Of a DNA stretch of 64,000 nt, positions 1-64,000 are shown piece by piece (position 1 is the stretch's first letter; each line of letters opens with the position of its first letter). The notes under the pieces are model-generated. The model saw only the letters and a list, made by a program, of their open reading frames with translations, ran no database searches and was not told the origin of the DNA. Location: NCBI RefSeq assembly GCF_000024545.1, contig NC_013947.1, positions 3,844,001-3,908,000 on the forward strand, given 5' to 3'. Made by a program: the position numbers and the translations under genes. Source of the stretch: Stackebrandtia nassauensis DSM 44728. GTDB taxonomy: Bacteria > Actinomycetota > Actinomycetes > Mycobacteriales > Micromonosporaceae.

Positions 1-1
1 C

Positions 2-508
2 GGACAACCCGCCCACAGCGCCGAACCCCGCACCACCACCCTGTCACTGACAACACACCTCACACCCCCCAAACACACTCACAGCATCGCCAACCGCAAC
101 CAAGCCGAACAGGCCGCCAACGCGCTTAACGCGTTCATGGTCGAGCAATCAAACGGCCACATGTCGCCAGACATTCAGTCGCTGCTCCGACACGACCAAG
201 AAGTACTGACGATCATCGTCGCCAGTGCCTTCAAAGGCATCATTCACCTGACGCGCAGCCATGACCTCAGTCCAGCAGTTGTCATGGCCGCAGCGATCGC
301 GCGATATGCCCAAGACATCAACAACGAGACCCAAGAGCTTCGCGACACCCCCCGCATGCGTGGCTGTCTCCACTGTGAACAAATCGTTACCGATCAGTTC
401 CGCTGGCACGAAAAATGCCAGTCGTGCCGCGACGCCCACAAAGACGTTATATCCATCCTGCGTTGCCTCACATGCGACAACCCCGACGAATGCACCGGCC
501 ACCATTAA
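2..508 (+). CDS. Zinc-ribbon-like protein of a conjugative element, 5' partial
   Basis: The frame is open from base 2 without a preceding stop or a clear start, so the gene probably begins outside the window; the first internal ATG is at 137. The C-terminal third carries three CxxC-like pairs (CLHC, CQSC, CLTC followed by a fourth Cys), which suggests a structural zinc site. The rest is predicted helical. It lies just upstream of a MobF relaxase on the same strand, so a role in the transfer module is plausible by position only. I do not recognise a named family. A hairpin terminator follows the stop codon. Confidence 0.6.
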   Translation, partial: GQPAHSAEPRTTTLSLTTHLTPPKHTHSIANRNQAEQAANALNAFMVEQSNGHMSPDIQSLLRHDQEVLTIIVASAFKGIIHLTRSHDLSPAVVMAAAIARYAQDINNETQELRDTPRMRGCLHCEQIVTDQFRWHEKCQSCRDAHKDVISILRCLTCDNPDECTGHH

Positions 509-528
509 CCCGGCTAACGCAATCCCCC

Positions 529-562
529 GGTGACCCCGAGCCAACACCGGCCCGGGGTCACC
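529..562 (+). terminator. Hairpin terminator after the zinc-ribbon gene
   Basis: A perfect 10-bp inverted repeat (GGTGACCCCG at 529-538 and CGGGGTCACC at 553-562) with a 14-nt loop begins 21 bases after the stop codon at 508. There is no strong T-run, as is common in high-GC actinobacteria. Because a relaxase gene follows, a role as an oriT stem cannot be excluded. Confidence 0.55.
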
Positions 563-876
563 CCTCGTGCAAGCCGCTAACCCAACGCCCCGCCGTTGCC
601 TGCAATCCCGAACCCTCCCTGGTACCGTCCCGGCTCCTGGGCGCGCCACGCCTCACACCCACGCTTCCGCTCGTCGTAGCTCGTAAGTTGCCTTTAGGAC
701 CCACTTGGCGACCTCGTGAACGCTCGGCCAATGGCTGTCCACTCACGAATTGAGGGTGTGGGGCATTCCATTGTGTCAACACATGTGGGTGGATGTAGTA
801 CCAAGGTATCGTTGATGTGGGACCGCTGCATTTGTCAATCCTGATGCCAGAGAGGGGCAGCATGTAGTAGGTCGAG
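563..876. other. Non-coding region before the relaxase gene
   Basis: No reading frame here has convincing codon bias. The last 120 bases are AT-richer than the surroundings and probably contain the relaxase promoter. An origin of transfer is often found next to a MobF relaxase gene, but I could not pick out a convincing nic-site repeat by eye. Confidence 0.4.
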
Positions 877-3800
877 GTGGGGTTTGTGGCCTGGGTAACC
901 ACATTGGGCCCTGTCATGGCGCAAATCGACTATCGACTGCGCGACAGTATCGGCTGCGCCGTTCCCGTTGATGGCGACACCGGGCCGCATCCGCAGTACT
1001 CCGAGACGCTCGTGGCGGGCTCTGGCGGCAGTCTGGTCCTGGCCGGGTCCGGCATCAGCCAGTTCCAACTGGAGCCGGGGGCGGCCATGACTGAGGCTGA
1101 CAAGACCCGGATGCGGTTGTTGGCCGACGGCAAGCACCCCGATACCGGCGCCCAGTTGGTGGTCGCCAAACGCGCCACAGCGCCCGAAGCGATGCTGTCG
1201 GCGCGGCCGCTTGCCGACGCCCTGCAAGCCGCCGCAGCTGACAACAACGTCAGTGTCCCGGTCTTGTTGGGCGACGACAAGGTCGTGGTGCAGCGTGTGG
1301 AGCGGATGCTGCGGGGTCTGACCCGCGACGGCGTCCACAAGATACCGGTCAAGGACGCGGCGTGGATCGCCGCCAAAGCCGGAGTCGAGTTGGCCGATTC
1401 CTATCCTGCTTCGACGTTGGCAACAGCCTGGGCGAACGCGAACCGCACGATCCGCATCGGCAACCGCGGCTTCGATCTCACGCTGGATATGCCCAAAAGC
1501 TTCAGCATCGTGCAGGCCTTGGCTCCCGAACCGGTCGCGACGCAATTGGATGCCGTCTTCCAGGAAGCTGTCCGCGAGACCGTGGCGGCACTGGAAACTT
1601 GGACTGCCTACGGCCTGAAAGGACACCACGGCGACGGCAAGAAAGCCCGCCGCGTGGACGCTGACGGGTTGATCAGTTGGGTGGCCACCCACCGCACCGC
1701 ACGCCCGGTCGCCACCGCCGCACCAGACCCGCACCTGCATGCCCACGTGCAAATCCTCAACATGGTGCACTGCAGCGACGACAAGTGGCGGACGGTGGCC
1801 TCGGGCGGCCGCGACATCTTCCGGCACGCCCACGCCGCCGACGCGTACATCAAAGCCCGTATCCGTCACTACACCTCCACCCAGTTGGGGATCCAGTGGC
1901 ATCGCGACCCGGTCACCAGGCAATGGGAGATCACCGGCATCACCCCCGACATGCGCGGCGTGTTCAGCAAACGCCAGCACCAAGTCCTCGCCGCGGTCGC
2001 GGCCAACTGGGTCCAAGAACCACACGCCACGCCACGCCAGTCCAAGGCCTGTGCCGCGGCCACCCGCCAACCAGCCGCCCCATGGGATATCGCGGCGCTG
2101 CTGCAAGACTGGCATCGACAAGCCGCCTTGACTGGCGCCGACGTCGACCAACTGCTGCGGTCCATCACCGCCGAGGCTTCTCCCCCATCGGCTCGCCAGG
2201 GGCTGCGGCCGACGATTGTGGAGATCGCCGACGAGGTTTTCCATCCGGATGTCGGGGTGACCAGCCACCGCAAATCCGTCACCCGCGCCGACATCCTGGC
2301 CGCCGTCGCCGAGGCCTTGCCCGCGGGTGTCGACTGCCTCGAGCGCCTGGAGCACCTCACCGACCAGGTGCTCGCCGTAGACGGGTACGCGGTGCGGCTC
2401 AAACGCGACGCCGGTGCCACGTTGTCCAACGCGCAGCGCTACACGACGGCCGACATCGTCGCCAGCGAGATCGCCATCTTCAACGCCGCGTCCAAACGCC
2501 TCAACGGCGCCTACCCGCGCGTCGACGCCTCGCTGGTCGCCGAGGTGGTGGCTGACTTCGAAACCAGCGCGGGCTTCCACCTGTCACAGCAGCAGCGCGC
2601 GGTGATCGACCGACTGGCCACAAGCGGCCACGGCGTCGACGCCGTCATCGGCGTCCCCGGCTCCGGCAAGACCACGATCATGCGAGTGCTGGCCGAAGCG
2701 CACGCCCGCGCCGGGCACCAGGTGTGGGGAGCATCCACGGCAGCGGTAGCCGCGCTGCGGCTGCGCCACGCCACCGCGATCCCGTCGCGCACGGTCGCCT
2801 ATTGGCTGCACCGCATCACATCTGGCCCCGGACTAGAGGGTGTGGACGTACTCGTCGTCGACGAGGCGGGCATGGCCGACGACCGGCAAAAGGCCACATT
2901 GCTGAGTGCCGCCGAACGCAGCGGCACCCAAATCATCGGTATCGGCGATACGTTCCAGTTGCGATCCCCCGGGGTGGGGTCAACCTTTGGTGACGTCCAC
3001 ACCATCGTCGGCGGCCAGGTGCTCACCGACTTCCGCCGCCAACGCTACGAAACCCACCGCCACGCACTCAGCGCCTGGCGCTTCGACCATCGCCGCGAAA
3101 CCCTGCACATGTTCGCCGACACCGGGGCGATACACGCCACCAACAGCCTCGACGACACGCTGGCGGGAATGACGGCGGCATGGTGGGCCCGCTTCCAACA
3201 CATCACCAATCCACATGACGCCATCGACCAGATCATGGTCTTGGCCGGGCACAACAGTGACGTCACGATCCTCAATGCCGCGGCTCAAGCCACGCGTTTG
3301 GCCGCCGGGCACCTGGATGCGGGCACCGGCTTCACCTACACCACCGCGCCGGGCCAAGCCATGCGCCTGTATGCCGGGGACGTGGTGGTCACCCGCGCCA
3401 ACGACTACCGGCCTCGCGGGCAAGGGCCCGACATCCTCAACGGGATCCGCGCCCACGTAGTCACCATCGACGCGGCAACCGGCCAACTACGACTGGAATG
3501 GCGCGAGACCACACCCTGCGGAGCGATCCTGCGCCAGCAAACGGTGTCACGCGACTACATCGACGCCGGGAACGTGAGCCTCGGCTACGCCATGGTGGTC
3601 CACAAAGACCAAGGCGGCCAAGCCGAACACGTCATCGTCAACCTCACCGGCATGTCCCCGGATGCCGCCTACGCCGCGTTGTCACGCCACATGGAACACG
3701 TCGACGCGTTTCTAGCACGCGAAGTCGTCGAACACGCCGATCGCGCCACCCGGCTCGGGGCTGCGCGCGACGGCCAGGACCTGTTGCAGCGCGCCATCGA

Positions 3801-5331
3801 CGCCTACGCCGACTATCTGGAACGCCCCGACCCCGAACCAGTCGCACTGGCCGAAGTCGCCGGGTACGAGGAATACCTAGACCACCGCACCTGGCCGCAA
3901 CCGACCTCCACCACCGACCCGTTCCGCCACCACCATCAAAGCGACGACCCCGCGGCCGCCACACCAGCGGATGCGGCATCAGACATCGAGGCACCGCGCC
4001 TCGACCAACCATGGTGGCAACGCCGCCTGGGCGCCTTCACCACCGACGAACTCCAAACCCAACGTGCCGCGCTGGAGTCCGGCGATGCCGCCGCTCCCGA
4101 ATCCGACCTCGCCCACATCGAGGCCGAACTGGGGCTGCGCCGCTCCATGCGCATCGACGTCCGCGACGCCGAAAGCCGCGACCGTACCCAGGCCCGCACC
4201 ACCGCCGCTCGCGCCGTATCCCGCTCGGCCGAACCGGATGATCCCGACCGGCCCACACCCGCGCCGCGTCTGCAAGCCGCGATAGACGCCGAACGCACCC
4301 TGCCCAACACGATGCTGCCCGTACCAAGTACGCCGACGACCGGCACCACCGGTGCGGCGGCCATCGGGGAAAAGCCATTGTGGGACCAGTGGTGGCAACG
4401 CCGCCATGGCGCTTTCACGCGTGCCGAACTGACCGACAGGCTCCGTGAGCTGGACGCCACGATCGACTACGTCGAGCACGAACTGGCCACCGCGCGCACT
4501 CTCAGCGACCAGCGCGCCCAGGCCATGCCGCAACGCCTGGCCGACGCCAGAAACGGCGACGGCCCGCAAGCGTGCTCGCTCATAGCCCATCGCCGCGCAC
4601 TCGTGGCGACCGCGCAAGCCTCGGCCCGTGTCGATCGCGAACACGCCGCCGCGCAAGCCGCGCAGGCCCGTATGGACTCGTTGCACCGCCGCGCTCAAGA
4701 ACTGCGTGCCGAAGCCAAACAGTTCAGTGTGGAACTGTGGATGGGTGGCACCACCCGCAAACGCCTTTACCGCGACATCAACGCGGTGGTCGACCAGCAG
4801 GCGGAGGCCAAATACGAACGCGACGCCCGCCGTGAGGCGGGCCACCGCGCTCGTATCGCCGCGGCCGCGGCCGCGCGTCGCGTCGGGCTCCCCCACCACA
4901 CCGCCGCCAAGCAAGCACTGCGCGACCTCAAACAGAATTGGGAACAGCGTTACGCCCACGCCATAGACGCCGACATCGCCGCCGCCAAACAGACACTGCC
5001 GCGCACCATGACGCTGACGGTCACCCGCGCTGACGTCGACAAAGCACACGTCGAAGTCGACGAAATCCGCTCCGAGCTGTCCACCCGCGACCGCATGAAG
5101 CAAGCCACCATCGACAACGCAGACACCGACCGCGCCCAAGCCCGCACCGTCGCCGCCCGGGTCGTGGAGCGAGGTGTTACGGCGACCGACCCCGATACTC
5201 CAGCGCCATCGCCGCGAATGCGCGCCGCACTCAATGCCGCGAGCGCTATTCAACAGCGCGCGCGCCACTCACCAACGACGCCACCGCCCCACCATCAGAC
5301 ACCGGCCCCGGGGCCCACACTCGAGCAATAA
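877..5331 (+). CDS. MobF-family conjugative relaxase/helicase (TraA/TrwC-like)
   Basis: The relaxase nicks oriT on one strand and unwinds plasmid DNA during conjugation. The N-terminal TrwC-type domain has a candidate catalytic Tyr near residue 19 and the metal-binding histidine cluster H286/H288/H290 (DPHLHAH). It is followed by an SF1 helicase with Walker A GVPGSGKT near residue 592, Walker B LVVDEAG, and a C-terminal helicase motif around HKDQGGQAEHV. The last 450 residues are charged, coiled-coil-like and internally repeated. The start is uncertain: GTG 877 gives the longest frame (TAG at 868 closes it), but GTG 886 and ATG 916 are possible. At 1484 residues the length is normal for actinobacterial MobF proteins. 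Confidence 0.9.
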   Translation: MGFVAWVTTLGPVMAQIDYRLRDSIGCAVPVDGDTGPHPQYSETLVAGSGGSLVLAGSGISQFQLEPGAAMTEADKTRMRLLADGKHPDTGAQLVVAKRATAPEAMLSARPLADALQAAAADNNVSVPVLLGDDKVVVQRVERMLRGLTRDGVHKIPVKDAAWIAAKAGVELADSYPASTLATAWANANRTIRIGNRGFDLTLDMPKSFSIVQALAPEPVATQLDAVFQEAVRETVAALETWTAYGLKGHHGDGKKARRVDADGLISWVATHRTARPVATAAPDPHLHAHVQILNMVHCSDDKWRTVASGGRDIFRHAHAADAYIKARIRHYTSTQLGIQWHRDPVTRQWEITGITPDMRGVFSKRQHQVLAAVAANWVQEPHATPRQSKACAAATRQPAAPWDIAALLQDWHRQAALTGADVDQLLRSITAEASPPSARQGLRPTIVEIADEVFHPDVGVTSHRKSVTRADILAAVAEALPAGVDCLERLEHLTDQVLAVDGYAVRLKRDAGATLSNAQRYTTADIVASEIAIFNAASKRLNGAYPRVDASLVAEVVADFETSAGFHLSQQQRAVIDRLATSGHGVDAVIGVPGSGKTTIMRVLAEAHARAGHQVWGASTAAVAALRLRHATAIPSRTVAYWLHRITSGPGLEGVDVLVVDEAGMADDRQKATLLSAAERSGTQIIGIGDTFQLRSPGVGSTFGDVHTIVGGQVLTDFRRQRYETHRHALSAWRFDHRRETLHMFADTGAIHATNSLDDTLAGMTAAWWARFQHITNPHDAIDQIMVLAGHNSDVTILNAAAQATRLAAGHLDAGTGFTYTTAPGQAMRLYAGDVVVTRANDYRPRGQGPDILNGIRAHVVTIDAATGQLRLEWRETTPCGAILRQQTVSRDYIDAGNVSLGYAMVVHKDQGGQAEHVIVNLTGMSPDAAYAALSRHMEHVDAFLAREVVEHADRATRLGAARDGQDLLQRAIDAYADYLERPDPEPVALAEVAGYEEYLDHRTWPQPTSTTDPFRHHHQSDDPAAATPADAASDIEAPRLDQPWWQRRLGAFTTDELQTQRAALESGDAAAPESDLAHIEAELGLRRSMRIDVRDAESRDRTQARTTAARAVSRSAEPDDPDRPTPAPRLQAAIDAERTLPNTMLPVPSTPTTGTTGAAAIGEKPLWDQWWQRRHGAFTRAELTDRLRELDATIDYVEHELATARTLSDQRAQAMPQRLADARNGDGPQACSLIAHRRALVATAQASARVDREHAAAQAAQARMDSLHRRAQELRAEAKQFSVELWMGGTTRKRLYRDINAVVDQQAEAKYERDARREAGHRARIAAAAAARRVGLPHHTAAKQALRDLKQNWEQRYAHAIDADIAAAKQTLPRTMTLTVTRADVDKAHVEVDEIRSELSTRDRMKQATIDNADTDRAQARTVAARVVERGVTATDPDTPAPSPRMRAALNAASAIQQRARHSPTTPPPHHQTPAPGPTLEQ

Positions 5332-5455
5332 GTCTTAGAACCACGGTGCCGCAACGCGCGCTCTTCGACTTCGCCGATTACAGCGATGGGGTACAGATTC
5401 ACGCCACATGCGAGGCTTCCGGGGCGGTTGCCTACGCTCGGTTGCATTCGTTGCG

Positions 5456-5890
5456 TTACCGCTGAACGGGCTTGGCGTGTTCTGTGGCGCCGTGCCTTCG
5501 GGAGGTGTGCGCGGCGAGAATGAGCAGTACCCCGGCCAGCAGCAGAGCCCACGCGGGCGATGCGGGAAGCAGGGCCGACATCACGGCACCCCAGGCGGTC
5601 ATGCCCCAACCCAACGGCGCGGGCACCCGCGCGCCTCGGCGAACCGTCCACAGCACAAGGCCACCGAACAGCAGTAGCGGAATCCCGAAGCTGCCCGGCG
5701 AGTACCAGAAGGCTTCGGAGTAGACCCGATTGTCAGTGGTGACGTCTAGCGAGATGGTCTCCCATGGCCCCCGGGAAAGGATGTCCGCCCACGTGCTCAG
5801 CCTGTCCCACAGCGCAGCCAGGGTGTGGATCACGCCGACGACCACGGCGATCCAACCCGCGACGTGTGCCAGGGTTCGAGTTCTGTTCAT
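5456..5890 (-). CDS. DUF6463-like small membrane protein
   Basis: This 144-residue protein has four hydrophobic segments (roughly residues 9-28, 66-84, 94-110 and 112-128) with the pattern of the actinobacterial DUF6463 family, whose function is unknown. It begins with ATG at 5888-5890 and stands alone, convergent with the relaxase gene. The C-terminus is basic and probably cytoplasmic. Confidence 0.7.
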   Translation of the reverse strand: MNRTRTLAHVAGWIAVVVGVIHTLAALWDRLSTWADILSRGPWETISLDVTTDNRVYSEAFWYSPGSFGIPLLLFGGLVLWTVRRGARVPAPLGWGMTAWGAVMSALLPASPAWALLLAGVLLILAAHTSRRHGATEHAKPVQR

Positions 5891-6369
5891 GCCTTCACTG
5901 TTGCCCAGCCACCCTCACACCGTGCTCCCCCGCGCGAGGGGCAACCGCCACCCACCCGGGGGATATCGTGATGGGGTGCTGCGGCTGGTGGCAGCGCGGG
6001 GTTCACGTCCGTTGTGGACGCGGGTGATCGTCATCGATGGGCGACGACCGTGCGCGAGGCGCCAGTCGTGTGGGACGGTCGCGGTTTCCGCGTGGCTGGT
6101 GGGCGAAGAAGGTTCTCAACAGGCCGCGGCGCGGCGGCGAGTGGACAACGATCCCCCAATGCCCTTAACCAGGCCAGGCGGGACAGCTCCCGGTGGTGCC
6201 TCATGAAAATGTTGTAATGCTTGCACCGTAGCTTCGACAGCGATCACACGTCGAGTCACTCGGCGCTGGTGGCAATCACACGCGATCACAAGCAGCGGTA
6301 ACGGTGGGCGGTTGCTTGATCAACCGCGAAGGCGATAGTGGGGATGAGGGGTAGTTGTGGGTGGGGCGA
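5891..6369. other. Intergenic region, possibly with degraded coding sequence
   Basis: Between the divergent DUF6463 and GcvT-like genes, 5960-6206 looks GC-biased like coding DNA, but no frame gives a recognisable protein, start and ribosome-binding site together. I saw no glycine-riboswitch core upstream of the GcvT-like gene. The last 100 bases probably hold its promoter, with AGGGG at 6346-6350 as a possible ribosome-binding site. Confidence 0.35.
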
Positions 6370-7695
6370 ATGAACGATCGCGGTAGCAAGACTCGGTTTT
6401 CGGTACTGCACTCCCGGCACGAGGTATTGGGGGCGAGGTTTGTTGAGGTGGACGGGTGGCGGATGCCCGCCGAGTTCGCCGGGGCTGTGACCGAGCATGA
6501 GGCGGTTCGCGAATCGGTGGGCGTCTTCGACCTGTCCCATAAGGGGAAGCTCGTCATCTCCGGCTCCGATCCCGCCCATGTCCTCAACCGGTGCCTGACC
6601 AACGACGTCCACCACCTCACCTCACCGGGCAAGACGCAGTACACACTCGCCTGCGATGACGACGGCGGCGTGATCGCCGACGGGATGCTGTACCGCTTCG
6701 ATCGCGACAGTTTCATGATGTTTCCCAGCGGGGCCGGGTGGCTGGACTTCGCCAAGCGGCTGGATGCCGAAGTCGGCGACGAGATCACCATCGGCGTCAT
6801 CCACGACTCCCACGGCATCCTGTCGCTACAGGGACCCGAAGCGGCGGTGACGTTGCGGCGCCTGGGTTTGGCCGCGCCCCAGGAGTACATGTTCTTCGAC
6901 ATCAGCCAAGCCGAGTGGGGCAACTCCTTCATCTGCCGCACGGATTTCGCCGGACAACCCGGTTTCGACATCATCGCGACCAACCCGGTCATCGCAGCGA
7001 TGTGGGATGAACTCCTCGACGCGGGTGTGACGCCGTGTGGCTTGCGGGCCCGTGACAGTCTGCGTCTGGAGGCGGGAAACGCCCTGCACGGCACCGACTT
7101 CAACGAGCACGTCACCGCCATCGAAGCCCGACTGGCGTGGGCCATCGGATGGAACAAGCGCCAGTTCTGGGGCAAGGAAGCACTCGAAGCTCAGCGCACC
7201 ACCGGCACCCAGCGGCGGATCTTCGGCCTGACCGCGACCTCACCAGCCACACTGGAAACCGGAGCGACGATATACGACGGCCAACAGCAAGTCGGGACCA
7301 TCACCTCCGCGTGCCACTCCCCCACACTCAACAAACCCATCGCCCTGGCGTTGTTCGAACCCATCTACCAAGCAGGCACCGAACTCCAAGTCGACACCAC
7401 CACCGGCCGGGTCGCTGCGACCGTCACCAAACCACCCTTCGGCACGACACCACAACCCGCATCGTTACCTCGCCCCCGCGTGATGACTGCCGGGCGCTGC
7501 CTTGCCACCAGAGCTTTACGGCGCCCGCATCATCGCTATTGGCCTTCGGCGCGATGCTCGCGACCCGTCCCCTTGGGCTTGCGTGACCACGCGACGGCAT
7601 CTCACGGAGTCCGCCTGCGGACTTACTCGCCCGGCGGAACTCGCACGAACCCCTCGGCCCAGGCGTCCTCATCGAGGTCGCGTGCGTCGAAGTAG
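6370..7695 (+). CDS. gcvT: GcvT-like aminomethyltransferase with aberrant C-terminal tail
   Basis: The protein resembles the T-protein of the glycine cleavage system, a folate-dependent aminomethyltransferase. Family landmarks are visible: FDLSHKGKL near residue 60, the GGVIADGM segment, TDFAGQPGFDI in place of the usual TGYTGEDGFEI, and GLRARDSLRLEAG followed by the C-terminal barrel. The fold should end near the PPF motif about residue 363; the last 80 residues are Arg/Ser/Pro-rich, low-complexity and overlap the convergent gene at 7623-7907 by 73 bp. A lost stop codon or frameshift is likely. ATG 6370 is preferred; GTG 6361 sits better behind AGGGG and is in frame. No gcvH or gcvP is nearby, so a dedicated demethylase role is also possible. 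Confidence 0.75.
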   Translation: MNDRGSKTRFSVLHSRHEVLGARFVEVDGWRMPAEFAGAVTEHEAVRESVGVFDLSHKGKLVISGSDPAHVLNRCLTNDVHHLTSPGKTQYTLACDDDGGVIADGMLYRFDRDSFMMFPSGAGWLDFAKRLDAEVGDEITIGVIHDSHGILSLQGPEAAVTLRRLGLAAPQEYMFFDISQAEWGNSFICRTDFAGQPGFDIIATNPVIAAMWDELLDAGVTPCGLRARDSLRLEAGNALHGTDFNEHVTAIEARLAWAIGWNKRQFWGKEALEAQRTTGTQRRIFGLTATSPATLETGATIYDGQQQVGTITSACHSPTLNKPIALALFEPIYQAGTELQVDTTTGRVAATVTKPPFGTTPQPASLPRPRVMTAGRCLATRALRRPHHRYWPSARCSRPVPLGLRDHATASHGVRLRTYSPGGTRTNPSAQASSSRSRASK

Positions 7696-7907
7696 AAGCA
7701 CTCCGGTTCGTCACGGAAACCCGGTAGCAGTCGGGCCTGCCGGATACGCTCCTCAACCCGTTCAACGGTTGAGTAGATGCCCAGGAGCTTCACGTCATCG
7801 CCATCTGACTCGTCGCAGAACACGCCGCTGGCATCGACGTGCACCGTCGAACCACCGTCACCGGCTTCGTTGTGATGGCCGACATGCCACAGCGGATACA
7901 CGATCAC
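7623..7907 (-). CDS. Small DUF7336-like protein
   Basis: This 94-residue protein has the layout of a common small actinobacterial family: an N-terminal VYPLWHVGHH segment, an acidic DESDGDDVKLLGIYST core, then an ERIRQARLLPGFRDEP helix ending in a short acidic strand. The function is unknown. It is convergent with, and overlapped by, the aberrant tail of the GcvT-like gene. The clear family pattern makes this frame the real gene in the overlap. Confidence 0.7.
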   Translation of the reverse strand: MIVYPLWHVGHHNEAGDGGSTVHVDASGVFCDESDGDDVKLLGIYSTVERVEERIRQARLLPGFRDEPECFYFDARDLDEDAWAEGFVRVPPGE

Positions 7908-8067
7908 GGACGCGAAACTATCAGCACTCCAGTTCGTGGGGCCTGTGACCTTCGGCCCGCTATCTCTTGGGACACAAGGACGAGTGGCTCCGGCACCGCC
8001 TGGCGGCAGGCGCCGCCGCCCGGGCGCGCGAGAGTCGGGCGCTGGTCCACAGTCTCCTCCAGAAGGC

Positions 8068-8997
8068 TCAACGACGGGGTGCCGGGGGCCACTTCAGCTG
8101 ATCGATCCATGGTGGATCGGCGCCGGGTACCTCGCAGGTGTGCGCGGCCACCAGGCTCGCCAGTTCCAGGGCGGATGTCAGTGTCTCGATGTCAAGGCGC
8201 CGGCCGGTTTCCAGCAGCCGGTGCAACAGTCCGGCGGTGAAGGCGTCACCGGCGCCGATCGTGTCGGCCAGGCGTATCGGTTGGGCCGCGACGTGGACGG
8301 GTTCGCCGTCCAAAGAGGCCATCGCGCCGCGTTCGCCTAGGGTGATGACGATCAGGGGGCAGCCGCGCGCGTGCCAGCGTTCGCACAGTTCGCGGTGGTC
8401 GGCGCCGGGGTGGGTGAAGGCGAGATCGTCCTCGCTGAGTTTGAGGATGTCGGCCAGCGCGGCCCAGTCGTCCAGACCGTCTCGGTATCGTTTCGCGGTG
8501 GCGATGCCGGGGCGCACGTTCGGGTCGATAGAGATGGTGGCGTCGTGCCGATGGGCGCGCAGCGCGTCGGTGATGACGTCACAGCCCGGGGGTCGTACCA
8601 GGGCCAGTGATCCGGTGTGGATGATCGCCGCAGACGCGATCGGTTCGAGTTCGGCGGGGCTCCAGTCCCAGTCGGCGGTGCCGTTGACGTAGAAGTCGTA
8701 GGCGGCGCGGCCCTGGTCGTCCAGCGCCGCCACGGCGAGCGTCGCCTCCTGGGACGCCGTCACCGCAGCACTCAAGTCCACCTGGGACTTGTCCAGGTGG
8801 GTGCGTAGCAGTTGGCCCAGTATCCCTTTGGACAGCCGTCCGAGAAACCGGGTTGGGGAGCCCAGCCGAGCCAGGGCCACGGCCGTGTTGGCAGGGCTGC
8901 CACCGGGCCTCACCTCCAGGCGCAGCGCCCCGGTCGCGTCGTCGGGCATGGCGACAGCGTCGGCGACGGCTTCGCCGATGACGGCGATCGTGTTCAT
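8068..8997 (-). CDS. PfkB-family sugar kinase, probably fructokinase
   Basis: The 309-residue protein has both PfkB signatures: the N-terminal RPGGSPANTAVALARLG glycine-rich region and the C-terminal DTIGAGDAFTAGLL motif containing the catalytic Asp and anion hole. It should phosphorylate a sugar with ATP in the cytoplasm. Its start ATG overlaps the LacI stop by ATGA (8994-8997), so the two genes are translationally coupled. The divergent neighbours are a sugar ABC importer and a secreted fructan hydrolase, which points to fructose as substrate. Substrate identity is inferred from context. Confidence 0.87.
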   Translation of the reverse strand: MNTIAVIGEAVADAVAMPDDATGALRLEVRPGGSPANTAVALARLGSPTRFLGRLSKGILGQLLRTHLDKSQVDLSAAVTASQEATLAVAALDDQGRAAYDFYVNGTADWDWSPAELEPIASAAIIHTGSLALVRPPGCDVITDALRAHRHDATISIDPNVRPGIATAKRYRDGLDDWAALADILKLSEDDLAFTHPGADHRELCERWHARGCPLIVITLGERGAMASLDGEPVHVAAQPIRLADTIGAGDAFTAGLLHRLLETGRRLDIETLTSALELASLVAAHTCEVPGADPPWIDQLKWPPAPRR

Positions 8998-10022
8998 GGC
9001 TGCTCCTTGGCGGGGCGGGTCGGTGCCTGGCAGCCGCAGGATTCTCGGCGTTTGAAGGTGGCGGGCAGTTGGACGGTCGTGGTGGGGCGCTTGGGGTCGG
9101 CGATGCGAGACAGGAGGGTCTCGATCGCGCAGGCGCCGATGTCGCCGATGGGTTGGGCCATGGCGGTGAGTCGGGGGTGGAAGTAGTTGGCCCACTCGAA
9201 GTCGTCGAAGACCGCCAGGGCGAGGTCGTCGGGGACGCTTACCCCCAGGCGGGTCAGGGCGCTCATCACGCCGATGGTCATGTGGTTGTTGGCGACCACC
9301 AGGGCCGTGGGCGGGTCGGGTTCGGACAGCAGTCGTTCGACGGCCGCTTCGGCGAAGTCGGCACTGGACTGTCCGCTGGCGACCAGTCGCCGGTCGGGTT
9401 TCAGGTTGGCACGTTGCAGGCCGAGTCGCCAGCCGCGTTCGCGTTCCACCGTGGTTCGCAGCAGTTCGCGCCCGGCGATGAGTCCGATGCGTTGGTGGCC
9501 GTGTTCGGTCAGGTGGCCGGTCAGTTCGGCGGTGGCTTCGATGTTCTCGGTGCCGACCTGGTCGAATTTCGTCGAGGCGCAGCGGTCGACGAGCACCGTG
9601 GGCACGCCCAGGTCCTGCAGATACTGCAGCGACTCGGAGTCGGCGTCGCCCGCGGTGGCCAGCAGGACTCCGTCGACGCGGCGCTGGTGCAGGGCCTGCA
9701 CCACCCGCAGTTCCTCGTCCAGGTCGTCGTGAGTGTCGGCCAGCAGGAGGGTGTGCCCGGAGGCGCGGGCGCTGCGCTCGATGGCGGCGATGATGTCGGC
9801 GAAGTAGAAGTTCGAGATCGCCGAGATGGCCAGCCCGATGGTCTGGGTACTGGAGGTGACCAGTGACCTGGCGATGGTGTTGTGGATATAGCCGGTCTGG
9901 CGGATCGCGTCCATGACCCGGTTCTTGGTGTCCTCCTTGACAAAACGCGTGCCATTGATGATATGGGACACTGTGGACACTGATACGCCCGCCAGCTTCG
10001 CGACATCCTTCATGTTCGCCAT
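8994..10022 (-). CDS. LacI-family transcriptional regulator of the fructan/fructose locus
   Basis: The protein is 342 residues, typical for the family. It begins with a LacI helix-turn-helix (MKDVAKLAGVSVSTVS, then a hinge with NGTRFVKEDTKNRV), followed by a periplasmic-binding-protein-like sugar sensor domain. The C-terminal RESCGCQ is common in this family. It probably represses both its own operon with the sugar kinase and the divergent ABC/GH32 operon through the operators at 10053-10090, with relief by a sugar ligand. The ATG at 10020-10022 has the sequence GGAGGTCGCCG upstream, a good ribosome-binding site. Confidence 0.92.
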   Translation of the reverse strand: MANMKDVAKLAGVSVSTVSHIINGTRFVKEDTKNRVMDAIRQTGYIHNTIARSLVTSSTQTIGLAISAISNFYFADIIAAIERSARASGHTLLLADTHDDLDEELRVVQALHQRRVDGVLLATAGDADSESLQYLQDLGVPTVLVDRCASTKFDQVGTENIEATAELTGHLTEHGHQRIGLIAGRELLRTTVERERGWRLGLQRANLKPDRRLVASGQSSADFAEAAVERLLSEPDPPTALVVANNHMTIGVMSALTRLGVSVPDDLALAVFDDFEWANYFHPRLTAMAQPIGDIGACAIETLLSRIADPKRPTTTVQLPATFKRRESCGCQAPTRPAKEQP

Positions 10023-10052
10023 CGGCGACCTCCTTGTTCTTCACGGGCAATA

Positions 10053-10090
10053 CGAAAACGTTAGCGCAAACGCTTGCGCGAACGTTTGCG
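10053..10090. promoter_or_regulatory. Three overlapping LacI-type operators
   Basis: Three CG-centred inverted repeats lie between the divergent lacI and sugar-transporter genes. The central one is GCGCAAACGCTTGCGC (10064-10079, one mismatched pair). The right one is CGCGAACGTTTGCG (10077-10090, one mismatched pair). The left one, 10053-10066, is weaker (CGAAAACGTTAGCG). Their centres are exactly 12 bp apart. The sequence fits the LacI/PurR/CcpA operator consensus. Confidence 0.8.
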
Positions 10091-10169
10091 TCCCGGTAAC
10101 GTCTTTTCCCAACAACACCCCCGCCAACCCATCGTCACCCCTCAGACACGTGAAATCCCTGGAGTACCA

Positions 10170-11159
10170 ATGCGTTCCGCCCATAAACCACTGCGGCTGG
10201 CCGTCACTGCGGGCCTGCTGCTCGCCACGGGTGGTCTGACCGCCTGTTCCGCCGCCGACGACGGCCTCAAGATCGGCCTGATCACCAAAACCGAGACCAA
10301 CCCATTCTTCGTCAAGATGAAGGACGGCGCCCAAAAGGCCGCCAAGGAAGCCGGAGCCGAGCTGACCACCGCCGCCGGAAAATCCGACGGCGACAACGAA
10401 AGCCAGGTCACGGCGATCGAGAACATGATCACCGCCGGAGTCGACGGCATCCTCATCACGCCCAACGACACCGAGGCCATCGTTCCCTCCATCAAGAAGG
10501 CCCGCGACGTCGGCATCACCGTTATCGCCCTCGACACCCCCACCGAACCCCAAGACGCCACCGATGCCCTGTTCGCCACCGACAACGAACGCGCCGGCGA
10601 ACTCATCGGTGAGTACGCCAAGGCGCTGTTGGGCGACACCAAACCGAAGATCGCCACGCTCGACCTGGCACCGGGCATCACGGTGGGCAAGTTGCGGCAT
10701 GACGGTTTCCTCAAGGGCTTCGGAGTCACCGACAAGGACCCCGCCGTGGTCTGCTCCCAAGACACCCAGGGTGACCAGGGTAAGGGGCAGACCGCGATGG
10801 AAAACTGCCTCCAGTCCGATCCGGACATCAACCTGGTCTACACGATCAACGAGCCCGCCGCCTTGGGCGCCTACTCCGCGATCGACGCGGCCGGAAAAAC
10901 CAAGGACGTGACCATCGTGTCCGTCGACGGCGGCTGCACGGGCGTCGAAGCCGTCAAGGACGGCAAGATCGCCGCGACCTCGCAGCAGTACCCGCTCGAC
11001 ATGGCCGCCAAAGGCGTCACCGCCATCGCCGACAAGGTCAACGACGGCAAGGACGTCTCCGGATACACCGACACCGGCGTCAACCTCGTCACCGACAAGC
11101 CCGTAGACGGCGTCGAGTCCAAGGACGTCGAATTCGGCCTCGACAAGTGCTGGGGCTGA
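10170..11159 (+). CDS. Sugar-binding lipoprotein of a ribose/fructose-type ABC importer
   Basis: The 329-residue protein has a lipoprotein signal peptide with lipobox LTAC (Cys26) and a type I periplasmic-binding-protein fold like RbsB or FrcB (KIGLITKTETNPFFVKMKDGAQ at the N-terminus). It would capture extracellular sugar, probably fructose released by the GH32 enzyme encoded downstream. GGAG at 10161-10164 fixes the start at ATG 10170. It is the first gene of the plus-strand operon, 4 bp before the permease gene. Confidence 0.9.
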   Translation: MRSAHKPLRLAVTAGLLLATGGLTACSAADDGLKIGLITKTETNPFFVKMKDGAQKAAKEAGAELTTAAGKSDGDNESQVTAIENMITAGVDGILITPNDTEAIVPSIKKARDVGITVIALDTPTEPQDATDALFATDNERAGELIGEYAKALLGDTKPKIATLDLAPGITVGKLRHDGFLKGFGVTDKDPAVVCSQDTQGDQGKGQTAMENCLQSDPDINLVYTINEPAALGAYSAIDAAGKTKDVTIVSVDGGCTGVEAVKDGKIAATSQQYPLDMAAKGVTAIADKVNDGKDVSGYTDTGVNLVTDKPVDGVESKDVEFGLDKCWG

Positions 11160-11163
11160 AGCG

Positions 11164-12168
11164 ATGACCAAGACAAGCCTCGCCACGCCGCCGCCGGTGG
11201 CGCTGACCGAGCCGTGGAGCTGGAAGCGGCTGTTGACCGCGCCGGTGTTCGGCCCGTGCGTCGCGCTGGTGCTCGCGACGGTGTTCTTCGCCACCCAGTC
11301 GGCGACCTTCCTGACCGGCCCCAGCCTGTCGCTGATCCTGCAACAGGTCATGGTGGTGGGAACCCTCGCCATCGGACAGACCCTGATCATCCTGGTCGCC
11401 GGTATCGACCTGTCGGTCGGCACCATCATGGCCTTCGGCTCGATCGTGATGGCCAAACTCGCCGTCGACTCCGGACTGCCTTGGCCGGTGGCCGTCGGGG
11501 CGGGCATCGCGACGTGCACCGTGTTCGGACTGGTCAACGGCCTGCTCGTCACCCGTATCAAGCTGCCGCCGTTCATCGTCACCCTCGGCATGCTCAACAT
11601 CGCCTACGCACTGACCCACATGTACTCCGCGGAAGAGACCGTCACCAACCTGCCCGCCGGAATGACCGCCCTGGGCGAGACCTTCGCCATCGGCGACACC
11701 CGTGTCACCTACGGCTCGGTGCTGATGCTTGTCCTGTTCGGAGTGGTCGCCTACATACTCGGCGGAACCGCGTGGGGCCAGCGACTGTACGCGGTGGGCA
11801 GCAACGCCGAGGGCACCCGGCTGACCGGGATCCCGGTCGACCGGGTGCGACTGGCCGCGTTCACGGCAGCCGGTGCCATCTACGGCATCGCGGCGTTGCT
11901 GCTCATCGCCCGCACCGGCGTCGGCGACCCCAAGGTCGGACTCACCGAGAACCTCGAGTCCATCACCGCGGTCGTCTTGGGCGGCACCAGCCTGTTCGGC
12001 GGGCGCGGCGCGGTGCTGGGCACCCTCGTCGGCGTCCTGATCGTCGGCGTGTTCCGCAGTGGACTGCAGCAGATGGGCGTCGGCGCCACGCCGCAGATCC
12101 TGGTCACCGGCATCCTCGTCATCCTCGCCGTGACCGTCGATCAGTTGGCCCGCAGGAGGAACCGATGA
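11164..12168 (+). CDS. Sugar ABC transporter permease (RbsC/FrcC family)
   Basis: The 334-residue protein has about nine to ten membrane helices and the family motif LVAGIDLSVGTIMAFGS, plus the conserved AVGSNAEGTRLTGIPVDRVR cytoplasmic loop that contacts the ATPase. It forms the membrane channel of the importer. The gene follows the binding-protein gene by 4 bp and its stop overlaps the ATPase start (ATGA at 12165-12168). Confidence 0.93.
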   Translation: MTKTSLATPPPVALTEPWSWKRLLTAPVFGPCVALVLATVFFATQSATFLTGPSLSLILQQVMVVGTLAIGQTLIILVAGIDLSVGTIMAFGSIVMAKLAVDSGLPWPVAVGAGIATCTVFGLVNGLLVTRIKLPPFIVTLGMLNIAYALTHMYSAEETVTNLPAGMTALGETFAIGDTRVTYGSVLMLVLFGVVAYILGGTAWGQRLYAVGSNAEGTRLTGIPVDRVRLAAFTAAGAIYGIAALLLIARTGVGDPKVGLTENLESITAVVLGGTSLFGGRGAVLGTLVGVLIVGVFRSGLQQMGVGATPQILVTGILVILAVTVDQLARRRNR

Positions 12169-12965
12169 ACAAGCCGCGTATGTCCGCTCGAGGCCTGGCG
12201 AAACGCTACGGCCACGTCACCGCCCTGGACGGCGCCGACTTCGATCTGCGAGCCGGTGAGGTACTGGCCGTCATCGGCGACAACGGCGCTGGAAAGTCCA
12301 CACTCATCAAAGCCCTGACCGGGGCGCTGATTCCCGACGCCGGATCCATCGAACTCGACGGCGCCCCGGTCCGGTTCCGCAACCCCGCCGAGGCCCGGCG
12401 CGCCGGAATCGAGACCGTCTACCAGGACCTGGCACTGGCGCCCGCCCTGGACATCGCCACCAACATGTTCATGGGCCGCGAACTACGGCGCCCCGGCGTC
12501 CTCGGCACAGTGTTCCGCAAGCTCGACAAGAAACGCATGCGCGAACGCGCCGCCGCCCACATGGCCGAACTCCACATCGGACTACGATCGCTGTCCACCC
12601 CGGTGGAGAGCCTGTCGGGCGGTCAACGCCAGGGCGTCGCCGTAGCCCGCGCCGCCGCCTGGGCCCGCCACGTGGTCATCATGGACGAACCCACCGCCGC
12701 GCTGGGCGTGCGCGAATCCGGCCAGGTGCTGGAACTCATCGCCCGAGTCCGGGATCGGGGCCTTGCGGTCGTCTTGATCAGCCACAACATGCCGCACGTC
12801 TTCGAAATCGCCGACCGCATCCACATCCAGCGACTCGGCAGACGCGTCGCGCTCATCGACCGGGACCGGCACACCATGCCCGAGGTGGTGGCGATCATGA
12901 CCGGAGCGGCCACCGTGGACGACGATGCCGCCGACAAGGAGGCAACCCCGGCCGTCGGAGCCTGA
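12165..12965 (+). CDS. Sugar ABC transporter ATP-binding protein, single domain (FrcA-like)
   Basis: The 266-residue protein contains one complete ABC ATPase: Walker A GDNGAGKST near residue 40, signature LSGGQ near residue 148 and Walker B VVIMDEP. RbsA-type subunits have two ATPase halves in about 500 residues, so this is the single-domain form seen in fructose importers such as FrcBCA. AGGAGG at 12154-12159 precedes ATG 12165. The gene is coupled to the permease and lies 46 bp before the GH32 gene. Confidence 0.92.
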   Translation: MNKPRMSARGLAKRYGHVTALDGADFDLRAGEVLAVIGDNGAGKSTLIKALTGALIPDAGSIELDGAPVRFRNPAEARRAGIETVYQDLALAPALDIATNMFMGRELRRPGVLGTVFRKLDKKRMRERAAAHMAELHIGLRSLSTPVESLSGGQRQGVAVARAAAWARHVVIMDEPTAALGVRESGQVLELIARVRDRGLAVVLISHNMPHVFEIADRIHIQRLGRRVALIDRDRHTMPEVVAIMTGAATVDDDAADKEATPAVGA

Positions 12966-13011
12966 CTCCCCCGCCCTCGACCACTCCCGCACGACACCAA
13001 GGAGAACGACA

Positions 13012-14481
13012 ATGCGCCCTCGCCTCTCCCGCCGACAACTCCTCATGCTCTCCGCCACCGTGGCCGGAGGTACCGGCATGGCCGCGCTGGGCGTCGCGCC
13101 CGCCTTCGCCGCCGACTACCCGGAATTCCCCTACCCCGACACCGACTATCAGGAACCCACCCGAGGACAATTCCACTTCTCGTCCCAGGGCGGCTGGATG
13201 AACGACATCAACGCTCCACTGTACTACGATGGGACATACCACCTGTTCTACCAACACAACCCGCACGGACTCACCTGGGACACCATGCACTGGGGACACG
13301 CCACCAGCCCCGACCTAGTTCACTGGACCCAGCAGCCCATCGCACTGGAGCCAGGCATCCATCCCGGCGACCTGTGGTCAGGCGCCGGACTCGTCGACTT
13401 CGACAACCACACCGGACTCCAAACCAGCAACACCCCACCCATCGTGGTGTTCTCCGGGACCAACGGCGTACGGCTGTTCTACTCCAACGACCGAGCCAAA
13501 ACCTTTCAGACCTACGACAACGGCAACCCGATCGCCACACCCGCTGGCACCAGCCGAGACCCGAAAGTGTTCTGGCACACCGGAACCAACGAGTTCAAGC
13601 TCGTCATCTGGACCGATGCCGGCGGCAACGGCGTCGACATCTTCTCCTCGCCGAACCTGCTCGACTGGACGTTCAAGTCCCGCTTCGCCGCCGATTGGCT
13701 CTTCGAATGCCCCGACCTGTTCCCACTGCCCTACAACGACGGGTACAAGTGGGTCCTCAATGACGCTTCCGGCGACTACGTCGTCGGAACCTTCGACGGA
13801 ACGAGTTTCAACCCCGAGACCACGGTCGCGCGGATGGTCGAAGGCAGGGGTGCCTTCGACGGCACCTTCTACGCCGGACTGACGTTCGCGCATCCCCCCG
13901 GCGACAGGATCATCCAGATGCTATGGATGCCCGGCAATCGCGGCGACATCTGGACGGGGTGCGCCACGTTCCCGGTCGAGTTGGCGCTACGCGAAACCAG
14001 CGACGGGCCGCGAGTGACCCGCAACCCGATAGCCGCGATCGAAGGACTTCGTTTCGACACCCACCGATACGGGCCCGCCGTTGTGGATCCCGGACAGGCC
14101 GAGGCACTGCTGCGCGACGTCGTCACCCAGGAATGCGAGATCATCGCCGAGTTCGACGCGGACTCCAGCACCGCCACTCGGTTCGGGTTCCGCCTCGACG
14201 TCAATGAGGACGGCTCCGGCGGCCACGAGGTGCTGTACGACAAAACCGCCCAGACGCTGTACGGCGCAGCACTTCCAACCTCCGAAGGCAAGGTGCGGAT
14301 GCGACTACTGGTGGACCGCAATCACCTGGAGATCTTCGGCAACGACGGCACAATGTCCTACATCGACTCCCCCAGCTTCTCCACCTCGGACCAAACCTAT
14401 CGGCTGCGACTGTACGCCGACGGCGGCACCGTCAGCGTCGCCTCCATTGCAGTGCACGACATCGCCAGAACCTGGAGTTGA
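13012..14481 (+). CDS. Secreted GH32 fructan hydrolase (levanase/inulinase type)
   Basis: The 489-residue protein has a Tat-like signal (SRRQLLML, hydrophobic stretch, then cleavage near AFA-AD). The GH32 five-blade catalytic domain shows WMNDIN with nucleophile Asp65, RDP at 182-184 as transition-state stabiliser, and ECPD with acid/base Glu232. A C-terminal beta-sandwich follows, ending with the HLEIFGNDG motif typical of the family. It should release fructose or short fructans outside the cell for the importer encoded upstream. The usual WMNDPN motif is WMNDIN here. AAGGAGAACGACA precedes ATG 13012. Sucrose, inulin and levan are all possible substrates. Confidence 0.92.
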   Translation: MRPRLSRRQLLMLSATVAGGTGMAALGVAPAFAADYPEFPYPDTDYQEPTRGQFHFSSQGGWMNDINAPLYYDGTYHLFYQHNPHGLTWDTMHWGHATSPDLVHWTQQPIALEPGIHPGDLWSGAGLVDFDNHTGLQTSNTPPIVVFSGTNGVRLFYSNDRAKTFQTYDNGNPIATPAGTSRDPKVFWHTGTNEFKLVIWTDAGGNGVDIFSSPNLLDWTFKSRFAADWLFECPDLFPLPYNDGYKWVLNDASGDYVVGTFDGTSFNPETTVARMVEGRGAFDGTFYAGLTFAHPPGDRIIQMLWMPGNRGDIWTGCATFPVELALRETSDGPRVTRNPIAAIEGLRFDTHRYGPAVVDPGQAEALLRDVVTQECEIIAEFDADSSTATRFGFRLDVNEDGSGGHEVLYDKTAQTLYGAALPTSEGKVRMRLLVDRNHLEIFGNDGTMSYIDSPSFSTSDQTYRLRLYADGGTVSVASIAVHDIARTWS

Positions 14482-14735
14482 ACCAACATCACGCCCGGTG
14501 CCACCGGTGGTGCGCTTTAGCGCCCCCGCCCCCGGCGTATCAACCGCCCGGGCCGGATTCGCACTGGCGACAATGGCGCTCGGCTCAGCCTGACCGGCTC
14601 GTCAAGACCGGCGCGATCACCCTGAGCTGACCTGGAGTCGACGTCCGGCAGATGTCGCTACGAGGAAGGCTGTATAACGCCACAATCGCGAGCGTTGCAA
14701 TAGGCCAGGAAGTCAGCTCCACATTGGCATTTGTG

Positions 14736-15776
14736 TTAGCCGGTGAGCATCCATACACGAGTCAGCGGCAGGCGAGAACGGATGTCTTCAGGCAGCCGGT
14801 CATATACCCGGGTCACCGCATCCACGACGTCTTCCGCAGTCCAAGCCCGAATCCGAAACTGTTGCCCATACACCGACGCACGAGCACTCTTGGTCAGCCC
14901 ACCCCAGGCCACCAGCAGTCCCTGGTCCGCGCGTTGAGAATGAATAACGCCGCCGAGATCACGAACCACGGTGTCGGAAATCTGACCACCCGACTTGACC
15001 TGAACGATCAAGCGCGGTGAGTCCATACCAAGAAGCCCGCCCCCGGCGACGATGTCGATCCCCTTATCAGCCCCCGGGGGTGACATGGTGCAGACATAAC
15101 CTTCGGCCCTAAGAATCGCGGTTATCAGCAATGCCAAGTCATGACCGGCGAACTCCTCGGCGATGCGTGCGGTGATGCGATCGCGCGCCACCTCTTCGAT
15201 GTCCGTGTGCGTTTCCGGTTCGTCCACATCATCAGCGCCAGCCGACTCGGACAGACTCACCGGGGTGGAGAACGAAACCAGCCCGGGATCTTCTCCGGTC
15301 TCCAGCAGGGCCTCCAGCCGGGCGATCGCGTGCCCCTTGGTCGGTGCGAAGATCGACAATGCGCTGCCGAGGGTGTAGAGCAGGTCTTGCTTCACCGCTG
15401 AGCGGGGCAGGTCCGTTCGTTGCCAGTCCACTCTCACCACATGCCGCTGGTCCGGGTCGGGTTGGTCAGCGAGGTACTCGTAACCGCTGGTGACGCGTCC
15501 CATCGCGAGTTGCTTCGTCGTCTTCATCGGCATGACTATCAAGTCGCCTTTGGCGATACGGCCACGAAGTGCCCACGTCTGCCCGGTGTAGTTGGCCTGG
15601 GTCGCCATCCCCATGTCAGGCAAGATCTTGGTGATGACCGCCGCGATGTCCTCGCGGCTCTTGCACGCAGTCAGGTCGGGCCATTCTCGCCAGCCGCCAC
15701 CAGAGACCCCGTTGGCAAGCGCCCACTGATCGCGTTCACCGTTCCTACCGGACCGGACCACCCACGCCACGCCCAT
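14736..15776 (-). CDS. Mrr-type restriction endonuclease (type IV-like)
   Basis: The 346-residue protein has an N-terminal domain of about 150 residues with the WALRGRIAKGDLIVMPMKTT pattern seen in restriction-system proteins, an acidic linker, then a C-terminal Mrr_cat nuclease domain. The nuclease shows GIDIVAGG and IVQVKSGG, giving the D...QxK active site of the PD-(D/E)xK fold. Mrr enzymes usually cleave modified foreign DNA. AGGAGGTGCC before ATG 15774-15776 fixes the start. No methyltransferase gene is adjacent, consistent with a modification-dependent enzyme. It opens an accessory island. Confidence 0.85.
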   Translation of the reverse strand: MGVAWVVRSGRNGERDQWALANGVSGGGWREWPDLTACKSREDIAAVITKILPDMGMATQANYTGQTWALRGRIAKGDLIVMPMKTTKQLAMGRVTSGYEYLADQPDPDQRHVVRVDWQRTDLPRSAVKQDLLYTLGSALSIFAPTKGHAIARLEALLETGEDPGLVSFSTPVSLSESAGADDVDEPETHTDIEEVARDRITARIAEEFAGHDLALLITAILRAEGYVCTMSPPGADKGIDIVAGGGLLGMDSPRLIVQVKSGGQISDTVVRDLGGVIHSQRADQGLLVAWGGLTKSARASVYGQQFRIRAWTAEDVVDAVTRVYDRLPEDIRSRLPLTRVWMLTG

Positions 15777-16103
15777 GGCACCTCCTGAAAAGCTTGCGCG
15801 CTGTGGCATCGCGCCACGGCCACTGTGCCGCCGAACCACGCTCTTCCTGGCATACAACAACAGTGAGCAAGTTATACCCCATCAGGGGCACTTCGGCGTT
15901 TCGCCTTTAACCATCCGGCCGAATATGAAGACACAACCTAGTGTGCTGAGTCGTTTCTTCGTCGGCAGTCGACGGTGATGGGTTCTCACGCGACCATTGC
16001 CCTTTCAGTACTATTAGGATTAGAAATCGGTCATGTTCAGATGGGAGGGGAGGGCGGGTAAGGTTTGGGCAGTCCCTGATTCCAATGTGGTTAAGGCGGG
16101 TGT
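15777..16103. other. Divergent intergenic region
   Basis: This stretch separates the mrr-like gene from a small plus-strand gene. It is relatively AT-rich, and TACTATTAGGAT near 16011 looks like a possible -10 region, but no strong promoter or repeat is evident. No coding frame is convincing. Confidence 0.4.
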
Positions 16104-16439
16104 ATGGCAGCGGTGGATCCGGCAGACTTTGATCCTCACACACGGCGTGCTGTTGCACAAAGAAAACTATTCCTCGTTCCATTTGTTCGTGACGATGGCG
16201 CCATCTACGTCTACGTCTGTACGGACCCGCAGCACAGCCAAAGCACCATGGTCGGGTTGGTGCTCAATGAGTTCGGCGACAATGGCGGCGTTAACCACAT
16301 TGTCTATGTGTTGGACGGTCAAGATCCCAAAGATCGCCGACGTGGACTCTCACATCACCAGCTCCGCGGCATCTTCCCCACCTGGGATGAGGGAATCATC
16401 GCCGTACTCGACGCATATGACCGGTGGCGTCAAAGCTAA
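16104..16439 (+). CDS. Hypothetical 111-residue protein
   Basis: I do not recognise a family. The sequence alternates predicted strands (KLFLVPFVRDDGAIYVYVC) and helices and contains no membrane segment or signal peptide. ATG 16104 has GGCGGGTG just upstream, a weak ribosome-binding site. It lies between the restriction enzyme and, convergently, the toxin/immunity-like operon, so a role in the accessory island is possible. Confidence 0.5.
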   Translation: MAAVDPADFDPHTRRAVAQRKLFLVPFVRDDGAIYVYVCTDPQHSQSTMVGLVLNEFGDNGGVNHIVYVLDGQDPKDRRRGLSHHQLRGIFPTWDEGIIAVLDAYDRWRQS

Positions 16440-16459
16440 GTTCAGACACCGCATAGTCG

Positions 16460-16809
16460 TTAGGTATCCACCACAAGTTCCCACCGGAATCGGGAGCATC
16501 TGAATACTGGCTCTAGGTCGCGTTCGGTGTTGCCCGAGAGGATGCTGTATCCGAGCTTCGCCAACCCTGGCGGGGACAACGCTTTGGTCTCGGTGTCGGG
16601 TAGATCCCATACAGGCGTGCCAGGATTGTCGCGGTCCTCGCCAACGGCAAAGTGCAGCCTGATGCCGCAATCGACGTCGCCCCAACCGGGTGGGTACAGG
16701 CCCAAAGAATGCGCGTACTCCACACCAGCTCAGCCGCGTCGAGAGTTTCCTCTCTGGCGAGGAGGTCGGCATGCGCATCCGGGTCGGTGGCCACCGGCTG
16801 CACGGTCAT
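16460..16809 (-). pseudogene. Second candidate immunity gene, frameshifted
   Basis: The expected start is the ATG at 16807-16809, which overlaps the previous stop as ATGA. It begins MTVQPVATDPDAHADLL and runs to DAAELV; the homologous continuation EYAHSLGLYPPGW is in another frame to the stop at 16460. Removing one TG from the GTGTG repeat (CACAC on the plus strand, 16721-16725) joins them into one frame of about 115 residues. The joined product resembles the 98-residue protein encoded directly upstream (DxxxLLA...LD...L...A...GLxPPG). It may be an inactivated immunity gene, a phase-variable one, or a sequencing error. Confidence 0.6.
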
Positions 16810-17102
16810 GGCTGGGCCGAATCCCACACTGCGGCGTCGTCCTCGTCGGCGGGCACCCCGTCGTCGCCCAGTCGGCTGGTGCTCCACAGCAGCACCCCGT
16901 CACCGTCGTCAGCGCCGGGCGGCCACGCCAGGTCGATGGAGTAGTAGTGACCGGGCACGTACCCGGGCGGTGTGAGGCCGCGGCCGATGGCGTAGTCGGC
17001 CAGTTGGTGCGAGTCGAGGTCGTCGACGCGGGCCATGAGATCCGCCAGCAGCACAGGATCGTCGGTATCGTAGTGCGCGTCGATGTCGTGGTGGGTCGTC
17101 AT
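16806..17102 (-). CDS. Small acidic protein, candidate immunity protein for the deaminase toxin
   Basis: The 98-residue protein is strongly acidic, without membrane segments. Its ATG overlaps the toxin stop (ATGA, 17099-17102) and its own stop overlaps the next gene (ATGA, 16806-16809), the arrangement expected of toxin-immunity operons. The layout (a DPVLLADLMARVDDL helix, then strands around GHYYSIDLAWPPG and GVLLWSTS) loosely recalls Imm1 proteins that accompany SCP1.201 deaminases, but the match is too weak for a firm family call. The immunity role rests on position, size and charge. Confidence 0.6.
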   Translation of the reverse strand: MTTHHDIDAHYDTDDPVLLADLMARVDDLDSHQLADYAIGRGLTPPGYVPGHYYSIDLAWPPGADDGDGVLLWSTSRLGDDGVPADEDDAAVWDSAQP

Positions 17103-18145
17103 CGAATCGCCTCTCCGGTTCCCTTATAGACTCGTCGGCGTAGCCAGCCGCTCTCCTGCACACTATGCACGTACAGCGCATACCCCACCGACAGCATCGC
17201 CACGATGTTCGAGTGACACCGCTTCGGGTCCTGGGGCTCCTCCGCGCCACAAACGGCCTGGTTGATGTACAGCACCGCATCCCGCTGCTGGTGTTTGACC
17301 ATGAGCGCGGCTGTGTTTCCCTCGATATGCCAGCCGGTCGTGTATCCCGGGTCCGAGGCCCATGGTTCTTTGAGGTCGGTGCGCTGGCTGGCCGGGCCCC
17401 GGCGCGACGCGATCAGCATGCTCGCGTTCCACGGGGTGCCATCGCGGTGGTACAGCTGCCCGCGCGCCCGCACATCATCGTCGGACTGAGGTTTCTTTGG
17501 CCAGCCGACACGGCGGATCGCGGCAACGTGAGGCGCGCTGGGCGGGTCGGGTCGCCACCTTGCGTGCGGTCCTGGCGGTGTCGTGGGTCGTGGGCTATCG
17601 GTCGCGGTTTCCTGCTCGGTGGCCGTCACCGATGCCGTCCCGTAGACGGCGAGCAGCTGCCGCCGGTACTCCTCGACGGCCCGGTACGCAGCGTCGACGG
17701 CGGCGGTCGCTTCCGGACCTACCGCGGCTATTTCGGACACGGCGGCCTTCACACTGGCGGACCCGACCTCGACGGCGAGCGCGTAGGCGTCGCCGGACTT
17801 GGTGACTGCCGCGGTGGCCGCCGTGTGGGCCTGGTCCAGCTGCTCGACAGCCGCATCCACGTGCCCGAGGACATTGTCGCGGCGGGGTTCCTGTGGGACG
17901 CGGTCCAGCGCGCTGACGGCGGCAAGCACCGCAGTGCGCGCAGTCATCCAACAGGACGTGGTCTCGTTGAGCGCGTCGGTGATCTGCTGTAGCCCCTCGC
18001 CGGGCGCCGCAAGACCCATCCCGTGCGACCACCGAACCATGTCATCAGCGGCGCTGCGGGCCGTCTCGGTGGCCACCACCGCCTGCTCACACCGCTCGGC
18101 GGTGACCACCACCGTGGTGCGGGCGGACTCCAGCGCGGTCGACAT
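17099..18145 (-). CDS. DddA/SCP1.201-like cytidine deaminase toxin
   Basis: The C-terminal domain (about residues 225-335 of 348) matches the DddA-like DNA deaminase family: RGQLYHRDGTPWNASM, then YTTGWHIEGNTAALM with zinc ligand His273 and catalytic Glu275, VLYINQAVC with Cys299, and Cys310 followed by NIVAMLSVG. Known members deaminate cytosine in DNA and act in contact- or secretion-dependent killing. The usual PCxxC pair is spread by an insertion to C-x10-C. Residues 1-175 are predicted long helices, Ala-rich and WXG/ESX-like, followed by a Pro-rich linker. There is no signal peptide. Candidate immunity genes follow by 4-bp overlaps. Confidence 0.82.
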   Translation of the reverse strand: MSTALESARTTVVVTAERCEQAVVATETARSAADDMVRWSHGMGLAAPGEGLQQITDALNETTSCWMTARTAVLAAVSALDRVPQEPRRDNVLGHVDAAVEQLDQAHTAATAAVTKSGDAYALAVEVGSASVKAAVSEIAAVGPEATAAVDAAYRAVEEYRRQLLAVYGTASVTATEQETATDSPRPTTPPGPHARWRPDPPSAPHVAAIRRVGWPKKPQSDDDVRARGQLYHRDGTPWNASMLIASRRGPASQRTDLKEPWASDPGYTTGWHIEGNTAALMVKHQQRDAVLYINQAVCGAEEPQDPKRCHSNIVAMLSVGYALYVHSVQESGWLRRRVYKGTGEAIR

Positions 18146-18421
18146 CTCGGCACTCTATGCACGGGTGCAATAGCTGCCCTGGCTCTGTCAATTTCCGGAC
18201 ACTTAGACCGATGTATGCGGGCTACTGGTCCCAGAGGCTGCGCGGAGGCTCTCTGGTCAGGATTCGGCCCCGGTGTTTTCCCATGTGAGTGGGTTCGCGT
18301 CGAAGATCACGGTCGCCAGTGTGCGAGCGGTGCCGGTCTTCAGTGCAGGAAGGCTGGAGTCCATCCAGAGCTACACAGTGGCAACTCCTTGGTGGCAGTA
18401 TTCGACGGCCAACATCTGGCG

Positions 18422-18565
18422 TCAATCTGAGTTCTTCCTGCAGGAGCATCCCTCCTGATGCTGACATTTACTTGCCGGTGGGGCAGATTTCTTTCGTGCC
18501 CAGCTGGCAATGGCGGCGATTATTAGAACGAAGATGACGAAACCGAACACGTTCGCCGGATCCAT
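18422..18565 (-). CDS. Small single-span membrane protein, 47 residues
   Basis: The protein begins MDPANVFGFVIFVLIIAA, one membrane helix, then a basic Cys-containing tail (KCQHQEGCSCRK). GGAGGAG with 9-nt spacing precedes the ATG at 18563-18565, which supports translation. The function is unknown. It diverges from the XRE-HEAT gene. Confidence 0.5.
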   Translation of the reverse strand: MDPANVFGFVIFVLIIAAIASWARKKSAPPASKCQHQEGCSCRKNSD

Positions 18566-18768
18566 ATCGGTGGCTCCTCCAGTGGTTGATTGAATCACCG
18601 CCAAGATTGCGCCAGCTTCACGTGGAAACCACCGATTTATTGCAGAGATCAAGCCGGGTAACCATTAAGGACGCTTCTGGTGCCGATGCGGCCTACTTTG
18701 GTTGCGGGGGAACAAGACCAGGACCTTTGACTCATACATGTTTGCCATCGGATTCGTATGTTGTGGTT

Positions 18769-20406
18769 ATGGGAACGGGTAAGCGCGGCCGTCCAACCCA
18801 GCCAACCGTCAAACGCCACATCCGTGGTGGCTTGGGTTGCGAGTACCGCATCGCCTGGATGTTGAGAATCAATCGTCTATACGGTGACGACCAGTCTTTG
18901 TCGGTGGGCAAAAAGTTCGCGCGAGCGTTCCGTGGCGGCAGTTGGGACCGGGAAGTAGACGGTTCGCAGATCACACACTGGGAGAAACTCGACCAGATAC
19001 CGGGTTACGAGGTGATCCGCCGGTACGAGGAACTGCTCGGTCTGCCCCGTAACTCTCTCATCGCCGTCGCCGATGTCGTCTATCACGACAAACGAGGCAC
19101 TCCCGGTAGTCCGCACCTGAAGCGACCGCCCGACCCCTACGGCATTCGCCGCGCCGGGCTCGGTGACGTGGTGGACCGGGCGTTGAGCACTGACGCGATG
19201 AACGGCGACGACTGGGATGCCCTGACCGCGAACCTGGACGCGACTCGAACTGTTCTACCCGCTTCGGACCCGGGATGGCCCGCAGTCGTCGAACGGCTGG
19301 CCCAGGAACTGTTGCTGGCCGAGCACATCCATTGGGCGCAACGCAATGAGGCGATGGTGCGGTTCGTCGGAGACCCCTCCAGCACGTCTATGGTCATCGC
19401 GGTGTGTGACGCACTTTCGGCGGATTCGCGCAACCAGGTGTCGAGCGAGCTGTTGGGGTTGTTGGAGATTACGCCGCATCCGGACGCCATGGCTCACCTG
19501 ATCCGTCAAGTGTCCACACCCGTCAACGAAGTAGCCCGGCGTGGTGCGTGGTGGGCGGCGGCTGAGAAGACTGGTCGCGGCCACTTGCGGACACCGGATC
19601 TGATCGCGTTGGCCAAACATGCGAGAAGACTGCTCGCGGGCTATGAAGGCCATCCCGACTGCCGTTCAGCGGCGGCCAACGTTTTGTACCAGCTTCACGC
19701 GGTTACACCGGCTCTGTTCAAGTCCTTGCGGCTGAATGAAAGCGACGCCTCAGTCCGAAATGTACTCACCGGCGGCCGCATCGTTGCGGTGACCGACGCG
19801 TCCGTGACGGTGAACCGGATAGCGGAGGTGGTACTTGGCCAAATGTCATCCGGTCACCTGTCCACTGACCCGATATTGGCCGAACTCCTGGGGGATGCTC
19901 TGTTCGATCCTCAGGTCACCGCACGGCTCGGCGCGTTGTCGCTGATTAGAGTGACCCCGTACCGGAAACCGACGGCGAACGTGCTGGCGATGGAGCTGGG
20001 TGGAAAAGATGCTCGCTCCAATCCGGACCTCTTTGCCAGTATGGTGCGCGCCTTGGCATTCCTGGGCACGCCGACGCACCGGCAGCATCTTGAGAAGATC
20101 GCGCTCGCCACCGATGGCTTCGCGCCTCGGTTCCGAGCCACGGTGATCCACTCGCTGGCTCACTGCGGCGAAAGTGACAGTGCCGACGAGGTCTGGACGG
20201 CACTCATAGTGCGGCACCTGATGAACCAGAGCAATCCGATGGAAAAGCACATCGCTGACGGGTTGATCTACGCGCTGGGAATTCAGCGCCGCTTCGGCAG
20301 TCTGCGGAGGCTTGTTGCCAATCCCGCCATGCCCGGACCGGTGCGAGCCGCCGCGTCCTGGTGGTTGAACCTGCCCGAGCATGTTTTGCGTAGCACCTCG
20401 CGTTGA
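18769..20406 (+). CDS. XRE-type DNA-binding domain with long HEAT-like helical region
   Basis: Residues 20-110 (from MGTGKRGRP) match a helix-turn-helix common in actinobacteria, ending ITHWEKLDQIPGYEVIRRYEELLGLP. The remaining 430 residues are regular amphipathic helices like HEAT or armadillo repeats, presumably a protein-interaction platform. It is probably a regulator, but no partner is identified. The start is unsure: ATG 18769 has no clear ribosome-binding site, GTG 18763 is in frame, and the frame is open to 18586. It lies in the accessory island and is convergent with a pair of membrane-protein genes. Confidence 0.7.
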   Translation: MGTGKRGRPTQPTVKRHIRGGLGCEYRIAWMLRINRLYGDDQSLSVGKKFARAFRGGSWDREVDGSQITHWEKLDQIPGYEVIRRYEELLGLPRNSLIAVADVVYHDKRGTPGSPHLKRPPDPYGIRRAGLGDVVDRALSTDAMNGDDWDALTANLDATRTVLPASDPGWPAVVERLAQELLLAEHIHWAQRNEAMVRFVGDPSSTSMVIAVCDALSADSRNQVSSELLGLLEITPHPDAMAHLIRQVSTPVNEVARRGAWWAAAEKTGRGHLRTPDLIALAKHARRLLAGYEGHPDCRSAAANVLYQLHAVTPALFKSLRLNESDASVRNVLTGGRIVAVTDASVTVNRIAEVVLGQMSSGHLSTDPILAELLGDALFDPQVTARLGALSLIRVTPYRKPTANVLAMELGGKDARSNPDLFASMVRALAFLGTPTHRQHLEKIALATDGFAPRFRATVIHSLAHCGESDSADEVWTALIVRHLMNQSNPMEKHIADGLIYALGIQRRFGSLRRLVANPAMPGPVRAAASWWLNLPEHVLRSTSR

Positions 20407-20409
20407 GGC

Positions 20410-20943
20410 TCAATGGATCTCGTAGGTCTCTCCTGGACTGAACGCGCCTTGGATGAGGTCGGTTTCCGGGTCGGTATAACGCTTTTCGAAGACTCTGCCC
20501 ATGCCAGACAGTTCATCTCTGGCGTAGATTCGCAGTTGAACGATCGTTGCTTCGCCATTGGCGAGTTCGGCACGCAGATCGTGGCGGATCGCCAGCCTTA
20601 GTACGTGTCCGTAAATACAATCGGCGTCTCGACCGGGCAACACGAACGGCAGTGCGTTCTGTATTGGGATCATGGTCTTGGCGTAGATTTCACCGTTGCT
20701 GGCCTGCTTAAGGTGCAAGGTCACGAGCTCGATCTGTAGATCGACCGCGGCTCGACGACGCAGATTTGAGATCTTGATGTAGAACCGGCTGGGGCCGAGT
20801 TCGGGATCCACTTTCTCCGCGATCTTGCTGGAGATCTTGATCCGGGGCCGAATGCGGCGCAACAGCCACAGCCAAAGCACGGAGCAGAACAACCCGATCG
20901 CGATTCCACTGGTATTGGTAATGACGAAGGCGGTCATGATCAT
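20410..20943 (-). CDS. Membrane-anchored hypothetical protein (downstream member of pair)
   Basis: The 177-residue protein has one N-terminal membrane helix (about residues 8-28) and a soluble C-terminal beta-rich domain of unknown function. Its ATG shares one base with the stop of the upstream gene (TAATG at 20941-20945), so translation is coupled. I do not recognise a family. Confidence 0.6.
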   Translation of the reverse strand: MIMTAFVITNTSGIAIGLFCSVLWLWLLRRIRPRIKISSKIAEKVDPELGPSRFYIKISNLRRRAAVDLQIELVTLHLKQASNGEIYAKTMIPIQNALPFVLPGRDADCIYGHVLRLAIRHDLRAELANGEATIVQLRIYARDELSGMGRVFEKRYTDPETDLIQGAFSPGETYEIH

Positions 20944-21449
20944 TACCACCCGGCCCGTACACAGTGGGTCCGATGCGCCCACGTGATGTTTACCGTTGAT
21001 CTAGTGGAGGTGATGTCCGCCGTGGCAAGCGCACGAATCACCCGCTTGCGCAGCACCACGACATCGCCGAATGCCGCGCGAAACGCCGGATCAGTCATCG
21101 TCCCGGGAAAGTCCATCTCCACGACACCTACTCGCACCCAAACTCCGTTGGCTCGGTGTGTGCTGCGAACGTGTAGGTCGATGCGAAGCGCGACTGTATA
21201 CGCGACGCCTCGTACACGGTGGCTGAAGGAACATTCAAAGTGGTTCGGGTTCTCGACGACCAAGGCTCCCAGCGGATGGCGCAGTGCGCGGAGGACGATC
21301 CCCCGGACTTGGGACAGCCTCAGCGATGTGGCGATCGTATCCTCTTTACACAGTTCGTCGAGTATCCGTCTCGGTTTCTTGCCTCGTAGGAAATAGGTCG
21401 TGACTGCGGCGATTATGAGCACTCCCAAAATCGCGATGTCAACATTCAT
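20943..21449 (-). CDS. Membrane-anchored hypothetical protein (upstream member of pair)
   Basis: The 168-residue protein has a short N-terminal membrane helix (residues 4-21) followed by a basic soluble domain. Its topology copies that of the coupled downstream gene, and the pair may act as one membrane complex. AAAGGAGCCAGAGTC precedes ATG 21447-21449. No family is recognised. Confidence 0.6.
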   Translation of the reverse strand: MNVDIAILGVLIIAAVTTYFLRGKKPRRILDELCKEDTIATSLRLSQVRGIVLRALRHPLGALVVENPNHFECSFSHRVRGVAYTVALRIDLHVRSTHRANGVWVRVGVVEMDFPGTMTDPAFRAAFGDVVVLRKRVIRALATADITSTRSTVNITWAHRTHCVRAGW

Positions 21450-21685
21450 GACTCTGGCTCCTTTGTTGAACTGGATGAGTCAAAGCCAAGGTTGCGCCAG
21501 GAAAGCCGGAAAGCTATGGAATAATTGTGGAGATCATTAAACGTCAACCACTATGGACTATTGCCATATCGCGCTCCCGGAGTCGGCCGCGATGGCGGTG
21601 GGGGACCTTGATTTCGTCAGCGACCATCGGACCCTCGTCCAGTCCGCAGACAAACCTCATCGCACCAGGCACCTGTCGCGGGTGT

Positions 21686-22276
21686 TCACCAAAATTCGCG
21701 GCAGGCGGTGTTGGCTTTGTCGGCCAGGTCCTTCACGGTGCTCTTGTCGGGTTTCTTCTTGGTGGCTTCGTCCAGCCACGCCTGAAACGCGTCGATGCAT
21801 TCGCGGGCGGCCTTGCTGTCGGCTTCGGCTTCTTCAACATCGTCTTCGAGGTCGTCGTTGCTGCCGCCCAGTTTCTTGATCTTCTTGTCAGCGTCGTTGA
21901 TGGTGGCTTCGTGTTTGGTGATCGTCGCTTTGGCGGCGGTCAAGTCGCTTCGGGTGTGGAAGAACAAGATGATGAACACTGCCGAAGTGATGACGAACAG
22001 CGCGACCAGCCCGGCCAACAGCGGCAGCAGCCGTTTGCGATTCCCGAAGGATGGCAGGCGGGCGAACCCGGTTTCGGGTGGCGGTGAACCTGGCGGCTGT
22101 TCCGGCGGGAGGGTGTATCCGCGGGTGCCCGGGCCAAGGCGATCGACGGTCCGGAAGCCTGGCGTCGGGGTGGCCATGGGTGGCGGGTATGGCGGAGTCC
22201 CCGATGGACCGGTGCCCGGGGATGATGGCACGTTGGTTGGCGGGTAGTGGTGGTTGGAGTGTTGGGGGTCGTGCAT
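21686..22276 (-). CDS. Proline-rich single-span membrane protein with coiled coil
   Basis: The 196-residue protein has a Pro/Gly/Tyr-rich cytoplasmic N-terminus (residues 1-85), one membrane helix (about 92-114), then a Lys/Glu/Asp-rich coiled coil and a short C-terminal domain with two Cys. This layout is common in actinobacterial proteins of unknown function. GAGGAGG with 7-nt spacing supports ATG 22274-22276. Confidence 0.65.
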   Translation of the reverse strand: MHDPQHSNHHYPPTNVPSSPGTGPSGTPPYPPPMATPTPGFRTVDRLGPGTRGYTLPPEQPPGSPPPETGFARLPSFGNRKRLLPLLAGLVALFVITSAVFIILFFHTRSDLTAAKATITKHEATINDADKKIKKLGGSNDDLEDDVEEAEADSKAARECIDAFQAWLDEATKKKPDKSTVKDLADKANTACREFW

Positions 22277-23004
22277 GCGGATCCTCCTCGACAGAACACG
22301 GCACCGCCTGGTGCCACCTCGAGGCTGGAGCGTTCGCGTACACGCGATGTACATGGCGGCAGTGACCCCGCCGACACCGCCGCATCACCAGTCGTCGTCG
22401 GGGTCATCGAACAGCGTGATGGGTTCGCGTTCGGCAGGAGCGGGCAGTGTTTCGGTCAGCTCCAGCATGGTGCTGCGATAGTCGGGGGGCATGGGGGTGA
22501 CCGGCGGGTGTTCGGGTGGGGTGTGCTTGTCCGGGCCACACAACCGCAGCGTGTGGTGGACCCGCGCAGCACGTCGGCGTGGCGCTCGCCGCAGGCGGTG
22601 CCGTCTCCGCTGCGGTTGTCCGACCACAGTGGTACCTCTGTGACCAGTGAACAAGTGTCGTGGCGGCTGGCGTAGTCGAGGCTGGAGGCATCCAGCCGCC
22701 AGGTGTTCGCTGCATCCGATCGCGCCAGAACGGCCTGTTGTACGTCCTGATGGGTCGGGGCACGGAAAACACCAGGGGCCAGCTCTTACCTGCCGCGCCA
22801 ACCCACGGGGACCGCTGTTGGAGCACAACGCCCAAAGAATCGCCATCGCCGCGGCCGCCCAGGCGCGTGGGCTCATCCAGCGCAGCCTGACCCACGACGT
22901 ACCCATCGACGCCCGCCTGCTCACCGAATCCTGCGCCGCCCTCGCCACCTTGTCCCAGTAAAATCCTCGACGATGTCAGCTGAGCGAAGAGGCGAGACGG
23001 CACG
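22277..23004. pseudogene. Relic region with coding fragments on both strands
   Basis: No intact gene is present in these 728 bases. On the minus strand, a frame ending at 22385 has a coding-like C-terminus (PPDYRSTMLELTETLPAPAE, then an acidic end), with no coherent upstream part. On the plus strand, codons at 22821-22961 have strong GC3 bias and encode a helical tail (LLEHNAQRIAIAAAAQARGL), also without an N-terminus. These look like 3' ends of two decayed genes. Confidence 0.45.
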
Positions 23005-23670
23005 GTGATGATGGAGATTTCGGGTCTCGTCGAAGTTCCGGTCGGGTTGCTCTTCATCGTGATACCGGCTGTCGCGGGGGCCGTCGTCACGACTCGCATG
23101 GTCAGACGGCGGCGCACCTGGACACATGTCTCCGGGACCGTCTCGAGTGTGAAGACGAAACGGGCTGACAACGGGACGACGACCACCACCGTTCGATACC
23201 GCTTCGTGGATGCGAACGGCGAGCAACACAGTGGCTCCGAAACCGCCCTTCGCACGCCGCGGAAAGGCAAGAAGGTCGGGGTCATGTACAACCCGGACAA
23301 TCCCGACGACAACGAACTCTCCTCGACCGCGTTCCTCATACTCGTGCTGCCCCTCTTGGCGGTCATGATCGGGTTCGGTGTGTACATGCTCCTGTTATCG
23401 ATTTCAGGGGGTACATATTGCGGAACTCCCAACCTGGACGCCCCGAGCCGGGCTGGCACCAGGTTGGGAGTTCTACATCAGACGCCCGCTATACGAGAGC
23501 GGCGTAGCTGCAGGCAACGCTGCGTGAGACCTCAATGGAGGTCTTCGCCCAGATTCCAGGATTCTGCCAGGTTTCGGCTCGCTTGTTGCCGCCGGCGACG
23601 CGTGCCCCGTGGACCTTGGTGTCGTGCCGGTAGTCGGAGTAGCACCGCTTGTTGCCGTTGGAGAGGTTGA
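23005..23670 (+). CDS. DUF3592-like membrane protein with aberrant C-terminal tail
   Basis: Residues 1-135 match DUF3592 proteins: a membrane helix, a beta-rich loop (TWTHVSGTVSSVKTK, YRFVDANGEQHSG, VGVMYNPDNPDDNEL) and a second membrane helix ending near LLLSISGG. After that the frame continues for 85 Arg/Cys-rich residues across a hairpin and antisense to the bacteriocin-like gene, so the true end is probably lost or shifted. A GGGGG run at 23407-23411 lies at the point where homology ends. GTG 23005, ATG 23008 and ATG 23011 are alternative starts. Confidence 0.65.
   Translation: MMMEISGLVEVPVGLLFIVIPAVAGAVVTTRMVRRRRTWTHVSGTVSSVKTKRADNGTTTTTVRYRFVDANGEQHSGSETALRTPRKGKKVGVMYNPDNPDDNELSSTAFLILVLPLLAVMIGFGVYMLLLSISGGTYCGTPNLDAPSRAGTRLGVLHQTPAIRERRSCRQRCVRPQWRSSPRFQDSARFRLACCRRRRVPRGPWCRAGSRSSTACCRWRG
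23423..23473. terminator. Perfect 15-bp hairpin between convergent genes
   Basis: GAACTCCCAACCTGG (23423-23437) pairs exactly with CCAGGTTGGGAGTTC (23459-23473) across a 21-nt loop. It is placed as a bidirectional terminator between the DUF3592-like gene and the convergent bacteriocin-like gene, yet lies inside the long frame of the former. Confidence 0.7.
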
Positions 23671-23866
23671 CGTAACCGCGGCACCAAACACCACCGCCGA
23701 CGCCGGAGCAGGATTGCACCGTCACGTCGCCGCTGTTCGAGGTACCGCCGCCGGGAGACGCCTGCGCGGCTGAGGCGCCACCGAGCATCATCATGATCAC
23801 CATCGTGGCGACGGCGGCGCCCTTGGCGACAAGAGTTGTCACGGACCTGGTTCGAGGTGAAGACAA
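23489..23866 (-). CDS. Secreted lactococcin-972-like peptide
   Basis: The 125-residue precursor has a Sec signal peptide (basic start, hydrophobic VATMVIMMMLGGASA, cleavage near AQA-S). The mature part resembles the lactococcin 972 family: Gly-rich start, then CYSDYRHDTKVHGARVAGG with conserved His and Tyr, and a WAKTS segment. Family members inhibit septum formation in sensitive bacteria. Start choice: TTG at 23864-23866, because AGGAGG stands 6 nt upstream. The immunity/ABC transporter genes usually paired with lactococcin 972 are not adjacent. Confidence 0.65.
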   Translation of the reverse strand: MSSPRTRSVTTLVAKGAAVATMVIMMMLGGASAAQASPGGGTSNSGDVTVQSCSGVGGGVWCRGYVNLSNGNKRCYSDYRHDTKVHGARVAGGNKRAETWQNPGIWAKTSIEVSRSVACSYAALV

Positions 23867-24156
23867 AGTCTTCCTCCTATGTAGAGTTCGGACTTCTTGA
23901 TGGACTGACGACCGCGTGGCCGATGTCCGTCGCTCAAACCTCCACGGGTAGTCGATTCGCTACCAGGAACAGGCCCGGAACAAGAGCGGCAACTGCTCCG
24001 CGACACCAAACCTTGAGAGAATCTGGAATCCCCTGGTAGAAGCGGGATCTCGGCGATTGGCGGCAGCTGCTGAAGGTTTTAGAGTTGTATGCCGAACCGT
24101 CGATGAGGACATGACCGGCACGACGGCGGTGCTCGCCCTCTCAGAAAGTCACGGTC

Positions 24157-26430
24157 ATGAATGCGAATGGATTCACCATCGGCTGCGGTCGTCTGCTGCG
24201 TGCCCATCGGTTGCGGGCCGGTCTGGCCCAAGAGGATCTCGCCCGGATCTCGGGGGTGAGTGTGCGCGGCATTCGGATGATCGAGAACGAGCAGCGACGA
24301 CCACGGGTGTCCACAGTACGCACTGTGGCACAGTCGCTGCGGTTGTCCGAAGCCGACAGACTCACCCTTATGGAGGCGGCCCAGCCGGATTCTCGTCCCC
24401 CGCAAAAGCCCGAGAACCACCCGCGCCGTGTGGTTCCCAGGCAGCTGCCCGCATCGCCACGCGGGTTCGTCGCGCGGGAAGCCGAGCTCGGTCGACTGGA
24501 CGCGGCACTGAAGCCGCCCACGAGTCTGTTGTGTAGTGTCACCGGGTTGGGTGGTATGGGAAAGACCTGGCTGGCGGTGCACTGGGCCACCACCCGGCTC
24601 GACCGTTTTCCCGACGGCCAGTTGTATGTGAACCTGCGTGGCTTCGACCCTGTCACCGAGCCGACTCCCCCGTACGTGGGGCTGCGCGCCATGGTGTCCG
24701 CTTTGGGGGTTCCGGTGGACAGTGTGCCCGCCGACGTCGATGAACTGGCGGCGCTGTTTCGCAGCATCACTGCGGACAAGCGCCTGCTCATGGTGCTGGA
24801 CAATGCCCGTGACGCGGCCCAGGTGGCGCCGATGTTGCCTGGCGGCGATGGAAGCGCCGCTGTTGTCACCAGTCGTTCGTCGCTGTGCGAACTGGTGACC
24901 GAGTACGGTGCCCGCTCGCTGCGTCTCGGTGGTTTGACCGCCGACGACTCCCGGCGGTTGCTTGGCGAACAATGGGATGCCGAACGCATCGCTCGCGAGC
25001 CCGACGCGGTGGAGGGGCTGATCAGCCGTTGTGCCGGGCTTCCGCTGGCTTTGGGAATCGTTGCGGCACACGGAGTCCTCAACCCCGATCACCCGTTGGG
25101 CACCATCTATCGAAACCTGGTGGACGACAGCGCTAACTCCGCTGAGGACGGTGATGACATCGTCGACGACATTCGCGTGGTCTTCGATACCTCGCTGCGT
25201 CTGGTCGGCGGCGATGCCTCCCGGTTGTTCGATCTGCTCGGACTGGCGTCCGGCAGCGGCATCGACGTGTACGCGGCGGCCAGCCTCGCTGGCCTGCCGG
25301 TGCCCGCCGCACGCGGTGCGCTTCGGGAGTTGGAGAACGCGCACCTGGTCTCGCGGGACTCCCCCGGCCGGTACCGCATGCACGATCTCACGTATCGATT
25401 CGCGGCGGCGCGGAGCTCGGCTGTCATCGACGAACCGGAGACGGTGGCGGCGCTGCACAGGCTCATCAACCACTACATTTTGACCGGGTATCGGGCCGGT
25501 GATGCCATGCAGCAAGGCGATGCGCCCGTCACCGAGAACATCGGCCTCACACCGCGATGCGTGATCACACCGATGGCCGATCGCGCCGCGGCCTTTGACT
25601 GGGTACGCCGTGAGATCGAGGATTTTCCGCGATACCAAGCGATCGCGCTCGCCCATGGTTGGTACGAAACGGCCTGGCGAGTGGCCGACTGCACCCGGCT
25701 CTTCATCGACGAGGACGCCATCAATGCGGTGGCCGAGCAGGAGCTGTGGCGGGTCGCGATTGACGCCGCCGAACACCTGGGTCCCATGCATCTGGCCCGG
25801 GCACAGTCGCGGTTCGGCAATCTTCGTCTCAAAACCGACCCGAGTGATTCCGAGGCTGTGGATCTCATGCTCAAGGCGGCGGACTTGGCCGCGGCGAGCG
25901 GCGAAGTGGCCGAATGCGCGCGAACACATTTCATGCTGGCCCACCGGTTTCAACACAATGGACAGAAAGCGCAAGCCATCGTCCATGCGAAACTGGCCCT
26001 CGCATTCCTGACGGAAACCGAAGAGCCGGTCATGATCGCGCGGGTCCATAACATGATCAGCTGGACTCTGGGTAGCGCGGGCCGGTTTCACGACGCCCGA
26101 AGACACGGTGAACTGGCTTTGGCCATCGCCCGCGAATACGGGCTCTCCCACACCGAAGCCACGGTGCTGGGAACACTGGGGTCCAATTCCCACAAAGCCG
26201 GTCGACATGCCCAAGCCGAACGACTACTTCGGCGGGCCTACACCATTCACTCCACAATGGCACAGAATCCGTGGTCCGCGATAAGCCTTGAAAACCTGGG
26301 CGACGTCCTCGCCGACTCACGACACCCCGACCAGGCAAGCGAAGCGTGGCGCCGAGCGACCATCCTTTTCGAACAGACATTTCGCATCAAGGACGCCGAG
26401 CGAGTGCGCACGAAACTCGATTCCCTGTGA
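24157..26430 (+). CDS. XRE / NB-ARC / TPR signalling regulator (STAND ATPase)
   Basis: The 757-residue protein has an N-terminal XRE helix-turn-helix (residues 8-70), an NB-ARC ATPase with Walker A GLGGMGKTW near residue 130 and Walker B LLMVLDNA, a winged-helix segment, and C-terminal TPR-like helices (residues 480-757). These proteins are large regulators that oligomerise after a signal reaches the TPR part. The target is unknown; no biosynthetic cluster is adjacent. It ends 20 bp before the convergent MBL gene. Confidence 0.9.
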   Translation: MNANGFTIGCGRLLRAHRLRAGLAQEDLARISGVSVRGIRMIENEQRRPRVSTVRTVAQSLRLSEADRLTLMEAAQPDSRPPQKPENHPRRVVPRQLPASPRGFVAREAELGRLDAALKPPTSLLCSVTGLGGMGKTWLAVHWATTRLDRFPDGQLYVNLRGFDPVTEPTPPYVGLRAMVSALGVPVDSVPADVDELAALFRSITADKRLLMVLDNARDAAQVAPMLPGGDGSAAVVTSRSSLCELVTEYGARSLRLGGLTADDSRRLLGEQWDAERIAREPDAVEGLISRCAGLPLALGIVAAHGVLNPDHPLGTIYRNLVDDSANSAEDGDDIVDDIRVVFDTSLRLVGGDASRLFDLLGLASGSGIDVYAAASLAGLPVPAARGALRELENAHLVSRDSPGRYRMHDLTYRFAAARSSAVIDEPETVAALHRLINHYILTGYRAGDAMQQGDAPVTENIGLTPRCVITPMADRAAAFDWVRREIEDFPRYQAIALAHGWYETAWRVADCTRLFIDEDAINAVAEQELWRVAIDAAEHLGPMHLARAQSRFGNLRLKTDPSDSEAVDLMLKAADLAAASGEVAECARTHFMLAHRFQHNGQKAQAIVHAKLALAFLTETEEPVMIARVHNMISWTLGSAGRFHDARRHGELALAIAREYGLSHTEATVLGTLGSNSHKAGRHAQAERLLRRAYTIHSTMAQNPWSAISLENLGDVLADSRHPDQASEAWRRATILFEQTFRIKDAERVRTKLDSL

Positions 26431-26449
26431 TCGGTTCCGCGCCGAAGTG

Positions 26450-27310
26450 TTAGTGGCCGCGATGGATGATGAACCGGTCGTAGCGGTGGATCCCGGGAGA
26501 GTCACCGATGGCCTCGATGGCTTCACAGACGTCGTTCACGTCGGATACGGACAGCTGGAGTGGCGGCTCTTCGGGCTGATAGACAGTCCTGATCGGATAG
26601 TCTTCGCTGGGGGTGCGCGACATTTCGATGTGGCATCCGAGGACGTGTGTCACGGGGTGGTTGGCGCAAAACTCGCGCAGTTTGGTGAAAGTGGTGCCGA
26701 AATCCTGCCAGTCGTCGACGTACAGACGGCCGGGGTACAGGGTGTCGCCGGTCAGCAGCAGACCGGTGTGCGGGTCGTAGAAGACCGTCGCCGAGGGGTG
26801 GTGTCCCGGGCCGGGGATGACCTCCAAGCGTCGTCCGCCCAGGTCCAGGGTGCGGGAGGTGTCGGGCCAGTCGGTGAATCCGTAGAACTCGACCACCTCG
26901 TCCAGATCCGTGCCGACGACCACTGTGTTGGGACGATCGGTGAACTGACCGTCCGCCGCCTTGTGATCGCCGTGCCCGTGAGTGTGGGCGACCAGCAGGC
27001 CGTAGTCAGGGCGCGGGTGCCGCTCCAGCCACCGGTCGATATGCGCGTCGACCGTGGCGCGCAACGGAAAGAACCGCTCCTTCGGGGTGGCGCCGGTGTC
27101 GATCAGGACCGCCCGGTCGTTGCCGAACAGCAGGAACATGAACGGTGCCTCGTAGTGCACGGCCTTGTTCTGCCGCATGATCACCGTGTGCTCGCTGTAG
27201 TGGTGCGACTGGATCTCGTCGGCCGTGTCGTGTTTGGCCGACGGCGAACCGGCGTGCCAGGCGACGTCGAGGTCACCGGCCACCGGAGCGCCACGGTCGA
27301 AATCGATCAT
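26450..27310 (-). CDS. Metallo-beta-lactamase-fold hydrolase
   Basis: The 286-residue protein contains the metal-binding motif HTHGHGDH near residue 108 and further ligands at PGHH and GDT (LLLTGDTLYPGRLY), so a dinuclear metal site is expected. Known relatives hydrolyse thioesters, lactones or phosphodiesters; the substrate here cannot be told. The start ATG at 27308-27310 is 20 bp after the response-regulator stop on the same strand, so it may be part of that operon. Confidence 0.87.
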   Translation of the reverse strand: MIDFDRGAPVAGDLDVAWHAGSPSAKHDTADEIQSHHYSEHTVIMRQNKAVHYEAPFMFLLFGNDRAVLIDTGATPKERFFPLRATVDAHIDRWLERHPRPDYGLLVAHTHGHGDHKAADGQFTDRPNTVVVGTDLDEVVEFYGFTDWPDTSRTLDLGGRRLEVIPGPGHHPSATVFYDPHTGLLLTGDTLYPGRLYVDDWQDFGTTFTKLREFCANHPVTHVLGCHIEMSRTPSEDYPIRTVYQPEEPPLQLSVSDVNDVCEAIEAIGDSPGIHRYDRFIIHRGH

Positions 27311-27330
27311 GGTCGAACCCTAATGTCGTG

Positions 27331-27978
27331 TCAGACGCGGCCGGTCTCGTGGGCCCACATGGCGACTTCGACCCGGTTACGGGCGCCGAGCTTTCGCATG
27401 AGACTGGCGAGGTGGGCTTTGACGGTGCTTTGGGTGATGTAGAGCTCGCTGGCGATCTCATTGTTGGTGCGGCCCTGGGCTACCGACACGAGGACTTCCT
27501 CCTCGCGGGCGGTGAGCCGTTCTATCGGCTGTGGCGGTGGTGAGGTGTGTGTTTGGGCGAACGCCGCGATCAGTCGGACCGTCACGCTGGGTGCGATCAG
27601 GGCGTTGCCGTCGGCGGCGGCGTGGATGGCCTGGGTCAGCAGGGCGGGTCCGGCGTCCTTGAGCAGGAACCCGCGGGCGCCGGCTTTGAGCGCCTCGTGG
27701 ACATACTCGTCGAGGTCGAAGGTGGTGATGACCACGATCGGCAGGGGGTCGGTGACGTCGGGGCCGGCGAGGCGTCGGGTGGCTTCGATGCCGTCCATCA
27801 GTGGCATGCGGATGTCGAACAGGCCGACGTCGGGGCGCAACTGGAGCGCCAGGCGGACGGCTTCGCGCCCGTCGGCGGCCGCGCCGACCACTTCGATGTC
27901 GGGCTGGGCGTCGAGCAGCATCGTCAGCCCGGTGCGCACGATGGGCTGGTCGTCGGCGATGAGCACCCTGATACTCAT
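27331..27978 (-). CDS. NarL/LuxR-family response regulator
   Basis: The receiver domain has the acidic pair DD near residue 9 and phospho-acceptor Asp in LFDIRMP (about residue 55), followed by a C-terminal LuxR-type helix-turn-helix (LTAREEEVLVSVAQGRTNNEIA). ATG 27976-27978 overlaps the kinase stop by one base (TGATG), and GTG 27981 is a possible earlier start. It is the partner of the histidine kinase directly upstream. Confidence 0.93.
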   Translation of the reverse strand: MSIRVLIADDQPIVRTGLTMLLDAQPDIEVVGAAADGREAVRLALQLRPDVGLFDIRMPLMDGIEATRRLAGPDVTDPLPIVVITTFDLDEYVHEALKAGARGFLLKDAGPALLTQAIHAAADGNALIAPSVTVRLIAAFAQTHTSPPPQPIERLTAREEEVLVSVAQGRTNNEIASELYITQSTVKAHLASLMRKLGARNRVEVAMWAHETGRV

Positions 27979-29120
27979 CACGGCGTCCCGGTTCGGGGCA
28001 GGACCGCCTCCACCCGCCAGCCCCGCTCGGCGGTGGGGCCCGCGTGGAAGGTGCCGCCGAGCAGACAGGCGCGTTCCCGCATGCCCACCAGGCCGTAGCC
28101 GGCTGGGGCGCGGCCGCCAGCCGCGGAGCCGTCGTCGTCGATGGTCAGCCGTACCCGGTCGGCGTCGCCGGTGACGGCGACGGTGACCTGGGTCGCGTGG
28201 CGGGCGTGCCGTCGCGCGTTGGTGATGGATTCCTGGGCCAGGCGGTAGATCGCGGCCCCGACCGCCGGGCTGAGGTCGTCGAACTCGCCGGACAGTGTCA
28301 CCGCGACGCGGGGACGCGTGTGGCCATCGGTGGCGAGCTGCTCGACCTCGGCCACGCCGGGCTGCGGCGCGAACCCGGTGTCAGGTGGAGCGCGGAGCAC
28401 GCCGACGATGGCGCGCAGCTCGGTGAGGGTGCGGGTCGCCGCGTCCTCGATGATGGCCAGGGCCTCGGCGGCACGCTCGGGGCGGGAGGCGGCGATGGCT
28501 CGTCCTGCCTGGGCCTGGATGGCGATGCCCGAGACGTGGTGGGCGACGGTGTCGTGGAGTTCGCGAGCCAGCAGTTCGCGTTCGCGGGCCCTGGCTTGGT
28601 CGAGGTCGCGGACGCGGACCTTCGCGCGATAGCGGATCGCGGCGCCGAGCGCGGCGGCGAACAGGAAGAACGCGTACCCCGCGACCAGCTCCACCACGTT
28701 GGTCGATTCGGCGACGCAGGTGATGGCCAGCCAGACCAGGATGATGCCGAGGCCGCCCGCGGCTTCCCGACCGGAGCCCCACCGGAACAGGGCGTAGGCG
28801 ATGACCAGGGTGGCCGCGACACTCGAGGGCAGGGTGCCTGGCGATTCGGTGAGGACTCGGACGGTGTCGACCACCGTCACCGTGCCGAAGGCCACCGCGG
28901 TCACGACGAGCGGGTGCGTACGTCGCCACGGAAGGGGGACGACGACCGCGAGTGCGGCGATGAACAGCAGCGGGAGTGGCGCCATGTCCTCGCGGAGCAC
29001 CGCTTCCAGCACGGTCGAGCAGATCAGTACCGCGACCAGGGCCCAGTCCCGCGGCCCCCGGGGCGGGGCATTCGCGGGTCGAGGTTCGACCCACAGCGAG
29101 CGCAGTGCGTTGGCGGCCAT
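27978..29120 (-). CDS. Sensor histidine kinase, HisKA_3 type
   Basis: The 380-residue protein has five to six N-terminal membrane helices, a short coiled linker, the HisKA_3 box ELHDTVAHH with phospho-acceptor His189, and a C-terminal HATPase domain (AQESITNARRHA N-box and GYGLVGMRER G-box). There is no extracellular sensor domain of note, as in DesK-like kinases that sense the membrane. It is coupled to the response regulator gene. The divergent DUF6326 gene is a possible target by position. Confidence 0.92.
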   Translation of the reverse strand: MAANALRSLWVEPRPANAPPRGPRDWALVAVLICSTVLEAVLREDMAPLPLLFIAALAVVVPLPWRRTHPLVVTAVAFGTVTVVDTVRVLTESPGTLPSSVAATLVIAYALFRWGSGREAAGGLGIILVWLAITCVAESTNVVELVAGYAFFLFAAALGAAIRYRAKVRVRDLDQARARERELLARELHDTVAHHVSGIAIQAQAGRAIAASRPERAAEALAIIEDAATRTLTELRAIVGVLRAPPDTGFAPQPGVAEVEQLATDGHTRPRVAVTLSGEFDDLSPAVGAAIYRLAQESITNARRHARHATQVTVAVTGDADRVRLTIDDDGSAAGGRAPAGYGLVGMRERACLLGGTFHAGPTAERGWRVEAVLPRTGTP

Positions 29121-29281
29121 CTGATCAGCCTAAGCAGGCCGCGTGCTGGGCGTATCCGCCCAAAGTACAAGAGCTCGGCTATACCTACGACCAGAACGGA
29201 TCAGGCTCCCGGGCTGATGTGCCCGCCGGTGGCATCGGTGAAGGTGGAAACACCCACTCAATCAAGCCAAGGAGCATGGTG

Positions 29282-29755
29282 ATGAGAACCTCTCAATCCC
29301 CCACCGCACTGAGCAATCCGTCGTCCCCGAGCACGCTGGAAGATCTGCGCATGCCCGTGAAGGCCAAACTCGCGGCAGCATGGACCAGCTTCATGTTCCT
29401 CTACATCTACGTCGACTACCTCGCCTTGTACAAGCCCGGCTTCCTCGACGACCTCCTGGCCGGCATCGTCTACGAGTTCAACACCGGCCCCACCTTTGTC
29501 GCCATCGCGCTCACGCTCATGGCCATCCCGATCCTCATGATCGTGCTGTCCATGACACTGCCCGCCCGTGTCAACCGCATCGCCAACCTCGTCGTCGCGA
29601 CGCTCTACATCCCCATCACGGTGTTCAACGCGGCATCGGAGACCTGGACCTACGCCTACTTCTACGCCCTCTCCATCGGACTCGAGACGCTGCTTTTGGT
29701 CTTCATCCTGCGCTCCGCCTGGACCTGGCCACGCCGCACGCCGCAGCAGGCGTGA
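29282..29755 (+). CDS. DUF6326-like membrane protein
   Basis: The 157-residue protein has four membrane helices; the motif SFMFLYIYVDYLALYKPGF and the conserved ALTLMAIPILMIVLS helix match DUF6326. The function is unknown. AAGGAG at 29269-29274 gives 7-nt spacing to ATG 29282; ATG 29276 is in frame but too close. It diverges from the two-component system and precedes an S33 peptidase gene. Confidence 0.8.
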   Translation: MRTSQSPTALSNPSSPSTLEDLRMPVKAKLAAAWTSFMFLYIYVDYLALYKPGFLDDLLAGIVYEFNTGPTFVAIALTLMAIPILMIVLSMTLPARVNRIANLVVATLYIPITVFNAASETWTYAYFYALSIGLETLLLVFILRSAWTWPRRTPQQA

Positions 29756-29796
29756 CTGCCCAACCCCCGCCCACGTCACCTGTCAGGATGGGCTTC

Positions 29797-31035
29797 ATGT
29801 CGGCCACATTCCACATTCCCGGACTGATCCTCACCGAGCACGAGTTCCAGGTACCGCTGGACCACTCCCGGCCGGACGGCCAACGCATCACCGTGTTCGC
29901 GCGCGAGGTCGCCGACCCCAAGGGCCGCGACCGGCCGTTCCTGGTCTTCCTCCAGGGTGGACCCGGCCAGGAGGCGCCTCGGCCACACGGGGTGCCGTAT
30001 CAGCCGGGCTGGCTGGATCGCGCGCTCGCCGACTACCGGGTGCTGATGCTCGACCAGCGCGGCACCGGCCGCTCCACCCCGGTCGGCGATCTGGCGGGTA
30101 TGACACCGCAGGAACAGGCCGACTACTTGACGCACTTTCGCGCCGATGCGATCGTTCGCGACGCCGAATGGATCCGCGCCGCGTTGGGCGTTGACTCGTG
30201 GAGTGTGCTGGGTCAGTCCTTCGGTGGTTTCTGCTGCCTGAACTACCTGTCCCAGGCGCCCGAAGGACTGCGGGAGGTCTTCTTCACCGGGGGTGTTCCC
30301 CCGGTGGGGCGTCATCCCGACGACGTGTACCGCAACACCTACGTCACGATGCGGGAACGCAATCGCCGCTACTACCAACGCTATCCGGGCGACCGGGATC
30401 GGGTGGCGGCGATTGTGGACCGTCTTGAGGCCGGTGATCTTCGGCTTCCCGACGGGGATGTGCTCACCGCTCGCCGGTTCCGGCAGATCGGCAACATGCT
30501 GGGGATGAGCGACGGCGCGGAACGACTGCACTACATTGTGGAACGCGACCCCGACTCCCCGGCGTTTCGGCACGATGTCGCCGCGGCGATGCCGTTCTCC
30601 GGCCGCAATCCGCTGTACGCGGTCATCCACGAATCCAGTTACGCCGACGGACATGCCACCCGATGGTCCGCGCAACGGACGCTGCCCGCCGACTTCGAGT
30701 CGGACCAGACGTTGTTCACCGGCGAACACGTCTACAGCTGGATGTTCACCGACTACCGCGAACTGGCGCCGCTGCGGGAGGCGGCCGAGATCCTGGCGGA
30801 ACACGAATGGCCGGTCCTGTACGACGCCGAGCGGCTGCGCGCCTGCGAGGTTCCGTGCGCCGCCGCCATCTACGCCGAGGACGCTTACGTCGATCGGGTG
30901 TACTCCGAGGAGACTGCCGCGCTCATCCCGACGATGCGGTCCTGGCTCACCAACGAGTTCGAGCACAATGGGCTGCGAGCCGCCGGTGACCGGGTACTCG
31001 ACCGGCTGATCGCTCTCACCAACGGATACGCGTAG
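29797..31035 (+). CDS. Proline iminopeptidase-like S33 hydrolase
   Basis: The protein has the alpha/beta-hydrolase layout of cytosolic prolyl aminopeptidases (EC 3.4.11.5 group): oxyanion motif QGGPG, LDQRGTGRSTP, nucleophile in GQSFGG, Asp near AIYAEDAYVD and His near TNEFEHNGLR. At 412 residues the length is typical. AGGA at 29785-29788 fits the ATG at 29797; ATG 29788 would overlap that site. There is no signal peptide. Confidence 0.88.
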   Translation: MSATFHIPGLILTEHEFQVPLDHSRPDGQRITVFAREVADPKGRDRPFLVFLQGGPGQEAPRPHGVPYQPGWLDRALADYRVLMLDQRGTGRSTPVGDLAGMTPQEQADYLTHFRADAIVRDAEWIRAALGVDSWSVLGQSFGGFCCLNYLSQAPEGLREVFFTGGVPPVGRHPDDVYRNTYVTMRERNRRYYQRYPGDRDRVAAIVDRLEAGDLRLPDGDVLTARRFRQIGNMLGMSDGAERLHYIVERDPDSPAFRHDVAAAMPFSGRNPLYAVIHESSYADGHATRWSAQRTLPADFESDQTLFTGEHVYSWMFTDYRELAPLREAAEILAEHEWPVLYDAERLRACEVPCAAAIYAEDAYVDRVYSEETAALIPTMRSWLTNEFEHNGLRAAGDRVLDRLIALTNGYA

Positions 31036-31277
31036 CTGCCGCGACGCGAGGGTGCCCCACGCCCCCCCAACACTCTGGTCGGTACAGCCGTGTGATCGAA
31101 CGATTGTGGTACGTTCTTGCTGGGTTTTCGATGTGACCCGCTGCTCGCACCGGGGTCTCTCGGCATGGTGAAGACATCGACGACAACGCCACCCACAGGT
31201 TCCCGTAATCACGGTGCCCACGGACGGCAACGCGAGCACCGACCGTCAAGGACAGGGCACCGGGAAAGACGGTGAAC

Positions 31278-31808
31278 ATGACCACCACCATCTCCGACGC
31301 CAAAACCGCCGCCCGCGTACTTCGCCAATGCCTCGCCGACGACGGCTTCGAGCTGAGTCACAGCCGGGCGCTGGAAATCGTCGCCCAGCAACTCGGCTTC
31401 GCTGACTGGAACACCGCCAGCGCCAGTCTCACCGCGGCGCAGACAGACTCCGGTTCCGCCGTGGCGGTGCTCCGTATCCACGACACAGCCCTGGCACGCG
31501 GCTTCTACCTCGACTACCTCGGCTTCACCACCGAATGGGAACACCGGTTCGAGCAAGGCATGCCGGTCTATATGCGCATCCGTCGAGGCGAAACCGTGCT
31601 CGACCTGTCGGAGCATCACGGCGATGGCACCCCCGGCTCGGTGGTGTGGGTGCCGATCGGTGACCTGCGCTCCTTCCACGCCGAACTTTCTCGTCGGGCG
31701 CATCCCAACCTCCGTCCCGGCATCGAACGCGACGCCCCAGGCGGACCGACGATGGAGATCATCGATCCCTTCGGCAACGTGTTGCGCTTCTGCCAACCCT
31801 CCGAGTGA
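31278..31808 (+). CDS. Glyoxalase/bleomycin-resistance-fold (VOC) protein with N-terminal helical extension
   Basis: Residues 1-55 form a helical extension (TISDAKTAARVLRQCL and AQQLGFADWNTAS) found in the 'glyoxalase superfamily protein' group. Residues 63-175 are a VOC domain ending MEIIDPFGNVLRFCQ. Members include antibiotic-binding proteins and metal-dependent lyases; metal ligands here are uncertain. ATG 31278 is preferred over GTG 31272. It is convergent with the LysR gene across a strong terminator. Confidence 0.85.
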   Translation: MTTTISDAKTAARVLRQCLADDGFELSHSRALEIVAQQLGFADWNTASASLTAAQTDSGSAVAVLRIHDTALARGFYLDYLGFTTEWEHRFEQGMPVYMRIRRGETVLDLSEHHGDGTPGSVVWVPIGDLRSFHAELSRRAHPNLRPGIERDAPGGPTMEIIDPFGNVLRFCQPSE

Positions 31809-31827
31809 CCAGTGGCAACGCCCGCTG

Positions 31828-31873
31828 AACCTCGCCGTCAAGGTGCCCGCGGGGGCACGTTGACGGCGGGGTT
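31828..31873. terminator. Bidirectional terminator hairpin
   Basis: Two 21-nt arms (31828-31848 and 31853-31873) are complementary except at two positions, around the 4-nt loop GCGG. The hairpin lies exactly between the stops of the convergent VOC and LysR genes. Confidence 0.85.
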
Positions 31874-31876
31874 GGC

Positions 31877-32860
31877 TCAGCGCTGGGGACCGGGCGAGGG
31901 CTGGGTGGCGCGAGCGGTGATCCATTCGCGGTCGGCTTCGGGCATCCACACTCGCTCGCGGTCGGCGGCCTGATCCACCGGTACCAAGTGCCGGGCGTCG
32001 ACATGTTCCAGCAACAGGTCGACGGTCGCACGTGGGATCCGGGACGGCCAGATCGCCGCCCACGGAAACACCGGAACCGGATCCACAATGGGGATCGCTC
32101 GCAGGGGCGGGGGCGGCGGTTCCATGGCCAGACCGATGATGGTGCAGGCCGACGCGTCGTTTTCCGCGGTTTCCAGGAAGTGCGCGAAGCTCACGGTCGC
32201 ACGGGAGTCGCGGATGCCCACGTCGAACGTGGACTCGAACTCGGCCGCCAGCTGCCGCCATTGCGCGGGACTTCCGCCACCGGGAAACCACAGCTCCAAA
32301 TCAGACAGTTCTTGGGTCCGTACCCGCGGACGCCGCGCCAGGTGGTGCCCCGGGCCCGTCAGCAGGGCGAGCGGTTCCAACAGGGCCACGGCCCGCGACA
32401 GTTCCCTGGGCCAGGGCGTGGTGTTCGCGCGGCCGAAGGCGACGTCGACGTAACCGCCGAGCACCGCCTCCACCTGGGACGCGGGGATGTCGCGCGGTGC
32501 CGATCGGACGGTGAACCGTGGGTCGGCGGCGGCGCCGCGCAGCCACAGCTGCGGCGCCAGCGGTTCGTACAGGCCGTCGACGACGAGGGTGAGGCGCCGG
32601 TCCCCGTGCAGTTCTTCGACGGCAACGTCCCACGCGGCCACGATCGTTCGCGCGTGCGGCAGCAACCGCTGTCCGGCCGCCGTCAGTCGCACACCACCGG
32701 AATGCCGGTCGGCCAGTCGCAGCCCCAGGCGTCGCTCCAGTTGGGCCAGTCGCTTCGACACGCCCTGCTGGGTGAGCCGCAGCCGTTCAGCGGCCCGGCC
32801 GATGTGGCCGGTGCTGGCGATCGTGACGAAGGCCCGCAGCTGCGCGGTGTCGGTTTCCAC
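31877..32860 (-). CDS. LysR-family transcriptional regulator
   Basis: The 327-residue protein starts with the LysR winged helix (LRAFVTIASTGHIGRAAERLRLTQQGVSKRLAQLERRLG) followed by a substrate-binding-like effector domain (from LTLVVDGL). LysR regulators commonly control the divergent gene, which here is the MMPL exporter that starts 110 bp away. The effector is unknown. Confidence 0.92.
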   Translation of the reverse strand: METDTAQLRAFVTIASTGHIGRAAERLRLTQQGVSKRLAQLERRLGLRLADRHSGGVRLTAAGQRLLPHARTIVAAWDVAVEELHGDRRLTLVVDGLYEPLAPQLWLRGAAADPRFTVRSAPRDIPASQVEAVLGGYVDVAFGRANTTPWPRELSRAVALLEPLALLTGPGHHLARRPRVRTQELSDLELWFPGGGSPAQWRQLAAEFESTFDVGIRDSRATVSFAHFLETAENDASACTIIGLAMEPPPPPLRAIPIVDPVPVFPWAAIWPSRIPRATVDLLLEHVDARHLVPVDQAADRERVWMPEADREWITARATQPSPGPQR

Positions 32861-32969
32861 ACCCGCAGGCTGGCATCACAACCAATAGTTGTCAAGCTGC
32901 CGTCGTCGTTGTTGGACGTCGCGGCGGTGCCGGACTTCTACTGGGCGACGACGCCTGAAGGAGAGGTCC

Positions 32970-35105
32970 ATGTCTACTGTGCTGTACCGCCTCGGCAGGA
33001 ACGGCGCGCGACGTCCGTTTCTGACGCTCGCGATCACCGCCGCCGTGGTGGCCGTCATCGGTTTCGTCTCCGCCGGACTGGGCGGGGCTCCCCACAACAC
33101 CGTCGACCTGCCGGGGACATCCAGCCACGCCGCCACCCAGCTGCTGGAGCAACGGTTCCCCGACGAAGCCGGCGCGCGGGCCCACATCGCTGCCGACTGG
33201 GGCGAAGCCGACGTGGATGAGAACGCGCTGGACGACACGGTGGCGCGGCTGGAACAGCGCGACGGGGTGCGCGAGGTTGCGGTGCGGCGCAGCGATTCGG
33301 CCAACATCGCCATCGTGGCGGTCAGCTACCACCGTCCGGCCACCGAACTGTCGGCGACCGCCGAGACCGACGCGCTCGACCGGGCCGCCACACCACTGCG
33401 CGACTCGGCGGACGCCGTGGCCGTCGGCGGCGAACTTCCCGAATCGGTGCAGGGCCCCGACGGTACCGCCGAGGCCGTCGGCGTCGGGGTGGCGCTGCTG
33501 ATCCTGTTGTACGCCTTCGGTTTGCTGCTGGCCGCGGGCTTCCCGCTGTTGATCGCGGGCCTGGGAGTCGGCACCGGCATGGGCCTGATCATGCTGATCG
33601 CCGGTTTCACGACCGTCAACACCGCCACCCCCACGCTGGGCGCCATGATCGGGCTCGGCGTCGGCATCGACTACGCCCTGTTCATCGTGTCCCGGTACCG
33701 CGCCCACCGCCACGCCGGAAACGACTCCGTCGCATCGGCAGCCGTGGCCACGGCCACCGCCGGTCACTCGGTCGTCATCGCCGGAGCCACCGTCCTGGTC
33801 GGACTGACCGGACTGGCCTTGTGCGGGGTGCCGAGCTTCACGACCATGGGCCTGGCCGCCGGACTGGTCGTCATCGTCGAGGTGTTGCTGTCCATAACAG
33901 TGCTTCCGGCACTGCTGGGCCGCTTCGGGCACCGGATGCGACGCTCCCGTCGCGACCCCGAACAACCGGCGCGCTGGGCCGCAACCCTGTCCGCGACGGT
34001 CACGCGCCGCCCGACGGCATGGCTGCTGACCGCACTCGTGCTGCTGACGGTCCTGGCCGTCCCGGTCACCGGCATGCGACTGGGGCAAAACGACGCCGGC
34101 GCCGAGGCCGCCGATTCCACCACCCGACGGGCCTTCGACATCGTGGCCGAGGGTTTCGGTCCCGGTGCCACCGGCCCACTGCTGATCGTCGTCGACACCC
34201 GCCGCACCGGGACCGCCGCCGTCGCCGACATCCGGGATCGGGTAGCGGGACTCACGGGCGTGGAACGACTCACCCCGTCCCGGAAATCCGACGACGGCAC
34301 CGTGACCGTGTTCGAAGCCGTCGGATCCCAACGGCCGCAAAGCCCCGAAACCGAACGGCTGGTGCGCGAGGTGACCCGAACGCTTCCCGACGGCGCCGAG
34401 CTCACCGGTCCCACCGCCATCAATATGGACATGTCGGGTCGGCTGGCGGACCGGTTGTGGCTGGTGATCGCGGTCGTGCTGGTGCTGAGTTTCGTACTGC
34501 TGGTCTTCATGCTGCGGTCACTGCTGATCCCGCTCAAAGCGGTGCTCATGAACCTGCTGTCGGTGACCGCGTCCTTCGGCGTGTTGACCCTGGCCTTCCA
34601 GACCCACGCTGGGGCGCGGTTGCTGGGCCTGGACGACCCGGTCCCGATCGCGGGCTGGGCGCCGCTGGTCCTGTTCGCGATCCTGTTCGGACTGTCCATG
34701 GACTACGAGATCTTCCTGCTCGGCAGGATCCGGGAGGCCTACCTCGTCTCCGGTGACAACACCGCCGCCGTGGTGTCGGGGCTGAGCCAGGCGGCCCGGC
34801 TCATCACCGCGACCGCCGCCATCATGGTCGCGGTGGCCCTGGGCTTCGCCTTCGATTCCTCGGTGATGGTGAAGATCATCGGCGTCGGCATGGCCACAGC
34901 GCTGTTGCTGGACGCGACCGTGGTTCGCATGGTCCTGGTGCCCGCCACCATGACGCTGCTGGGCCGCGCCAACTGGTACCTGCCGAGATGGCTGGGACGA
35001 CACCCAAGTCAACCCGGCGCTGCCGAACTCGAGCGAAAGTTCGGAGAAGCCGACGCCCGTCCCCGATTAAGGCAATTACGTGTTCCGGTCGCGGCGGTGG
35101 CGTAG
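32970..35105 (+). CDS. MMPL/RND-family membrane exporter
   Basis: The 711-residue protein has two copies of the MMPL repeat, each with one helix, a periplasmic domain and five further helices. Both copies keep the proton-relay-like Asp-Tyr motif (GLGVGIDYALFIVSR and FGLSMDYEIFLLG). Relatives export lipids or hydrophobic toxins using the proton gradient. GGAGAGGTCC precedes ATG 32970. The gene's 3' end overlaps the convergent FHA gene by 30 bp. Confidence 0.92.
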   Translation: MSTVLYRLGRNGARRPFLTLAITAAVVAVIGFVSAGLGGAPHNTVDLPGTSSHAATQLLEQRFPDEAGARAHIAADWGEADVDENALDDTVARLEQRDGVREVAVRRSDSANIAIVAVSYHRPATELSATAETDALDRAATPLRDSADAVAVGGELPESVQGPDGTAEAVGVGVALLILLYAFGLLLAAGFPLLIAGLGVGTGMGLIMLIAGFTTVNTATPTLGAMIGLGVGIDYALFIVSRYRAHRHAGNDSVASAAVATATAGHSVVIAGATVLVGLTGLALCGVPSFTTMGLAAGLVVIVEVLLSITVLPALLGRFGHRMRRSRRDPEQPARWAATLSATVTRRPTAWLLTALVLLTVLAVPVTGMRLGQNDAGAEAADSTTRRAFDIVAEGFGPGATGPLLIVVDTRRTGTAAVADIRDRVAGLTGVERLTPSRKSDDGTVTVFEAVGSQRPQSPETERLVREVTRTLPDGAELTGPTAINMDMSGRLADRLWLVIAVVLVLSFVLLVFMLRSLLIPLKAVLMNLLSVTASFGVLTLAFQTHAGARLLGLDDPVPIAGWAPLVLFAILFGLSMDYEIFLLGRIREAYLVSGDNTAAVVSGLSQAARLITATAAIMVAVALGFAFDSSVMVKIIGVGMATALLLDATVVRMVLVPATMTLLGRANWYLPRWLGRHPSQPGAAELERKFGEADARPRLRQLRVPVAAVA

Positions 35106-35786
35106 CCAGTCGACGTCGGAGCGGCTGAGGGCACGGGTGGCCAGCAGCCACTCGCACAGGGCTCGGCGGGCGTCGACTTCCTTCTCCAAGCCCAGGACTC
35201 CTGCCGCGACCAGGTCGAGTCGTACCTGTTCGATGCGTTTGACGACTTGGGATTTGCTCAGCCCCAGGCGATCGGCGATGTCCTGGTAGGTGCGCGGCCT
35301 CGGGTCGTAGAAGGGGTAGGGGCGTAGGTAGCCCTCGGCCATGGCGACCAGTACTTCGCGGCGTCGGTCGGTCATGTTGGGCAGTTGGGTTCGGGTTTCG
35401 AGGCCGTCGCGTGGGCTGGGGGCCGCGGGTTCGCCGGGGGAATGGCACAGCCGCAGCACCAGGGCGTGTGTCCACTCCTCTCCGGCGATCAGGACCGTCA
35501 TGGGCACCGTGTCCACCACGCGGCGGGAGGGCGGGCCGTTGGACAGGGCCACCGGTAGGGGTACCGCGAAGCCGGTGGCGTCGACTATGTGGAGTGGGCG
35601 TTTACGGCTGAGGTTGGTCACCGCCCAGATCCCGCCCACGTCGGCGATGCGGCCCGCCAGGCGACTGATGCCCATGTCCTGGGGGTCGAGGCAGATGTCG
35701 CAGCTCTCGTCACGGCCGACGGTCAGGCTGCCGCCGGGCTCCAGGCGGTGCGTGGCGCCGTCGTGCTCGATGTCGATCCCACTCAT
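35076..35786 (-). CDS. Degenerate FHA domain fused to a helix-turn-helix
   Basis: Residues 1-95 resemble an FHA domain (LTVGRDESCDICLDP, then GISRLAGRIADVGG and NLSRKRPL). The phosphothreonine-binding SxxH is changed: His is absent in SRLAGR. Residues 125-200 contain a sigma-like HTH (TYQDIADRLGLSKSQVVKRIEQVR), so DNA binding is likely. The gene starts 2 bp after the stop of a membrane Ser/Thr kinase, making it the natural kinase partner. Confidence 0.8.
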   Translation of the reverse strand: MSGIDIEHDGATHRLEPGGSLTVGRDESCDICLDPQDMGISRLAGRIADVGGIWAVTNLSRKRPLHIVDATGFAVPLPVALSNGPPSRRVVDTVPMTVLIAGEEWTHALVLRLCHSPGEPAAPSPRDGLETRTQLPNMTDRRREVLVAMAEGYLRPYPFYDPRPRTYQDIADRLGLSKSQVVKRIEQVRLDLVAAGVLGLEKEVDARRALCEWLLATRALSRSDVDWLRHRRDRNT

Positions 35787-35788
35787 CG

Positions 35789-37231
35789 TCAGTACTTCAG
35801 CCACCCGGCTTCCAGGGTGCAATCACCGGAGTCGGCGCCGTTGAAGCCGATCCGGACGGTGTCGGCGTCGGCGATGTCGATCTCCTGGGAGTTCGTTTCG
35901 TCGGCGGGGACGGCGAATTCCTGGTCTGAGGTGTATCCGGTCATTGTCACGCTCACGTAGGCGGTCTCATCGGTGTCGCCTGTGGAGGCTGAGATGCGCA
36001 GGGCGGAGTAGTTTCCGTCCAGTGTGTATTCAACGTAGGGACGTTTGTCGCATGGTGCCGTCAGCGGATCGGTTCCGGCTTCCTTGAAGCCTCTGATGTC
36101 ACTCGGTTCCAAGTCCGTCAACAACAGGCCCTCGCTTTCTTCCGGCATGGACTCCGAACTTTCCGCGGGCGAATCGGAGCCCGACGGCGACGCGCCCCAC
36201 AGGAACACCCCGATTCCGCACGCCGTCAGCATGAGGGTAGTCGCCACTCCGCCGACCGCCCACGGCCATACGGGGTTCTTGGCGGGTATGTGGACCGCGG
36301 CGGGTGGGGCGGGGCGTCGGGGTTTCGACGCGGTGGAGTGGGTTGGCGGCAGCGGGGTCTCGCGCGGGGCCGCGGTGGTGGCGTGGGGGCGCAGGTCGCG
36401 CAGCCATTGCCCGGCCGCGGGCCGGTCGCCGGGTTCGTGGGCGGCGATGCTCGCGATCGCGTCGGGTTCGGCGCCGTCGAACATGGGGCGGAGGGCGTCG
36501 ACGAGGGCTTGGCGCAGTTCCGCGTCGCCGGAGGGCGGGTTGGTGCCGGTCAGCGTGAAGTAGGTCAGCGCGCCGAAGGCGTAGCAGTCGGCGGCGTTGC
36601 CGTAGACGCCGTACTGGGTGACCTCTGGGGCGCAGTAACCCTGGGTGCCGACGGGTTCGCGGGTGCCCTCGTTGCTGAGTTTGGACAGTCCGAAGTCGAC
36701 GAGCACGGTTTGGCCGTGGGAGTTGACGATGACGTTGCCCGGGCTGAGGTCACCGTGCACCACCGGCCGTCCCGAGGGGGTGGCCTCGCCGCTGTGCAGC
36801 CAGTCGAGGACTTCGGCGAGTTGGACCAGGTGCCGCAGTGCCTCGAAGCGATCGCGTTCTCCGGCGACCCACTGGCGCAGGTCAACGCCTTCGACCCAGT
36901 TCATCACCAGGTAGTGGTGCCGCGTGTCGGCGTCGGCTTCGCCGGGCAGGTGCATGCGGGGGCCGGTGAAGAACTCGTGGACGCCGACGACTCCCGGGTG
37001 CCGCAGCAGTCGCAGCACCTCGGCTTGTTCGCGCCAGCGTTGTTGCCAGGCTTCGGGGTCCAGTGCGTGCGCGGCCCGAAGGATCTTGACCGCGACGGTC
37101 TCGTCGGCGCCCGCCACCCGGACCGCGGCCTGCCACAGTTCGGCTTCTCCCCCGCTGCCTACCTGCCGGATCAACCGGTACTTGTCGGGGTCGTCCTGCG
37201 GGCCGACGGTGTAGCTGTCGCGTTCGGTCAT
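35789..37231 (-). CDS. Membrane Ser/Thr protein kinase with extracellular C-terminal domain
   Basis: The 480-residue protein has a PknB-type kinase domain (residues 18-275): Gly-rich VGSGGEAELW, Lys in VAVKIL, catalytic loop VHGDLSPGNVIV and VDFGLSKLSNEG. HRD is changed to HGD, as in a subset of actinobacterial kinases. A membrane helix follows near residues 330-352, then an acidic linker and a beta-rich domain of about 100 residues outside the cell. Start is ATG at 37229-37231 with GAGAGGA upstream. It is co-transcribed with the FHA-HTH gene. Confidence 0.88.
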   Translation of the reverse strand: MTERDSYTVGPQDDPDKYRLIRQVGSGGEAELWQAAVRVAGADETVAVKILRAAHALDPEAWQQRWREQAEVLRLLRHPGVVGVHEFFTGPRMHLPGEADADTRHHYLVMNWVEGVDLRQWVAGERDRFEALRHLVQLAEVLDWLHSGEATPSGRPVVHGDLSPGNVIVNSHGQTVLVDFGLSKLSNEGTREPVGTQGYCAPEVTQYGVYGNAADCYAFGALTYFTLTGTNPPSGDAELRQALVDALRPMFDGAEPDAIASIAAHEPGDRPAAGQWLRDLRPHATTAAPRETPLPPTHSTASKPRRPAPPAAVHIPAKNPVWPWAVGGVATTLMLTACGIGVFLWGASPSGSDSPAESSESMPEESEGLLLTDLEPSDIRGFKEAGTDPLTAPCDKRPYVEYTLDGNYSALRISASTGDTDETAYVSVTMTGYTSDQEFAVPADETNSQEIDIADADTVRIGFNGADSGDCTLEAGWLKY

Positions 37232-37333
37232 GATGCGGAGTCCTCTCTGTGTCCGGTGTGAAGCATTACCGGCCATACCGGGTTTGTCGAGAGGGAGCCC
37301 TCCCCATTGCCACCTGGACGCCTGCGGCGGTGG

Positions 37334-37810
37334 TCAATCGAGGGTTTCGTCGGCGAGGCGTTGGAGGTAGGCGGCGAAGCGGCGGCGGTCGGTGTCGTCC
37401 CAGGTGGCGGTGAGCTGGTCGAAGCAGCGGCGTTGCCAGTCGTGGGAGGCGGTGAGCAGCTGGCGGCCGTCGTCGGTGAGCCGCAGGGCGACCCGTCGCC
37501 GGTCCTGGTTCGACTCGCCCCGGTGGAGGTGGCCCGCGGCGACGGCGTCGCGCACCATGCGGCTGGCGCCGGAGTGGTCGAGGCCGAGCTGTTCGGCCAC
37601 GGTGGTGACGGTGGCTTCGTCGCGGGCGGCGGCGACGGCCTCGACGACCTGGATGTTCTGCACCCGTCGGGTGTCGCCGTCGGGGGTGGATGTGGTCAGC
37701 GGCTGGTTGGTCCAGCGGCGGGACCAGAAGCGCACCAACCGGAACAGCGCGGGTCCGCCGTTCGCCGCGGCGCGGGGGTTGGGGACGTCACTGGTGTTCA
37801 CCCTTGACAT
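37334..37810 (-). CDS. MarR-family transcriptional regulator
   Basis: The 158-residue protein contains a winged helix with VTTVAEQLGLDHSGASRMVRDAVAAG and the wing sequence NQDRRRVALRLTDDGRQL typical of MarR. ATG 37808-37810 is preferred; GTG nine bases downstream is possible. It is divergent from a VOC-family gene, with palindromic sites in between, so it probably represses both. Confidence 0.9.
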   Translation of the reverse strand: MSRVNTSDVPNPRAAANGGPALFRLVRFWSRRWTNQPLTTSTPDGDTRRVQNIQVVEAVAAARDEATVTTVAEQLGLDHSGASRMVRDAVAAGHLHRGESNQDRRRVALRLTDDGRQLLTASHDWQRRCFDQLTATWDDTDRRRFAAYLQRLADETLD

Positions 37811-37850
37811 TGTATGCGATGCGCACGTATCTTTGTATGCGTATCGCATA
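37804..37850 (+). promoter_or_regulatory. Promoter and MarR operators between the marR-like and VOC genes
   Basis: A sigma-70-like promoter for the VOC gene is visible: TTGACA (37804-37809), an 18-nt spacer and TATCTT (37828-37833). Downstream, TATGCG-TAT-CGCATA (37836-37850) is a perfect 6-bp palindrome with a 3-nt spacer; TATGCG-ATG-CGCACG (37813-37827) is an imperfect copy 23 bp upstream inside the promoter spacer. Repressor binding would block the promoter. Confidence 0.75.
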
Positions 37851-37886
37851 TAAATGACCTTCGGGTCTGTTACGCAGGAGGTTGGC

Positions 37887-38258
37887 ATGTCCATCGTTCT
37901 CAATCACACGATCGTTCCGGCGAGCGACAAGCAGGCGGCGGCGACGTTCTTCGCCGAACTGATGGGGCTCGCGGTCTCGGCGCCCAGCGGGCCGTTCGCG
38001 CCGGTGGCCGTCAACGACGACCTGACCCTCGACTTCGACGACCGGGCAGACGTGGCACCCGGCCACTATGCGTTCCTCGTCGACGACGACACCTTCGACG
38101 CGGTGCTGCACCGGCTGTCGACGTGGCCCGCCGTCGACTACGGCTCCGGCGTGGAGAACGGGTGGGACCGACGCATCAACCACCTCGGCGGTGGACGCGG
38201 AGTCTACGTCCGCGACCCCAACGGCCACAGCTACGAACTGTTCACCGCCGTTCCCTGA
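37887..38258 (+). CDS. VOC-family (glyoxalase/bleomycin-resistance) protein
   Basis: The 123-residue protein has the two beta-alpha-beta-beta-beta modules of the VOC fold (LNHTIVPASDKQAAATFFAELMGL at the start, GVYVRDPNGHSYELFT at the end). A dioxygenase-like or drug-binding role is possible. AGGAGG before ATG 37887 supports the start. It is controlled with the divergent MarR-type gene. Confidence 0.87.
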   Translation: MSIVLNHTIVPASDKQAAATFFAELMGLAVSAPSGPFAPVAVNDDLTLDFDDRADVAPGHYAFLVDDDTFDAVLHRLSTWPAVDYGSGVENGWDRRINHLGGGRGVYVRDPNGHSYELFTAVP

Positions 38259-38343
38259 CCAGCTCCTCCACCCACGGTCTGAGCCAACGAATCAGACCCG
38301 AGTCCGATGTGTTGTCGCCCGCCGGTCAATAGCGTGTGGGGAC

Positions 38344-39771
38344 ATGAGCTCTCCCCACATCAAACGCATGTCCGTCGCTTGTGGAACAGTGGCGGTGTTG
38401 ACGGGCGCGCTGTTGACCGCCCAGGCACAGGCCGACACCGGGCTGGACTGGGACCGGTGCCCCGGCGGTGAGACCGACATGGAGTGCGCCTCGATTGAGG
38501 TGCCGGTCGACTGGGACGAACCCGAAGGCCGTCGCATCACCGTGATGCTGGGACGCCTGCCCGCGAGCAAGTCCCCGGACACCGCGCGCAATGTGCTCGT
38601 CAATCCGGGCGGGTTCATCGGCAACGACATCGAGTACCTGTCTCGCGGCCGCGAACCCTTCCAGGGGTTGCGCGAGCGCAGCAACATCGTCACCTGGGAC
38701 ATCCGTGGCGGCCCGATGGGTGCCGGTTACAGCACGGCGTTGAAGTGCGAGTGGACCGGGATCCCGCTGCCAGAAGTGCCAGACAGCCGCGAGGAGTTCG
38801 ACAAGCTGGCCCAGTCCAATCGCGAACGGGCCGAAGCCTGCCGCGACACCGACCCGGCCCTGTTCGACAACATGGACGCGGCCAGCCACGCCAAGGACAT
38901 GGACGCGATCCGCGAAGCCTTGGGAGACAGGCAACTCAACCTGCACATGACCTCGGCGGGCGGACTGCTCGCGCAAAGCTACGCGCGGCAGTTCCCCAGG
39001 CAGATTCGCACCATGTACGTCGACGGGATCGTCGACCACTCCGGCAGCCGCGACAGTGTCTACGACAATTACGCCACCGATGGTGAGGCGGCGTTCGAGC
39101 GGTTCGTCGACTGGTGCCGCCGCACCGAGGCCTGCGCGCTTCACGATGAGAGTGACCTTTCCGGACGGTGGCGCGCACTCGTCAAGCAGGCCAACGAGAC
39201 ACCGATACCGGCGGGCAAAGTGAAGTATGACGGCCGAGACCTTCAGGATTCGGCCGTGCGGATTCTGCGGATGAGGACACCTGATCCAGCGTGGCACGAC
39301 CTGGCTCAGGCCATACTGGACGCTGAAGGAGGCGACGCTTCGGGTTTCGTCACCGACCCCGACCATCCGGTGTCGGCAGTCCCGGTGCCCGCAGTGGTGG
39401 AATGCCTGGACTTTCCCGCGCCGACTAATCACACGCAGGTCACCGACACGGTCCGTCGGCTGAACCGATTGGCCCCCAACACTGGTGGGCGCCTGCAGCT
39501 GTACGGCGCGATCCTGACCTGCGTGGGATGGCCGACACCCCCGCGCGGCGAACCGGGGCCGATCCCGACCAAGACGCCACCGGCACTGGGCGCGGGGACC
39601 TGGAACGACTATGCCGCCACCGATCGCGTGGTGTCCCAGACATCCGGGGTCACCATCGCGCACGACGGTCCCGGCCACGGTCTCTATTGGAACGGTGACG
39701 CGTGCGTCATCGAGCATGCCGATCGATACCTGAAGACCCGAAAACTCCCCGAACCGGGCGCTTCCTGCTAG
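38344..39771 (+). CDS. Secreted S33 peptidase-like alpha/beta hydrolase
   Basis: The 475-residue protein has a Sec signal peptide (cleavage near AQA-D) and resembles secreted tripeptidyl aminopeptidases of Streptomyces: the N-terminal WDRCP and ECASIEVPVDWDEP, a VNPGG oxyanion turn, WDIRGGPMGAG, and the C-terminal GHG with the catalytic His. The nucleophile motif is LHMTSAGG instead of GxSYG, with Ser kept but the first Gly lost, so activity may be altered. Six or more Cys suggest disulphides. Confidence 0.8.
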   Translation: MSSPHIKRMSVACGTVAVLTGALLTAQAQADTGLDWDRCPGGETDMECASIEVPVDWDEPEGRRITVMLGRLPASKSPDTARNVLVNPGGFIGNDIEYLSRGREPFQGLRERSNIVTWDIRGGPMGAGYSTALKCEWTGIPLPEVPDSREEFDKLAQSNRERAEACRDTDPALFDNMDAASHAKDMDAIREALGDRQLNLHMTSAGGLLAQSYARQFPRQIRTMYVDGIVDHSGSRDSVYDNYATDGEAAFERFVDWCRRTEACALHDESDLSGRWRALVKQANETPIPAGKVKYDGRDLQDSAVRILRMRTPDPAWHDLAQAILDAEGGDASGFVTDPDHPVSAVPVPAVVECLDFPAPTNHTQVTDTVRRLNRLAPNTGGRLQLYGAILTCVGWPTPPRGEPGPIPTKTPPALGAGTWNDYAATDRVVSQTSGVTIAHDGPGHGLYWNGDACVIEHADRYLKTRKLPEPGASC

Positions 39772-39807
39772 CCCCGACGGATCCCCACCGCACGACTCGT
39801 TCGTGGA

Positions 39808-40362
39808 ATGATCAACCCCATGGTCGTGCGCTACGTCGAGGCCCCCCACCAAGCCGATCAACGAGGCGACTCATTCCGGTGGCCCGCGGTGTTCCTCGGT
39901 GGCGGTATCACCGGGGTCGACGACTGGCAGGCCAGTGCCGTCGGGATGCTCGAAGCCTCCGGTGTGGACGTCACCGTCTACAACCCGCGTCGCGCGAACT
40001 TCGATGTCACCGATCCGGCGGCGCACGAGCAGCAGGTCCGGTGGGAGTACCGGCATCTGCACATAGCCGACATCGTCATGTTCTGGTTCCCCGCCTGCGA
40101 CCCGGCGGTCACCGTGCAGCCGATCGCGTTGGCCGAGTTGTACGCGGCGATGGAGCGGCGACATCAGTACCGCCTCATCGGAGCGGCCCCCGGCTATCCG
40201 CGTCGACGCGATATCGCGCTTCAGTTGCGATCCGCGCAAACAGCGAACCACGTCCCGAACTCGGTCGTCCTCCAATCGTCGCTGCGCCACACCGTGAACC
40301 TCGTCGTGGAAGTCATCCGCAGCCATCCATACCAGACGCCCAGGGCCGAATTCCCCGGGTGA
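39808..40362 (+). CDS. Nucleoside 2-deoxyribosyltransferase-like protein
   Basis: The 184-residue protein has the start of the family fold (VFLGGGITGVDDWQ), then VYNPRRANFD and the helix ADIVMFWFP. Such enzymes exchange or hydrolyse nucleoside bases. A conserved Glu/Asp pair is probable but not certain. ATG 39808 has GTGGA upstream; ATG 39820 is the alternative start. Confidence 0.72.
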   Translation: MINPMVVRYVEAPHQADQRGDSFRWPAVFLGGGITGVDDWQASAVGMLEASGVDVTVYNPRRANFDVTDPAAHEQQVRWEYRHLHIADIVMFWFPACDPAVTVQPIALAELYAAMERRHQYRLIGAAPGYPRRRDIALQLRSAQTANHVPNSVVLQSSLRHTVNLVVEVIRSHPYQTPRAEFPG

Positions 40363-40497
40363 ACCGGGCCGGGAACTACCCGGACGGTGGCCTCAAGGTC
40401 CCGCTAACCGCGGCCCACTCCGCCTCTGTCATCACCGCGCCCGCCGCAACAGGATGAAAGTGCACGACGCACTCTCGGCGCGGCGAAAGGAAAGGCG

Positions 40498-40959
40498 ATG
40501 ACTCATTCGGACGTATTGCGGGACTTCGAGTTCTTCGCGGGCCTGTCGACCGAACAGCTGGCCCTTGTCGGGATCACCGGCCGCAGGGTCCGCTACTCGG
40601 CGGGCCAGCGGTTGTTCGCCGAAGGATCCCCGGCTTCGGGCTTTTGGCTGTTGGAGAGCGGTTCGGTCGACATCGACACTCCGGTCGTCGGCGGCGGGCG
40701 GGCGGTCCTGGACACCCTGGGGCCGGGCGACGTCGTCGGCTGGTCCTGGTTGATACCACCCCACCTGTGGCACTTCGGTGCCGTGGCCACCACCGACATC
40801 ACCGCGATCCTGCTGGACACCGAACGGTTGGCCCGGGTGATGCGCAACGAACCCGATCTGGGTTTCGCGCTGTCGACTCGGCTGTGCGGCGTCCTGGCGC
40901 ACCGGCTGCATGCCACCCGGTACCGCGACCTGCACCATCGCACCGAGGCCCGGTCATGA
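40498..40959 (+). CDS. Cyclic-nucleotide-binding-fold regulator
   Basis: The 153-residue protein is a stand-alone CAP-like beta-roll domain (EGSPASGFWLLESGSVDI, GPGDVVGWSWL) without a DNA-binding domain. The phosphate-binding cassette reads GWSWLIPPHLWHFGA and lacks the Arg that binds the cyclic phosphate in cAMP receptors, so ligand identity is open. It overlaps the next gene by ATGA (40956-40959) and sits upstream of a GNAT/acyl-CoA-synthetase fusion, similar to the fused cNMP-GNAT acetyltransferase Pat of mycobacteria. Confidence 0.8.
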   Translation: MTHSDVLRDFEFFAGLSTEQLALVGITGRRVRYSAGQRLFAEGSPASGFWLLESGSVDIDTPVVGGGRAVLDTLGPGDVVGWSWLIPPHLWHFGAVATTDITAILLDTERLARVMRNEPDLGFALSTRLCGVLAHRLHATRYRDLHHRTEARS

Positions 40960-41141
40960 ACCGGCGAATCTTCGAACAGAACGATGTACCGGCTCACGTG
41001 GAGCTGCGGCTGTTGCGGTTGGAGGCCAGGGTGAACGCGCTGGCCGCCACGGTACGCCTGCTGGCCGCCGCCCTGCCGGACGACCAGCGCGTCGCGCTGT
41101 TGCTCGACGACAACGGCGCTCGGGCCCAGGTCGAATCATGA
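40956..41141 (+). CDS. Small helical linker protein, 61 residues
   Basis: The frame starts with ATGA overlap with the cNMP-fold gene and ends with ATGA overlap with the GNAT gene (41138-41141), so it is placed between two coupled genes. Its sequence (ELRLLRLEARVNALAATVRLL) is a likely short coiled coil. No family is recognised; a bridging role is inferred only from position. Confidence 0.55.
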   Translation: MNRRIFEQNDVPAHVELRLLRLEARVNALAATVRLLAAALPDDQRVALLLDDNGARAQVES

Positions 41142-43525
41142 TGGACAGTCGTGGCGCGGCCCTGACGCGCGATGGTCATGTCATCGGGATTCGGCCGGTC
41201 CAGGCCACAGACGCCGCCGGGCTGGCCGCGTGCCACCGGCACGCCGACGAACACGATCTGCGGTGGCGGTTCTTCTCCTACGGTGCCGACTCGGTGGAAC
41301 GTGAGGTCAAGCGGCTGCTGCGACCGGCCTCGGAGGACTTCGCGGCCCTGGTGGCCCTGGATCACGAACGCATCATCGCGGTGGCGTCCTACGAACGTGG
41401 CAGCCACGATCGGGGGCACGCGGTCGCGGCGGTGTTCGTCGACCCCCGGCATCACGGACGCGGCATCGCGACGTTGCTTCTCGAACGGCTCGGCGCCGTG
41501 GCCGCCGCGCACGGTGTGCGGCGGTTGTCGGGACACGTGCGAGCCGACAACTACCCCATGTTGAAAGTGGCGTGTGGACTGTCGGCCGACGCTGTCGCGC
41601 CCGCGATCGGCTCCACCGTGGAGGTAGAGCTGCCCACCGTGTGGATCGGCCGGGCGCTGGACGAAGTCGGCGAGCGGGAACGTGTCGCCAAGGCCGCGTC
41701 ACTGACGACGTTGATGCGCCCGCGGGTGGTGGCGGTGATGGGTACCGGTCTTCCCCGCCACGGTCCCGAGATGTTGCGCGCCATCATGTCCCACGGTTTC
41801 ACCGGCCGCGTCTACGCGGTGTCCGCGCACGGGGGTCGCATGGCGGGCCTGGACTGCCATCCGTCGCTGGCGGACCTGCCGGAGCCGGTGGATCTCGCGG
41901 TGATCGCCATGCCCGAAATCGCCTGCGCCACAACCGTCGACGAGACCGCCGCCGCCGGAGTGCGGGCCGCGATACTGACCGGCGACGTCAGTGCCACGGT
42001 GGCTCGCGACCTGGTGGAGCGGGCCCGGCGGCACGATCTGCGGCTTCTGGGACCGGGCAGTCTGGGTCTCATCACCACCGCGACGCAGGTGCGGCTGACC
42101 GCCTGCACCGCCCCGGTCGAGGTGGACGCGGGCACGGTGGCGCTGTCGTCGCGCTCGGCGTCAGTGGGGTCGGCGATGTTGGCGCAGGCCGCCCGCCGTG
42201 GTCTGGGGATCGGCGCTTTCGTGTGCCGGGGCAGTGGTGTCGATATCGACGACAGTGATCTGCTGTCGTACTGGCACGACGATCCCCACTGCCATGTCGT
42301 CGCGCTGTGCCTTGACGCGCTGCCACATCCACGGGGTTTCGCCCGGCTGACTCGAAGCGTGTCGCGTCGCAAGCCGGTCATCGCGTTGCCCGCCGAGGCA
42401 GCCGACACATGGGACGCGTGGTGCGCGTACACCGGCGTCATCGGTGTCAGCACTGTGGACGAAATGTTGGACACGGCCGCGATGCTGACCGGCCAGCCGA
42501 CCGCGACCGGGGACCGCGTCGCCGTCGTGGGCAATGCGCGCGGCCTCAACGAGTTGGCTCTGGCCGCCGCCACCCGTGCCGGGCTGTTCGCGCCAGCGTT
42601 GTCGCCGGGACTTCGTGAACGGCTTCGCATGGCCGCCTCCGCGACCGACACGGCCACCGTCGATCTGGACGTCGCGGTGTCGGCGGAAGCCTTCGGCGGC
42701 GCGATATCGACACTGGCCACCAGCGGCGAGGTCGATGTCCTGGCCGTGAACCTCGACGTGTCGGCCAGCGGCGATGTTCCCTGGTATCTGGACACGATCG
42801 CCGAGACCCTCGACGCGACCGGGTTGCCGATCGCCGTCGTGCTCACCGGAATCGCCGAACCGCCGCGCCACCTGGGAAAGCGACACGTGCCCGTGTTCGC
42901 GCTCCCCGAACCGGCGATGACGGCGCTGGGACACGTTGTGGCCTACGCGCACTGGCGTCGCGAACCGGAGGCCAGCGGCCGACCGCTGCCCAGTGTCGAC
43001 GACGCGGGCGCCCGGCGGCTGGTGGACGCGGCGGTGCGCGCCGGGGCCGGGCCACAGTCGATGGACTGGACGGCGCGACTGCTGGCGATGTACGGGATTC
43101 CCGTTGCCGCTTCGCATGCGACCACATCGGTCGGTCGGGCGGCCGGGGCGATCGAACTGGCCGCCGCGATCGTCCGTGATCGCTCGGGGGACGCGATGGT
43201 CATGCTGGGACTGGGCGGCGCCAACGCCGACCTCATCGACGACCGGGTCTACCGGTATCCGCCACTCACCGACGCCGAAGCCGGGCGTATGTGGCGTTCA
43301 CTGCGCGCGGCGGCACTGTTGAGAGGCGACGCCGTCGACACCGACGAGGTCGAGGACCTCGTGTCGCGGCTGGCCCGGCTCGCCGACGACGTCCCCGAGA
43401 TCGCCGAGCTGAGCCTGGATCCGATACTGGCGGGCCCCGACGGGCTGATGGTCGTCAACGCCGAGCTGCGACTCACGCCTGACGCGACCACCACCGCACT
43501 CGCCGGGACGCTGCCGACGGCATGA
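41138..43525 (+). CDS. GNAT acetyltransferase fused to a degenerate ADP-forming acyl-CoA synthetase
   Basis: Residues 1-165 of 795 form a GNAT domain (motif A VDPRHHGRGIATLLLERL). Residues 185-400 are a CoA-binding Rossmann-like domain, followed by a ligase domain, and residues 620-790 an ATP-grasp remnant. The phospho-His loop (usually SHTGALAG) is deleted between KPVIALPAEAAD and GVIGVSTVDEMLD, and the ATP-grasp core is short, so CoA-ligase activity is unlikely; the region may sense CoA. Similar fusions acetylate acyl-CoA synthetases. The start overlaps the previous stop. Confidence 0.85.
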   Translation: MMDSRGAALTRDGHVIGIRPVQATDAAGLAACHRHADEHDLRWRFFSYGADSVEREVKRLLRPASEDFAALVALDHERIIAVASYERGSHDRGHAVAAVFVDPRHHGRGIATLLLERLGAVAAAHGVRRLSGHVRADNYPMLKVACGLSADAVAPAIGSTVEVELPTVWIGRALDEVGERERVAKAASLTTLMRPRVVAVMGTGLPRHGPEMLRAIMSHGFTGRVYAVSAHGGRMAGLDCHPSLADLPEPVDLAVIAMPEIACATTVDETAAAGVRAAILTGDVSATVARDLVERARRHDLRLLGPGSLGLITTATQVRLTACTAPVEVDAGTVALSSRSASVGSAMLAQAARRGLGIGAFVCRGSGVDIDDSDLLSYWHDDPHCHVVALCLDALPHPRGFARLTRSVSRRKPVIALPAEAADTWDAWCAYTGVIGVSTVDEMLDTAAMLTGQPTATGDRVAVVGNARGLNELALAAATRAGLFAPALSPGLRERLRMAASATDTATVDLDVAVSAEAFGGAISTLATSGEVDVLAVNLDVSASGDVPWYLDTIAETLDATGLPIAVVLTGIAEPPRHLGKRHVPVFALPEPAMTALGHVVAYAHWRREPEASGRPLPSVDDAGARRLVDAAVRAGAGPQSMDWTARLLAMYGIPVAASHATTSVGRAAGAIELAAAIVRDRSGDAMVMLGLGGANADLIDDRVYRYPPLTDAEAGRMWRSLRAAALLRGDAVDTDEVEDLVSRLARLADDVPEIAELSLDPILAGPDGLMVVNAELRLTPDATTTALAGTLPTA

Positions 43526-43557
43526 CAGCACCGGGTGACCCCGGGCTTCGTCGCGTG

Positions 43558-43803
43558 TCAGTTCTTCGGGTTTCGCAGCACTGACAACCGATCCCGGTAC
43601 TCCTCCTCGGTGATCTCACCCTTGGCGAAGCGCTCGGCCAAGATCCGCTCGGCGTGATCGGCCCCGCCGGGGGTGTGGAGGCGAAACGCCCTGACCGCCA
43701 ACCAGATCACTCCCGCCAGCAGCGCCCACAGGGCCAGGGCGTTCATGACCATGAACACCCAGCCGCCAGCGCCCATCCCGTTGTGCCAGCCGTACATCAT
43801 CAC
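43558..43803 (-). CDS. SHOCT-domain membrane protein
   Basis: The 81-residue protein has one membrane helix (about residues 14-40) and a C-terminal SHOCT motif (ERILAERFAKGEITEEEYRDRLSVL). Such proteins are common next to stress genes. AAGGAG lies 8 nt before the first of three ATG codons. It is convergent with the GNAT gene. Confidence 0.9.
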   Translation of the reverse strand: MMMYGWHNGMGAGGWVFMVMNALALWALLAGVIWLAVRAFRLHTPGGADHAERILAERFAKGEITEEEYRDRLSVLRNPKN

Positions 43804-43836
43804 ACGCTCTCCTTCGCATGTTGGTCGGTCAAACTG

Positions 43837-43873
43837 AACCGGGTGGCCCGCGGTTGTTCGGGGCCACCCGGTT
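43837..43873 (-). terminator. Terminator hairpin after the Usp gene
   Basis: AACCGGGTGGCCC (43837-43849) pairs perfectly with GGGCCACCCGGTT (43861-43873) over an 11-nt loop. It begins just beyond the Usp stop codon at 43879 on the minus strand. Confidence 0.75.
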
Positions 43874-43878
43874 GAGGA

Positions 43879-44748
43879 CTAGGTGTTGTGGACGATCGCC
43901 AGTGGACACTGGCTGGTGTGGATCATGGCGTAACCGGTGGAGCCCAGAAGTCGCGCGCGCAGTTCGCCGCGCATGCGGGAACCGATCACCAGCAGACCGG
44001 CGGTTTCGGACGCGTCGGTCAGCGCGGCGGCCACGTCGGTGGTGTGGACCGGGACGTGGTGGGTTTCCACCGACGGGAACCGCGGCTGCCAGTCATTGAG
44101 CCAGCCACCCAGCAGCCGGTTGGCCTGCGCCACACCGGGTTCGTCGGTGGTGGACGTCGCGGCGTCGGCGGTGGACAGGTGCCAGGCGTGGATCGCGTGC
44201 AGCGGGACCTTGCGCTGCTCGGCTTCGGCGAACGCGAAACCGATCGCGTCCCAGGAGGTCCGTTTGCCGTCGATGCCGACGGCCACCGGGCCGGTCCGCT
44301 CGGTGTCGCCGCGTACCAGCAGCACCGGGCATTTCGCGCGCACCGCGACGTCGAGTGCGACTGATCCCAGCAGCTTTTCCGCCACCCCACCGGCGCCTCG
44401 CGCGCCGATGACGATGATCTCGGCGTGTTCGGATTCGCCGACGAGGACGATCGAGGCGCCGCCGTGGATGACCTGGCCGGAGACGGGGAGGTCGGGGTGT
44501 GCGTGGTGGACCGTGTCGACGGCCTCGTCGATGACGCGCTGGTTCTCGGCGTCGGTCGACAGCGGTGGCGCGGAGTAGGCGAACACCACGGCGGCGTCGC
44601 CGGAGTACAGCGGCCACGACCGGGCGTGGACGATACGCAGCGGGAGGTTGCGGGACACCGCCTCGACGGCGGCGTATTCGAGCGTGCGGAGGCTGTCTCG
44701 GGAACCGTCGATACCGACGACCACGGGCTTGACATTGTTCTCGTTCAT
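43879..44748 (-). CDS. Universal stress protein, tandem Usp domains (first of three)
   Basis: The 289-residue protein has two UspA domains; the ATP-binding motifs are GARGAGGVAEKLLGS (first) and GSRMRGELRARLLGS (second). Tandem Usp proteins of this size bind ATP and modulate growth arrest in mycobacteria. Start is ATG 44746-44748 (MNENNVKPVVVGIDGS). It diverges from the DoxX-like gene across a region rich in GGGAC half-sites. Confidence 0.9.
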   Translation of the reverse strand: MNENNVKPVVVGIDGSRDSLRTLEYAAVEAVSRNLPLRIVHARSWPLYSGDAAVVFAYSAPPLSTDAENQRVIDEAVDTVHHAHPDLPVSGQVIHGGASIVLVGESEHAEIIVIGARGAGGVAEKLLGSVALDVAVRAKCPVLLVRGDTERTGPVAVGIDGKRTSWDAIGFAFAEAEQRKVPLHAIHAWHLSTADAATSTTDEPGVAQANRLLGGWLNDWQPRFPSVETHHVPVHTTDVAAALTDASETAGLLVIGSRMRGELRARLLGSTGYAMIHTSQCPLAIVHNT

Positions 44749-44940
44749 GACTCCAGGCTCGTCGTCCCGCACACCGCCGCGGAGGGCCGAAGCGATCGAA
44801 GCGGCGGGGACTTTCGACGGTCCCGGGTACAGCGGCTCTGAGGGGTTGAGTCGATCGTTGGGGACATCGCATGCCGTGGGGCCCTGGGACAAGCTCCGCG
44901 AACGGAGTGGACTGGAGCCACGCACTGAAAGGACACTCCA
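44749..44940. promoter_or_regulatory. Divergent promoter region with GGGAC half-sites
   Basis: Between the Usp and DoxX-like genes, GGGAC occurs at 44807-44811, 44861-44865 and 44886-44890; the first is paired with GTCCC at 44820-44824 (8-nt spacing instead of the 4 nt of the mycobacterial DosR box). The pattern suggests a DosR-like regulator but is not a strict consensus match. Confidence 0.35.
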
Positions 44941-45495
44941 ATGTCAACCTCAACCCGTCACGTCACCCACACCGGACCATGCCTTCCCATCGACGACACC
45001 GATCCGCGACAGCACCATGGCCGTCGGGTGTGGGCTCTGGCCCGTATCGGGGTCGGCTGGATCTTCCTGTGGGCGTTCCTCGACAAGACCTTCGGACTCG
45101 GCTACGCCACCCCACCCGACCACTCCTGGCTCAACGGCGGCCGCCCCACCCAGGGCTTCCTGGCCAACTCCGCCTCCGGACCGTTCAAAGGCATCTACAC
45201 CTCCATCGCCGGAGCCGCATGGGCCGACTGGCTGTTCATGCTCGGCCTGGCCGGAATCGGCATCGCCATGATCCTGGGCATCGGCATGCGCATCGCCGCC
45301 ATCGCCGCCGCCATCCAACTGGTGCTCATGTGGAGCGTGGCCCTGCCACCGGCCAACAACCCCCTCATCGACGACCACATCATCATGGCCATCCTCGTCA
45401 TCGGCCTGGCCTACGCCAACGCCGGAGACACCTGGGGCCTGGGCAGGAAATGGAGCCAAAGCCAGGCAGTCAACCGTTGGCCATTCCTGCGATAA
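44941..45495 (+). CDS. DoxX-family membrane protein
   Basis: The 184-residue protein has four membrane helices after a 30-residue polar N-terminus; ARIGVGWIFLWAFLDKTFG is typical of DoxX/TQO-related proteins, which act in membrane redox or oxidative stress. AAAGGA precedes ATG 44941. It ends before a perfect hairpin shared with the convergent Usp gene. Confidence 0.85.
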   Translation: MSTSTRHVTHTGPCLPIDDTDPRQHHGRRVWALARIGVGWIFLWAFLDKTFGLGYATPPDHSWLNGGRPTQGFLANSASGPFKGIYTSIAGAAWADWLFMLGLAGIGIAMILGIGMRIAAIAAAIQLVLMWSVALPPANNPLIDDHIIMAILVIGLAYANAGDTWGLGRKWSQSQAVNRWPFLR

Positions 45496-45515
45496 CCACC
45501 ACGACCGGCCCCAGC

Positions 45516-45543
45516 GCGGCCGCCACTGCCAGGTGGCGGCCGC
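45516..45543. terminator. Bidirectional terminator hairpin
   Basis: GCGGCCGCCAC (45516-45526) and GTGGCGGCCGC (45533-45543) are perfect complements over a 6-nt loop, between the convergent DoxX-like and Usp genes. Confidence 0.8.
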
Positions 45544-45554
45544 TCACAGGTGCG

Positions 45555-46445
45555 TCACGGCGTCGTCGGCCGCGCGGAACGGACGATCGCGACCGGCGCG
45601 TCGGCGTGGTGCAGCAGTGCCTGACTGGTGGAACCGAGCAGCAGCCCGGCGAAACCACCGTGCCCGCGCGAACCCACCACGAGCATGCGAGCCCCCATCG
45701 ACTGGTCCAGCAGCACCTGCCGGGCACCGCCGTGGACCGCCATCCGTTTGACCGGCACGTCGGGGAAGTCCTCGTGGATCCCGCTGAGGGCTTCACTGAT
45801 GGTCGTCAATGCCCGATCCGCCATGGCCTGTCGGTCACCCAGGCCGCTGGCGAGGTATCCGTCCCGTGTCGCCATCGGGTGTCGCCACGCGTGAACGAGC
45901 GTGGCCGGTACCTGGTACAGCCGCGCCTCCCGCAAACCGAAGCGCACGGCCTCGCGGGAGTGTTCGGATTCGTCGACGCCGATGACCACGCGACCGGCGT
46001 TGGGGCCGGTTTCGCCGCCAGGGCCCCGCACCACCACGACCGGACACCGCGCGTGGGCGCTGACCTGGGTGGAGGTGGAGCCCACGAGGATTCCGGCGAA
46101 GCCGCCTTCGCCGCGCTCACCCAGCACGAGCAACTCCCACCGATCGGAACCGGCGACCAGGCCCGCGCCGGCGGTGGCGGCACTGATCAGTTCGGCCTCC
46201 ACCTTCAACCGCGGTGACCGCTCGGCCAGATCGCGCTTCGCCGCGTTCAGCATGTCCCGAACGGCCTGCCGGTCGGCGCTGGGATCGGGTTCGTCCTCAG
46301 CGGGCGGTGGCGGCGCGCTAAGTGTCAAGTGGACGGTGACGATGATCAACTCGCGATCGCGAAGGCGCGCTTCGTCGGCCGCCCAGTCGATGGCGCGGCG
46401 ACTGGATGGGGATCCGTCGTATCCGACGGCTATCGCGGCTGGCAT
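45555..46445 (-). CDS. Universal stress protein, tandem Usp domains (second of three)
   Basis: The 296-residue protein has two Usp domains with intact ATP motifs (GERGEGGFAGILVGS and GSRGHGGFAGLLLGS). It lies 34 bp downstream of the third Usp gene on the same strand and is probably co-transcribed with it. The start MPAAIAVGYDGS fits the family. Confidence 0.92.
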   Translation of the reverse strand: MPAAIAVGYDGSPSSRRAIDWAADEARLRDRELIIVTVHLTLSAPPPPAEDEPDPSADRQAVRDMLNAAKRDLAERSPRLKVEAELISAATAGAGLVAGSDRWELLVLGERGEGGFAGILVGSTSTQVSAHARCPVVVVRGPGGETGPNAGRVVIGVDESEHSREAVRFGLREARLYQVPATLVHAWRHPMATRDGYLASGLGDRQAMADRALTTISEALSGIHEDFPDVPVKRMAVHGGARQVLLDQSMGARMLVVGSRGHGGFAGLLLGSTSQALLHHADAPVAIVRSARPTTP

Positions 46446-46479
46446 TGCCGATCCGCCTTCCTGTTGGGACCGTTGGCCA

Positions 46480-47361
46480 TCAGCGCTGGGTGGAGGGGTG
46501 GACGATCGCGACGGGCGCCTCGGCGTGGTGGACCATCGCCTGGGTGGTGGAGCCCATGAGCAGTCCGGTGAAGCCGCCGTGGCCGCGCGATCCGAGGACC
46601 AGCAGCCGGGCGCCCGCGGACTTCTCCTTCAACAGCCGCCGGACGTCGGAGCGTTCACACACGCGCTCAACCGGCACGTCGGGGTACTTGGACTGCCAGC
46701 CCGCCAGCGACTCGGCCAGCAGCCGTTCCTCATCGGCGGCCAGCGCGTCGATGTCGTACACCAGCGGGAGCATGTCACCGGGCTCTGTGGACACCGGATG
46801 TTTCCAGGCGTGCACGGCGATCAGGCGGGCGCCGCGCAACGACGCCTCCTCGAACCCGAATCGCAGCGCCGCCTGGGCCAGTGGGGATCCGTCGACACCC
46901 ACGACGACCCGGTCGGGGTCGGCGGTGTCACCGGTGGCGGGGCCGCGAACCACCACGGCCGGGCACAGCGCGTGGGCCGCGACCTGGGAGGCGGTGGAGC
47001 CCAGCAGCAGTTCGGTGAACGCGCCCCGACCCCGGCTGCCCACGACCAGGAGTTCGGCGTCGCGGGAGGCTTCGATCAGTTCGACGCTGGCGGTGATACC
47101 GCTGACGATCCGCCCGCTGACGTCGATGCCGGGTGCCAGTTCACGGACCCTTTCCACCTCGGCCTCGACGAGGTCACCCACCACGGCACGCAGGGCCCTG
47201 GTGTGAGCCTGGGCCGATTCCGGGGGCAGCGGGCCCAACACCAGGAAGGCGTGGACGATCACCAGGGGGCGGCGTCGCAGCTGAGCCTCCTGGGCGGCCC
47301 AGTTCACCGCGACCTGACTGTGTTGCGAGCCGTCGAAGCCGACCATCACCGAAGCTGTCAT
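46480..47361 (-). CDS. Universal stress protein, tandem Usp domains (third of three)
   Basis: The 293-residue protein carries ATP motifs GSRGRGAFTELLLGS and GSRGHGGFTGLLMGS. ATG 47359-47361 (MTASVMVGFDGS) is preferred because it matches the family N-terminus; ATG 47376 is possible. It diverges from a P-type ATPase gene, a pairing that recalls Rv1996 and ctpF of Mycobacterium tuberculosis. Confidence 0.9.
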   Translation of the reverse strand: MTASVMVGFDGSQHSQVAVNWAAQEAQLRRRPLVIVHAFLVLGPLPPESAQAHTRALRAVVGDLVEAEVERVRELAPGIDVSGRIVSGITASVELIEASRDAELLVVGSRGRGAFTELLLGSTASQVAAHALCPAVVVRGPATGDTADPDRVVVGVDGSPLAQAALRFGFEEASLRGARLIAVHAWKHPVSTEPGDMLPLVYDIDALAADEERLLAESLAGWQSKYPDVPVERVCERSDVRRLLKEKSAGARLLVLGSRGHGGFTGLLMGSTTQAMVHHAEAPVAIVHPSTQR

Positions 47362-47532
47362 GCCTAAGTCATCCATTCTGGAGTAGAGGTTCGGGTGCGA
47401 CTCGGTGCGTCCGCGCACCGGCCGAGTCGTCGCACTACCGCGTATGGCGGCGCGACCTCTCCAGCATCGATGCTGGTTGGCGCGGCATTTAGGGCCGAGT
47501 GGCAGTACTTCGGCGGGCCCATCGTCAGGGCC

Positions 47533-47546
47533 GGGACTTTCGCGCC
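47533..47546. promoter_or_regulatory. DosR-like GGGAC site upstream of the P-type ATPase gene
   Basis: GGGACTTTCGCGCC matches the left half and spacing of the DosR box (GGGAC-N4-GTCCC) with two mismatches on the right. It lies about 100 bp before the ATPase start and 175 bp before the divergent Usp start. The sequence GGGACTTTCG is shared with 44807-44816. Confidence 0.35.
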
Positions 47547-47640
47547 TGCCCGCGACGGCGCATGGTCCCTGGTCGCGCTCGGTCGGACGCACGACGATGT
47601 GAACAACCCGCAACCAGCCGCAGCGACGAAGAGGATCACC

Positions 47641-50160
47641 GTGCCCACCATAGTCAACTCAGGACTGTCAACTGTCGAGGTCGCCGAACTGAGACGGCGA
47701 CACGGCCCCAACGCGGTACCCGAGACCGCCCGGCGGACCCTCGCCTCCCGGGTGGTGGCTCAGCTGCGGGATCCGTTGATCCTGCTGCTGATCGCGGCCA
47801 TGGTCGTCACGATCGCCCTGGGCGATGTCGCCGACACGATCGTGATCGTGCTGGTCGTGGTCCTCAACACCACCGTGGGTTTGATCCAGGAGGTCCGCGC
47901 CGACAACGCGGTGGCCGCGTTGCGGCAGCTGGCGGCGCCCAGGGCCCGGGTGGTGCGCGACGGCGTCGACCAGTCCGTTGCGGCCGCCGAGCTGGTGCCG
48001 GGAGACCTGGTGCGCCTGGAATCGGGCGACATCGTTCCCGCCGACGCGACGGTGACCGAGGCAGCGCTGTGCAGCGTGGACGAGTCGGCGTTGACCGGCG
48101 AGTCCGAATCGGTCGACAAGACCGTGGCACAGGAACTGCTGGCCGGAACGGTCATGGCCACCGGCCGCGCCCAGGCGACGGTGACCCGCACCGGACCCCA
48201 CAGCGCACTGGGCCGGATCGAGGCCGTGGTGGCCGCACAACCCCGACGCGACACCCCCCTGCAGCGGCGCCTGGCCGGACTGGGCCGGGTGCTGGGTGCC
48301 GTCGCGGTAGGACTGTCGGGCGTGGTGCTCGTCCTGGGACTGCTGCGGGGATTGTCCCTGCCGGACATGGTGCTGTCGGCGGTCAGTCTGACCGTCGCGG
48401 CGGTTCCCGAATCACTCCCGGCGGTGGTGACCATCGCGCTGGCGCTGGGCGCCCACCGCATGGCCCGGCGCGCCGCCATCGTGCGGCGCCTGCCCGCGGT
48501 GGAGACCCTCGGGTCGGTCACCGTCGTGGCCAGCGACAAGACCGGCACCCTCACCGAGGGGCGGATGTCGGTGCGGCGCCTTGAGGCCGCCGACGGCGCG
48601 GTGTCGGTGTCGGGCACCGGCTACGCGCCCAGCGGGGAGGTCTCCCCGCGATGCTCCCCGGGCGTGCGGCGGCTGGCGTTGGCGATCGCGTTGTGCAACG
48701 ACGCCGACATCACCCCGGCGTCGAACGAGTCCTGGACGCCGGTGGGCGATCCGATGGAGGCGGCGCTGGTGGCCGCCGCCGGACGCTGCGGCGTCGACGC
48801 CACCGTCGCGCGGTCCGACCATCCGCGTGTGGACGAGATCGGCTTCGACGCCGTCCGGCGCCGCATGCTCACCGTCCACAAGACACCGGACGACACCTTC
48901 CTGGTGGTGTGCAAGGGTGCCCCGGAGGTGCTGCTGCCCGACGACGCGCCGTCGATACGCGAACGTGCCGAGGAGCTGGCCCGCGACGGGTTCCGGGTGC
49001 TGGCCGTGGCCGCCGCCGAACACCCGACCTGCCCCGACGCCTCCCACTACGAAACCGGGCTGCGTCTGCTGGGTCTCGTCGCGCTGGGCGATCCGCTACG
49101 ACAGCAGGCGCCGCGGATCCGTGACCGCTTCGACCAGGCCGGAATCCGGCTGGTCATGATCACCGGCGACCACCCGCACACCGCCGCGGCCATCGCCACC
49201 CAACTGGGCTTCGGCCCGGACCCGGCCGTCGTCACCGGCGACCGCCTCACGCCCGATCCCACCGGTGCGCGGGTCTTCGCCCGCATCCGCCCCGAACAGA
49301 AGCTCGACATCGTCGCGAGTCTGCAGGGCGGCGGCGAGATCGTCGCGATGACCGGCGACGGCGTCAACGACGCCCCGGCGCTGCGTCGCGCCGACATCGG
49401 CGTCGCCATGGGCGAAGGCGGCACCGAGGCCGCCCGCCAGGCCGCCGACCTGGTGCTGGCCGACGACAACCTCGCGACCATCGGCCACGCCGTCGAAGAG
49501 GGACGGCGCATCTACGACAACATCCGCCGCTTCCTGGCCTACGCTCTGTCGGGCGGGCTCGCCGAGATCGCGGTGATGCTGGCCGGACCGTGGTTCGGGC
49601 TGGCGATCCCGCTGCTGCCGGGCCAGATCCTGTGGATCAACATGCTCACCCACGGCCTGCCCGGCGTCGCGCTGGGAGCCGAACCCGTCGAGGACGACGC
49701 GATGCGCCGACCACCCCGACGCCCCGACCAGGCGATCCTCGGCGACGGCTTGGCCACCCGCGTCGCGATCACCGGCGCCCTCATCACGGCGGTGAGTCTT
49801 GGTGCCGCGGTCTTCGCCGCGTCGCGGGGACTGGCCTGGCAGTCGGTGCTGTTCACCGTGCTGGGCATGGCGCAACTGGGCGTCGCCTTCGTCTCCCGCG
49901 CCCGCACTGGTCGCCGCGACCGCGTCAACTGGTGGCTTCCGGCCGCCGTTGGCCTCTCGGTGGTGTTCCAGCTGGGCGCACTGTGGATAGCGCCCTTGCG
50001 GTCCCTGCTGGGAACCTCGGCGCTGTCGCTTCCCGTGGTGGCCGGTTGCGTCGCCGTCGCGGCGATCCCCGCCGCGGTTCTGGCGGTGGCACGGCTGTTC
50101 AGGCGCGCGCCTCGCGCAGGATCTCGGCCACCGACAGCCGCGGCGTCCACGCGGCGGTGA
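47641..50160 (+). CDS. P-type cation-transporting ATPase (P2A-like, CtpF-like)
   Basis: The 839-residue protein has the N-terminal cation-ATPase domain, about ten membrane helices, the TGES actuator motif, the PESLP motif of helix M4, the phosphorylation site SDKTGTLTEG (Asp299) and the hinge TGDGVNDAPALRRADIG. PESLP and overall order point to calcium- or other divalent-cation-type pumps; the ion is not certain. GTG 47641 with AGAGGAT upstream is chosen over longer frames that are weakly coding. It overlaps the convergent nitroreductase gene by 62 bp. Confidence 0.92.
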   Translation: MPTIVNSGLSTVEVAELRRRHGPNAVPETARRTLASRVVAQLRDPLILLLIAAMVVTIALGDVADTIVIVLVVVLNTTVGLIQEVRADNAVAALRQLAAPRARVVRDGVDQSVAAAELVPGDLVRLESGDIVPADATVTEAALCSVDESALTGESESVDKTVAQELLAGTVMATGRAQATVTRTGPHSALGRIEAVVAAQPRRDTPLQRRLAGLGRVLGAVAVGLSGVVLVLGLLRGLSLPDMVLSAVSLTVAAVPESLPAVVTIALALGAHRMARRAAIVRRLPAVETLGSVTVVASDKTGTLTEGRMSVRRLEAADGAVSVSGTGYAPSGEVSPRCSPGVRRLALAIALCNDADITPASNESWTPVGDPMEAALVAAAGRCGVDATVARSDHPRVDEIGFDAVRRRMLTVHKTPDDTFLVVCKGAPEVLLPDDAPSIRERAEELARDGFRVLAVAAAEHPTCPDASHYETGLRLLGLVALGDPLRQQAPRIRDRFDQAGIRLVMITGDHPHTAAAIATQLGFGPDPAVVTGDRLTPDPTGARVFARIRPEQKLDIVASLQGGGEIVAMTGDGVNDAPALRRADIGVAMGEGGTEAARQAADLVLADDNLATIGHAVEEGRRIYDNIRRFLAYALSGGLAEIAVMLAGPWFGLAIPLLPGQILWINMLTHGLPGVALGAEPVEDDAMRRPPRRPDQAILGDGLATRVAITGALITAVSLGAAVFAASRGLAWQSVLFTVLGMAQLGVAFVSRARTGRRDRVNWWLPAAVGLSVVFQLGALWIAPLRSLLGTSALSLPVVAGCVAVAAIPAAVLAVARLFRRAPRAGSRPPTAAASTRR

Positions 50161-51127
50161 ACTCCGGCTTTCGGCTCAGACCCAACCGCAGCACCAGCAG
50201 CGGATACCCGACGTCGCCGATCAGCTGGGACAGCTGCGCTCGCGCGGCGTCCACCTCGATGGTCTCGCTGAACGGTTCCACCGACACCCCCGCGTCCGTG
50301 GCCTCCAACCACATCGCCACCAACGCCTCCCCCGCCCGCAACCAGGCGGGAGCCGCGTCGTCCGGGGCATACAGCACCGCGTAGGAAGCCGCGGCGTCAC
50401 CACTGTCATCCTGAGTGGACTCCTGCGGCGGCAGCGGACGCGCCACTCCGAACCGGCGCGGCGCCACCCGCACCCGCCCGGGATCCACATTGACCGATTC
50501 GGCCGGAACCCCGACGCCCTCCTCCTGATGAGCGGCGGCCCATTCGTCCAACTCGGCGAGCCGCCGCGAGTCCGACTCCACAATGCGCTGCGCGTGACCG
50601 GTGATCACCGCCAACTGGGTGACCTGCTCGTCCCGCAACACATGCAGATACGCCCCGTTCTCCTCACACGTCGCCCGCAACCGCTCCAACACCGACGGGG
50701 ACACCGCCTCATCCCGCACCGCACCCCGATCGGTACGCCGCAGCATCAACAACCGCAGCTCGTGGATCGACTCCTCCGACGGCTCCACCTGCCCGCCCGG
50801 AGTCAGCCGGGCCAGCATCACATCGTCGGAGTCGGCGCGGGCCTGCCCCAACCGATAGACGGCCGGATTCCGGTACCCCTGCACCTCCAAGGCGATCTGT
50901 GCGTACCGCAACGCGGCCCCGCAACTGAGGACCATCAACCGGCCCTCCGGGTCGGTCAACCTCATGTGCCGTTTGCGGTCGGTGAACAGTTCCATCGCAT
51001 CGGCGGCGATGCTCCACTGCCACGGTTGGGTGTTGTGGATCGACGGCGCGAACCGCGCGACACTGGCCGCCGTCCGCAGTGCCTCGGGCTTGTCCGCCAA
51101 CGCGTGTTCAGGTTTCGACATGGTCAT
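50099..51127 (-). CDS. Acg-type nitroreductase-fold protein
   Basis: The 342-residue protein begins with AASVARFAPSIHNTQPWQW, the hallmark of the Acg/Rv3131 family, and has a second nitroreductase-like half with PLLVLRLG. Acg proteins belong to the DosR dormancy regulon in mycobacteria; some have lost FMN-dependent catalysis and may store FMN. The start at 51125-51127 follows a 106-bp intergenic region with a GGGAC-type site (complement of 51213-51226). Confidence 0.88.
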   Translation of the reverse strand: MTMSKPEHALADKPEALRTAASVARFAPSIHNTQPWQWSIAADAMELFTDRKRHMRLTDPEGRLMVLSCGAALRYAQIALEVQGYRNPAVYRLGQARADSDDVMLARLTPGGQVEPSEESIHELRLLMLRRTDRGAVRDEAVSPSVLERLRATCEENGAYLHVLRDEQVTQLAVITGHAQRIVESDSRRLAELDEWAAAHQEEGVGVPAESVNVDPGRVRVAPRRFGVARPLPPQESTQDDSGDAAASYAVLYAPDDAAPAWLRAGEALVAMWLEATDAGVSVEPFSETIEVDAARAQLSQLIGDVGYPLLVLRLGLSRKPEFTAAWTPRLSVAEILREARA

Positions 51128-51233
51128 GTGCTTTCTACTCGTCGGACGTGCTCATCGACGAACCTAAGCCGCACGACGAGGGTCGACTTAGGGGCGATGG
51201 ACCGGCACCCCAAGGCAAACGGTCCCTGTTTCC

Positions 51234-51656
51234 TCACTCGCCATCCGCTGCGGTCTTCACCTCGTCGGCGATCTTGCCCGCCCAGTCGCGAACGCGCGGC
51301 CAATCCCGCGAATCGCTGGCCATCCGCCGGGTCAGCGCTCGGTCCAGGTAGGTCTTCGCCAGCTCGGGATCGAGCCTGCCGCCGAACACCGCGACGGGCC
51401 CGGCTCCAAATCGCTCGGCCCATTTCTTCGCCGTACGCGTCGGTTCTACCCGCGCGGGCCGCTGGCCAACCCACCCGCTTTCGAAAATCCGCACCCTGCG
51501 CTGTTTGAGATCGGACGAGAACCGTTTGACGAACCGGTTCGCCTGCCGCCGCCACCGCCCGTAGTACACCGCACTGCCCACGACCACGACGTCGAACCCG
51601 GTCAGCGACGTAACCGCCTCCACGTCCTTCGTCTCAACAGTGAAGCCGCGCGCCAC
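51234..51656 (-). CDS. Flavodoxin-like protein, N-terminally truncated
   Basis: The readable 140 residues match the second half of menaquinone-dependent protoporphyrinogen oxidase-like flavodoxins: FDVVVVGSAVYYGRWRRQANRFVKR and the later GPVAVFGGRLDP. The usual start, with the beta strand and phosphate-binding loop for FMN (around VLVAYATKHGAT), is missing; an in-frame TAA lies 11 codons upstream of GTG 51654-51656. It is likely a decayed or partial gene. The next gene upstream is a GbsR-type regulator. Confidence 0.65.
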   Translation of the reverse strand: MARGFTVETKDVEAVTSLTGFDVVVVGSAVYYGRWRRQANRFVKRFSSDLKQRRVRIFESGWVGQRPARVEPTRTAKKWAERFGAGPVAVFGGRLDPELAKTYLDRALTRRMASDSRDWPRVRDWAGKIADEVKTAADGE

Positions 51657-51696
51657 CGACCAGTGCCCATCGACCTGTCCACGTGGTTACGACCGG

Positions 51697-52155
51697 TCAG
51701 GTCTGCCGGCGGGGCGGGGCGTTGTTGAAGACCTCGCTCATCCAGGCGAAGGTGTCGTGGGCTTCTTTGATCCGGGCGGCTCGTTGAGTGCCGGGCCCCA
51801 GGATGTCGAGACCGTTTTGAGCCAGGTCCTGGAAGGCGGTCAGGGAGGCGATCTGGCGGCGTACCACGGTGTCCCAGGCGTTGTCGTCGACGCGGTAGTA
51901 GGTGGTGCGGTCTCCGGGGCGGGTGCGATGGGTTACGAATCCCATGGCGGTCAGCAATCGCAGGTTGGTGGTCATCGAGCCGCGGCTGGCGTTGATGGCG
52001 TCTCCGATTTGCTGGGCGGATTGTTCGGGCGGATCGCAGACCATCAGCCAGCCCAGGCATCGTGCCGCGATGGGGGAAACGCCGTCGCGCGCCAGAAAGG
52101 CGGTGAGTCGTTCCACCCATTCCATGAGCCGCTCGTGCTCGATATGGTCATTCAC
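51697..52155 (-). CDS. GbsR/MarR-type transcriptional regulator
   Basis: The 152-residue protein has a winged helix (SAQQIGDAINASRGSMTTNLRLLTAMGFV) typical of GbsR-family regulators. It diverges from a DUF998 gene across a perfect palindrome and probably controls both. ATG 52153-52155 is the start. Confidence 0.88.
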   Translation of the reverse strand: MNDHIEHERLMEWVERLTAFLARDGVSPIAARCLGWLMVCDPPEQSAQQIGDAINASRGSMTTNLRLLTAMGFVTHRTRPGDRTTYYRVDDNAWDTVVRRQIASLTAFQDLAQNGLDILGPGTQRAARIKEAHDTFAWMSEVFNNAPPRRQT

Positions 52156-52176
52156 CCCGGATGCCCCTCTGTCGAA

Positions 52177-52210
52177 TTCTTGAGTTTTAGTTTACGCTAA
52201 AACTCAAGAA
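52177..52210. promoter_or_regulatory. Perfect 14-bp palindromic operator
   Basis: TTCTTGAGTTTTAG (52177-52190) and CTAAAACTCAAGAA (52197-52210) are exact complements separated by TTTACG. The site lies between the divergent GbsR-type and DUF998 genes and is AT-rich against a GC-rich background, as expected for the regulator's operator. Confidence 0.8.
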
Positions 52211-52220
52211 AGAGGTTGCC

Positions 52221-52907
52221 ATGGTGTCGTGGAGACGAGTCGAACCACTCCTTCGGATCGCCGGAGTCGTTGGTCCGTTGCTGTTGTTGCTGGTCATCCT
52301 GGCTGATGGTGCGACCCGGCCCGGCTACAGCCCCTGGAGTCACGGCGTCAGTCAGTTGACGCAAGGCGATCGGGCGGGGTGGGAGCGCGCCACCTACGTC
52401 ATTTGCGGCCTGCTGGTGCTGGGGTTCGGCGGCGGCGTGGGCCGACGGACTGCCGGGGCCCCGGGCGGCAAGTGGGGTCCGTGGCTGGTGGGTGCGATCG
52501 GCGCCGGTCTGGTGGTCGCCGGCATCTTCCCGACGGATCCGGCCCTGGGGTACCCGCCGGGGGAAGCCGACGTCGTGACGGTTTCGGGGCGGCTTCACCA
52601 GGTGGGCGGGAGTCTGCTGTTCATCGGGTTGATCGGTGGCTGTTTCGTGCTCGCCCGATATTTCGGACACCGGTCCCGACGAGGATGGCGTCTGTTGTCG
52701 ATCGTCATCGGTGTCGCCGTGAGCGTCACCGCCATGGCGGCGGGACTCCTGTATCGGCTCGCCACGGTCAACGATGTGACCGGTGCTCCGGTCGGCGCGC
52801 TGGAACTGACCGCGTTCGTGTTGGGGTTCGGGTGGTTGGCGATGGTCGCCTGGCGGGGCGATGTCGCGGGCACTTCCGGTTCCGCCCGGGAGCGCGAACG
52901 CTCCTGA
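52221..52907 (+). CDS. DUF998 membrane protein
   Basis: The 228-residue protein has six membrane helices and the DUF998 features RPGYSPWSHGVSQLTQGDRAGW and GIFPTDPALGYPPGE, followed by a conserved His-containing helix (VSGRLHQVGGSLLF). The function is unknown. AAAGAGG precedes ATG 52221. It is likely repressed by the divergent regulator. Confidence 0.88.
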   Translation: MVSWRRVEPLLRIAGVVGPLLLLLVILADGATRPGYSPWSHGVSQLTQGDRAGWERATYVICGLLVLGFGGGVGRRTAGAPGGKWGPWLVGAIGAGLVVAGIFPTDPALGYPPGEADVVTVSGRLHQVGGSLLFIGLIGGCFVLARYFGHRSRRGWRLLSIVIGVAVSVTAMAAGLLYRLATVNDVTGAPVGALELTAFVLGFGWLAMVAWRGDVAGTSGSARERERS

Positions 52908-52920
52908 GGTGCCGACATGA

Positions 52921-53706
52921 TCACCTGTTCTCGGTGGGGCCGTTGCCGTTCCACCACAGCAGGGTCGCCACCGCGGCGCCCAGTCCGATCGGCAACGGCA
53001 GCAGCAGCTGTGGGAGGGTGATCGCGGCGGCGGCGTCGGTGCCGCCGAGCCCCAGCCACAGACCGGGTGCGGCGTAAGGGAACCAGCCGCCGAGTCCTGC
53101 GGCGGTGGCGAGCTGTGTGACCACCAGCAGTCCGAACAGGATCCCGATTCCCGCCAGGTATCCGCGCCACAGGCTGGAGGCCAGTGCCAGGGGTGCGGTC
53201 AGGATTATCGTCAGCAGTGCCGCGAGGAACAGCTTCCCGAGTACCGCCCAGTCGTGGGCCCGCAGCGCGCCGGTTTCGGTGACCAGACCCGCCACCACTA
53301 TGGTCACAGCCGCGAGTGCGCAGGTGACCGTCGCCCAGGCCGACAGCACCGTGAACTTGGCGACAGCGAACTGGATCCGGGTGGTCGGCAGCGACAGCAG
53401 TCCGGCCACGGTGCGATCGGTGAACTCCCTGCCGAAGATCCAGCAGGCCACCACGCCGACGACCACGAGCACCGCGACGCTCAGGAACTGTCCTGCCACA
53501 GTGAATTGTCCACTCCAGCCTGTTTCGGTGGCCATGGTCCTCGCCTTGACGGCGAGTTGGCTGGTGGAGTCGGAGCGCGCGGCGGCCAGCAGTCCCGTGG
53601 ACAGCAGCGGAACCGCGAGCCCCAGCACCACTGTGGCCACCCAGGTGAGTCGCGCGCGGCGTAGTTTCAGCCATTCGAAGCCGATGGCGGCGCTCATCGT
53701 GTTCAC
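52921..53706 (-). CDS. ABC-2 type transporter permease
   Basis: The 261-residue protein has six membrane helices with an N-terminal FEWLKLRRARLTW basic segment and the GREFTDRTVAGLLSLPTTR loop of ABC-2 exporters. It overlaps the ATPase stop by ATGA (53703-53706), so the two form an exporter. The substrate is unknown. Confidence 0.88.
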   Translation of the reverse strand: MNTMSAAIGFEWLKLRRARLTWVATVVLGLAVPLLSTGLLAAARSDSTSQLAVKARTMATETGWSGQFTVAGQFLSVAVLVVVGVVACWIFGREFTDRTVAGLLSLPTTRIQFAVAKFTVLSAWATVTCALAAVTIVVAGLVTETGALRAHDWAVLGKLFLAALLTIILTAPLALASSLWRGYLAGIGILFGLLVVTQLATAAGLGGWFPYAAPGLWLGLGGTDAAAAITLPQLLLPLPIGLGAAVATLLWWNGNGPTENR

Positions 53707-54428
53707 GGGGCATCCTCCAGTTCGGCGGCGTACACGAGGTCGAAGAACTGCTTCTCCAGGTCGGTGCCGCCCGGGTCGAGGGTGGCGGTGATACGGCCGC
53801 GGTGGATGACGGTGATGTCGTCGGCGAGCCGGGCCACCTCGTCGAGATGGTGGCTGGACACCAGGATCGCCGCGCCCCGGTGGGTGGCGTCGCGCAGGCT
53901 GCGACGAAGCGCCACCACGGCCAGCGGATCGAGTGCGATGGTCGGCTCGTCCAGGACCAGTAGGTCGGGGCGGTGGGCGAAGGCGGCGGCCAGGGCGACG
54001 CGTTGCCGGTTGCCCATGGACAGTCGCGCGGCCCGTTTGCCGGCCTCGGCTTCGATGCCGAACTCGGTGATCGCGGCCTCGGTGGCCTGCCGGGCGGCGT
54101 GGCGGTCCAGGCCGTGCAAGCGCGCGGCGGCGTAGATGTTCTCCCGTCCGGTCAGCTCACCGTAGGTGCTTTCGGTGCCCAACAGGTACCCGACCCGCTT
54201 CCAGACCAGAGCCGGGGCCGTGGCGGCGGGTTGCCCGAAGAGGGTCGCGGTTCCGGTGTCGGGAGTCAGCATGCCCAGTACCGCACGCATGAGGGTGGTC
54301 TTCCCGGCGCCGTTGAGGCCGATGAGCGCGTGTATGTGTCCTGCGTGGACCGTCATGTCGACGTCGTGCAGGACGGGTGTGGCGGGGTAGGCGAATCCCA
54401 GTTTGGCGACGCTGGCCACTGTGGTCAT
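53703..54428 (-). CDS. ABC exporter ATP-binding protein
   Basis: The 241-residue protein has Walker A GLNGAGKTT near residue 37, a modified signature LSMGNRQRV in place of LSGGQ, and Walker B LLVLDEP. ATG 54426-54428 overlaps the TetR stop (ATGA), giving a three-gene coupled operon with the permease. The TetR protein probably controls it. Confidence 0.92.
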   Translation of the reverse strand: MTTVASVAKLGFAYPATPVLHDVDMTVHAGHIHALIGLNGAGKTTLMRAVLGMLTPDTGTATLFGQPAATAPALVWKRVGYLLGTESTYGELTGRENIYAAARLHGLDRHAARQATEAAITEFGIEAEAGKRAARLSMGNRQRVALAAAFAHRPDLLVLDEPTIALDPLAVVALRRSLRDATHRGAAILVSSHHLDEVARLADDITVIHRGRITATLDPGGTDLEKQFFDLVYAAELEDAP

Positions 54429-54991
54429 GGTTCGGGGATCCCTTCCGGATCGAGGGCGCGCAGCGATGACGCGATCGCGCCGTTCATGCTCGACTCGTCC
54501 GCGTCGAGTGCCCAGGCCAGCAACGTCGAGGTCAACGCGCCCAGGCAGGCCCCGGCTGCCGCGGCCGACTCCCACCGGGTGTATCCGGCGTCGCGCAACA
54601 CTTCGGTGATGGCGGCTTCGGTGTCGGCTTGGGCGGCCCACATGGCGGCTCGCAACGCCGGGGTGGCCGCGACGAGCCGGGACCGGCGTCGTGCCAGTGG
54701 TTCCACGGCGGTATCCGCGCCCCGCCAGGCCGACCAGATTCCCCGGCAGGTCGCTTGCAGCGCCGAGACGTCGGGGGCGATGGCGGCGGCGACCGCCTGG
54801 GCGATGAGCGGGTCGAAGGGATCCCACACCACCGCGGCCTCCTTGGTGGGGAAATGCCGGAAGAACGTCATCGGTGTCACCCCGGCGGCTTCGGCGATCC
54901 GGGCCACCGTCGTGGCCTCGAATCCGTCGCGTTCGAAGGCGTCCATGGCGCACTCCTGCAACCGCAGTCGGGTGCGTTCCCTCTTGCCCAT
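54425..54991 (-). CDS. TetR-family transcriptional regulator
   Basis: The 188-residue protein begins with a TetR helix-turn-helix (AFERDGFEATTVARIAEAAGVTPMTFFRHFPTKEA). Its start codon lies within one arm of an 18-bp perfect inverted repeat (54986-55026), probably its own operator. It is the first gene of the coupled exporter operon. Confidence 0.92.
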   Translation of the reverse strand: MGKRERTRLRLQECAMDAFERDGFEATTVARIAEAAGVTPMTFFRHFPTKEAAVVWDPFDPLIAQAVAAAIAPDVSALQATCRGIWSAWRGADTAVEPLARRRSRLVAATPALRAAMWAAQADTEAAITEVLRDAGYTRWESAAAAGACLGALTSTLLAWALDADESSMNGAIASSLRALDPEGIPEP

Positions 54992-55026
54992 CTCAAAATG
55001 TTACCCGATAACATTTTGAGATGGGC
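54986..55026. promoter_or_regulatory. Perfect 18-bp inverted repeat over the tetR start
   Basis: GCCCATCTCAAAATGTTA (54986-55003) and TAACATTTTGAGATGGGC (55009-55026) are exact complements around CCCGA. The left arm includes the TetR start codon (CAT at 54989-54991), so the repeat can act as operator. It also starts 8 bp after the antiporter stop and could work as its terminator. Confidence 0.75.
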
Positions 55027-55033
55027 GGCGCGA

Positions 55034-56260
55034 TCAGGTCTCGCCGTTGGCGCCCTTGCGGCCGCGCAGGCGGCGGACGTGCCGGTGCCAGGCCGGGGTC
55101 TCGTCCGAGTCGTCGAACCACCGGGCCACCACCACGTCGGTGGAGGAGTGCAGCAGGATGGACACCACGATGGCCCCGGCGATCAGGTGGAACAGCACGT
55201 CGGCGGCGGCGATGCCCGACTCCAACACGATCAGTCCATACACGACCGAGGCGAAACCCTTGGGGCCGAACCACATGGCGGCGGCCTGCTCGCGCAGGTT
55301 GAGCCCCGCCCGCAGAAACGACACCCACAGCGCGACCGGCCGGGCCACGACGATCGCCACGACGACGAACACCCATCCGGCCACGCCGATCTCGGCCAGG
55401 AACACCGGGGAGATCAACGCCCCGAACACCAACAGCGCGGCGAGTTTGAGCAGTTCGGCACCCAGTTCGCCGAAGTGCTCGAAGGCGTGGCGCTGCCGGG
55501 GACCGAAGGTGGCCACGGTGATCCCGGCGGTGAACGCGGCGATGAACAGGTTGCCGTGCACGGCCTGCGACACCGCCAGGACCACGATGCCGATGGCCAC
55601 CGCGTTGAGCGGTTCGTACTGAGTGGACGCCGCGAAGAAGCGCAGCCGTTCCAGCCGCAGCGCCAGCCACGGGACGGCCACGCCGATCACCAACCCCAGC
55701 AACAGTTCCAGGCCCAACTCGCCCACCCCGAGGTCGCCGGATCCGGCGCACACCGCCAGGAACACCATCACGAACGGCAGCGCGATGCCGTCGTTGACTC
55801 CGGATTCGACGTTGAGCAGGTGCCGCAGCCGGTGCGGGACCTTCTCGTTGCCGACCAGCGCCGAGGCGAACACCGGGTCGGTGGGCGCCAGGACCGCGCC
55901 CAAAAGCAGCGACTCCGGCCAGTCCAGGCCGACGATGAAGTGCGCCGCCACGGCGGTGACGGCCAGCGTCAGCGGCATCCCCCACCCCAGGGCCCGGCCC
56001 GGCAGCCGCCAGGCGCGGCGCAGTTGCGGCCAGCCGACCTTCATGCCGTCGGTGAACAGGACCGCGAACAGCGCCAGTTCGGCGAGGATCTTCACCGAGT
56101 CGTCGGCCGGGGTCAGCGAGATGACACCCAGGACACCGTCGCCGAGGACGAATCCCCCGGCCAGGAACAGCACGGCGGTGGACAGGATCGTGCGGTGTGC
56201 CAGTGACGACAACAAGACCGCGGCCAGTAGCAACAGCGCGAAGGACAACAGCAGGGGCAC
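55034..56260 (-). CDS. Cation/proton antiporter (CPA1 type)
   Basis: The 408-residue protein has about 12 membrane helices and the conserved ion-site region (LLLGAVLAPTDPVFASALVGNEKVP, then LNVESGVNDGIALPFV) typical of CPA1 Na+/H+ antiporters. It exchanges monovalent cations for protons. The short cytoplasmic tail is basic. Its start is 9 bp after the SLC13-like gene, so they may be co-transcribed. Confidence 0.9.
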   Translation of the reverse strand: MPLLLSFALLLLAAVLLSSLAHRTILSTAVLFLAGGFVLGDGVLGVISLTPADDSVKILAELALFAVLFTDGMKVGWPQLRRAWRLPGRALGWGMPLTLAVTAVAAHFIVGLDWPESLLLGAVLAPTDPVFASALVGNEKVPHRLRHLLNVESGVNDGIALPFVMVFLAVCAGSGDLGVGELGLELLLGLVIGVAVPWLALRLERLRFFAASTQYEPLNAVAIGIVVLAVSQAVHGNLFIAAFTAGITVATFGPRQRHAFEHFGELGAELLKLAALLVFGALISPVFLAEIGVAGWVFVVVAIVVARPVALWVSFLRAGLNLREQAAAMWFGPKGFASVVYGLIVLESGIAAADVLFHLIAGAIVVSILLHSSTDVVVARWFDDSDETPAWHRHVRRLRGRKGANGET

Positions 56261-56269
56261 GGGGTTTCC

Positions 56270-57565
56270 TCAGGTGAGTACGAAGTAGCGCAGCCACAGG
56301 TAGGGCGTGGCCAGGGCGATGGTGACGACGGTGGTGACGAGTCCGTACTTGGTGAACTGCCAGAAGCTGATCTTCTTGCCCGCGCGTTCGGCCATGCCCA
56401 GCATGACGACGTTGGCCGAAGCGCCCACGGCGGTGGCGTTACCGCCGAGGTCGGCGCCCAGGGCCAGCGACCACCACAGCACCTGGCCGCTGTCGCCGGG
56501 TTGAGCCGCGGCCATGTCGGCCACGACCGGGCTCATCGTCGTCACGTACGGGATGTTGTCCACGATGGCCGACAGGAACGCCGACCCCCACAGCAGCAAC
56601 ATGGACGCTCCCAGTACCCGGTCACCGGTGGCTTCGGTGGCGGCCTGCGAGACGTGCGCGATGACGCCGGTGGACACCAGCGAACCGACCAGGATGAACA
56701 AACCTGCGAAGAACACCAGCGTGTGCCACTCGACGTCCTTGAGCACCGCGTCGGTGTTCAAACGCGACAACGCCAACAGGCCCAGGCCACCGACCATCGC
56801 CACCACCGACGGTTCGATGTGGATGACGGTGTGGACCATGAACGCGGCCGTCACCACGACCAGCATCACCAAACTGATGACCAGCAGTCGGGAGTCCTTG
56901 ATGGCGTCGCGTTCGCGCAGCCGCGCCAGCTGGGCGGCGGTGTCGGGGTCGTAGGTGAACGCGGAACGGAACATGACGCGGCACAATCCGATGAACACCA
57001 CCAGCAGGATGAGCACAATCGGCGCGAGGTGGATGAGGAAGTCGTTATAGGACAGATCGGCGCGAGCGGCGATGATGATGTTGGGTGGATCCCCGACCAG
57101 GGTCGCGGTTCCGCCGATGTTGGAGGCCAACACCTCGGCGATCAGAAACGGCGCCACCGGTGCCTTCAGCCGCTCGCACACCAGGAACGTCACCGGGGCG
57201 ATGAGCAGGATCGTGGTGACGTTGTCCAGGATTGCCGAGGCCAGCGCGGTGACCAGGACCAGCAGCACCATCACCCGATACGGGCGGCCTGCGGCGCGTT
57301 TGACCGCCCAGATCGCCAGGTACTCGAAGACCCCGGTGCGGCGCAGTACCGACACGATCAACATCATCCCCAGCAGCAGGAAGATGACGTTCCAGTCGAT
57401 GCCTGACTTCTCGCTGAAGAACGCGTCTTCGGGTGTGGTGGCGCCGATGACGAGCATGATCGCCGCTCCGCCCAACGCGGCGGCGATGCGGTGAATCTTC
57501 TCGGTCGCGATCAGGGCATAGGCGCCGACGAAGACCGCCACCGCGACCCAGGCGATGACGCTCAT
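56270..57565 (-). CDS. SLC13/ArsB-NhaD-type permease
   Basis: The 431-residue protein has 10-12 membrane helices and the family motifs LLLGMMLIVSVLRRTGVFEYLA, ILDNVTTILLIAPV and GGTATLVGDPPNIIIAA, with the repeat LGGNATAVGASANVV in the second half. Candidates for the substrate are anions, dicarboxylates or Na+ (NhaD type). A coupled mini-CBS gene precedes it (ATGA at 57562-57565). Confidence 0.88.
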   Translation of the reverse strand: MSVIAWVAVAVFVGAYALIATEKIHRIAAALGGAAIMLVIGATTPEDAFFSEKSGIDWNVIFLLLGMMLIVSVLRRTGVFEYLAIWAVKRAAGRPYRVMVLLVLVTALASAILDNVTTILLIAPVTFLVCERLKAPVAPFLIAEVLASNIGGTATLVGDPPNIIIAARADLSYNDFLIHLAPIVLILLVVFIGLCRVMFRSAFTYDPDTAAQLARLRERDAIKDSRLLVISLVMLVVVTAAFMVHTVIHIEPSVVAMVGGLGLLALSRLNTDAVLKDVEWHTLVFFAGLFILVGSLVSTGVIAHVSQAATEATGDRVLGASMLLLWGSAFLSAIVDNIPYVTTMSPVVADMAAAQPGDSGQVLWWSLALGADLGGNATAVGASANVVMLGMAERAGKKISFWQFTKYGLVTTVVTIALATPYLWLRYFVLT

Positions 57566-57777
57566 GTGGCCACCAGCCGGTCCATGAGCGCGTCCAGCGT
57601 AATGGCCCCCAGCAGGGTTTCGGCGTCCGTGGCGGCGAGGATCGTGGATGGCCGACCATCCTGGTCGATGACGATCAAACCGGGCAGGTCTTGGCCCGCC
57701 AACAGGCGCGCGGCTTCCAAACCCGTGGTGGAAAACTCCACGGTCGGAAACGGCGCGGCCAGGTCACTGGCACGCAA
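57562..57777 (-). CDS. Single-CBS-domain mini-protein
   Basis: The 71-residue protein resembles one CBS motif (DLAAPFPTVEFSTTGLEAARLL, then PGLIVIDQDGRPSTIL). Start is TTG 57775-57777, since AAGGAG is 7 nt upstream and the longer frame is not protein-like. CBS modules normally work as pairs, so a dimer, or binding to the coupled permease, is likely. Its stop overlaps the permease start by ATGA. Confidence 0.75.
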   Translation of the reverse strand: MRASDLAAPFPTVEFSTTGLEAARLLAGQDLPGLIVIDQDGRPSTILAATDAETLLGAITLDALMDRLVAT

Positions 57778-58078
57778 CGGGGAACTCCTTCGGCATCGAG
57801 CACTATGGACGACGCCGACCAGACTTCCCGGCACACCTGGCTCAGACCCTACCCGTCGCCGGATCGGTGAGAAGCACCGCGTCTTGACGCTGCGTTGACA
57901 CCTGAGTGCCATACCGCACGCCACCACCCGGCTCAGCACACCTCAAAGGGACTGGTGACGGGCGAAGAAGTTACGGACCGCCGCGTTGACGCGTACTGTC
58001 GCCGCGGCTACGGTCGCGCGCACAGGTGGCATGGCCGGGATTGTCGGCTTCGATGGTCACGAAACGGACAACCCGCGT
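57778..58078. other. Intergenic region between the symporter and mini-CBS genes
   Basis: No convincing reading frame or repeat is visible. It should hold the promoter of the mini-CBS/permease/antiporter operon and the end of the symporter transcript, but neither is clear by eye. Confidence 0.4.
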
Positions 58079-59521
58079 TCACCGCACCTTCTCGCGGATC
58101 GGTTCCCAGCACTGTGTTCCCTCCAGTTCGGGTATGCGGTCGCGGGTGAAGACAGGGTCGAGCCCGGCCTTGCGCTGCTCGTCGTAATCCTTGAGCAGCT
58201 TCAGGGCGATGCCGCCCAACGGCACGATCGCGACCAGGTTCACCACCGCCATGACACCCATGGTCACGTTCGCCAGAGCCCAGACCACTTGCAGGGCAAG
58301 CAGGCCACCGACGAAGGCGACGCCCAGGATCGCGATCCGGAACCACACTGCCGCGTGCCGGTTGGTGGTGAGGAATCGCAGGTTGGTCTCGCCGTAGTAG
58401 TAGTTGCCGATGCATGAGGTGAAGGTCAGGAACAGCAGGATGACGGTGAGCAGGTGTACCGCCCAGGAGCCCAGGTTGTCGTCGACCGCGATCTGGGTCA
58501 GCGCATCCTCGGTTTTTGGGTTACCGAGTTCGGGCGTGGAGACCAGCACGATGAACGCCGTGATCGAACAGATGAAGATCGTGTCGAAGAAGACGCCGAA
58601 CGACTGGGTCAGGCCCTGTTTGACCGGGTGCGAGACCGACGCGGTGGCTCCGGCGTTGGGGGCCGAGCCCAGGCCGCCCTCGTTGGAGAACATGCCGCGT
58701 TGAACGCCGATGATGATGGCGGTGCCGATGGTGGCGCCGCCGATCTGTCGCAGCCCGAAGGCCGATTCGAATATGCCGGTGAACACCCCGGGGAGCTGTT
58801 CGATGTTGACCGCCACCACCAGGATGCCGACGATCAGGTACAGGCCCGCCATGATCGGCACCATGTACTCCGAGACGTGCGCGACCCGGCGAGCGCCACC
58901 GAAGATGACCAGACCGAGAAGGACCACCAGGGCAGAAGTGATCACTATGGACGTGGTGGTGCCCGACGTCCCGCCGAACGCGTCGATGGACCCGTTGATC
59001 GCGGAGGTGAAGGTGTTGCTCTGCACCATCATGAACGTCACCGGGAAGGTGAAGATCAGTACGACGGCGAAGACGACGCCCAGCCACCGCCGCTTCAACC
59101 CGTGCTGCATGTAGTACGCGGGACCGCCGACGAAGCCGGACTCCGACCGGACCTTGTACGCCTGCGCCAAAGTGGACTCGACGAACGCCGCGGCGGCCAC
59201 GAGGCTGGCCATCGTCCACATCCAGAACACCGCACCCGGTCCGCCGGTGCTGATGGCGATGGACACGCCGACGACGTTCCCGGTGCCCACTCGGGCGGCG
59301 GCCGAGATCGCGAAGGCCCCGAACGCCGAGACCCCCTTGCGTCCGTCCTCGGCGACGGCCGGTGGTTCCTTGAGGTTGCGGATCATCTGCGGGAACAGTC
59401 GGAACTGGACGCCACGGGAACGGAACGTGAAGTACAGGCTGGCGATGGTCAGTAGTGGGATGACCAGGAAAAGCCAGTAGTTGTCATTGATGGTGTTGAC
59501 AGTTTCGATGAACTTTTCCAC
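58079..59521 (-). CDS. Sodium:alanine (AGCS-family) symporter
   Basis: The 480-residue protein has about 11 membrane helices and the AGCS signature GTGNVVGVSIAISTGGPGAVFWMW, plus the helix GMFSNEGGLGSAPNAGATA. It imports alanine or glycine with Na+. AGGAG with a 5-nt spacer precedes GTG 59519-59521, giving the usual N-terminus (MVEKFIETVNTIND). Confidence 0.92.
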   Translation of the reverse strand: MEKFIETVNTINDNYWLFLVIPLLTIASLYFTFRSRGVQFRLFPQMIRNLKEPPAVAEDGRKGVSAFGAFAISAAARVGTGNVVGVSIAISTGGPGAVFWMWTMASLVAAAAFVESTLAQAYKVRSESGFVGGPAYYMQHGLKRRWLGVVFAVVLIFTFPVTFMMVQSNTFTSAINGSIDAFGGTSGTTTSIVITSALVVLLGLVIFGGARRVAHVSEYMVPIMAGLYLIVGILVVAVNIEQLPGVFTGIFESAFGLRQIGGATIGTAIIIGVQRGMFSNEGGLGSAPNAGATASVSHPVKQGLTQSFGVFFDTIFICSITAFIVLVSTPELGNPKTEDALTQIAVDDNLGSWAVHLLTVILLFLTFTSCIGNYYYGETNLRFLTTNRHAAVWFRIAILGVAFVGGLLALQVVWALANVTMGVMAVVNLVAIVPLGGIALKLLKDYDEQRKAGLDPVFTRDRIPELEGTQCWEPIREKVR

Positions 59522-59634
59522 AACAGCTCCTGTTTGCCGGGGTCCAGACGCTGCCGGAAACCGTACCAACAGCACAATTCGCCGCGAAAGCGACGTGAAG
59601 CCGTTTTGAAGTCGGGGGCGTGCAATATTGTCCC

Positions 59635-60138
59635 ATGCGATTCCCCGTGCTTCGTGCCGTCGCCATCATGCTGGTCGCCGCCCTCGCGCTGTCCGCGTGC
59701 AAGGACAACGCGTCCAAGGACGACGCCAAACCCAGAGATGAGGCGTCGTCGTCGAAGAGCTCGCCATCCAGTTCGCCGTCGGCCGCCGATACTGAGGTGC
59801 CCAAGACCAGTGGCGCGGCGGTCGACCGGTACGAGGATTACCTGCACGCCGTGGGTAAGAGCGAGCTGGACACGATGTGCGAGATCGCCAAGCCCGCCAT
59901 GGACACGGTCCCCGGCGACTGCGAGTCGAACTTCAAGATAATGCTGGGGATGTTCTCGGCCGATCAGCTCAAGGCGCTGGAGACCGCGACCATCGACACG
60001 TCGCAGGTGAAGAAGCAGGGTCCGGGAACTGTGGATATTCCCGCGTCGGCGGTGCAGGCCGACGCCACGTTCGGGGCCAACGACCTCGGCGACGTCACCT
60101 TGGAGTACCAGAAGGACAACTGGTTCATCGTCGACTAA
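59635..60138 (+). CDS. Secreted lipoprotein
   Basis: The 167-residue protein has a lipoprotein signal peptide with lipobox LSAC (Cys near residue 22), a Ser/Lys/Asp-rich linker, and a domain with two Cys (MCEIAKPAM and GDCESNFKIML) of unknown function. The start is ATG 59635; no strong ribosome-binding site is visible, and transcription may be leaderless. Confidence 0.75.
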   Translation: MRFPVLRAVAIMLVAALALSACKDNASKDDAKPRDEASSSKSSPSSSPSAADTEVPKTSGAAVDRYEDYLHAVGKSELDTMCEIAKPAMDTVPGDCESNFKIMLGMFSADQLKALETATIDTSQVKKQGPGTVDIPASAVQADATFGANDLGDVTLEYQKDNWFIVD

Positions 60139-60180
60139 CCGGGGACGGTCAGTTCTGCCGCGTGGCTTGCTCGGTTCTGT

Positions 60181-61194
60181 TCACTGTGGGACGAATCCGA
60201 TGGCCGGGTCCTCGGCCACGACACCATCCGGTGTCGATGCGACCTCGTCGATAAGTTCGCCTCGGGTGTCGTACAGGTGCTGGTATTCCTCGGCGTCGAT
60301 TTCGTCCTGGTCGGATTCGACGACCACGCGGCCGGGAACCGCGAAGACCGAGGGGCCCGCATGCCAGTAGCCTGTTTCGGCGTTGCTGCTCAGTACTGTT
60401 TTGTCGCTGGCGGTGTCCAGGATCGTGTCGCAGTAGATGTCGCGGTTTTCCAGGTCCTCGTAGTACCCCTCACTGGCGTACACACACAGGAACCGGCCGT
60501 CGGGTGACACCGCCCCGAGCCCTACAAGGGACCATTCGCTGGCCGCCTCGACGGCTTTGGCGGCACCGACGGATTTCGTCTTGCCGTCGGCGTCGGTCAC
60601 GTAGACGTCCACTGTGCTGTTATCGGCCTTCGCCGTGCTGTAGACACTGCCGTCCTTCGCGGCCCGCATGTCGCACGGATGCGGAACAGCCACGGGGTCA
60701 AAGCTGCCGTCGGCGATGTCGACGAATCCGGCGCGGTCGTCGAAGTCGGAGCCCTTGTCGACGAGCAGCCGCTGGCTGTCGGGCGCCCAGGTCGGGAAGG
60801 AGCAGGTCTTCTGTTGGCCCGAGTACTCCGCGACCTTGGTGATCTTTCCCGTGTCGAGGTCGCGGACCTTGATCAGGTTCCCGTTGGCGCCGCCGACGTC
60901 GTCGGTCATATAGGCGATGTACTCGCCGTCGGGCGAAATGGCGCCGGTTTGGCCATACAGGCCGTCGTCGGTTCCCGGCGGAATGACTTCAGTCCTCGTG
61001 GGGTCGCCTGTCGTCCAAGACGCCAGACCCTCATCGCCGTCGCTGTTCGAGACCGCCTCGTAGAAGGTGCCGGTGAGACTGTCGCTGGCGGCCCGTTGGT
61101 TGCCGTCGGCGACCGCGGTGACGCTGGCGACGACGCCGCTGGCAAGGAGCAGGCTGGCGATCGTGGCGGTGGTCTTGAGGTGCTTGACGGTCAT
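60181..61194 (-). CDS. Secreted beta-propeller (TolB-like) protein
   Basis: The 337-residue protein starts with a signal peptide (TIASLLLASGVVASVTAVA) and shows TolB/WD40-like repeats (GAISPDGEYIAYMTDD, PTWAPDSQRLLVD, GAVSPDGRFLCVY). It begins with ATGA overlap with the sigma-factor stop (61191-61194). It may therefore be a sigma-associated sensor or target rather than a classical anti-sigma factor. Confidence 0.82.
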   Translation of the reverse strand: MTVKHLKTTATIASLLLASGVVASVTAVADGNQRAASDSLTGTFYEAVSNSDGDEGLASWTTGDPTRTEVIPPGTDDGLYGQTGAISPDGEYIAYMTDDVGGANGNLIKVRDLDTGKITKVAEYSGQQKTCSFPTWAPDSQRLLVDKGSDFDDRAGFVDIADGSFDPVAVPHPCDMRAAKDGSVYSTAKADNSTVDVYVTDADGKTKSVGAAKAVEAASEWSLVGLGAVSPDGRFLCVYASEGYYEDLENRDIYCDTILDTASDKTVLSSNAETGYWHAGPSVFAVPGRVVVESDQDEIDAEEYQHLYDTRGELIDEVASTPDGVVAEDPAIGFVPQ

Positions 61195-61703
61195 GAGGTG
61201 GCTCCATTGGTCAGCTCGAAAGGGGTGGGCAGCACGGAACGCAGCTTGCTGAGGGCACGCAGCGTCTGGGTCTTGACCGTCCCCTCGGAACGGCCGAGGA
61301 TCTCGGCGGTCTGGGCCACGGAGCGGTCCTCGAAGTACCGCAGCACGACGACGGCCCGGTGCCGACGCGACAGCTGGAACAGCGCCGCGCGCAAACTCAC
61401 CTTCAGGTCGACCTCGCCGGTGGCGTCGGCGACCGGGCGTTCGACGGGAATGTCGGTGAGGCTTTCGGGCACCTTGCGGCGTCGCCACCACGACACCTGG
61501 AGGTGGTACATGGTCTTGCGGGTGTACGCCTGCGGGTTTCCGTCGCGCCCCACGCGTTTCCAGGCTCGGTGAGTACGCGCCAGCGCCGACTGCACTAGGT
61601 CTTCGGCCAGATGCCGGTCGCCGGTGAGCAGGTACGCCGAGCGCAGCAGCGCTGGCGTGCACGCGATCGCGAACTCCTCGAAGTCTGATCTCTGTCGATC
61701 CAC
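61191..61703 (-). CDS. SigE-family RNA polymerase sigma factor
   Basis: The 170-residue protein has sigma region 2 (ACTPALLRSAYLLTGDRHLAEDLVQSALAR) and region 4 (RHRAVVVLRYFEDRSVAQTAEILGRSEGTVKTQT), the hallmark of the SigE-family (SigE-F/ECF-like) sigma factors of actinobacteria. Tandem repeats lie just upstream. It is coupled to the beta-propeller gene. Confidence 0.92.
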   Translation of the reverse strand: MDRQRSDFEEFAIACTPALLRSAYLLTGDRHLAEDLVQSALARTHRAWKRVGRDGNPQAYTRKTMYHLQVSWWRRRKVPESLTDIPVERPVADATGEVDLKVSLRAALFQLSRRHRAVVVLRYFEDRSVAQTAEILGRSEGTVKTQTLRALSKLRSVLPTPFELTNGATS

Positions 61704-61726
61704 GGGATCTCCTCTGCCGAACGAAC

Positions 61727-61763
61727 CCTAGGTAGAGACACTACTATGACCTAGGTAGAGATA
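61727..61763 (-). promoter_or_regulatory. Direct repeats upstream of the sigma-factor gene
   Basis: CCTAGGTAGAGACA (61727-61740) and CCTAGGTAGAGATA (61750-61763) are nearly identical, 23 bp apart, and end about 24 bp before the sigma-factor start. Each includes the 6-bp palindrome CCTAGG. They may be autoregulatory promoter elements or operator sites. Confidence 0.65.
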
Positions 61764-61787
61764 CAACCATGGCTACTTGAGCTCGGG

Positions 61788-63884
61788 TTATGCGCGGTGG
61801 GCGAAGGTCTGTCGCGCCGTTTTCGCCAGCAGCAACGCCAGGATGGCAATGGACAGCGCACCGACGATGGCACTGACGACGATCAGGAAAGCCGCCTCAG
61901 CGGTGTCGTGGGGCGAGTTCGCGAGGACGCTTATGATGTACAGGCAGGCGATGGGGATCGCCACGTGGACGACGACGGCCACCATCCACACTCGACGCCA
62001 GCGGAGGTTCAGCCTGGCGGCGGTGATCCCCGAGATGGTGAAGAGGACGACGAGCAGGACCGGAAGAACCGCCAACGCCGTGGTGAAGTCGACGTTTCGC
62101 ACGTGTTCCGTGATTTGCGGGCTGATGTAGTCGTAGCCGTGGGCGTTCTGGCCGACCAGGACAACGACGGGGATCGCCGCGACCGCGCCCGACACCGTGA
62201 CGATCCACATCAGAATCCGTGCGACAGGCACCGGCATCGGTGGTGGGGCGGTGACCGGCGGCGTGACGGCGAACCACCGCGAAGCGCTGGAAGTGTTCAG
62301 CAGTACCACGCAGGTGACGGATAGGCACACTTGCGCGAATGCCAACAGGGACATCGTGACGGTGAGTTCTATGTAGCTGGGCGGCTCTTGCGTGTTGGCG
62401 TGTATCGCGATCGCCGCGGCAGCGGTGGCGATCGCCGCATTCATGGCCAGCGCGAAGAACCGTGTGAAGCGGGTGCGCTGTTTGGACAGTATGGCCGCCA
62501 GACGCAACGCGACGGCGTTGGGAGCGATGGCGATCGGGACGAGCGCCAGCAACGGTTCGAGGTAGCCGATTCCCTCATCGCCGGTGGAGTAGCTGGTGAC
62601 GTCGTCTGCCACCACCACGAGGACGAAGATCCACAAGGCTGCGATGGCGCCGTTGACCCACATGAGCATGCGTGCTGCCCGTACGGCGGTGGTGGGTCTG
62701 TCGCTCAGGGTTTGCGGGGGCTCGTTGTGGGGCTCGCGATCGGGGTCCGGTTCTGACGACGGCGTTGGCGTTGGCGCCGCACGCCTTCGCGTCGGTTCCG
62801 ACGCGGCGGCGACCCCGTTCGAGGCCGGTTCGTACAACGTCGCTCCCTGTGCCACGACGAGCTCCGGCTGCTCCAGCACCACCGGTGGTGTCCCCAGCGC
62901 CCGGTGCAGCATGCCCGCCACCAACGGCATCCGGCTGGCCCCGCCGACCAGCAACACATCGGACAGTCGATCCTCGGGCAGCCGCGACGCGCGTCTGACC
63001 GCCTGGGTGACCCGCACCGCGCGTTCCAGCAGCGGGCGGGTCAGCTCCTCCAGTTCGTCGCGGGTGATGTGGGTGTCGGTTCCCAGCAGCGGGACGGGAA
63101 GTTCGGCGCGGGCGCGGCGGGACAGCTGTTCCTTGGCGATGCGCACGTCCTCGTACAGGGCGCGGCGAGCCCGCCGGTCCTCCATCGTCTGCGGGTTCAC
63201 CAGGCGCGACCACTGTGGCTGGTCACCGTAGCGACCGGACAGCAGCGCCACCAGCGCGTGGTCGATGTCCACCCCGCCGAGGTTGTCCACGCCGTCCACC
63301 GACAGCACCTCGAACCCGTCGGGGGTGTTGACCACGACCGAGGCGTCGAACGTGCCGCCACCCAGGTCGGCGACGACGATGCCGCGACCGTGCGGTAGCT
63401 CGTGTCGCAGTACGTGGGTGAAGTAGCTGGCCGCGGCGACCGGCTCGGACACCAGACGCGCGTCGCCGAACCCGGCGGTCGCAGCCGCGTCCTCCAAGGT
63501 CAGTCGCCGCGCCGAACCCCATACCGCCGGATGGGTCAGGGTCACCGCCTCGACCGGGCCGCCGAGGACGCGTTCACCTTCCAGCCGCACCCGTGTCAGT
63601 ACGGCGGCGAACAGCTCCTCGACGCCGAACTCCTTGTCCCCCAGCAACACCAGGCCGTCGTCGACGCGCCGTTTGGGGTGGGGTTCGAAGCGGGCCGGTT
63701 CGAGTCGCGCCGCGTTGCGGGCGTCCGCGCCGACGACAAGGCGCGCATCGGGTTCGGCGTACACGGCCGAGGGCAGCAGCGGCGAGGAGTCGAACAACAG
63801 CGGCACGACCGCACCGTCACGATGGAGCACCGCGACGGTGTGCGAGGTACCGAAGTCAACCCCGAGCCGCGATTGGGGGGACAC
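61788..63884 (-). CDS. Hsp70-like ATPase fused to an eight-helix membrane domain
   Basis: Residues 1-345 of 698 form an Hsp70/DnaK-type ATPase: DFGTSHTVAVL (phosphate 1), VVADLGGGTFDASVV (phosphate 2) and VLLVGGASRMPLV (adenosine). The peptide-binding domain is absent. After a Pro/Glu-rich linker (345-400), eight membrane helices occur as two similar four-helix halves, starting AARMLMWVNGA and VARILMWIVTVSG. A membrane-located chaperone-like sensor is inferred. Start is GTG 63882-63884. Confidence 0.85.
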   Translation of the reverse strand: MSPQSRLGVDFGTSHTVAVLHRDGAVVPLLFDSSPLLPSAVYAEPDARLVVGADARNAARLEPARFEPHPKRRVDDGLVLLGDKEFGVEELFAAVLTRVRLEGERVLGGPVEAVTLTHPAVWGSARRLTLEDAAATAGFGDARLVSEPVAAASYFTHVLRHELPHGRGIVVADLGGGTFDASVVVNTPDGFEVLSVDGVDNLGGVDIDHALVALLSGRYGDQPQWSRLVNPQTMEDRRARRALYEDVRIAKEQLSRRARAELPVPLLGTDTHITRDELEELTRPLLERAVRVTQAVRRASRLPEDRLSDVLLVGGASRMPLVAGMLHRALGTPPVVLEQPELVVAQGATLYEPASNGVAAASEPTRRRAAPTPTPSSEPDPDREPHNEPPQTLSDRPTTAVRAARMLMWVNGAIAALWIFVLVVVADDVTSYSTGDEGIGYLEPLLALVPIAIAPNAVALRLAAILSKQRTRFTRFFALAMNAAIATAAAAIAIHANTQEPPSYIELTVTMSLLAFAQVCLSVTCVVLLNTSSASRWFAVTPPVTAPPPMPVPVARILMWIVTVSGAVAAIPVVVLVGQNAHGYDYISPQITEHVRNVDFTTALAVLPVLLVVLFTISGITAARLNLRWRRVWMVAVVVHVAIPIACLYIISVLANSPHDTAEAAFLIVVSAIVGALSIAILALLLAKTARQTFAHRA

Positions 63885-63938
63885 GACGTCACCCTACCGA
63901 ACCGGCGCCCGACCGCCTGGCCGCTGAGTGCCGCCGCA

Positions 63939-64000
63939 TCACTCGGTCGTGGTGCCACTTCGGACGGCCAGCACCGCCAGCCGGACCCGGTTGGAGCAGC
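63939..64000 (-). CDS. Possible C-terminal end of a LuxR-type regulator, partial
   Basis: One minus-strand frame enters from the right edge and stops at 63939-63941. Its 19 residues (NRVRLAVLAVRSG plus a short tail) look like the last helix of a LuxR/NarL helix-turn-helix (NRVQxVxxAxxSG). The evidence is thin because the rest is outside the window. Confidence 0.4.
   Translation of the reverse strand, partial: CSNRVRLAVLAVRSGTTTE

Follow-up and report, generated by a model that had tools for sequence, protein, structure and literature searches.

A DddA-like deaminase toxin of Stackebrandtia nassauensis and a small acidic family of likely immunity proteins

We describe a locus of the biosafety level 1 soil actinobacterium Stackebrandtia nassauensis LLR-40K-21 (PMC3035245) that codes for a toxin with a C-terminal DddA-like deaminase domain, a small acidic protein translationally coupled to it, and the broken remains of a second gene resembling that of the acidic protein. 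It lies in a stretch of 64,000 nucleotides (hereinafter the window), namely positions 3844001-3908000 of a single 6,841,557-base contig. We consider it probable that this is a locus of the polymorphic-toxin type, combining an exported deaminase, an acidic coupled immunity protein and a frameshifted extra immunity gene. The toxin itself is an unremarkable addition to a known family. In contrast, the small acidic family and its pairing with a single clade of DddA-like toxins look undescribed in the libraries and papers that we searched, a search that took in few subscription journals or preprints.

Organization of the Locus

The open reading frames of the toxin and gene 2 share an ATGA overlap on the minus strand, and a second ATGA is found at 16806-16809, where the frame of gene 3 begins (Table 1). 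An earlier note on this DNA had spoken of three genes overlapping by ATGA; the toxin–gene 2 overlap and the second ATGA are both there, but the third gene is no longer whole, its frame being broken. About 0.6 kb past its remnant, at window positions 14736-15860 (-), there is a gene whose product carries a restriction endonuclease domain of the Mrr type (PF04471, 1.9e-17).

Table 1. Features of the toxin locus (positions in the window).
Feature	Position	Strand	Description
Toxin gene	17099-18145	-	348 aa, with a helical N-terminus, a linker and a DddA-like deaminase
Toxin residues 1-170	17636-18145	-	Helices 2-42, 48-81, 89-127 and 130-168 (model, block pLDDT 83-93); possible delivery part
Toxin residues 171-199	17549-17635	-	Pro-rich linker, predicted disorder (pLDDT <50 at 172-197)
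Toxin residues 200-348	17102-17548	-	DddA-like deaminase domain with H273, E275, C299 and C310
Gene 2	16806-17102	-	98 aa; likely immunity protein, small acidic family
Gene 3, N-terminal part	16513-16809	-	98-aa ORF from the ATGA start; family-like only over the ~30 first residues
Gene 3, C-terminal part	16460-16723	-	87-aa ORF in the other frame; apparent remnant of a second small-family immunity gene

The frame of gene 3 that opens at the ATGA matches positions 3-27 of the profile of the gene 2 family weakly (E 0.022), and the other frame matches positions 29-71 (E 1.5e-12), the pieces having been searched apart. In BLAST comparisons, the N-terminal part finds a relative at 5e-4 and the C-terminal part is 53% identical over 43 aa to L068. 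Since the two frames match adjacent parts of one profile, gene 3, read through to 16460, has a broken frame and, to judge by its sequence, is the frameshifted remnant of a second small-family member. We therefore reject it as an intact immunity gene. Nor do we favor a simple copy of gene 2: the closest relatives of the C-terminal part are L068 and L019, and its six best matches do not include gene 2. If the break were a sequencing error or a programmed frameshift, both immunity genes would be made, and the family-like sequence retained by both parts would fit this; nevertheless, it is unlikely, given that 108 pseudogenes are reported for the genome (PMC3035245) and that other loci of the same genome show decay.

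The Deaminase Domain and Its Probable Substrate

The C-terminal domain of the toxin matches the DddA-like family PF14428 with an E-value of 3.5e-40 and 137.5 bits (cut-off 25), bearing out its earlier assignment to the DddA-family deaminases. The H273, I274, E275, G276, C299 and C310 noted then are all present, and H273, E275, C299 and C310 are invariant across 40 aligned sequences that were selected from the loci considered here. Further, structure comparison superposes the predicted model on DddA and points to the deaminase fold. Many rows of the structure search are helical bundles aligned to residues 1-174 and indicate only a common arrangement. The whole toxin finds no PDB chain with phmmer at E 1; hence, a domain profile was needed, the best PDB match of which is 8w20, with the solved DddA also matched. 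8W20 was deposited by the umbrella-toxin paper (PMC11062931), and we infer from its deaminase domain that chain 8w20_A is UmbC1.

In the window toxin, C299 is preceded by V, P being found there in 19/28 toxins of the same branch (by a rough parse), and 10 residues separate C299 and C310, the corresponding spacing being 5-15 residues in the 24 parsable of 28 toxins with small-family immunity genes. The loop between the two cysteines lacks an aromatic counterpart to Phe1375 of DddA, a residue that we take to sit between the two zinc cysteines of that protein, and there is no SPKK-like C-terminal tail. Among same-branch toxins, 10/24 parsed Cys-Cys loops have an aromatic residue and 0/27 checkable tails have an SPKK-like motif. 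These absences matter in light of the reports that DddA F1375A loses all activity (PMC10442228) and that, among 8 homologues tested, all 4 highly active ones had SPKK-related motifs (PMC9935910). With both the Phe1375 equivalent and the tail missing, duplex DNA is not assured as the substrate, and it is a possibility of some weight, albeit short of an even chance, that we are dealing with a DddA-fold deaminase that uses ssDNA, RNA or a nucleotide rather than dsDNA. Against this, UmbC1 is reported to mutate C-G pairs to T-A in E. coli (PMC11062931), though this does not settle the strandedness of its substrate, and the printed loop of 8w20_A, taken as UmbC1, likewise has no aromatic; thus, an aromatic residue may not be required for duplex activity. 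By analogy with DddA and UmbC1, we suppose that the toxin would deaminate cytosine in DNA.

One might also ask if the locus is decaying and has lost its function. The frameshift in gene 3, the V in place of P before C299 and two further loci of the same genome that have lost the deaminase in part or whole (L005 and L208, see below) would all agree with this, but neither the toxin nor gene 2 is interrupted, their coupling persists and no catalytic residue has been lost, making loss of function rather improbable.

A Family of Small Acidic Proteins

Searches of Pfam, NCBIfam and PADLOC at E 1 found nothing for gene 2, and the lack of any Pfam match at this threshold also separates it from Imm1 (PF14430). 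We built a family from the genes downstream of DddA-like domains in relatives. Its 43 members are all without a Pfam or NCBIfam match at E 0.01, isolated matches, each of one or two members, beginning only at E 0.037 and 0.013, respectively, and no Imm model is among the matches at E 0.1. Against the PDB, the best match of the gene 2 profile was a designed protein at E 0.03, which we did not use. G42, P45, P46 and W73 are invariant in 13 members; across all 43, G42 and W73 remain so and P45 and P46 are conserved in at least 90%. Gene 2 is strongly acidic: 21 acidic against 3 basic (K, R) residues give a net charge of -18 in 98 aa. For the family, the mean charge per residue is -0.149; 56 Imm1 stretches average -0.081 and 37 ORFs of the window -0.005. 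DddI is reported to inhibit DddA through DNA mimicry (PMC10442228), and, taken together with its acidity, this makes it fair to suppose that gene 2 acts as a DNA mimic too.

The small-family profile finds at least 59 places in at least 22 of 121 sampled genomes of the same bacterial family. Thirty-four of the 59 sit 5-855 nt downstream of a DddA-like place on the same strand, and 20 of these 22 genomes contain at least one such place (Fisher p 2e-8). The other 25 places have no DddA-like place upstream, which speaks against our reading of the locus. We examined 20 stretches covering 23 of these 25, along with one paired locus (L100): the deaminase profile matches only L082, on the other strand, and the paired L100, with 2-3 small-family domains in several of the stretches and one in the remaining ones. 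In a sample of the class, at least two other genomes match the family weakly (1.4e-4 and 0.006).

Some of the arrangements are worth recording in their own right. Three small-family domains lie in one open frame at L002 (771-1676, -), L096 (2495-3430) and L100 (2522-3268). At L019 (877-1603, -), two small-family genes flank a stretch that resembles, by eye, the C-terminus of a deaminase, in the manner of an orphan cassette. In the S. nassauensis genome itself, L005 (1129-2049; C1:5560804 region) has a DddA-like domain broken just past its HLEG and continuing in-frame into a small-family domain, with a second small-family gene after this fusion.

A Single Split between Two Types of Immunity

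DddA-like domains are common in the bacterial family, being found in 46 of the 121 genomes, many of them on short proteins with a helical head. Their reported partners, as SCP1.201 deaminases, include Imm1 in Actinobacteria and Imm4 in Burkholderia pseudomallei (PMC3482391). We counted 109 DddA-like places, two of which are second pieces of counted loci; leaving out one more (G026:C13, i.e., L100, which has small-family genes), there are 106 loci in the 46 genomes. What follows the domain is Imm1 only in 71, the small family only in 27, both in 1 and neither in 7. For the tree, 7 short loci were dropped (2 small-family, 3 Imm1 and 2 neither), and the remaining 99 domains were used with at most 35 residues of flank. 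A single branch with support of 100/99 splits this tree, placing all 26 small-family toxins on one side and all 68 Imm1 toxins on the other, with 5 rows having neither. Accordingly, the type of immunity maps to the tree as one change, a value as low as which was reached in 0/500 shuffles.

Loci outside the tree were scored with profiles of its two sides. L100 and the Glycomyces loci L173 and L174, all with small-family genes, score higher with the small-side profile; L173 and L174 are, respectively, 79% and 64% identical to L008, a member of the tree, and two others (L172 and L175) only repeat L008 and L014. In all ten loci from the class sample (L176-L185), the Imm1-side profile gives the higher score, at only 20-23 bits in four cases; an adjacent Imm1 was found for 4 of the ten. 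The 8w20_A fragment, too, scores better with the Imm1-side profile (70.3 bits, as against 32.9). Further, toxin and immunity distances correlate both in the 26 small-family pairs (r 0.573, 0/5000 permutations) and in the 68 Imm1 pairs (r 0.781), for a part of which the shared ancestry of the genomes may account. In Glycomyces sp. TRM65418 (L172, identical in sequence to L008), one frame holds both a small-family domain and an Imm1 domain over the cut-off; in L174, the small-family domain is followed by an Imm1-like second part below the cut-off.

Given its linkage, pairing and covariation with the toxin, gene 2 is likely the cognate immunity protein, and would as such bind the toxin. Thus, of the two coupled candidate immunity genes put forward earlier, one gains support, but the other, gene 3, is not intact. 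Being small, acidic and adjacent to the toxin gene, gene 2 could conceivably assist the toxin as an adaptor or a secretion chaperone, with the immunity residing elsewhere. We regard this as very unlikely: the small family tracks the branch of the toxin domain, substitutes for a known immunity family (Imm1), is fused to Imm1 in one Glycomyces and has many copies with no DddA-like gene. On balance, we lean towards gene 2 representing an undescribed family of small acidic DNA-mimic immunity proteins specific for one DddA-like lineage, the single split in the tree being an exchange of Imm1 and this family, for which the Glycomyces fusion may be an intermediate. If so, this fusion, the poly-immunity arrays and the toxin remnants fused to immunity domains show how antidotes gather, and the close correspondence of toxin branches with antidote families offers a clean test case for a lineage exchanging its type of immunity. 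There is a practical side as well: DddA relatives serve in mitochondrial base editing, and DddA-related candidates are reported to have been co-expressed with their immunity proteins (PMC9935910).

The N-Terminus and the Question of Delivery

The succession of helical N-terminus, linker and deaminase, pointed out earlier, agrees with the predicted model and with the Pfam match of the C-terminal domain. The N-terminus is modeled as a four-helix bundle, with no Pfam family over its cut-off, and thus no WXG100 or LXG domain. It resembles the N-termini of other DddA-like toxins weakly (18.6 bits over residues 51-127, with a profile from which the rows of the window were removed). We considered that it might consist of two tandem helical units; however, 2 of the 16 rows of the profile behind this reading were the halves of the window toxin itself. 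With these removed, the second half scores 14.7 bits (shuffle maximum 11.0), but the first scores 3.5 bits, which lies within 1000 shuffles (~95% below 5.5, maximum 10.0); hence, the tandem reading is unsupported. DUF6244 was likewise set aside as the N-terminal family: it is over its cut-off in L009 only (99.6 bits). A search of five genomes of the genus gave nothing, but as the controls were silent as well, this does not imply absence, and our literature search returned no paper on this family.

In the genus, a profile that included the window rows finds similar helical N-termini ahead of different C-terminal regions or on their own. Two cases come from the S. nassauensis genome. At L208 (1243-2286; C1:4168412 region), a helical N-terminus leads to an Imm1-like sequence (15.7 bits, below the cut-off; by eye resembling a gene beside L006), with no deaminase in between, and at L214 (781-1833, -; C1:665908 region), it is joined to an unrelated C-terminal region with no Pfam match over the cut-off.

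The earlier note had proposed delivery by an ESX-like route. This is not borne out by the N-terminus, which has no Pfam match over the cut-off; among the 16 N-terminal stretches compared, WxG occurs in none and YxxxD/E in 2, one of which is the window toxin, near the end of its helical part. EccC matches over the NCBIfam cut-off lie at four places in the genome, none within the window, and we recognized no small partner gene upstream of the toxin in the window. Such a gene is plausible in the single loci L031, L148, L138 and L003, the screen for which also took in wrong-frame ORFs. Export of the toxin by ESX is possible. Elsewhere, at L114, a 211-aa upstream ORF with a WXG100_2 domain (52.5 bits) stands directly before a DddA-like toxin of the Imm1 branch, and is possibly a link to the T7SS for part of the family.

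The lack of a recognized delivery domain also bears on whether the toxin leaves the cell at all. A toxin–antitoxin or phage-defense module operating within the cell would suit a small, acidic and translationally coupled antidote, the nearby Mrr-like nuclease gene and a match of the PADLOC JetC model to the helical N-terminus (E 2.4e-4), which may be a coiled-coil match. Yet tandem and solitary immunity genes typify polymorphic toxins, the WXG100_2 gene at L114 precedes another DddA-like toxin of the family, and the toxin domain has relatives, DddA and UmbC1, that act as exported weapons. An intracellular role is, accordingly, improbable in our estimation, and we favor an exported toxin.

A Plausible Mode of Action

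In outline, we envisage the following. The first gene most likely codes for an exported antibacterial protein, whose helical bundle would be the delivery part, joined by a flexible linker to the C-terminal zinc-dependent deaminase (DddA, SCP1.201, BaDTF1). The latter would, most likely, turn cytosine into uracil in the DNA of competitors. By mimicking DNA, the coupled gene 2 product most likely shields the active site, and the producer and its siblings would thereby survive. Gene 3 is the frameshifted leftover of an immunity gene of the same family, an accretion of the sort known from poly-immunity loci, and, in relatives, a single branch of the DddA-like toxins has the small family in place of Imm1.

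Comparison with Known Systems

The closest point of reference is DddA/DddI of Burkholderia cenocepacia (PF14428, BaDTF1). By curated model, profile match and superposition, its deaminase is of the same family as the toxin of the window, and the two have in common the HxE and two Cys and an immunity gene (here a candidate) adjacent to the toxin. They differ in the head of the toxin, a helical bundle here, whereas DddA is a T6SS-delivered protein; this contrast, drawn in the earlier note, is a fair one, but DddA-like domains are, as seen above, common in the bacterial family at hand. They further differ in the spacing between the two zinc Cys (10 residues here against what we take to be 2 in DddA) and in the SPKK-like tail, missing from the window toxin, and gene 2 has no sequence match to the DddI entries in the PDB list. 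The Streptomyces umbrella toxin UmbC1 and UmbD1 (Imm1) are likewise reported as an actinobacterial deaminase toxin with the immunity gene directly downstream (PMC11062931); unlike the window toxin, UmbC1 is a large particle protein with repeats and is paired with Imm1. The SCP1.201 deaminases for which Zhang et al. 2012 (PMC3482391) list Imm1 or Imm4 as partners belong to the same toxin family, whereas gene 2 and its 43 relatives, by the Pfam and Imm searches given above, match neither partner. With polymorphic toxins at large, the locus and its relatives share an immunity gene directly downstream of the toxin and immunity genes that occur in tandem or as orphans.
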